Assembly: GCA_905234025.1 (NCBI GenBank)
Contig: CAJOFT010000006.1
Coordinates: 7,747-40,903 of the forward strand
Source of the DNA: Paludibacteraceae bacterium
GTDB lineage: Bacteria; Bacteroidota; Bacteroidia; Bacteroidales; Paludibacteraceae
Direction of reading: 5' to 3'
DNA length: 33,157 bases
The translations under genes and the position numbers were made by a program. Below, one piece after another: positions 1 to 33,157 of this stretch (its first letter is position 1; each line of letters opens with the position of its first letter). The notes beneath the pieces are model-generated. The model worked only from the letters and a program-made list of their open reading frames with translations. It searched no databases and was not told the DNA's origin.

Positions 1-732
1 CCGCTGACAGAAGGTATGCAGCCGTCCAAGTCGCCGTACATTGCAGACCGTGTGACCTATGACAAACCGACCGTACTCTTCTTGCCGAATTCGAACGTGC
101 AGCAGGCAGATTTGTACTTCTACATCAACGGACGTAAGTATGACATTGCATCGGATGTGGTTTCGGATGCCTTTAACCAGTATATGTCTGGTGGCTTTAC
201 CGGTATCGTTATGAACGAGATTCGTGTTAAGCGTTCAATGGCTTACACCGCATATGGCGTTGACCGTACGCCGGCACTGCAGGGCAAGGAATGTTTCTTT
301 ATGGGCTATGTCGGCACACAGTCTGACAAGGTTGCGGATGCAATCAATGTTTATATGGACATCCTAAATGATATGCCGGCTGACTCAACGAACATTGAAG
401 CACTGCGTGCTGCTCTCCGTCAGGCGGCTCAAACGGCGAAGCCCACGATGCGTAACAAGGCTTATACGTTTGCGGCATGGAAACAAGTTGGATACAACGA
501 TGACCCCGCAAAAGTCAATGCTGACAAAATCAATGCCATTACCTTTGACGACATCGAGAAGTTCTATGAGGACAACATCAAGGGCAAACCCGTTACAATT
601 ATCCTCATGGGTGACCCGAAGAAAATCGACCTCAAGGCTATCCAGTCGAAAGTAGGTTGCAAAGTAACCAAACTGTCGTCTGCGAAGATATTCAACTCGT
701 ATGACGAACTCTTTGATGTATTGATGCAATAA
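1..732 (+). CDS. M16-family (insulinase-like) zinc peptidase, C-terminal part; 5' truncated by window edge
   Basis: Frame open from base 1 (PLTEGMQPSKSP...). Contains M16 C-terminal-like text such as FNQYMSGGFTGIVMNEIRVKRSMAYTAYG and KGKPVTIILMGDPKKID. Confidence 0.8.
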   Translation, partial: PLTEGMQPSKSPYIADRVTYDKPTVLFLPNSNVQQADLYFYINGRKYDIASDVVSDAFNQYMSGGFTGIVMNEIRVKRSMAYTAYGVDRTPALQGKECFFMGYVGTQSDKVADAINVYMDILNDMPADSTNIEALRAALRQAAQTAKPTMRNKAYTFAAWKQVGYNDDPAKVNADKINAITFDDIEKFYEDNIKGKPVTIILMGDPKKIDLKAIQSKVGCKVTKLSSAKIFNSYDELFDVLMQ

Positions 733-759
733 CGTACGCGGCGTATAGCCCGTAGAACA

Positions 760-1647
760 ATGCACAGAGCAGGATTTGTAAATATTGTCGGCAATCCGAA
801 TGTGGGTAAGTCCACATTGATGAATGCGTTGGTTGGTGAGCGCCTTTCGATTATCACATCGAAGGCGCAAACCACCCGCCATCGCATCATGGGCATTGTC
901 AACGGTGAGGACTTCCAGATTGTGTATTCCGATACGCCTGGTGTGCTCAAACCGAATTACCGCTTGCAGGAGCAGATGTTGGAATTTTCCCGCTCGGCTC
1001 TTGTAGATGCGGATGTGCTGCTCTATGTCACCGATGTGCAGGATACGCCGGACAAGAACGCCGAGTTCCTTGAGAAGGTCAAGCGGATGGCATCTAATAC
1101 GCGCGTGTTCCTTATAATAAACAAGATAGACCTCACAACGCAGGAAACGCTGGAGCAACTTGTCGAATATTGGCGCAAGCAGTTGCCAGAGGCGGAGATA
1201 TTTCCGATTTCGGCGCAGGAGAGGTTCGGCATTGACCAGCTTTTCGATGCAATTAAAGCGGCATTGCCGGAGTGTCCTCCGTTCTTTGACAAAGACCAGT
1301 TGACTGACAAACCTGCACGCTTCTTCGTGGATGAGATTATCCGTGAAAAGATTCTGCTGAACTACGACAAGGAAATACCTTACAGCGTTGAAGTGGAGGT
1401 GGAATCGTTCCATGAGGAAGAGAAACTGATACGAATATCTGCAATAATCTTTGTGGAGCGTGATTCGCAGAAAGGAATCATCATCGGCAAAGCAGGCACG
1501 GCGCTTAAAAGGGTCGGTTCGCAGGCGCGGCACGATATAGAGGCGTTCTTTGGCAAACAGGTCTTTTTGCAACTATTTGTCAAAGTCGATAAAGACTGGC
1601 GTTCTTCCCAATCGCGTCTCCGTCACTACGGCTACGACCTCAAATAA
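760..1647 (+). CDS. era: GTPase Era
   Basis: G1 GNPNVGKSTLMNAL, TTRHRIMGI, DTPG, NKIDLT, and C-terminal KH-domain text IIIGKAGTALKRVGSQARHDIEAFFGKQVFLQLFVKV. Confidence 0.97.
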   Translation: MHRAGFVNIVGNPNVGKSTLMNALVGERLSIITSKAQTTRHRIMGIVNGEDFQIVYSDTPGVLKPNYRLQEQMLEFSRSALVDADVLLYVTDVQDTPDKNAEFLEKVKRMASNTRVFLIINKIDLTTQETLEQLVEYWRKQLPEAEIFPISAQERFGIDQLFDAIKAALPECPPFFDKDQLTDKPARFFVDEIIREKILLNYDKEIPYSVEVEVESFHEEEKLIRISAIIFVERDSQKGIIIGKAGTALKRVGSQARHDIEAFFGKQVFLQLFVKVDKDWRSSQSRLRHYGYDLK

Positions 1648-1697
1648 ATCGTCCAATCGTAAATAGCCAAATCGTAAATCGTCAAATCGTAAATTAC
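1646..1697. repeat. 15-bp tandem repeat (TAAATCGTCMAATCG, about 3 copies plus partial), starting at the era stop codon
   Basis: TAAATCGTCCAATCG / TAAATAGCCAAATCG / TAAATCGTCAAATCG / TAAATTA. The first TAA (1645-1647) is the era stop codon. Confidence 0.85.
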
Positions 1698-1698
1698 T

Positions 1699-2664
1699 AT
1701 GACCAAGAAATACCACATAAATCCGGAAACCCTCGCCATGGAGCGGGTAGAGCAGGGGTTCTTGTATTGGCTGCGGCGCAGTGGCTGGTATCTGCTTGGT
1801 GGTATCTTCCTCGGTACGATTTTCTTCTTCCTCTTCTTCTTGTTCTTCCCGTCGCCGAAAGAGCGGCAACTGATGCAGCAGAAGCAGAATCTTGAGGCGG
1901 AATTGCAGGTGCTTAACAATCAGGTCGATCAAATGCAACTGGTGCTTACGGACCTTTCCCAGCGTGATGACAATCTCTATCGTGTGTTGTTCGGCGCAGA
2001 GCCTATTCCGTTGGCTGTTCGTTTGGGCGCTTCCCGCAAGATTTCATACTATGAGGAACTGGCACGTATGACCAATTCGCAACTGACTGCTGATTTGGCG
2101 CTCAAGGTTGATTTGCTGGAGAAGGGATTGTATGTACAAGCGAAGTCGTACGAAGACCTTGTGGAAATGGCAAAGACGCAGGAGGTACGAATGGAGAATA
2201 TTCCGGCGATTCAGCCGGTTATGAACAAGGATTTGACACGTGTCGCCAGCGGTTACGGCGTACGTATAGACCCCGTTTACCATGTACGGCGTATGCACAC
2301 TGGTATGGACTTTACCGCGCCCACGGGCACGGATGTTTATGCTACTGGTAATGGTTCTGTATCGTTTGTCGGCTGGAAACAGGGGTACGGAAACACGGTT
2401 ATTGTTAATCACGGCTTTGGATATTCGACGCTGTATGCCCACTTGTATAAATCGTTGGTACGTGTCGGACAGAAAGTTAAACGCGGTGATGTCATTGCGC
2501 TTGTCGGCAATACCGGAAAATCCACCGGACCGCATTTGCACTATGAAGTACGCCTGCAAGACAAGCCCATTGACCCGCGCAACTTCTATTTCTACGATCT
2601 GTCACCAGAGGACTATGATCGTATGATTCAACTTTCCAATAACTTCGGAGAAATGCTGGATTAA
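1699..2664 (+). CDS. M23-family peptidase (membrane-anchored, coiled coil plus LytM domain)
   Basis: N-terminal TM segment (LLGGIFLGTIFFFLFFLFF), coiled coil, then HTGMDFTAPTGTDVYATGNGSVSFVG...GYGNTVIVNHGFGYSTLYAHL...GNTGKSTGPHLHYEVR. Confidence 0.93.
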   Translation: MTKKYHINPETLAMERVEQGFLYWLRRSGWYLLGGIFLGTIFFFLFFLFFPSPKERQLMQQKQNLEAELQVLNNQVDQMQLVLTDLSQRDDNLYRVLFGAEPIPLAVRLGASRKISYYEELARMTNSQLTADLALKVDLLEKGLYVQAKSYEDLVEMAKTQEVRMENIPAIQPVMNKDLTRVASGYGVRIDPVYHVRRMHTGMDFTAPTGTDVYATGNGSVSFVGWKQGYGNTVIVNHGFGYSTLYAHLYKSLVRVGQKVKRGDVIALVGNTGKSTGPHLHYEVRLQDKPIDPRNFYFYDLSPEDYDRMIQLSNNFGEMLD

Positions 2665-3386
2665 CCCAGTCGGCTGAGTTTCATCAGCTCGGTTTCGTTT
2701 AGAATCTTGATCTTTCTTCCGTCAACGCTAACCACACCTTCTTGGGCGAATTGGCTCAGTGTTCGGATGGCATTGCTGGTTGTCATGTTGCTCATGCCGG
2801 CAAGGTCTTCACGGCTCATGTACATCGCAATGGTGGCGCCGTCTTCATCAGTTCCGTAATGTTGTTTGAGTGTTAGCAGTGACTCCGCAAGACGTCCGCG
2901 GATGTGTTTCTGTGTCAGGTTTACGGTTTGTGCTTCTTGGTTACCGAGGTCACCTGCCATGCTCTGCATAACTAAAAAACAGAACTGGTTGTTGTTTTTC
3001 AGCAGATAGATGAAACATTCTTTATTGAGCTGATATACGGTGCAGTCTTCAATCGCTTCAGCAGTGGAGTTGTAACCGCCGCCGCCTACTACTGCACGGT
3101 ATGAGAAGAAATCAAATGGTTTGAGCAAACGGATAATCTGCTGGCGTTGTCCTACGCCTTCTTTGTAAATCTTGATTTTGCCGCTGACGAGCATCATCAT
3201 ATGTGTCGGAGTGTTGCCTTCATGATGAATCTCTTCGCCTTTGCGGTAACGACGGACTTCTATTTGCGACATGGCAAACTCCCGCTGGGCATTATCCAAC
3301 ACTGCCCAGATAGGATTTAGTTCCCATAGTTTACCAAGAGGTAAAACGGACTCGGAAAGAACATTTTTAGTAATACTACTTCTCAT
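2661..3386 (-). CDS. Crp/Fnr-family transcriptional regulator
   Basis: cNMP-binding fold (RYRKGEEIHHEGNTPTHMMMLVSGKIKIYKEG) plus C-terminal HTH (YMSREDLAGMSNMTTSNAIRTLSQFAQEGVVSVDGRKIKIL). No N-terminal Cys cluster, so not a typical Fe-S FNR. Confidence 0.92.
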   Translation of the reverse strand: MRSSITKNVLSESVLPLGKLWELNPIWAVLDNAQREFAMSQIEVRRYRKGEEIHHEGNTPTHMMMLVSGKIKIYKEGVGQRQQIIRLLKPFDFFSYRAVVGGGGYNSTAEAIEDCTVYQLNKECFIYLLKNNNQFCFLVMQSMAGDLGNQEAQTVNLTQKHIRGRLAESLLTLKQHYGTDEDGATIAMYMSREDLAGMSNMTTSNAIRTLSQFAQEGVVSVDGRKIKILNETELMKLSRLG

Positions 3387-3404
3387 ATCAGACTAATTCC
3401 GCCG

Positions 3405-3436
3405 CAAAGGTACTACTTTATTCTCATATACGCAAA
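3405..3436 (-). promoter_or_regulatory. Bacteroidetes-type promoter for the Crp/Fnr gene (TTTG-N20-TACCTTTG)
   Basis: Minus strand TTTGCGTATATGAGAATAAAGTAGTACCTTTG; 20-nt spacer; just upstream of the start codon at 3386. Confidence 0.8.
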
Positions 3437-3459
3437 TTTATTTTCCTTTTTTCGCAAAT

Positions 3460-5061
3460 TTACCACACTTCTTGCGTATTAAGGCTCGGATCTTTGGGAT
3501 AATCGATGTTGAAATGCAGTCCTCTGGACTCTTTTCGTTCAAGAGCCTGACGGGTAATCAGGTAACCTACATTGATCATGTTGCGCAGTTCGCAGATGGC
3601 ACGGTCGGCTTTGACACGCTTGAAGAGATCTTCGGTTTCGTTGTACAGAATATCTAATCGTTCCAAAGCGCGGCGCAGACGGAGGTCGCTACGGACGATG
3701 CCGACGTAAGTGGACATGATTTGCCCGACTTCCTTCATGTCCTGTGAAATCAGCACTTTTTCTTCGTTGGTCATCGTGCCTTCGTCGTTCCACTCGGGAA
3801 CGCGGGTGTTGAAGTCATAGTTATCAATCACTTTCAGGGCATGTTTGGCGGCTGCATCGGCATATACGACGGCTTCTATCAGAGAGTTGGACGCCAAACG
3901 GTTGCCGCCGTGCAGACCTGTGCAGGAGCATTCGCCAACGGCATACAGCCTTCGGATGGACGATTCTGCATCAAGATTGACCTTGATACCGCCGCACATA
4001 TAATGGGCGCAGGGAGCAACGGGGATATATTCTTTGGTGATGTCAATGCCTATACTCAGGCACTTGGCATAGATATTCGGAAAGTGGTGTTTAGTCTGTT
4101 CGGGGTCTTTGTGCGTCACGTCGAGACATACGTGGTCAAGACCGTGAATCTTCATTTCGTTGTCAATGGCGCGTGCAACGATATCACGCGGCGCAAGTGA
4201 GAGACGCGGGTCGTATTTCTGCATGAACTCTTCGCCGTTCGGTAACCGCAGAATTCCGCCATAACCGCGCATGGCTTCTGTGATGAGGTAGGCAGGGTGG
4301 GTTTCTCCGATATGGAACAATGCGGTCGGATGGAACTGGACAAACTCCATGTCTTTGATGACGCCTTTGGCGCGATACACCATTGCTATGCCGTCTCCGG
4401 TAGCAATGTTCGGGTTGGTGGTCGTGGCATAGATAGCGCCTGTTCCGCCCGTTGCCATCAGGGTCACACGGCTCAGATAAGTGTCGATTTTGCCTGTCTC
4501 CGGATTGAGAATATATGCGCCGTAACATTCAATATCCGGTGAGTGGCGTGTGACACGTACACCGGTGTGATGCTGGGTGATTATTTCTACGGCAAAGTGG
4601 TTCTCAAGCACTTCGATATAGGGATTGTTTCGTACGGCAGCCATCAATCCGCGTTGAATTTCGGCGCCTGTGTCGTCGGCGTGGTGAAGGATACGGAACT
4701 CGGAATGTCCGCCCTCACGGTGCAAGTCGAAGGTTCCGTCAGTGTTCTTGTCGAAGTTTACGCCCCATTCCAACAACTCCTGAATGCCTTTAGGAGCATT
4801 ACGTACAACTTGTTCCACGGCAGCACGGTCGGATAGCCAGTCGCCTGCTACCATTGTGTCATGGATGTGTTTGTCGAAATCGTCAACTAACAGGTTCGTA
4901 ACGGACGCGATACCGCCTTGTGCTTTGGCGGTATTTGCTTCGTCAAGGGTAGTCTTGCAGCACAATGCGATTTTGTACTTCTGGGTGCGCGCAATCTTCA
5001 GCGCAAAACTCATTCCGGCAACACCGCCGCCGATGATGAGAATGTCGTATTTCTTTACCAT
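3460..5061 (-). CDS. nadB: L-aspartate oxidase
   Basis: FAD motif YDILIIGGGVAGMSFALKIA; AKAQGGIASV; HREGGHSEFRILHHADDTGAEIQRGL; MEFVQFHPTAL; CAHYMCGGIKVN; GLHGGNRLASNSLIEAVVYA. Confidence 0.95.
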   Translation of the reverse strand: MVKKYDILIIGGGVAGMSFALKIARTQKYKIALCCKTTLDEANTAKAQGGIASVTNLLVDDFDKHIHDTMVAGDWLSDRAAVEQVVRNAPKGIQELLEWGVNFDKNTDGTFDLHREGGHSEFRILHHADDTGAEIQRGLMAAVRNNPYIEVLENHFAVEIITQHHTGVRVTRHSPDIECYGAYILNPETGKIDTYLSRVTLMATGGTGAIYATTTNPNIATGDGIAMVYRAKGVIKDMEFVQFHPTALFHIGETHPAYLITEAMRGYGGILRLPNGEEFMQKYDPRLSLAPRDIVARAIDNEMKIHGLDHVCLDVTHKDPEQTKHHFPNIYAKCLSIGIDITKEYIPVAPCAHYMCGGIKVNLDAESSIRRLYAVGECSCTGLHGGNRLASNSLIEAVVYADAAAKHALKVIDNYDFNTRVPEWNDEGTMTNEEKVLISQDMKEVGQIMSTYVGIVRSDLRLRRALERLDILYNETEDLFKRVKADRAICELRNMINVGYLITRQALERKESRGLHFNIDYPKDPSLNTQEVW

Positions 5062-5083
5062 TATTATGGATGATTATATGTTT

Positions 5084-6880
5084 CTATTTACAGCCTTTGA
5101 AGGCGTTTTTGCCGATTTCTATGTCTTTGGCAAACAGGGGTGTTACAAGCGATATACAATCCCGGAAAGCATTCGGACCGATCTTCTGCAAACGTGGCGG
5201 ATAGCCTACACGTTTGAGGTTCTTGCAGCCGTTGAAGGCGTCTTCTCCGATTACAAGCACACTGTCCGGTATATCAATCTCTTTGAGTTGGCGGCACTGA
5301 TAGAACGTCCCCGCCTCTATATCTTTAAGGTGTGACTTTTGTGTCGTTTGCACCTTTGTCAGACTGATGCACATGGAGAACGCTCCTGACCCGAGTGTGG
5401 ACACATTGTCCGGCAACTGTATCTCAAAGAGTTTTTTGCACTCCATAAATGCCTCGTCCTCAATCCGGCGCAGGTTGTCAGGCAATAGAATGGCATATAG
5501 CTCCTGACAGTTGGCAAATGCGTTTTTGCCGATGCGGTATAAACTCTTTGGCAGGCTGACGCGCTCCAGACTGATGCAGTTCTTGAAGGTCTCGTCATCA
5601 ATGGCATACAGTCCTTCCGGCAGCACTGCATCTGTCAGATGCGCACAGTCCGAATAGGCAGCTTTCTTGATGATGGTCACAAGCCCGGGTATATTCACTT
5701 TGCGGAAACGGCTGCAACCGGCGAACGCTTTTTCGCCGATTTGTTGGAGTGTATTGGGCAGTTGGATGTCCTCAAGGTTGGAACAGCCTGCAAACGCGCC
5801 GTCACTGATGATTTCCGTCTCTTTGGGCAGCGTAATGTTGGAGAGACTGCTGCACAGGAAGAAGCACGCCGTAGGTATGCCTTTCAGTTGGTCGGAAAGC
5901 ACTTGTTGCTTGAGATTCCGGCACATGTAGAACGCACCTGTTCCGAGATATTCCAATTCTTTCGGAAGCGTGGCATTTTTCAGCTGCTCACATTCCGCAA
6001 AGGCAAATTGCTCCACGCGGGTCACGCTTGCCGGAATAGTAACCTCCGTGAGCGCGCCGCATTTGTGGAAACAGGCTGCCGGGATGGTCTTTACGCCATT
6101 GGGAATAGTTAATGTTTTGATTTGTTTGGCGTCTTTGAACGCACCTGCAGCCAACAGTCGGGTAGGGATTTTGTCCTTGAATACGAATTTTGCGGCAGCG
6201 TCTTTGTTGACGGCAATCAGACATCCGTCGATATATAGTGCGCCTTTCTTCCATTTTTTCTCGTTCAGCCATATTCCCGAACCAACAAACACGTCTTGCC
6301 CGATCCATTCCACAGAGGCTGGTATAACTACTTTGGCAAGGTTCTTGCAGTCGCGGAATAGGTCGTTGTCAAGGCGCGTGATAGTGACTGGCAGTTCCAC
6401 GCGCGTCAGCACTTTGTTTCCTTGAAAAGCACCGGCAGCAATCAGCCGTGTACTTTCCGGCACGACATATTTGGGCTTGATGGTCTTGTCAGTGGCAATA
6501 AGACAGCTGTCAATGAACAGCACGCCGTCTTTCCAGTTCTCTTTGTTGAGCCAGATTCCTGTTCCTTCAAACGCATTACGGCTCAAATATTTCAAATCGG
6601 CTGGAAACACAATTTCCGTCAGGTTCTTGCAGCCCTTGAAGGCGTTCTCGGCAATGCCGGTGACGCGGTAAGTATGTTGTCCGACAACGATCTCATCCGG
6701 TAACCGCAGTTTCCCCTCAACCTTTTTGTTCTCTGCCACTTCTGCGGTTTTCTGTATTGCGTCAATGGTATAAGCCAAGTCATTATACATCGCTTGTTCG
6801 GCGAAGCAGAGCGTGAGGCACAAACTGCCTATAATTAAACTTAAAATCCGTTTCATGGTCGTATCTTTATTGAGAATCAC
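5084..6880 (-). CDS. Secreted BspA-like leucine-rich repeat (LRR_5) protein; true start probably 6856
   Basis: Repeated AFAGCSNLEDIQLPNTLQQIGEKAF-type LRR_5 units. Signal peptide MKRILSLIIGSLCLTLCFA begins at the internal Met (6856), which fits the promoter position better. Confidence 0.92.
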   Translation of the reverse strand: MILNKDTTMKRILSLIIGSLCLTLCFAEQAMYNDLAYTIDAIQKTAEVAENKKVEGKLRLPDEIVVGQHTYRVTGIAENAFKGCKNLTEIVFPADLKYLSRNAFEGTGIWLNKENWKDGVLFIDSCLIATDKTIKPKYVVPESTRLIAAGAFQGNKVLTRVELPVTITRLDNDLFRDCKNLAKVVIPASVEWIGQDVFVGSGIWLNEKKWKKGALYIDGCLIAVNKDAAAKFVFKDKIPTRLLAAGAFKDAKQIKTLTIPNGVKTIPAACFHKCGALTEVTIPASVTRVEQFAFAECEQLKNATLPKELEYLGTGAFYMCRNLKQQVLSDQLKGIPTACFFLCSSLSNITLPKETEIISDGAFAGCSNLEDIQLPNTLQQIGEKAFAGCSRFRKVNIPGLVTIIKKAAYSDCAHLTDAVLPEGLYAIDDETFKNCISLERVSLPKSLYRIGKNAFANCQELYAILLPDNLRRIEDEAFMECKKLFEIQLPDNVSTLGSGAFSMCISLTKVQTTQKSHLKDIEAGTFYQCRQLKEIDIPDSVLVIGEDAFNGCKNLKRVGYPPRLQKIGPNAFRDCISLVTPLFAKDIEIGKNAFKGCK

Positions 6881-6890
6881 ATTTGGGCGG

Positions 6891-6922
6891 CAAAGATACT
6901 ACATTTTTTCCAAACCTGCAAA
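6891..6922 (-). promoter_or_regulatory. Bacteroidetes-type promoter for the BspA-like gene (TTTG-N20-TATCTTTG)
   Basis: Minus strand TTTGCAGGTTTGGAAAAAATGTAGTATCTTTG; 20-nt spacer. Confidence 0.8.
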
Positions 6923-6985
6923 ACCTCGTGATATTTTTTGTCATTTTTTGTACAAATCCTTTTTTTATGAAAAAATGCAGATAAA

Positions 6986-7017
6986 TTTGCATATGTCAGA
7001 ATAATTCCGTACCTTTG
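6986..7017 (+). promoter_or_regulatory. Bacteroidetes-type promoter (TTTG-N20-TACCTTTG) for the 7075 gene
   Basis: TTTGCATATGTCAGAATAATTCCGTACCTTTG; 20-nt spacer; ~60 nt upstream of the start codon. Confidence 0.82.
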
Positions 7018-7074
7018 CCGCCAAATTCGCGATAATGTTTATATAATAACATAATTATTTACAACTAAAACAAA

Positions 7075-9099
7075 ATGGGTATGAAAAAAACATTTGCTAT
7101 TTTTGCCGTTTTGGCATTGGTTCTCGCTCCTGTGATGGCGCAGGATGCAGAAGAGACATTCCCGAATCAGGTTGCTTTTGAATATGGCTACTTGGTTAAT
7201 GGTCATCAGCTTTCAACCGTTACGACTGGCATGGCAAAGCAAATTGTTGCCATCGAAAGCCAGATTAACGACAGTGTAGTCTTCACTATGCGTCGCTGGT
7301 ATAGTAAAGACTGGGGAAAAACCGGTTCTGGTTATGATACAATCGCTCGTTACATCTATAAGGGCAAACAAGCCGTTTTGGTGGAGGACAAGCGTCTCGA
7401 AGCCGAGTACAAGGACAGCCTCTGGAATGTGCAATGGACGCAGACCGCACTCTCTAAGACGGACACGGTGAAGGAGTTCACGTTCAACTACAGCGGCAGC
7501 AAATATCTCAAGTTTTACGGACAAACTGACACGGCGTACACCGCCTATGCAGGTCGTCCCTACAGAATCAAAACGGTTGATAACCCGCTCCAACTGCCCC
7601 TGAATTACACCTCATCTAATCCGGACGTGGCTACTGTCAATGCCGCAAACGGTTTTATTACTGTTGTGGACAAGGGCGAAACAATCATCAAAGCCAAATT
7701 CCCTGGTGATGAGAACATCATAGCCGACTCCGCTGAGTGGAAACTCGTAGTAAAGGAAGGCGATCATTTCGATTTGCAGATTATGGCGTTGGAGCAGACG
7801 GAGCATAAGTCGGGTTCGGGCTCAACGTATATGGCGTTCGATATGGTTAAGGTTACTGAAGCTAACTGCAACGATATTCTTGGTGACGGCAAACTATCCT
7901 TTGATATTAAAACTCGTACACTCACCATGAATAACTTCCAGAAACTGTTTACCGATAAGGAAGATGATTCGATGGGGTGGATGGATTGGCTGGATTACAG
8001 CAGCGGCCCGCTGCCACTGACTATTAAGGTGGTCGGCAACTGCTTTGTAAGACATAATTCCGCCGGTATGTTCTGTGATTGGGATATGATTATCACTGGT
8101 GACGGAAACGACAAGAGCCGTCTCACGATGGAAGGACGTTTCCCGCAGTTCAGTGCAGGTAACAATCTCACTATTGACGGCTGTCAGGTGCATGCACTTG
8201 AATCCACGCCACACCCGCTGTTGATATGCAACGTTCTCCGGGTAGAAGACAACAGTTACTTTGAGGCGCATATGAATATTGAGGTCGCTCCGGGCGAAGA
8301 CCCGACGGAATATGGCGCAGCGGTCGGACAGGTTGAAGATGTGGAATTTGGTGAACACATCATCATGTACAGCAAGGATGTCCATATCAAGGACGGTATT
8401 TTCGTGGATGGAAACGACCATATCGCTCTCCGTGTAGAGATTGGACCGAAAGTGGAAGACGTGATTGCCGGAGATGTCAATTTCTCGGCGGTTGAGCTCA
8501 CTGACGACCCGACAGGAACGCAACAGGACGGTATCCTTTACACTCTTACCGTAGAGGACGGCGTAAACAAATCCGAGGGTTGCCTTGTTATCACTTCCCA
8601 TATGGACTTAGAGCAGATGGACAATATTGTGGATGTACTCACCCCGGGTTCCGCTGCATTTGCAGAGAACTTCCACGGACTGACCATTCTCTTGCCCGTG
8701 GGCAAAGGCAATATTAACATTAGTATGCAGACTACCAGCATTTATCATCTGGCAGTACAGATAGGTAAGAACCAACCTTCTGTAATTCAGCAGAAAACAA
8801 AGACTACTGTGCAGATTCCGTTTGATTGCAAGATTGCAACCTATGCGTATATTTTCGCTATTATTCCGAAAACTCCATCTGTAATCCGCCGTTTCAATCT
8901 CACTACGGAAGATCCGCTTGACTGTGTGAAATTGTATTCGCTCAGCCTGACGGACGAAGGCGGATCCGGTGGCGGAGAGGAAGCTATTGACAACATCAAC
9001 GCTCAAAACGTTTCTGTAATGAAAGTGCTTGTCAACGGACAACTCATAATCTTCCATGATGGCAACGCCTATAATATAACTGGCGCAAGAATTCAGTAA
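7075..9099 (+). CDS. Secreted protein with Ig-like (Big_2-type) region, beta-helix-like carbohydrate-binding-style repeats and a C-terminal NGQLxIxxxGxxYNxTG tail; start at 7075 or 7081
   Basis: Signal peptide MKKTFAIFAVLALVLAPVMAQ; Big_2-like YTSSNPDVATVNAANGFITVVDKGETIIKAKFPGDE; ILGDGKLSFDIKTRTLTMNNF and NLTIDGCQVHAL; tail VMKVLVNGQLIIFHDGNAYNITGARIQ. Confidence 0.75.
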   Translation: MGMKKTFAIFAVLALVLAPVMAQDAEETFPNQVAFEYGYLVNGHQLSTVTTGMAKQIVAIESQINDSVVFTMRRWYSKDWGKTGSGYDTIARYIYKGKQAVLVEDKRLEAEYKDSLWNVQWTQTALSKTDTVKEFTFNYSGSKYLKFYGQTDTAYTAYAGRPYRIKTVDNPLQLPLNYTSSNPDVATVNAANGFITVVDKGETIIKAKFPGDENIIADSAEWKLVVKEGDHFDLQIMALEQTEHKSGSGSTYMAFDMVKVTEANCNDILGDGKLSFDIKTRTLTMNNFQKLFTDKEDDSMGWMDWLDYSSGPLPLTIKVVGNCFVRHNSAGMFCDWDMIITGDGNDKSRLTMEGRFPQFSAGNNLTIDGCQVHALESTPHPLLICNVLRVEDNSYFEAHMNIEVAPGEDPTEYGAAVGQVEDVEFGEHIIMYSKDVHIKDGIFVDGNDHIALRVEIGPKVEDVIAGDVNFSAVELTDDPTGTQQDGILYTLTVEDGVNKSEGCLVITSHMDLEQMDNIVDVLTPGSAAFAENFHGLTILLPVGKGNINISMQTTSIYHLAVQIGKNQPSVIQQKTKTTVQIPFDCKIATYAYIFAIIPKTPSVIRRFNLTTEDPLDCVKLYSLSLTDEGGSGGGEEAIDNINAQNVSVMKVLVNGQLIIFHDGNAYNITGARIQ

Positions 9100-9122
9100 A
9101 AACAGATATAAAAAACAACATT

Positions 9123-9551
9123 ATGTCAACAAAAGGAAAAGTTCTCGGCTGGTTAACAGCCATCGTTCTCGTAGCATTGGCGGGATTCATCTATTTCAAG
9201 TTCTGTTTCGTTTATAGCGAAGGAACCAATGAAGGCGATATCAACTACTTCCAGAAAGAAGGTATCATCTTCAAAACTTACGAAGGCAAGATGATTCAGA
9301 CCGGCTACAACAGCAAGAACTCCAACGCAACCATCCAGTCCAACGAATTTAAGTTCTCGGTGGCGGACGCAGCGGTTGCTATGGAGATTGACTCGCGTTC
9401 CAGCAAGCAGATTAAATTGCACTGGAAACGCTATTTCGGTACTTTGCCTTGGCGTGGAAACAGCCAGTTTATCGTGGATCGTATTGTGCAGGTGGAGCAG
9501 CCTGTGCAGTCGAATGATAATTTGTTGGATGTCCCCGAACCTGTACAATAA
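9123..9551 (+). CDS. Small single-pass membrane/exported conserved protein of unknown function
   Basis: N-terminal TM GWLTAIVLVALAGFIYFKFCFVYSEG, then a soluble domain (FQKEGIIFKTYEGKM...SVADAAVAMEIDS...LHWKRYFGTLPWRGNSQFIVDRI). Stop overlaps the next ATG. Confidence 0.7.
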   Translation: MSTKGKVLGWLTAIVLVALAGFIYFKFCFVYSEGTNEGDINYFQKEGIIFKTYEGKMIQTGYNSKNSNATIQSNEFKFSVADAAVAMEIDSRSSKQIKLHWKRYFGTLPWRGNSQFIVDRIVQVEQPVQSNDNLLDVPEPVQ

Positions 9552-11212
9552 TGATTAAAGAACCTTTCATAGAAACTCTGCGCAACGCCATCCGCGACAA
9601 CTGGGATTCACCTGCATTCACCGACTACGGCACGGATGTAACGATGACTTATGCCGATGTCGCGCAGCAGATTGAGCGCCTTCACATTCTGTTCCGTGCG
9701 TGCGGCATCACCAAGAACGACCGCATTGCGCTCATGGGCAAGAACACCAGCAGTTGGGTTACAACCTATATTGCGTCTGTGACTTACGGCGCGATTATTG
9801 TCCCCATTTTGCAGGATTTCCGCGCCAACGATGCCTTGCATATCATCAACCATTCCGAGTCCAAACTGCTCTTTATTGCCGATGCCTTGTATGAAAGTAT
9901 GGACATCGCCCAGATGGAGCAGGTATCGGCGGTTTTCTCGCTGACGAACTTCGAACCGTTGGCAGTAGTGGAGGGTTTCAACAAGGCTGGCTTGACGCCC
10001 AAACGTGTCCAGCAGGAGTTTGAACGCTTGTATCCCGAGGGCATTAAGCCTGACCAACTCGCATATTCCGACAAACAGAATAGCGAAATAGCTTCATTCA
10101 ATTACACCTCCGGAACAACTGGCTTCTCCAAAGGCGTCATTACGCCGTTGAATGCTTTGGCGGGCAACGTGAAGTTCTGCAACGACGTGCACGTTACGTT
10201 CAAGGGCTGTCGGCAAGTCGTTTTCCTGCCGCTGGCACACTCGTTTGGCTGTGCGTTTGATTTCCTCAGTTGCTTCTGCGCCGGTGGTCATGAATGGTTG
10301 ATGGGACGCATTCCGTCGCCGAAAATCCTGTTGCAGGCATTCGCCGAAGTCAAACCGACTTGCGTGCTCACAGTTCCGCTTATCTTGGAGAAAATCTACA
10401 AGAGCAAGATTGTTCCCGAAATATCCAAACCGCCTGTAAGTTGGGTCATGAAAGTGCCCTTGCTGGACGAAGTCGTTCTCGGCAAACTGCGTCAGGCGTT
10501 GCTGGACGCTTTCGGTGGCTGCGTCGAAGAGGTGATTATTGGCGGAGCACCGCTGAATACGGAAGTGGACCTCTTCCTCAAACGCATCCGTTTCCCATAT
10601 ACTGTCGGCTACGGAATGACTGAATGTGCGCCGCTTATTTCCTACGTCAACCACAAGGATTACAAGCCGCAGAGTTGTGGCAAACCCTTGGACGGATTGA
10701 TGGAAGTGCGCATTGACAAACCAAACAGCGAAGGCATCGGAGAAATACAGGTTCGCGGAGAGCACACGATGATTGGCTATTACAAGAACGAAGAAGCCAC
10801 TCGTCTCATCTTCACGCAGGACGGCTGGCTCAAAACCGGCGATCTCGGCTATATTGATAATGATAACTTCATCTTTATCAAGGGACGCGACAAGAGCATG
10901 TTGCTTGGCTCGTCCGGACAGAACATTTATCCCGAAGAGATTGAAGCGAAACTCAACAACATGCCTTATGTCATGGAATCGCTGGTCATTCAGGAGAATG
11001 GCGCTTTGGTGGCACTTGTTTGCCCCGATTATGTGGCTGCGGACGCTGACCACCTCACAACCGAAATGCTGGAGGCGGCGATGGAACGCAACAGACGCGA
11101 GGTGAATGCACAGATTGCCTCCTACGAGCAGATTAGCAAAATCGTGCTCTACCCGCATGAGTTCGAAAAAACACCCAAGAAATCAATAAAAAGATTTTTG
11201 TACACCCACTAA
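9551..11212 (+). CDS. AMP-dependent synthetase / long-chain fatty acid-CoA ligase (copy 1)
   Basis: NYTSGTTGFSKGVITPLNALAGN, VGYGMTECAPLIS, WLKTGDLGYIDNDNFIFIKGRDKSMLLGSSGQNIYPEEIE, C-terminal KTPKKSIKRFLY. Confidence 0.93.
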   Translation: MIKEPFIETLRNAIRDNWDSPAFTDYGTDVTMTYADVAQQIERLHILFRACGITKNDRIALMGKNTSSWVTTYIASVTYGAIIVPILQDFRANDALHIINHSESKLLFIADALYESMDIAQMEQVSAVFSLTNFEPLAVVEGFNKAGLTPKRVQQEFERLYPEGIKPDQLAYSDKQNSEIASFNYTSGTTGFSKGVITPLNALAGNVKFCNDVHVTFKGCRQVVFLPLAHSFGCAFDFLSCFCAGGHEWLMGRIPSPKILLQAFAEVKPTCVLTVPLILEKIYKSKIVPEISKPPVSWVMKVPLLDEVVLGKLRQALLDAFGGCVEEVIIGGAPLNTEVDLFLKRIRFPYTVGYGMTECAPLISYVNHKDYKPQSCGKPLDGLMEVRIDKPNSEGIGEIQVRGEHTMIGYYKNEEATRLIFTQDGWLKTGDLGYIDNDNFIFIKGRDKSMLLGSSGQNIYPEEIEAKLNNMPYVMESLVIQENGALVALVCPDYVAADADHLTTEMLEAAMERNRREVNAQIASYEQISKIVLYPHEFEKTPKKSIKRFLYTH

Positions 11213-11216
11213 TACT

Positions 11217-12893
11217 ATGCTGACTTCAGAACAAGACAATTTCGTTAAAATGTTTGAGCGCTCCTTCCGCGACAACTGGGATTTGGAGGCAATAACGGAC
11301 TATGGCACGGCGAATACACTGACCTACGGACGTCTGGCGGCGCAGATTGCACGCTTGCATCTGCTTTTCAAGTTGTTCGGCATAAAGAAGGACGACAAGA
11401 TTGCTGTCATGGGACGCAACAACTGCAACTGGGTCACAACCTATCTCGCTACCGTCACCTACGGAGCGGTTATTGTGCCTATTTTGCAGGATTTCAAAGC
11501 CAATGACGCCCAGCATATTATCAACCATTCCGAGTCCAAACTGCTCTTTATCACCGACCTGATTTGGGAGAATATGGATTTGGAGCAGCTGGAAACGCTC
11601 AAAGCCGTTTATTCGCTTGCCAACTTCAAACTCATAGCGCATCGTCATCATAAGGAAATTACATGGGGCGATGTTGAAGAGGCGTTCAGCAAGAAATACA
11701 CCAAAGGTTTTACACCCGAAAGCGTCGAATATGAAAAGCGTCCGAATAGCGCGATTGGTTCAATCAACTATACTTCCGGCACAACAGGTTTCAGCAAGGG
11801 CGTCATTATGCCTTTGAATGGTTTGGCAGGCAATATTCGTCTCGCATTCAACCTCAAACTGGTTTACCCGGGTTGCCGCCACGTGGCGTTCCTGCCTTTG
11901 GCGCATGCGTACGGATGTGCGTTTGACTTCCTTGCTTGTCTCGCTTCCGGCGGACATTCATGGCTGATTGGTCGTACGCCGTCGCCGAAGATTCTCTTGC
12001 AGGCGTTTGCTGAAGTCAAACCGACAACCATTCTTTCTGTGCCGCTCATTCTGGAGAAGATTTACAAGAAGATGATTGTCCCGCAGATACAGAAACCGCC
12101 TATTCGTTGGGTGCTCAAAGTGCCTTATCTGGACGAGGTTGTGCTCAGCAAAATCCGCCAGCAGCTTGTCGAAGCGTTTGGTGGCGAGTTTAAGCAGATT
12201 ATCATCGGCGGAGCACCGCTGAACCCCGAAGTGGAGTCTTTCCTCCATCGTATCAAGTTCCCGATGACCGTTGGCTATGGTATGACTGAATGTGCCCCGC
12301 TCATCAGTTTCACGCCGTACGAAGAGGGTGGCAAACTCTATTCCTGTGGACGCGCACTGGACGGTTTGATGGAGATTAAGATTATCCATCCGAACGAAGA
12401 AGGAATTGGCGAAGTCGTAACACGCGGCGAAAATGTCATGACCGGCTATTTCAAGAACGAACAGGCAACGAAGGACAGTTTCACCAAAGACGGCTGGCTT
12501 CGCACCGGTGACCTCGGAATAATTGACAAGGATGGTTACCTCTTTATTAAAGGACGTTGCAAAACCATGCTGCTTGGTCCTTCAGGGCAGAATATTTATC
12601 CCGAGGAGATTGAAGCGAAACTCAACAACATGCCTTATGTCCTTGAATCGCTTATCCTGCAAACCGAGGACGCACGTTTGGTGGCGCTTGTTTGCCCGGA
12701 TTACAACGAAGTGGATGCCAGTGGTTTGACAAAGGAGCAACTGGAGGAACATATGGAGGAAATCCGCAAGCAGGTCAATGCCGAATTGGCGGCGTATGAG
12801 CAGCTGAATTGCATCAAACTCTTCCCGCATGAGTTTGAGAAAACGCCTAAAAAGTCTATCAAGCGCTTCCTCTACACCAACGTAGAAGTATGA
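11217..12893 (+). CDS. AMP-dependent synthetase / long-chain fatty acid-CoA ligase (copy 2, tandem paralog)
   Basis: Co-linear with the upstream ORF through its whole length; NYTSGTTGFSKGVIMPLNGLAGN, VGYGMTECAPLISF, WLRTGDLGIIDKDGYLFIKGR, KTPKKSIKRFLYT. Confidence 0.93.
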   Translation: MLTSEQDNFVKMFERSFRDNWDLEAITDYGTANTLTYGRLAAQIARLHLLFKLFGIKKDDKIAVMGRNNCNWVTTYLATVTYGAVIVPILQDFKANDAQHIINHSESKLLFITDLIWENMDLEQLETLKAVYSLANFKLIAHRHHKEITWGDVEEAFSKKYTKGFTPESVEYEKRPNSAIGSINYTSGTTGFSKGVIMPLNGLAGNIRLAFNLKLVYPGCRHVAFLPLAHAYGCAFDFLACLASGGHSWLIGRTPSPKILLQAFAEVKPTTILSVPLILEKIYKKMIVPQIQKPPIRWVLKVPYLDEVVLSKIRQQLVEAFGGEFKQIIIGGAPLNPEVESFLHRIKFPMTVGYGMTECAPLISFTPYEEGGKLYSCGRALDGLMEIKIIHPNEEGIGEVVTRGENVMTGYFKNEQATKDSFTKDGWLRTGDLGIIDKDGYLFIKGRCKTMLLGPSGQNIYPEEIEAKLNNMPYVLESLILQTEDARLVALVCPDYNEVDASGLTKEQLEEHMEEIRKQVNAELAAYEQLNCIKLFPHEFEKTPKKSIKRFLYTNVEV

Positions 12894-13624
12894 ACCTCGC
12901 TATTGACCAGGGAAATTCGCGTACCAAAGTCGCTTTGTTTGACGAAAACGGACGCATTGTGAAGAACTTCATCTACAAGTCCTTCACTGCCAGTGACATA
13001 GAGCGTCTCTTTTCGTTGTATCCGATTACGGATAGCATTATTTCCTCTGTGGTCAATATTGAACCTGCGGTGGTGAACTGCCTGAATCGGCTTTCAAAGC
13101 ATTTTGTCCTGTTTGACCACTTTACGCCGGTTCCCATTACCAATTGTTATGCTTCACCTGAGACGCTTGGTCAGGATCGTCTTGCTGCGGCTGTCGGCGC
13201 GGCAGCCATTTGCCCGAATGAAAATCTGCTGATTATTGATGTCGGTTCTGCAATTACCTACGATTTTGTTTCCGAGAAGAACGAATTTCTTGGCGGAAAC
13301 ATCGCACCGGGCATTAAAATGCGTCTCACGATGCTTAACCGCATGACGAAGAAACTTCCGCTGGTGGAAGTGGAAGAAAATGAACTGATTCCTTTGTTTG
13401 GAAAAACAACCCGTGACGCGATTGCGGCAGGCGTTATACGTGGCATTGGCTATGAGGTGAAAGGTTACATTCGGACGCTTGGTGAGCGTTGCAAGCATTA
13501 TGCGCTGTTTCTCACGGGCGGCAACGCACCTTATATATTAAATAACTGCCGTTTCAATTTCCACCACGAAAAGCACCTCGTCCTCATCGGCCTCAACACC
13601 ATCCTCGAATTCAACAAACACTAA
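12890..13624 (+). CDS. coaX: Type III pantothenate kinase
   Basis: MNLAIDQGNSRTKVALFDENG, TLGQDRLAAAVGAA, NLLIIDVGSAITYDFV, FLGGNIAPGIKMRLTML, LFLTGGNAPYI. Confidence 0.95.
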   Translation: MNLAIDQGNSRTKVALFDENGRIVKNFIYKSFTASDIERLFSLYPITDSIISSVVNIEPAVVNCLNRLSKHFVLFDHFTPVPITNCYASPETLGQDRLAAAVGAAAICPNENLLIIDVGSAITYDFVSEKNEFLGGNIAPGIKMRLTMLNRMTKKLPLVEVEENELIPLFGKTTRDAIAAGVIRGIGYEVKGYIRTLGERCKHYALFLTGGNAPYILNNCRFNFHHEKHLVLIGLNTILEFNKH

Positions 13625-13760
13625 ACTCTCCACTCTTAGCTCTTGACTCTTAGCTCTAAGCTCTTGACTTTTAGCTCTAAGCTCTTAGCTCTTGACTCTT
13701 GGCTCTTAGCTCTTGACTCTTGGCTCTTGACTCTTAGCTCTCGACTCTCCACTTTTAGCT
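13625..13760. repeat. Heptanucleotide tandem array (consensus RCTCTTR), 19 units in uninterrupted 7-bp register starting right after the coaX stop codon
   Basis: ACTCTCC ACTCTTA GCTCTTG ACTCTTA GCTCTAA GCTCTTG ACTTTTA GCTCTAA GCTCTTA GCTCTTG ACTCTTG GCTCTTA GCTCTTG ACTCTTG GCTCTTG ACTCTTA GCTCTCG ACTCTCC ACTTTTA GCT. Confidence 0.95.
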
Positions 13761-13791
13761 AAATATATAAAATATATATTTACACCCTCAT

Positions 13792-13835
13792 TTTATTGCA
13801 CCATTATTGTACCATTATTGTACCATTATTGCACC
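13792..13835. repeat. 11-bp tandem repeat x4 (ATTATTGYACC)
   Basis: TTTATTGCACC / ATTATTGTACC / ATTATTGTACC / ATTATTGCACC. Confidence 0.9.
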
Positions 13836-13857
13836 ATAAAGCAGCCTTTAAGGACAC

Positions 13858-13886
13858 GAAAAAAGGACGCCTTGCATCCTTTTTTC
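13858..13886 (-). terminator. Intrinsic terminator downstream of tRNA-Lys
   Basis: Perfect 10-bp inverted repeat GAAAAAAGGA-N9-TCCTTTTTTC with T-rich 3' arm, just beyond the tRNA 3' end. Confidence 0.75.
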
Positions 13887-13893
13887 TTTGCTG

Positions 13894-13966
13894 TGTCCCC
13901 CGAGGGACTCGAACCCTCGACCCACTGATTAAGAGTCAGTTGCTCTACCAACTGAGCTAGGGAGAC
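13894..13966 (-). tRNA. tRNA-Lys (anticodon CTT)
   Basis: Reverse complement GTCTCCCTAGCTCAGTTGGTAGAGCAACTGACTCTTAATCAGTGGGTCGAGGGTTCGAGTCCCTCGGGGGACA: acceptor GTCTCCC/GGGGGAC (one T-G), anticodon stem ACTGA/TCAGT, loop CTCTTAA, T-arm GAGGGTTCGAGTCCCTC. Confidence 0.96.
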
Positions 13967-14001
13967 TGCCCTGATTTTCTCTTTCTTCTCAAAAGCGGCT
14001 G

Positions 14002-14033
14002 CAAAAGTACTGCTTTTTTTTCATTCCACCAAA
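14002..14033 (-). promoter_or_regulatory. Bacteroidetes-type promoter for tRNA-Lys (TTTG-N20-TACTTTTG)
   Basis: Minus strand TTTGGTGGAATGAAAAAAAAGCAGTACTTTTG; 20-nt spacer. Confidence 0.75.
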
Positions 14034-14290
14034 TTTTTTTGCAAAAAAGATGAAGATTTTTTACAAAATCGGTACAAAACCTGCAAAAACAACCGTTTTT
14101 TGGTCGCTGGTATACCGGAACGCGGTCATATCCTTATCCGCTTCGTGCGCGCGCGACTGCGTAAGAATTATAAGGTTTGTGCCAATAGAGTAGGTATATC
14201 TGCGATTTAAGATATAGTGCCTCTTTATTTCGACATCCCCTCGAAAATACAACAAAAATGCGTTAAAACGCAAAAAAAATACGTTTTTTA

Positions 14291-14322
14291 TTTGCACATG
14301 TCAAAAAAATGTTGTATCTTTG
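14291..14322 (+). promoter_or_regulatory. Bacteroidetes-type promoter for gyrA (TTTG-N20-TATCTTTG)
   Basis: TTTGCACATGTCAAAAAAATGTTGTATCTTTG; 20-nt spacer; 34 nt before the gyrA ATG. Confidence 0.83.
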
Positions 14323-14356
14323 CGCGTTTTTTGGAAACTACAAATAAATAGTATAT

Positions 14357-16957
14357 ATGGATAACGAAAACAACCAGATGAATGACGAACTCAATGAGGA
14401 GCTGAATGGAATGGAGCATGACAAAATTATCCCTGTCAAGATTGACGAGGAAATGCGGAAATCCTACATCGACTACTCGATGAGTGTGATTGTGAGCCGT
14501 GCGCTCCCCGATGTGCGCGATGGCTTCAAGCCTGTTCAGCGCCGTGTGCTCTTCGGCATGAACGAATTGGGCGTGAGCAGTGACAAACCGACGAAAAAAA
14601 GTGCACGTATCGTCGGTGATGTTATGGGTAAATATCACCCGCATGGTGATAGTAGTATTTATGGCACGTTGGTTCGCCTCGCGCAGCCCTGGAATATGCG
14701 CTACTGCTTGGTGGACGGACAAGGTAACTTCGGTAATGTGGACGGTGATGGTGCCGCTGCAATGCGTTATACGGAAGCGCGTCTCAGTAAACTGGCTGAG
14801 GAAATGCTTCGCGACATTGAGAAGGATACCGTGGACATGGTGCCGAACTTTGATGACTCCTTGCGTGAGCCTGCTGTGCTGCCTTGCCGCTTCCCGAACC
14901 TCCTGATTAACGGTGGTACAGGTATTGCGGTCGGAATGGCAACGAACATGGCAACGCACAACCTCGGTGAAGTAATTGACGGCTGCGTGGCGTTTGTAAA
15001 CAACCGCAAAGCACGTATTGAAAATCCCGAAGTCGAGGATATTACCGTTGAGGATTTGATGGAATATGTGAAAGCGCCCGATTTCCCGACGGGCGGCACG
15101 ATTTACGGCTACCAGGGCGTGAAGGATGCTTTCGAAACCGGACGCGGACGTGTGGTTATTCGCAGTAACGCCGATATTGAGACCGAAGACAACGGTCGCG
15201 AGAAGATTATTGTTACCGAACTGCCTTATGGCGTGGTCAAAGCTGACCTCGTAAAGAAAATCGGCGACCTTGTTTCCGAGAAGAAGATTGAGGGCATTTC
15301 CGATATTTCCGACCTCAGTACGCGTGACATCCGCATTGTTATTGAGGTGAAACGCGATGCAAACGCGCAGGTAGTCCTTAATAAATTATATAAGTTCACG
15401 GAGCTGCAGTCCTCCTTCAGCGTGAATAACATCGCTTTGGTTCACGGACGTCCGATGTTGCTGAACCTCAAAGACCTTATCGGCAACTTCATTGACCACC
15501 GCATGGATGTGGTGACCCGCCGCACGAAGTACGAACTTCGCAAAGCCGAAGAGCGCGCACATATCTTGGAGGGCTTGATTATTGCCGTTGACAATATTGA
15601 CGAAGTGGTTCGTATTATCCGCGCAAGCCGCACACCGGCAGACGCACAGGCTAACCTCGAAGCACGCTTCAATCTCGATAACCTTCAGTCGAAAGCCATT
15701 GTGGACATGCGTCTCAGCGCGCTCACAGGCTTGCGTATCGAGGAATTAAAGGCCGAATACGAGGAAATAGAGAAGTTGATTGCTCACTTGAACGAACTGC
15801 TTGCCAGCGAAATCATGCGCTATGACGTCATCAATGAAGAATTGGTGGAAATCAAGGACAAATATGCCGACGAACGTCGCACGAAGATTGTCAAGATGGC
15901 GACCGAGTTCAATCCCGAAGACATGTACGCCGATGATGATATGATTATCACAATCTCACATCTGGGTTATATCAAACGTACTCCGTTGACGGAATTCCGT
16001 CAGCAGGGACGCGGCGGAATTGGCAGCAAAGCCGGTTCGGCGCGTGACGAGGACTTTATTGAGTACCTGCACCAGGCTTCGATGCACTCGACAATGATGT
16101 TCTTCACAGAATGCGGACGTCTCTATTGGCTCAAAGTCTATGATATCCCGGAAGGCAACAAGCAGTCCAAAGGTCGTGCCATCCAAAACATGATTAACCT
16201 CGAAAAAGGCGACAAAGTGCGTGCTTTCATCAACGTCAAAGGACTGAATGATGCCGAGTTTGTCAATAACCATTATCTCATCTTCGCAACCAAGAAAGGT
16301 TTGATGAAGAAGACCACGTTGGAGGCATATAGCCGTCCGCGTGCAAATGGTATCAATGCGGTTGGTTTGCGCGAAGGTGACGAACTGATTGGCGTTACAT
16401 TGACCGACGGACAGAGCGAAATGCTCATCGCTTCATACAACGGAAAAGTCGTTCGCTTCAACGAAGCGGGTGTACGTCCGATGGGACGTAATGCCAGCGG
16501 CGTAAAGGCAATTACGTTGGAAAATGACGGACAAGACCGCGTGATTGGCATGATTTGTGTAGAGCCTAATACAGACAAGACTGTTTTGGTAATCTCTGAC
16601 AAGGGATTTGGCAAACGCACACGCTTGGACGATGAGGACGGACAACCCGTTTACCGCGTTACTAACCGCGGTGGTAAGGGTGTCAAGACGATGAACCTCA
16701 CCGACAAGACAGGACAACTTGTAGGCTTGCATGCTGTCAGCGACGACGAAGATTTGATGCTTATCACGAAGTCGGGAACGGCAATTCGTATGGCAATGGA
16801 TACAATCCGTGTTATGGGACGTGCAACGCAAGGTGTCAAACTCATCGAACTCCAGAAACGCAACGATACGCTGATGTTCGGCTGCGTCGTTCCGAAAGAG
16901 GAGGCTGATGAAAACTCGGAAAACGTGGAAAATCCGGAAACGCCCGAAAATGAATAA
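14357..16957 (+). CDS. gyrA: DNA gyrase subunit A
   Basis: [36 protein letters not shown]; catalytic-Tyr context [12 protein letters not shown]; GyrA-box-like [10 protein letters not shown] in the C-terminal domain; acidic tail [15 protein letters not shown]. Confidence 0.97.
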
Positions 16958-16983
16958 ATGAACAAATGAGAAAATAAGAAAAT
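16944..16983. repeat. Octamer tandem array (GARNAAAT) spanning the gyrA stop codon up to the TPR-gene start codon
   Basis: CCGAAAAT GAATAAAT GAACAAAT GAGAAAAT AAGAAAAT; the TAA of unit 2 is the gyrA stop codon and the array runs into the ATG at 16982. Confidence 0.8.
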
Positions 16984-18223
16984 GAAAAAGACATTATTTC
17001 TCGCAGCATTGGTGCTGATAAGCGCTGGCTGCATGGCACAAAAAGCAAGTGTAAACAAAGCAAGAAGCTTGATTCTGCAAGAAGAACCTGATTTTGATCA
17101 GGCGCGTCAACTTATCGGTGCGGCGATGCAGAACGAAGAAACAAAAGACCAGGCGAACACGTGGTACGTGGCTGGTTTGGTTGGATATCAAATCAGAGAA
17201 CAGGCTGAGCGTGACCGCATGATCGGTAAAGTCCCCGATCAAGACCAGATTGGACAGGCTATCATGGAGAGTTACGACTACTGGATGAAGGCGGACGAAA
17301 TCGCCATGACGCCGACGCTGGACAAGAAAGGTCGTGAAGTTGTGGACACCAAGACCCGCACCAACATTGCCAAGAAGCTCTTCGAACTTTACGACAAGCA
17401 GGACTTCGTAAAGTATGGTATTCACCTCAACGAACAACGTGATTTCCGCGGTGCGTACAACGTGTTCATGCGTCACCTTACAATGCCTGACCTGCCGATG
17501 ATGCAGGATGAGTCTTTCCAGGCTAAGATGCAGAAGGACACCATCTATGCACAGTATGAGTATTATGCAGCTCTCTTTGCTATTCAGGCACAGATGCACG
17601 ATGAGGCGATTGTTATTCTTGAGAAGATGAAAAACGGCGCATACGAACCGGTGGCTGTTAACCAGTTCCTTTATCAGGAATATGTGGAGAAAAAAGACAC
17701 GGCTAACTTCGTGCGCGTGCTTCAGGATGCGATGGTGCAGTTCCCGAAGGAACCCTGGTTCTTGCAGAACCTGATTAACTACTACATCTTCTCCGGACAG
17801 GAGCAGGCTGCTATTGATTATCTGGCACAAGCTATTGCCCGTGACCCGAACGTAGCGCAATATCATCTGATTAAAGGCAACCTGAACGCAAACCAGGGGC
17901 ACAATGAAGAAGCGTTGGCGGATTATGACAAGACGCTCGAACTTGACCCGAATTTGGCGGACGCTATTGCCGGTAAAGGACGTGTTTACTACAATCAGGC
18001 GGTTAAAATGAATGAGGACGCGGCATATATTCAGGACCAGAAAGCCTATAAAGCTGCACTGGCGGATATGAATGAAATGTTCAAGAAATCGCTCCCGTTC
18101 TTTGAGAAAGCTCATGAGATGGAGCCTGAGAACCGTGATTTCATGATTACGTTGAAGACCCTCTACTATCGTTTCCACATGGATGACAAGTACGAGGCGA
18201 TTCAGGAGAAACTGAATAACTGA
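16982..18223 (+). CDS. Secreted/periplasmic TPR-repeat protein
   Basis: Signal peptide MKKTLFLAALVLISAGCMAQ; TPR units such as AQYHLIKGNLNANQGHNEEALADYDKTLELDPNLADAIAGKGRVYYNQA. Confidence 0.85.
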   Translation: MKKTLFLAALVLISAGCMAQKASVNKARSLILQEEPDFDQARQLIGAAMQNEETKDQANTWYVAGLVGYQIREQAERDRMIGKVPDQDQIGQAIMESYDYWMKADEIAMTPTLDKKGREVVDTKTRTNIAKKLFELYDKQDFVKYGIHLNEQRDFRGAYNVFMRHLTMPDLPMMQDESFQAKMQKDTIYAQYEYYAALFAIQAQMHDEAIVILEKMKNGAYEPVAVNQFLYQEYVEKKDTANFVRVLQDAMVQFPKEPWFLQNLINYYIFSGQEQAAIDYLAQAIARDPNVAQYHLIKGNLNANQGHNEEALADYDKTLELDPNLADAIAGKGRVYYNQAVKMNEDAAYIQDQKAYKAALADMNEMFKKSLPFFEKAHEMEPENRDFMITLKTLYYRFHMDDKYEAIQEKLNN

Positions 18224-18633
18224 TGGGTAGAATTCTCGCCATCGACTATGGTCAGAAACGTACAGGATTAGCCGTTACGGATCCGCTCCGTATAACGGCT
18301 AATCCGTTGCTTACTGTCGAAACGGCTAAACTCCGCGACTGGCTCAAAGCCGAACTCGCAAAAGGGGAAATTGACAAGGTTGTTATTGGTAAACCGACGC
18401 AGCTTAACGGCGCGGAAAGCGATTCTGTGCGCTATATAAAACCGTTCATGGACTGGTTCCGCAATCACTTTCACGCTATGCCGTTGGTGGAGTATGACGA
18501 GCGTTTCACCTCAACGCTTGCACATCGTGCCATGATTGATGGAGGCATGAAGAAATCTGTCCGGCGTGACAAGGCTGTCGTGGACAAACTTGCCGCCTGC
18601 ATTATTTTAGAAGATTATTTATCGACATTATGA
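18223..18633 (+). CDS. ruvX: Putative pre-16S rRNA nuclease / Holliday junction resolvase YqgF (RuvX)
   Basis: MGRILAIDYGQKRTGLAVTDPLRITANPL, VIGKPTQLNG, VEYDERFTSTLA, KAVVDKLAACIILEDYL. Confidence 0.93.
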   Translation: MGRILAIDYGQKRTGLAVTDPLRITANPLLTVETAKLRDWLKAELAKGEIDKVVIGKPTQLNGAESDSVRYIKPFMDWFRNHFHAMPLVEYDERFTSTLAHRAMIDGGMKKSVRRDKAVVDKLAACIILEDYLSTL

Positions 18634-19178
18634 TACTTCCTATTTATTTATATGGTCAGCCTGTCTTGCGCAAACCGACGGAAGAAGTGCTGCCCGGAAG
18701 CATTGATATCAAGCAGCTTGTTGCCGACATGCAGGAGACCCTTACTGCTGCTGAAGGCTGTGGTCTTGCGGCACCGCAAGTGGGCAAGTCTTTGCGTATG
18801 TTCATTGTTGACGGCAGCGAACTGGGTGAGGATTATCCCGACTGCTTGGACTTCAAGCAAACATTCATCAACCCCGAGATTATCGAGGCGTCCGATGATA
18901 CGTCCACATACAGCGAAGGCTGTCTCTCTTTGCCGGGAATCTCGGAGAATGTAGTGCGCCCCAAGACCATCAGAATCCGTTATCAGGACGCGGATTTCAA
19001 CTGGCACGAGGACACGTTCACGGACTTCAAGGCGCGAATTGTCTTGCACGAATACGATCACTTGGAGGCACACGTTTTCACGGATCGCATTTCACCCATT
19101 CGGAAGACTTTCGTCAAGAGCAAACTGACCAATATTGCTAAAGGCAAAACCGGTGCGCGCTACAAGTACAAACACTAA
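18630..19178 (+). CDS. def: Peptide deformylase
   Basis: GCGLAAPQVGKSLRMFIVD, EGCLSLPGI, HEYDHLEAHVFTDRIS. Confidence 0.96.
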   Translation: MILPIYLYGQPVLRKPTEEVLPGSIDIKQLVADMQETLTAAEGCGLAAPQVGKSLRMFIVDGSELGEDYPDCLDFKQTFINPEIIEASDDTSTYSEGCLSLPGISENVVRPKTIRIRYQDADFNWHEDTFTDFKARIVLHEYDHLEAHVFTDRISPIRKTFVKSKLTNIAKGKTGARYKYKH

Positions 19179-19751
19179 ATGGACTTGCTTAACATCATAT
19201 TCATTGCTGTTGGCTTAGCAATGGACTGCTTTGCCGTAAGTGTGGCGCAGGGCTTGGACACGGATTTGCACAGCCACAAAGCATGGCGGCACATCTTCCT
19301 CATGGCATTTCTGTTTGGCTTCTTTCAAGGCGGAATGCCCCTGATTGGCTACTACGCAGGCTGCTTGTTCACGGACTTCTTTGATACGTATGCGCCGTGG
19401 ATAGCGCTTGTTATATTGGCGTTTCTGGGCGGCAAGATGATTGTTGAGGCTGCGCGCGAAAAGAATGAGGACAAGCCGCACAAAGCCAACTGGACACTGC
19501 ATTACTTGCTGCTGATGGCTATTGCCACGTCTATTGACGCACTTGCTACCGGAGTGGTGTTTATTCCGTATCCGGAATATTTGTGGGTCGGAATAGGGCT
19601 TATCGCCTTTGTCAGTTTCGGCTTGTCTATCGTCGGTTGCCAAATCGGCTCGGAGTCAAAGAAACTGCTGACTGTTCAACCCGAACTCATCGGCGGAATC
19701 ATTCTTATTGGAATAGGTATTAAAATCTTTGTAGAAGGCGTATTGCTCTGA
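19179..19751 (+). CDS. mntP: Manganese efflux pump MntP-like protein
   Basis: Six-TM pattern with AMDCFAVSVAQGL and LLLMAIATSIDALATGVVF. Confidence 0.9.
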   Translation: MDLLNIIFIAVGLAMDCFAVSVAQGLDTDLHSHKAWRHIFLMAFLFGFFQGGMPLIGYYAGCLFTDFFDTYAPWIALVILAFLGGKMIVEAAREKNEDKPHKANWTLHYLLLMAIATSIDALATGVVFIPYPEYLWVGIGLIAFVSFGLSIVGCQIGSESKKLLTVQPELIGGIILIGIGIKIFVEGVLL

Positions 19752-20335
19752 TGTTTTTGATACAGAACACATTAGTTTCTCTGGATGTCCTTGAAAAGGA
19801 GTTCTGCTGTGACTTGGACAAGTGTCGTGGTTGCTGTTGTATTGAGGGCGATGCCGGTGCGCCGATTTCGGACGAAGAAGTGAAAGAGGTGGAGGCTATT
19901 CTGCCTGTTTTGCTGCCGGAAATGACCAAAGAGGCAAAGGAAGTGGTGGCTAAACAGGGAATTGCTTATAGCGACCCGTCCGGAGAACAGGTCACATCTA
20001 TTGTCAATGACAAAGACTGTGTCTTTGCCCGCACAGACCACAACGGCTGGTGTTATTGTTTGATAGAAAAGGCGTACAATGCTGGAAAGATTGCTTTCAA
20101 GAAGCCTGTCTCCTGCCATTTGTACCCGATTCGTCTGACCAAAGTCGGTGACCTTGTCGGAGTGGAGTACCATCGTTGGGACATCTGCCATTGTGCCCGT
20201 CAGTTGGGCAAGAAACTGCATATGCCTTTATATAAATTCCTGCGCGAGCCGCTCATCCGTCGTTTCGGCGAAGAGTGGTATAACGAACTCGATTTAACTG
20301 CAACAGAATGGAAAAAACAATGCGAGCAGAAATAA
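19751..20335 (+). CDS. Cysteine-rich DUF3109-like conserved protein
   Basis: CCDLDKCRGCCCIEGDAGAPIS, DCVFARTDHNGWCYCLIEKAYNAGKIAFKKPVSCHLYPIR, WDICHCARQLG. Confidence 0.8.
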   Translation: MFLIQNTLVSLDVLEKEFCCDLDKCRGCCCIEGDAGAPISDEEVKEVEAILPVLLPEMTKEAKEVVAKQGIAYSDPSGEQVTSIVNDKDCVFARTDHNGWCYCLIEKAYNAGKIAFKKPVSCHLYPIRLTKVGDLVGVEYHRWDICHCARQLGKKLHMPLYKFLREPLIRRFGEEWYNELDLTATEWKKQCEQK

Positions 20336-21540
20336 TAACTATCGGCGACGAACTGCTAATTGGTCAGGTCGTTGACACTAATTCCGCATTTATGGCGGAG
20401 CAACTGAACAACATCGGTATTGAACTCTATCAGATCACCTCTGTCCATGACGATGCCGCTCATATTGCAACCGCTGTTATGGACGCTTTGTCGCGTGTGG
20501 ATATCGTTATCACGACCGGCGGACTTGGTCCCACGAAGGACGATATCACCAAACACGTCCTTTGTGAACTTATGGGCGCAAAACTTATTCCGGACGCAAG
20601 TGTGGAAGCGCATGTCCGCAACCTGTACAAAGACCGTCCCGAAGTCCTCAACGCGCTCACGGAGACCCAGTGGCTTGTGCCGGACAATTGCAAGGTCTTG
20701 CCTAATCGTGTTGGTTCTGCGCCGCTGATGTACTGGCACACGCCGGAAGGAAAGCACCTCTTTTCGCTGCCCGGTGTCCCGTATGAGATGGAGGCTGCTA
20801 TGCGTGAGCAAGTGCTGCCTGTTTTGCAGCGGGAAAGCACGGAGCAGATCACGCACCGAACCATTATGGTGAGTGGTATTCCTGAATCAAAACTTGCTTT
20901 GCACATTGCTGATTTCGAGAACGCATTGCCGGACAATATTCATTTGGCATATCTTCCAAAGAATCACACGATTCGTCTGCGTTTGAGCGGTTACGGCGTG
21001 CCTGCGGAGAGGGTGGAGGAGCTGCAGCGCAAACTTATGGCGCTCACGAAACAATGGCTCATTGCTACCGAAGACAAACCGCTTGAAGTCCTGATCGGAG
21101 AGAAACTCAAAGCCGCAGGCAAGACGATTGCCACGGCAGAGAGTTGCACAGGCGGCAAACTTGCCATGCTGCTGAATAAACACGCAGGCAGTTCGGCGTT
21201 CTACAAAGGCTCTGTAATCGCCTATTCCAACGAGGTAAAAGAGCACGTTCTCAAAGTAAACAAGGATTATCTGGAGAAATATGGCGCCGTTAGTGAGCAA
21301 GTCGTTGCTTTGATGGCGTATGGTGTCATGAAACTGCTGGACACGGACTATGCCATTGCCACTTCAGGTGTGGCAGGTCCGGATGGAGGCACGCCTGAGA
21401 AACCTGTCGGCACGGTCTGGATCGCCATTGCCAACAAACAGAAGGTCTATACCGAATGTCTGCATCTGCGCGGCAACCGCAATGCCATCACCGACACGGC
21501 TGCCACGCTCACGTTGGTGCGTTTGCTTTCCCAACTGTAA
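20320..21540 (+). CDS. cinA: CinA family protein (competence/damage-inducible, PncC-type C-terminal domain); ORF track starts at 20308 but MRAEIITIGDELLIG at 20320 is the likelier start
   Basis: MRAEIITIGDELLIGQVVDTNSAFMAEQL, TTGGLGPTKDDITK, LPGVPYEM, TIATAESCTGGKLAMLL, ATSGVAGPDGGTPEKPVGTVWIA. Confidence 0.95.
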   Translation: MRAEIITIGDELLIGQVVDTNSAFMAEQLNNIGIELYQITSVHDDAAHIATAVMDALSRVDIVITTGGLGPTKDDITKHVLCELMGAKLIPDASVEAHVRNLYKDRPEVLNALTETQWLVPDNCKVLPNRVGSAPLMYWHTPEGKHLFSLPGVPYEMEAAMREQVLPVLQRESTEQITHRTIMVSGIPESKLALHIADFENALPDNIHLAYLPKNHTIRLRLSGYGVPAERVEELQRKLMALTKQWLIATEDKPLEVLIGEKLKAAGKTIATAESCTGGKLAMLLNKHAGSSAFYKGSVIAYSNEVKEHVLKVNKDYLEKYGAVSEQVVALMAYGVMKLLDTDYAIATSGVAGPDGGTPEKPVGTVWIAIANKQKVYTECLHLRGNRNAITDTAATLTLVRLLSQL

Positions 21541-23889
21541 TCAGAACGGGTAACCGATAGCGAAGTGGAAGGTCATGTCATCCTTCCAACTCAGACCGTT
21601 GCCTGCTGTCCGCCAAACTTTCGAGCCGTCATCCACATACAATCGCGTCGGGTCGTAAAGCTTGACACCGAAGTCTATGCGGAAAATCAGAATACTGAAA
21701 TCCAACCGCAAGCCTGCTCCGTAGGACCAGGCAATTTGCTTGTAGAACTCACCGAACTCAAACACACCGTTCGGCTGTTCGGCATAATCGCGAATCGTCC
21801 ATATGTTTCCGGCGTCCGTGAAGGCTGCCAACTCGATGAAGTTCCACACTTTCCAGCGGTATTCGAGGTTCAAGTCAAGCCGTATATCACCCGCCTGTAA
21901 ATCATACACTAATCCGCCTCCTGTTCCTTTGAATCCGCCGGGTCCGAGCGTACGTGCTTGCCAGCCGCGGACGCTGTTCGAGCCGCCCGAGAAGTAACGT
22001 TTCTCAAACGGCACGGTTGATGCGTTGAGGTATGGCACCACAACGCCCATTCCAATGTGGTAAACCAAACGATGGTTCGGCACTAACACATGGTGGAACG
22101 TAAAATCAACATCTCCTTTGGCGTACTGCGCAAACGGAATATTCCACAGCACATACGCACCGGCTTCATTCTTTTCCAACTTGGCAGCGGACGCGATACC
22201 GTAAAGCAGATTGCCTGCTGTTTCGATGGTGTATTTGAACCGGAGGTAATTGCGGTCAGGCTTGATTTGCAGCTGGCTCGTATAGATGCCTATATAACTC
22301 CAGTCCACGATGAAGTGGTCTTCATAGCTGTACTTCAGCACGCTGGATTTGTTGATAATATTCGTCTGGAACTCCTCGGATTTCCACGGCAGATATACGT
22401 AACTGATATCAACGATATTGAACACATGCCGCCAGTGTGAGTTCGGATTCCGGCGAATCATGTAGTACAGTCCCGCACTTGCAATGTCGCGCGTGAACTC
22501 ATCGGGACGGTTCTGGTATTGGAACGCAAGTTTGAGGTGCAGACTGTTCGGAAACAGCAGTCCTGCTTCTCCTTTCGCTTCTATGGCACGACCGCCGTTC
22601 TGACGCCATTCGTAACTGAAGCGTCCGTTCAGAGACAGTTGTTCTGCACCGCGGAAAATATTCCTGTTCACATAGCCTAATCCGGCTGCGATACCCCAGT
22701 CTCCGGCAGAGTAGGTACCTTCCACTTCTGCCGAAACGCTGTTCAGTTTGCTGCGCGAAACGGTTATATGGCAGTCAAGCAGATCCTTGCCGGCTGGCTC
22801 GAAGGATATATCCACGTACTTCACCGGTCCCAAAGCATTCAGCAGCGCATACGACCGCTCCACCATGTCTTCGTTGTAGTAGTCTCCCGGACGCAGTTTG
22901 CAGTTCTTGCGAAGCACGCGGTTTCGCAGCAGAGGACGGTCGAAATACGTGTATTCGTAGTCGTTCTCGAACTTCATCGTCAGTTCTTTGCCGTCCGGCA
23001 TATGCCGCGGATTATAGTCGATGTGGAAGCATATATGGTTGATTTTGTACCGCGTATAAACCTTTTCGCGGATGCTGTCAGGCCATTGTTCCGTATTGTT
23101 CAGCATTTTCAGTTCCACTGCCACTTCATGCGTGTTGTACGAACTGTCAGCACGGTAATCCAGCAGCGACTTGTCAAAGTAGTAATATCCCTCGCAATGC
23201 ATGGCGGACGCGATTCGTTCCCGCTCGTTGTCCATGACTGTAGCGTCGAAACGGTCACCGTTATGAATCAGACAGCCTTTCGAAGTGGCTGCACGCAGCA
23301 GGTCGGCTTGGTCGAGTTTGACGGTATAATCACGGATAAAATACGGCTTGTTGGCAGTAACAAGGTACGTCAGTTTCATTTTCCGGTTTTTGACAACCGT
23401 TTGCGTGTCCACATCGGCATTGAAGTAACCGCGGTTCTGCATGGCAAGTTTAAGTTGTTGCATGGAAACGCCTGTCAGCGCAGGGTCATATATAACCGGT
23501 GCTTCACCCATTTTATGGGCATTGCGGGCGAGACGTTTCTTGGATTTCGTGGTCGTGTCACGCGGAGCGGTATTATACACATGCAGTTGCAGTTTCCAGA
23601 ATCCGAGAATTTCCGTGTTTTGTTTTTGCCTCAGATAATTGTCAAGTCCGAGAGTTGACTCGTCTTTCGAATCAACCACTTTCACTTTGGCTTTGTCCAG
23701 CAGCATTTCGTTTTCCGGCACATATTTCGTCGTGTTGCAGCTGCTGAGCATAACTGCCGCCAACACGGCGAACGGCAGCATGGATAGCACAGCATGTTTC
23801 TTCACTTGCTGCACCTTTGATAGCATAACCATACAGACCATTTTAGGTCTGTAAAAGCCCGTTCGTATGTTACGTGCACAATACGGCAT
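21541..23889 (-). CDS. tamL: Omp85-family TamA-like outer membrane lipoprotein (TamL-like); true start probably near 23832-23826
   Basis: Signal plus lipobox LPFAVLAAVMLSSC-NTTKYVPENEMLLDKAKVKV; POTRA-like region; C-terminal barrel with PFEKRYFSGGSNSVRGWQARTLGPGG...FIELAAFTDAGNIW and terminal HFAIGYPF. Confidence 0.85.
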   Translation of the reverse strand: MPYCARNIRTGFYRPKMVCMVMLSKVQQVKKHAVLSMLPFAVLAAVMLSSCNTTKYVPENEMLLDKAKVKVVDSKDESTLGLDNYLRQKQNTEILGFWKLQLHVYNTAPRDTTTKSKKRLARNAHKMGEAPVIYDPALTGVSMQQLKLAMQNRGYFNADVDTQTVVKNRKMKLTYLVTANKPYFIRDYTVKLDQADLLRAATSKGCLIHNGDRFDATVMDNERERIASAMHCEGYYYFDKSLLDYRADSSYNTHEVAVELKMLNNTEQWPDSIREKVYTRYKINHICFHIDYNPRHMPDGKELTMKFENDYEYTYFDRPLLRNRVLRKNCKLRPGDYYNEDMVERSYALLNALGPVKYVDISFEPAGKDLLDCHITVSRSKLNSVSAEVEGTYSAGDWGIAAGLGYVNRNIFRGAEQLSLNGRFSYEWRQNGGRAIEAKGEAGLLFPNSLHLKLAFQYQNRPDEFTRDIASAGLYYMIRRNPNSHWRHVFNIVDISYVYLPWKSEEFQTNIINKSSVLKYSYEDHFIVDWSYIGIYTSQLQIKPDRNYLRFKYTIETAGNLLYGIASAAKLEKNEAGAYVLWNIPFAQYAKGDVDFTFHHVLVPNHRLVYHIGMGVVVPYLNASTVPFEKRYFSGGSNSVRGWQARTLGPGGFKGTGGGLVYDLQAGDIRLDLNLEYRWKVWNFIELAAFTDAGNIWTIRDYAEQPNGVFEFGEFYKQIAWSYGAGLRLDFSILIFRIDFGVKLYDPTRLYVDDGSKVWRTAGNGLSWKDDMTFHFAIGYPF

Positions 23890-23903
23890 ATTATAATCCG
23901 CCG

Positions 23904-23935
23904 CAAAATTACTGCTTTATTCTGATATATGCAAA
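23904..23935 (-). promoter_or_regulatory. Bacteroidetes-type promoter for the TamL-like gene (TTTG-N20-TAATTTTG)
   Basis: Minus strand TTTGCATATATCAGAATAAAGCAGTAATTTTG; 20-nt spacer. Confidence 0.75.
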
Positions 23936-24081
23936 TGAAAACAGCCGACATCCGCATTTTTTTTGTTTATTCCGCAAAAATCCCTTAAATCCGCAGAAAA
24001 TTAAAAGTATAAAAATCACATTCAACTTTTCCCTGTTGGCGGGCTTTCCCGCAATTTCATATACAATTTTTTTTACTACCT

Positions 24082-24113
24082 CTTGTGCAATTAAAATATT
24101 TGTTGTACCTTTG
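24082..24113 (+). promoter_or_regulatory. Bacteroidetes-type promoter for the 24261 gene (CTTG-N20-TACCTTTG)
   Basis: CTTGTGCAATTAAAATATTTGTTGTACCTTTG; 20-nt spacer. Confidence 0.75.
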
Positions 24114-24157
24114 CAGCGTTTTTCAATCATTTATCAGTCGCCATTGACGCAGCCAAG

Positions 24158-24201
24158 CGTATGTGATACGTATGTGATTCGTATGTGATACGTATGTGAT
24201 T
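24158..24201. repeat. 11-bp tandem repeat x4 (CGTATGTGATW) in the predicted 5' UTR of the 24261 gene
   Basis: CGTATGTGATA / CGTATGTGATT / CGTATGTGATA / CGTATGTGATT; equivalently an exact 22-bp unit repeated twice. Confidence 0.95.
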
Positions 24202-24260
24202 AAACTGCCAAGAGAGACAGGCAAATAGTAGGAATCAATAACAACTAAAATAATACCATT

Positions 24261-24767
24261 ATGGCAGGAACCGATCTTAATTATCCGTTTAAGGAAGCTC
24301 ACGGAGCTATTGAAAAAGGTGGCACCGTCCACCGTATGAAAAAATTCCGCAACGAACGCGGCCGCGTCATCGGCGTAGGCATTCAGGAGTCCTATATGAT
24401 CCGCAACCCGCGCGACTGGAAAAAAATGCCGGCGTCTGAAGCCGAACTCGCCAACCGTAGCCGGTGGCGCGAGGCGTGCTTGCGTACCACGGAGATTCTC
24501 CAGTCTGCACAGCCGGATGGTCTCACGCAGCAGCAGTTGTTGCACAAGCAGGTCAACCACATCCCCGATTATTACACGCCGGAAGAAGCGCAAGCGCTTT
24601 ATGCCCGCTTCCACGCACGCTATCTTGCCCAACTGCCCAACATGCGCCGCAAGCGTCCCGATTCACATGCACCGATTGACAAGGTTACCAAAAAACCGAA
24701 GCGTTATGCCCAGTTCCCCAATTTCGTCCGTGCGATGATTTACCTCTCCCTCAAATCCGCTGGGTAA
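24261..24767 (+). CDS. Small basic hypothetical protein (168 aa)
   Basis: Own predicted promoter and downstream terminator; coherent basic protein (MAGTDLNYPFKEAHGAIEKGGTVHRMKKFRNERGRVIGVGIQESYMIRNPRDWKKMP...); no family assigned. Confidence 0.75.
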   Translation: MAGTDLNYPFKEAHGAIEKGGTVHRMKKFRNERGRVIGVGIQESYMIRNPRDWKKMPASEAELANRSRWREACLRTTEILQSAQPDGLTQQQLLHKQVNHIPDYYTPEEAQALYARFHARYLAQLPNMRRKRPDSHAPIDKVTKKPKRYAQFPNFVRAMIYLSLKSAG

Positions 24768-24791
24768 TATCTTGTTTTCGTTACATAACAA

Positions 24792-24820
24792 AAAAAAGTG
24801 CGAGAAATCGTGCTTTTTTT
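24792..24820 (+). terminator. Intrinsic terminator of the 24261 gene
   Basis: AAAAAAGTGCGA-GAAA-TCGTGCTTTTTT hairpin (12-bp stem with two G-U wobbles, GAAA loop) with a T-tract. Confidence 0.75.
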
Positions 24821-24836
24821 TTGCATATATGCAAAA
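24819..24836. promoter_or_regulatory. 18-bp perfect palindrome overlapping the -33 element of the frd promoter; candidate operator
   Basis: TTTTGCATATATGCAAAA equals its own reverse complement. Confidence 0.6.
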
Positions 24837-24851
24837 TATGTTGTACCTTTG
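24820..24851 (+). promoter_or_regulatory. Bacteroidetes-type promoter of the frdCAB operon (TTTG-N20-TACCTTTG)
   Basis: TTTGCATATATGCAAAATATGTTGTACCTTTG; 20-nt spacer. Confidence 0.82.
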
Positions 24852-24932
24852 CCGCGAATTTGGATAAGACTGCAAGTTCATTATTAAAAAACGTACAAAA
24901 CAATACAAAATTATTAATAAAATTAAAATCTT

Positions 24933-25640
24933 ATGTGGCTAAAAGATTCATCAATCGGCCGTAAGTTCGTAATGAGCATTACAGGCCTGTTTCTGGTCCT
25001 TTTCCTGCTGTTCCATGGTTCTATGAACCTCTGCCTCGTCATCGACGATGTATTTGGAACGCATGCGTACAACTGGATTTGCGCAATGTTGGGTGCTAAC
25101 TGGTACGCCATTATCGGCACGCTTGTTCTCGCTCTCGGCGTTGTAGTGCATTTCTCCTATGCGATTTATCTGACCATCCAGAACCGTGCGGCACGCGGCA
25201 ATGACCGTTATGCCATTGAGGCACGTCAGGAAGGTGTGGATTGGGAGTCGAAGAACATGCTCGTGCTGGGCATTATCGTTATCGGTTTCCTTGTGCTTCA
25301 CCTCATTAACTTCTGGTACAAGATGCAATGGGCGGAGCTGACGGGTATTCATACCTCTGCATTTGATCCGCAGGACGGTTCTGCTATTGTGAAAGGTCTG
25401 TTCACAGACGGATGGTGCGGTATTATTTACTGCCTGCTTTACATCATTTGGTTGGTGGCTTTGTGGTTCCACCTCAATCACGGTATCTGGTCGGCGCTCC
25501 AAACTATGGGATGGAGCAACCTCATCTGGCTCAAACGTATCAAAGTCATCGGTACCGTTTTTGCTACGCTCGTGGTGAGCCTGTTTATGGTTGTAGTGCT
25601 CTACTTCCTCGGTGTTAATATTGGAATGATGAACGCTTAA
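24933..25640 (+). CDS. frdC: Succinate dehydrogenase/fumarate reductase cytochrome b subunit
   Basis: [27 protein letters not shown]; multi-TM with conserved His; followed directly by the flavoprotein and Fe-S subunits. Confidence 0.93.
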
Positions 25641-25651
25641 TAATTACGACT

Positions 25652-27871
25652 ATGGAAAAAGAAGATATCAAAAAAGCGGTGGAACAAGCCGCAGAGAAAG
25701 CACAGGAACTCGCAGGTAAGGCCGTTGAGAAATTGGCGGAGAAGGCTGCGGAAGTAGCCGAAGAACTGGCAGCTCGCGCAGAGAAAGCCGCAGAGCGTCC
25801 CGAAATGAAAGAAGCCGCCGCTGCTGCCGCAGAGGCTGTGAGAGCCGCAGGCAAAGCAGCCAAAGCTGCCGCCGAAGAAATGGCTGCACCGGCAGACAAG
25901 TCCGCGAAAATAATCACGCCGGAAATGGCGAAGATTCCCGCAGGTCCGCTGGAGAAGAAATGGACAAACTACAAAGACCACCAGAAACTGGTCAATCCCG
26001 CTAACAAACGTCGTCTGGACGTAATCGTTGTCGGAACAGGTCTGGCAGGTGCTTCGGCTGCTGCAACGTTGGCAGAACTCGGATTCAACGTGCTGAACTT
26101 CTGCATTCAGGACAGTCCGCGCCGTGCACACTCCATTGCTGCACAGGGTGGTATCAATGCTGCCAAGAACTACCAGAACGACGGTGACAGCGTTTATCGT
26201 CTGTATTATGACACAATCAAGGGTGGTGACTACCGTGCCCGTGAAGCGAACGTGTATCGTCTGGCAGAGGTAAGTAACAACATCATCGACCAGTGCGTAG
26301 CACAGGGTGTTCCGTTCGCACGCGAATACGGAGGTCTGCTGGACAACCGTTCCTTCGGTGGCGCACAGGTAAGCCGTACATTCTACGCGAAAGGTCAGAC
26401 CGGACAACAGCTGCTCCTCGGCGCATACAGCGCACTCAGCCGCCAAATTGGCAAGGGCAAGGTGAAGATGTACAACCGCCATGAGATGTTGGATATCGTT
26501 ATGATTAAGGACGCGAACGGCGAAGAGCGCGCACGCGGTATCATTGCCCGCAACCTCGTGACTGGTCGCATTGAGCGTTTCTTCGGACACGCGGTTGTTA
26601 TCGCTTCCGGCGGTTACGGAAACACTTTCTTCCTCTCTACCAACGCCATGGCTTCCAACGGCTCGGCTGCAATGCAGATGTACCGTCACGGCGCATATTT
26701 CGCAAATCCCTGCTATGCACAGATTCACCCGACCTGTATCCCGAAGCACGGTGACTTCCAGTCCAAACTGACACTGATGTCGGAGTCTCTCCGTAACGAC
26801 GGACGTATATGGGTTCCGAAGAAACTGGAGGACGCAAAGAAACTGCAAGCCGGTGAAATCAAGGGACGCGATATCCCCGAAGAAGACCGCGACTACTATC
26901 TGGAGCGTCGTTATCCGGCATTCGGTAACCTCGTTCCGCGCGACGTGGCTTCACGTGCCGCCAAAGAGCGCTGCGACAAAGGCTACGGCGTGAACAACAC
27001 CGGTTTGGCTGTGTTCCTCGACTTCAGTGATGCGATCCAGCGTCTCGGAAAAGACGTAGTGGCACAGAAATACGGCAACCTCTTCCAGATGTATGAAAAG
27101 ATCGTGGACGAGAACCCCTACGAGAACCCGATGATGATCTTCCCCGCTATCCACTACACAATGGGTGGTATCTGGGTTGACTACGAGCTCCAAACCTCTG
27201 TCAAAGGTCTCTTCTGCATCGGTGAGGCGAACTTCTCCGACCACGGTGCAAACCGTCTCGGTGCTTCTGCACTGATGCAAGGTCTTGCTGACGGCTACTT
27301 CGTACTGCCTTACACTATCCAGAACTATCTCAGCGACCAGATTGGCGTTCCGCGTATGAGCACTGACCTGCCTGAGTTCGCAGCTGCCGAAAAGGGCGTA
27401 CAGGAGAAGATTGACAAACTCATGAAGATCCAAGGAAAACGCTCTGTGGATAGCATTCACAAGGAACTAGGTCTCGTCATGTGGGACTTCGTTGGAATGG
27501 GACGTACGGCTGAAAGCCTCAAAACCGCTATCAAGAAGATTGACGAAATCAAGAAAGAGTTCTGGAGCAATGTCTATATTCCGGGCGAAGCAGGTGCTTT
27601 GAACAACGAACTGGAGAAAGCACTCCGTCTGGCAGACTTCATCGAAATCGGCAAACTGATGGCGATTGATGCACTGAACCGCGAAGAATCCTGCGGTGGT
27701 CACTTCCGCGAGGAATACCAGACAGAGGAAGGCGAAGCACTCCGTCAGGACGACAAGTTCAGTTATGTTGCTTGCTGGCACTATATGGGCGAGGACAAAG
27801 AACCCGAACTCATCAAGGAGCCGCTTGACTACGAATTCACCGAACGTAAAACCCGTAACTATAAGGCATAA
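25652..27871 (+). CDS. frdA: Fumarate reductase/succinate dehydrogenase flavoprotein subunit with ~91-aa Ala/Lys/Glu-rich N-terminal extension
   Basis: Core starts at [25 protein letters not shown]...[22 protein letters not shown]...[24 protein letters not shown]. Preceded in frame by [39 protein letters not shown].... Confidence 0.95.
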
Positions 27872-27873
27872 TT

Positions 27874-28629
27874 ATGGACAGCTACATAAATATTAAAGTG
27901 CGTGTATGGCGCCAAGCAGGCCCCAAAGCACAAGGTCATTTCGAGACCTACGAACTCAATCATATCTTCCAGGGAGCATCGTTCCTTGAGATGATTGATA
28001 TACTCAATGAACAACTCATCGCAGAACACAAAGATCCTATTGCATTCGACCACGATTGTCGTGAGGGTATTTGCGGTATGTGCTCGATGTACGTAAACGG
28101 TCATCCGCACGGACCAGACAGCGCCATTACTACCTGCCAGCTCCACATGCGTAAGTTCCACGACGGCGAGACCATCACCGTGGAGCCGTGGCGTAGCCGT
28201 GCATTCCCTGTAATCAAGGACCTCATGGTTGACCGTCAGGCATATGACAAGATTATGCAGGCAGGCGGCTTTGTTTCTGTGAACACAGGTGGTGTGCCCG
28301 ACGCAAATGCTATTCCTATTCCGAAGCCGGTGGCTGACGAAGCAATGGACGCAGCGTCTTGTATCGGTTGCGGTGCTTGCGCGGCAGCTTGTAAGAACGG
28401 TAGTGCTATGCTCTTCGTGGCAGCGAAGGTTAGCCAGCTTGCTCTTCTTCCGCAAGGAAAGGTCGAAGCTGCACAGCGCGCAAAGAACATGCTCGCCAAG
28501 ATGGACGAACTTGGTTTCGGTAACTGCACGAACACCGGTGCTTGCGCCGCGGAGTGCCCGAAACAGGTCAGCCTGGCAAATATTGCCCGCCTGAACCGCG
28601 AGTTCATCTGCGCGAAGTTTAAAGATTAG
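27874..28629 (+). CDS. frdB: Fumarate reductase/succinate dehydrogenase iron-sulfur subunit
   Basis: 2Fe-2S motif [50 protein letters not shown]. Confidence 0.95.
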
Positions 28630-28673
28630 TAGTCAGTATTCAGCTGTCAGTATTCAGTTGGCAGCTGTCAGAA
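28625..28673. repeat. Degenerate heptamer array (about 7 units, KTCAGTW-like) spanning the frdB stop codon
   Basis: ATTAGTA GTCAGTA TTCAGCT GTCAGTA TTCAGTT GGCAGCT GTCAGAA; TAG at 28627-28629 is the frdB stop codon. Confidence 0.75.
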
Positions 28674-28677
28674 AGCC

Positions 28678-28702
28678 CGGGAGCGGCTGATTACCGCTCC
28701 CG
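28678..28702 (+). terminator. GC-rich hairpin downstream of frdB; possible terminator/mRNA 3' end (no U-tract)
   Basis: CGGGAGCGG-CTGATTA-CCGCTCCCG, 9-bp perfect stem, 7-nt loop. Confidence 0.5.
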
Positions 28703-28730
28703 TAGCACTAAATTATATAACTCAATATTT

Positions 28731-31040
28731 ATGAAACGATTCTTACTTTTATTGTGTACGGTGTGTACACTTTCCGGCTATGCGGCCGAGCAAATTTCTA
28801 TTGCAGATTTTCTTTCAATCAAAAGCACAACGACGGACTACCGTCTGCAGGGTGAAGTGCAGATGATTGCCAATACAACCTACGGCAATTTCTACCTGCG
28901 GGACAACACCGGCTCCATTTATATCTACGGTTTGCTTGATGAAGACGGATATCCAAAGAATTTCGCCTCATTGAATATAGTCGAAGGTGACGTGTTGACG
29001 CTGGAGGGAAAATATACCGAAAAAAATAATGCGCCACGAATTGCCGATGCACAGTATATTTCACACATCAAATCGCCTTGGACACCGGAAGCAATCAGTT
29101 TTGCCGACTTTATTGACCGCAACGATGGTCGGAGATATATACTGAAAGGGACTGTTACCAGTATAGCCGATGCCACTAAAGGTTATTTTTACATCAAAGA
29201 CATCAAAGACGAATCTGCCAGTTTGTATGTTTTCGGCCTGAGCAATTTCAGTAGTTTTGGTGTTGAGGTGGGGGATACAATTACGTTAAAAGGCTGTTAC
29301 GAATTATACGGGACAAAAAATGAAGTAGTTGCTGCCCAGTTTGTCGCGCTTTCTAAATATGTCTGGACCCCCGTGCCTATAGATATCGCTTCGTTTATCG
29401 CAAAGAATGACGGCAATGTGTATATCATTACCGGCAAGGTGACTTCGATTCAAAACTCCGTCAGCGGCAATTTTGTGTTGCAGGATAAAACCGGTTCGCT
29501 GACTATTTGGGGCTTGGTGGACAAAGACAATAACAAGGTCTTCTCCATGTATGACATAGAGAAGGGTGACACTGTATCCGTACAAGGTATATATTATCAC
29601 TATGTCAATGGCGAGGAAGAGAAAGACGAGATTCAGAATGCGCTGTTCCTGTCACATACGATTGTACTGCCGGATGACGGCATTCATTTCCCGGCATCTT
29701 TCCGCAAAGGCTGGGACATGTACATGGGGCAGACGCTGACGTTTAAGGACCCGTTTTATGTGGTGGAAGTGCCTTCGCGTTGGGATTCGCTGACTATCTC
29801 CACCGAGCGGCTGCAGATTCCTGACGAGGTCTCGTATAAGCTGGCTTCCGGAGACTCCACATACTACAAGCAACACGCCGCACGTAATGCCTCCTATAAG
29901 ATTGCACTGAAGGGAATTGGAGATGGCTATTTCAATTCCAATGATTTCCGCTGCGGAGCCGTCCTGTATCCGTTGCGTGCGAAAGTGGTTGGCGAAAGAG
30001 ACCTTGTGCTGGAAGAAGCATTGCCGTTGTATAACTACACCCCGGTAACAACGCCGCCCGATATGCCGGATGCTACCATTAAAGTATGTGGTGCCAATAT
30101 TGAAAACTACTACGTGACGCTGGGGAGTTTCGGTGCGAAGGATGATGCGCAGTTTGCCAATCAGACGAAGAAGATTGCTTCTGCGTTAATCAATATAGAC
30201 GCAGATATCTATGCGCTCTGTGAGCTTGAAAGCTATGACGCCGCTGTCGCAACGCTTGTTGCCAAGATGAACGAACTGGCAGGAACTGACCGTTATGCCT
30301 ATGAGCGAAACGGCTTGCCGGAATATAGCGCTCAATCTGTTGGATTTGTGTACCGCACCGATAAGGTGGCGGTTACTTCCGCTTCGCCGTACTTCCCTTA
30401 TACAGAGGTTCAGTCTCCGGGTTGGAACAAACGACTCATTATGCGGGAGTTCAAAGAACTGAGTTCGGACGAGACGTTTGTTATTAGTATCAATCACCTC
30501 AAGGCAAAGACTTCCGATGGTTGGGTAAGTACGCAATATTCAAACACCACCTACTTGCTGAACGGTTTGGAATATATTACATCTAATAGTTGGTTTGCTA
30601 ATGACCGCGTGCTGATTCTCGGCGACTTCAATAGTTATACGTATGAGGGAACTGTACAACGGATGATTGCCGCTGGTTACAAAGATATTCTGCCGCACGA
30701 TAATCCGTTAGAGGATTATTCATATGTTTACCACGGCGAGACAGGCTATCTTGACCGTGCGTTTGCGTCGGAGGATCTGTTGGAATACATTGTAGATGTA
30801 CGTCCGTATCACGTAAATGCGGATTATCATTATCGTCATGAATATAAGTACGAACCGTCAACACTTTACAGGTATTCAGACCATGACCCGATATTGGTCG
30901 GTATCAATTTTAGTGGAATTACAACAACCACGGACAATATCCAAACAGCCTCACAAGCTGTTAAAGTAATCATAGACGGCACCTTATATATAATAAATAA
31001 TGGCGTACGTTATACAGTAACAGGTTTAGTAGTTGAATAA
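28731..31040 (+). CDS. Secreted protein with three N-terminal OB-fold-like repeats and an endonuclease/exonuclease/phosphatase (EEP) domain
   Basis: Signal peptide MKRFLLLLCTVCTLSGYAA; three YRLQGEV...GNFYLRDNTGSIYIYGL-type repeats; EEP motifs CGANIENY, DADIYALCELE, INHLKAK, LGDFNSY, YSDHDPILVGI; tail VKVIIDGTLYIINNGVRYTVTGLVVE. Confidence 0.85.
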   Translation: MKRFLLLLCTVCTLSGYAAEQISIADFLSIKSTTTDYRLQGEVQMIANTTYGNFYLRDNTGSIYIYGLLDEDGYPKNFASLNIVEGDVLTLEGKYTEKNNAPRIADAQYISHIKSPWTPEAISFADFIDRNDGRRYILKGTVTSIADATKGYFYIKDIKDESASLYVFGLSNFSSFGVEVGDTITLKGCYELYGTKNEVVAAQFVALSKYVWTPVPIDIASFIAKNDGNVYIITGKVTSIQNSVSGNFVLQDKTGSLTIWGLVDKDNNKVFSMYDIEKGDTVSVQGIYYHYVNGEEEKDEIQNALFLSHTIVLPDDGIHFPASFRKGWDMYMGQTLTFKDPFYVVEVPSRWDSLTISTERLQIPDEVSYKLASGDSTYYKQHAARNASYKIALKGIGDGYFNSNDFRCGAVLYPLRAKVVGERDLVLEEALPLYNYTPVTTPPDMPDATIKVCGANIENYYVTLGSFGAKDDAQFANQTKKIASALINIDADIYALCELESYDAAVATLVAKMNELAGTDRYAYERNGLPEYSAQSVGFVYRTDKVAVTSASPYFPYTEVQSPGWNKRLIMREFKELSSDETFVISINHLKAKTSDGWVSTQYSNTTYLLNGLEYITSNSWFANDRVLILGDFNSYTYEGTVQRMIAAGYKDILPHDNPLEDYSYVYHGETGYLDRAFASEDLLEYIVDVRPYHVNADYHYRHEYKYEPSTLYRYSDHDPILVGINFSGITTTTDNIQTASQAVKVIIDGTLYIINNGVRYTVTGLVVE

Positions 31041-31052
31041 ATTAGTAAAACC

Positions 31053-33059
31053 ATGAAAAAGTTATTCCTTCTTTTATGTGCCACGTGCACGATGTCAGCT
31101 TTTGCCGCTGATTTGATTACCATTGCAGAGTTTGTCTCAAACGCCGATGGCGCAACCACTTATCGTCTGACAGGTGAAGTGCAAAACATCAAAAATACTA
31201 CGTTCGGCAACTTCTACCTGAAGGACGAAACGGGTTCCATCTATATATACGGATTGCTTGACGCAAACGGCAAAACCAAGCAGTTCGCTTACATGGACAT
31301 CGCGGAAGGCGACATACTGACTTTGGAGGGTGTCTATTCTGTTTATGGCAGTAGCCCGCAAATTAAGGACGCGCAGTATATCTCACATACGAAAAATTCC
31401 TGGGTACCTGTTCCGAAAACCATTGCCGAGGTAATCGAACTCAATGACGGCAAGCGCTATATTCTTACAGGTGCCGTCACGGAAATTACGGATGTGACAT
31501 ACGGCAATTTCTATATGCAGGATGCTTCGGGCGAGACCCAAGTGCTGGTTTATGGCATGAACAAGGACGAGAACGATGTGGGGATAGTATTTGCCAACTT
31601 GGCGCTTGAGGTGGGCGATTCGGTCACGTTGTCAGGCGTGTATGAATTATATGGCGGAACAACGAAGGAAATCACCAGCCCAAAATACATCAGCCATAAA
31701 CATATGGGCGAATCGGTTGACCCGCAGAGAGAGGTGGTGGACTTCGCAAAGGACTTTGCTGACGGTTGGGACAATTGGATCGGAAAGGAACTCCATTTTT
31801 CCAACCCGTTCTATGTCAGCAGCACCTATACAAACGAAATGGCGTATATACGCTTGCGCGCACCGGAAGAGTACGGTGAAGAAGGCACAGAGGAATATAC
31901 TAAAGCAGAGGAACACAATATATGGGCGAACTGTGTTTTGTCTGGCTTGTCTTTCAAGGAGGGTGCACGTCCGGGAACCGTGGTGAGCGGATTGGATGCC
32001 AAAGTCACTTCGGCGAATTGCTTGGAGGCATTGAATATTCCTACCATTGAGTATAACGACCTGCCTACGGTACGTCCCGATTTGGGCAAAGCCGATTTGG
32101 TGGTTTGCGCCGCAAACATCGAGAACTATTTTGCAACGCTGGACATCGGCTACAGCGGTATTGCCAAAGACGAGGAGCAGTTGGAGGTGCAAACGACAAA
32201 GATTTCTACGGCACTCTTCCACATGGATGCGGATATATATGCACTCTGCGAGGTGGAAGAAGGACCTGTTGCGGCTACGATGTTGGTTAATGCGCTGAAC
32301 ACATTGGCTGGCGAAGACAGATACGATTGGGTGGATGAGGGTTATCCGACGTACAAATCCATTATGGTGTGCTATATCTACCGCAAGGACAAAGTCAAAC
32401 CCTATGGCAAGTACATGACGCCGTATTCTTACAACACGGCGATGAAATACCGCGAGGCGATTCAGTGCTTCGAGTCCTTGAAGAACCATGAGCGTTTCAA
32501 TCTGTCGCTGAACCACTTTTTTGCCAAACTCAGCAAAACGGATGAGGACAGACAGGAGAATATGCAGAAACTCATTGACCAACTGCCTGCCGCAGAGAAG
32601 CTTGATCCCGATGTGTTGGTGGTCGGTGACTTGAACGGCTATACCAATGAGGAATCGAACCTCATGCTTACGCGCGACAAGAAATATGTGGACCTGCTTA
32701 TGAAGTATGACCCGCAGGGATATAGTTACGTCTATGGCGGAAAGGTCGGCTATTTGGATCATGCGTTTGCCAATTCAACTATGGCGAAGCAGGTGACGAA
32801 AGCGCTGCCTTATCACCTCAATGCGGACACGGATTATGGTTATGAGTTCAAATATGGAAACCAATCTATGTACCGCTACTCCGACCATGACCCGCTTCTT
32901 ATTGGTCTGAAACTGGGGCAAAGTGCTCCGGGTCCGGAAGAAGGATTGGATGACGTGCAGGCTGTAACGCCGCAAGTTGTCAAGGTGATGATTGACGGAC
33001 ACCTATATATTATTAATAATGGCATCCGTTACACTGTTACCGGTCAGAGGGTGGAGTAA
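31053..33059 (+). CDS. Secreted OB-fold/EEP-domain protein, tandem paralog with two OB-like repeats
   Basis: Signal peptide MKKLFLLLCATCTMSAFAA; CAANIENY, DADIYALCEVE, LNHFFAK, VGDLNGY, YSDHDPLLIGL; tail VKVMIDGHLYIINNGIRYTVTGQRVE. Confidence 0.85.
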   Translation: MKKLFLLLCATCTMSAFAADLITIAEFVSNADGATTYRLTGEVQNIKNTTFGNFYLKDETGSIYIYGLLDANGKTKQFAYMDIAEGDILTLEGVYSVYGSSPQIKDAQYISHTKNSWVPVPKTIAEVIELNDGKRYILTGAVTEITDVTYGNFYMQDASGETQVLVYGMNKDENDVGIVFANLALEVGDSVTLSGVYELYGGTTKEITSPKYISHKHMGESVDPQREVVDFAKDFADGWDNWIGKELHFSNPFYVSSTYTNEMAYIRLRAPEEYGEEGTEEYTKAEEHNIWANCVLSGLSFKEGARPGTVVSGLDAKVTSANCLEALNIPTIEYNDLPTVRPDLGKADLVVCAANIENYFATLDIGYSGIAKDEEQLEVQTTKISTALFHMDADIYALCEVEEGPVAATMLVNALNTLAGEDRYDWVDEGYPTYKSIMVCYIYRKDKVKPYGKYMTPYSYNTAMKYREAIQCFESLKNHERFNLSLNHFFAKLSKTDEDRQENMQKLIDQLPAAEKLDPDVLVVGDLNGYTNEESNLMLTRDKKYVDLLMKYDPQGYSYVYGGKVGYLDHAFANSTMAKQVTKALPYHLNADTDYGYEFKYGNQSMYRYSDHDPLLIGLKLGQSAPGPEEGLDDVQAVTPQVVKVMIDGHLYIINNGIRYTVTGQRVE

Positions 33060-33157
33060 ATGAAAAAATGCGAAAATGAGTAAATGAGAAAATGAGTAAA
33101 TGAGAAAATGTGTAAATGAGAAAATGTGTAAATGAGAAAATGTGTAAATGAGAAAAT
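33054..33157. repeat. Octamer/16-bp tandem array (GAGTAAAT GAGAAAAT), 13 octamers in register from the stop codon to the window edge
   Basis: 33054-33157 divides exactly into 13 octamers. The last five 16-bp units (33078-33157) differ only by GAG/GTG. The array runs off the window. Confidence 0.95.

Follow-up and report, generated by a model that had tools for sequence, protein, structure and literature searches.

The type III pantothenate kinase gene coaX (12890..13624, + strand; an open reading frame matching Pfam PF03309, E=1.7e-41) lies in the window, by which is meant the whole 33,157-nt stretch of Paludibacteraceae DNA that was analysed. Directly 3' of its TAA stop (13622-13624, + strand) stands a 133-bp array of 19 indel-free heptamers with the consensus RCTCTTR (13625..13757, + strand), as an earlier note on this DNA had described; the GC directly past the array could be the start of a 20th unit. 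It is followed by a separate dispersed element of about 90 bp (13760..13850, + strand), which was aligned with six other copies from the same genome, and by a predicted hairpin terminator, AAAAAAGGACGCCTTGCATCCTTTTTTC (13859..13886, no strand assigned). The terminator is also present in the array-free ortholog L030 and is possibly bidirectional, since an A run and a T run flank its two sides. A tRNA gene is encoded on the - strand at 13894..13966 (Rfam RF00005, E=4.8e-15) and was assigned to lysine from the anticodon CTT read in its loop. The anticodon arm of this tRNA-Lys(CUU) holds the array unit ACTCTTA on the opposite strand (13930-13936), probably by chance (roughly estimated at 0.15 for the flanks). 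The gyrA gene (14357..16957, + strand; Pfam PF00521) lies beyond.

Further arrays were found in the window, all on the + strand. An octamer array of AAATGNNN spans the gyrA stop and the next start (16948..16989), and a second heptamer array, of AGTATTC/AGCTGTC type, stands downstream of a stop codon and ahead of a hairpin terminator (28628..28671); the latter is absent from genomes G078 and G079. Octamers of AAATGAGA/AAATGAGT lie directly 3' of a stop codon at 33058..33157, a 15-bp array of AAATCGT plus AAATCGCC (7+8) fills a gene gap at 1645..1694, and an 11-mer array of CGTATGTGATW (24158..24200) belongs to a dispersed family also present in the sister genome G077.

Units 1-10 of the coaX array read ACTCTCC ACTCTTA GCTCTTG ACTCTTA GCTCTAA GCTCTTG ACTTTTA GCTCTAA GCTCTTA GCTCTTG, and units 11-19 read ACTCTTG GCTCTTA GCTCTTG ACTCTTG GCTCTTG ACTCTTA GCTCTCG ACTCTCC ACTTTTA; the previously reported identity of units 1 and 18 (ACTCTCC) is evident from this listing. 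By column, the numbers of units matching RCTCTTR were 19, 19, 19, 17, 19, 14 and 17. A and G were near-equal in columns 1 and 7, and CTCTT was almost fixed. TRF detected the array at periods 7 and 21, and its period-21 self-match score was 62.5, compared with 12 for the best of 2000 same-letter shuffles. The earlier view of an array in exact register, and not of ordinary intergenic DNA, is right. Identity at a lag of three units was above that of shuffles (p=0.018, one of six lags tried). The in-phase coaX stop, which the earlier note had pointed out, is not supported as a meaningful feature and is most likely a matter of chance, because the coding end aligns with that of array-free relatives (AACAAGCATTAA in L030).

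Several known kinds of element were rejected. CRISPR arrays have repeats of about 25-40 bp with unique spacers, as against 7-bp units without spacers here. A plasmid or phage origin was discarded because similar DNA was not found. The array is neither an ORF nor a known RNA family, the Rfam gathering score being reached by the tRNA only, and a structured RNA was rejected on the lack of an Rfam match in the array and on a fold z-score of -1.64 over 300 nt including the terminator. Counted from the units, the + strand holds 38/133 purines, so that the opposite strand is about 71% purine, in agreement with the purine richness noted before. A pyrimidine-rich, largely unstructured sense strand between stop and terminator, with a UC step every 7 nt, could serve in the RNA for Rho loading or protein binding, or could stabilise the mRNA 3' end, and several other RCTCTTR-family copies run in the same sense as their upstream gene. 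Such a role is nevertheless unlikely: the fold score over the whole 300 nt is unremarkable, the coaX array is absent from relatives, and other families occupy equivalent places without being pyrimidine-rich or unstructured. Moreover, the family (CTCTTRR) occurs in both orientations relative to genes, on which ground a fixed RNA-sense orientation was rejected.

The earlier note had named an identical array in all relatives as the outcome that would weigh against it; the array proved instead to be absent from them. Among 142 coaX matches in 178 genomes of the genus, only the window's own match extends past the stop into the array (0/141 others). In L030 (genome G078), coaX is 92% identical and the gene order coaX-tRNA-Lys-gyrA is kept, with no array and 17-21 bp (about 20) in place of about 235 bp in the window. 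Other repeats occupy the region elsewhere: an array of the heptamer GAAAGTT, unrelated to RCTCTTR, lies directly past the coaX stop in L226, 11-mer arrays of TGAGCATACAT lie in the coaX 3' region of L206 and L207, and CTTTCAC heptamers fall within the signal-peptide region of the gene next to coaX in L212 and L216. The close relatives found by name are metagenome-assembled Paludibacteraceae genomes whose sources are deer and further ruminants. For the coaX array, the best explanation is a tandem repeat particular to this lineage, lying in the 3' untranslated DNA from stop codon to terminator.

The genome of the window (G000) is a draft, metagenome-assembled genome in 171 contigs, 79% complete. 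Each period from 5 to 30 was scored over 1.26 Mb of it. Intergenic arrays numbered 28 at period 7, 18 at period 8, 38 at period 11, 7 at period 15, 5 at period 10, 2 at period 12 and 1 at period 13, with none at periods 6 and 9; further arrays occurred at longer periods, partly multiples. A Markov null of five times the scanned G000 length gave 0 arrays. In 0.4 Mb of G077 the counts were 8, 20 and 20 at periods 7, 8 and 11, with 1 at period 6 and 0 at periods 9 and 10, and in two other families of the order no arrays were found in 100 kb scanned for each. Short-read assemblies can miscount repeat units, and the draft state of G000 invites the suspicion of an assembly artefact. We consider this extremely improbable, as the units are non-identical and in a definite order, the arrays are internal to contigs and normally flanked, and arrays of this class recur in many other assembled genomes.

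Repeat families in G000 include CTCTTRR, GTGTANR, TAAACGY, ACTGAYA, AAATGNNN and AACACATC, and the main 15-mer is the 7-mer AAATCGT joined to the 8-mer AAATCGCC. One family may recur widely (about 20 stretches for GTGTANR and about 24 for AAATGNNN). Octamers of AAATGNNN gave 100 matches in G000 and were found in 12 of a further 148 genomes of the order, where the spacer letters mostly were particular to the genome. The reversed control RTTCTCR, rather than RCTCTTR, was abundant in several of the other species of the genus, which indicates that array families differ between species. The heptamers and octamers, previously held to be unrelated, do differ in sequence; they nonetheless belong to the same genome-wide class and obey the same rules. 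In a separate case, the Bacteroidales genome G113, an identical 29-mer, AAATGCGAAAATGATAAAATGCTTAAATG, occurs at about ten places, a recurrence that suggests a mobile element carrying an octamer array.

Columns were analysed in 34 arrays of at least 7 units, with the core not chosen beforehand. In 7-mers, two columns had mean major-base frequencies of 0.54 and 0.71 and the others 0.90-1.00; in 8-mers, the two most variable columns stood at 0.56 and 0.67 and most others were fixed. Units of both lengths thus have about five fixed columns and two or three variable ones, mostly adjacent, and the two most variable were adjacent in 21/34 arrays (about 11 expected). Unit order was shared between different loci no more than in shuffled order, and identity at a lag of two units within arrays exceeded that of shuffles (z=4.0). 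The unshared order argues against recent copying of multi-unit blocks between loci, and the arrays were rejected as recent copies of each other on this ground. Order and lag data fit unit-by-unit writing with a loose spacer, followed by block slippage.

These results bear on the view that families spread between loci, whether by ectopic template switching, by gene conversion or by dedicated machinery such as a reverse transcriptase or primase-polymerase with a 7-11 nt template, each genome thereby acquiring its own repertoire. The same families do stand at many loci within a genome and differ between genomes, one family is replaced by another at an identical site (see below), and the pairing of a conserved core with a free spacer is reminiscent of one short template being used repeatedly. 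Weighed against the unshared unit order, spreading seems doubtful. No RVT_1 domain was found in the array-bearing genomes G000, G001, G003, G014 and G022, and an RVT_1 reverse transcriptase was rejected as the consistent writer, with the proviso that G000 is incomplete and the RVT_1 model does not cover all reverse transcriptases.

Placement relative to genes was examined in G000, using simple codon-usage gene calls that make single gene coordinates approximate. Of the 7/8/15-type arrays between co-directional genes, 17 take up the whole gap; the remaining 23 are in large gaps, and 11 of these lie 15 bp or less from the upstream stop, compared with 4.4 expected. Arrays of 11-mers showed no such excess (2/19; 1.9 expected) and were commoner in divergent gaps. 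Arrays of the 7-/8-bp class crowd stop codons and fill stop-to-start gaps. Octamers of the AAATGNNN family (e.g. 16948-16989 and 33058-33157) are nearly always in gene sense, and some selection may act on them for that reason. All-frame stop barriers were rejected as a general explanation, as some sense-strand stop bias is seen in octamers and 15-mers, is weak in heptamers and is absent in TACACCR. Within AAATGANN, every ATG starts a frame of three codons, and the TGA ending that frame overlaps the following ATG (ATGA); the series may be a chain of stop-restart sites between genes.

The period of the 11-mers and their position suggest that they could be protein-binding iterons, distinct from the heptamer class. 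About a dozen 11-mer families, with 3-6 copies each, were noted in G000, often upstream of genes (24158-24200, L051, L109, L173). The element of about 90 bp next to the coaX array consists of an AT-rich palindrome (13760-13782), CACCCTCA, four 11-mers TTATTGYACCA (13793-13837) and TAAAGCAGCCTTTA. Its copies combine the palindrome with four to six of these 11-mers and TAAAGCACCCTTTA, and the palindrome arms covary between copies (C9, C2). The pattern had 24 matches at 8 places in G000, with several further copies in G077 and none in 60 other genomes of the genus.

Orthologous sites were compared between G000 and sister genomes about 85% identical to it, part of G000 and G077 being covered. The gyrA octamers have the same length and equal unit number in G000 and G077 (one short array compared exactly) and are absent from G078 and G079. 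At L114 13267 the family is that of G077 and the array is three octamers longer. One and the same pair of stop and start codons encloses TAAACGY heptamers at L056 3201 and ATTTGAAG octamers in G077. Where genes of the window overlap by 28 bp (19751-20335/20308), no array is present, and an octamer array is found at the G077 site. Over about 30 distinct G000-G077 sites, approximate figures that include borderline cases were about ten with the same family, seven to eight with another family and thirteen empty. Arrays co-occurred at orthologous gaps beyond expectation (odds ratio 6.9, p=0.013, 145 gaps), which indicates that some gaps are simply permissive. The difference of whole units at L114 13267 would fit a reading of the coaX array as a contingency locus, its length varying from cell to cell and switching coaX or tRNA expression. 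This is very unlikely, given the equal gyrA unit number in two species, the location of arrays downstream of housekeeping genes and also within coding sequence for essential enzymes, and the lack of any promoter or reading frame seen to depend on the coaX array.

In-frame arrays were found in G000 within genes for aminopeptidase P, arginyl-tRNA synthetase (ArgRS), Mfd and an LD-carboxypeptidase-like protein, named from sequence rather than by family search. A single site in a loop of aminopeptidase P holds AAATCGT/AAATCGCC in G000, GAAAGYG in G305, ACAATGW in G046 and G294, CAAGAGC in G227 and G015, GAATTAC in G311 and GGTTACG in G327, or in further species no array; CAAGAGC corresponds to the coaX family in reverse complement. 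Most species keep in ArgRS the 12-residue stretch VNTLQGITEAEA (36 nt, non-repeat); a heptamer-coded peptide takes its place in G000 (54 nt) and in G046/G294 (33 nt). The inserts of G000 and G294/G046 (L253, L254, L249) were also seen to have their ends in common, and the sisters of G000 are without the insert; exchange of gene segments between lineages may account for the common ends. The arrays in ArgRS, Mfd and aminopeptidase P mean that the repeat process also creates protein sequence in essential enzymes.

With a probability of roughly 0.6, the arrays are the mostly neutral product of recurrent local repeat generation, through serial slippage or reuse of a template, and selection has confined them to permissive sites. 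In the course of replication or repair, the nascent strand would slip back one unit and re-pair through the core of about 5 nt, so that the same 7-8 nt would be recopied repeatedly; the 2-3 nt beside the core would be loosely copied or re-paired and stay variable. Block slippage of 14-21 bp would later alter array length. MutS mismatch repair does not deal with loops as large as 7 nt and above, and the slipped intermediates would be expected to escape it. The arrays left by selection would lie chiefly in stop-to-start and stop-to-terminator intervals, or in frame where a protein has a flexible loop. For the array at coaX, no particular function is proposed.

Slippage on a short core explains the tandem structure, the fixed core, the loose spacer and the changes in length. 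It does not explain the preference for periods 7, 8 and 11 over 6, 9 and 12, and simple slippage seeded locally leaves unaccounted for the recurrence of one family across the genome (GTGTANR, AAATGNNN). Outright replacement of the conserved 36 nt of ArgRS is beyond slippage alone and needs a repair-like event. We offer tentatively, as a minority possibility, a repeat-writing activity specific to the genus, which would reuse one short template in series, realigning on a core of about 5 nt beside a loose spacer of 2-3 nt. It would continually write genome-specific 7-, 8- and 11-bp arrays, overwrite older ones at the same sites and put repeat-encoded peptides in the place of conserved loops in essential enzymes. 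Any mechanism is strongly constrained by the discrete unit lengths, by the core-plus-spacer columns and by the missing multiples of three. Heptamer repeats of bacteria have been on record for decades and still lack an agreed origin, and this genus of gut bacteria offers close genomes in which array birth, loss and exchange occur at identifiable sites.

Rickettsia palindromic elements, palindromic units of about 100-150 bp, are inserted in frame in essential protein genes. The arrays of this genus likewise sit in frame in such genes, and differ in being tandem units of 7 bp. The coaX array is of the same kind as the known intergenic heptamer repeats (STRR or long simple sequence repeats): its 7-bp units are head-to-tail, its unit is dispersed genome-wide (exact RCTCTTR triple-unit matches at four places in G000, related stretches at several more), and arrays of its class lie mostly in non-coding DNA, between aligned ORFs and near stop codons. 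Its unit, RCTCTTR, is neither GGGNATC nor TAACTGA. What appears new is that one genome carries several families and several periods, that the columns divide into core and spacer, that one family can give way to another at a given site, and that arrays stand in frame within essential enzymes. This judgement is provisional and comes from a search mainly of openly accessible literature.

The heptamers of Xanthomonas, Nostoc and Beggiatoaceae are relatives of these arrays. According to Rehm et al. (2015, PMC4692102), GGGNATC heptamers of Xanthomonas and Nostoc are dispersed and variable in length, lie mostly between aligned ORFs, many less than 50 bp from a stop, and are rare between divergent ORFs; they form a single G-rich, quadruplex-forming family per genome, and 83% are in the same place in a sister species. 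The arrays described here share with them the 7-bp unit, genome-wide dispersal and much the same placement, but comprise many families that are not G-rich, have periods of 7, 8 and 11 per genome and are frequently lost or replaced at the same site. In the account of MacGregor (2015, PMC4679880), TAACTGA direct repeats form scattered intergenic arrays, found among others in Paludibacter propionicigenes, a relative of the present family; they have a single unit and lie for the most part just 5' of start codons. A proposal cited there relates 7 nt to the segment contacting polymerase. These too are intergenic heptamer arrays, and ACTGAYA-type heptamers also occur in G000, whereas the coaX array lies past a stop codon and has another unit. 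Both sources cite the cyanobacterial STRR heptanucleotides and, from Mrazek et al. (2007), the 'long simple sequence repeats'; in many bacteria no other long simple repeat is as common as the heptamer, and polymerase slippage was put forward as a cause. To these repeats, as represented there, the present genus adds octamers and 11-mers that follow the same rules, core-plus-spacer columns and turnover at the same site.
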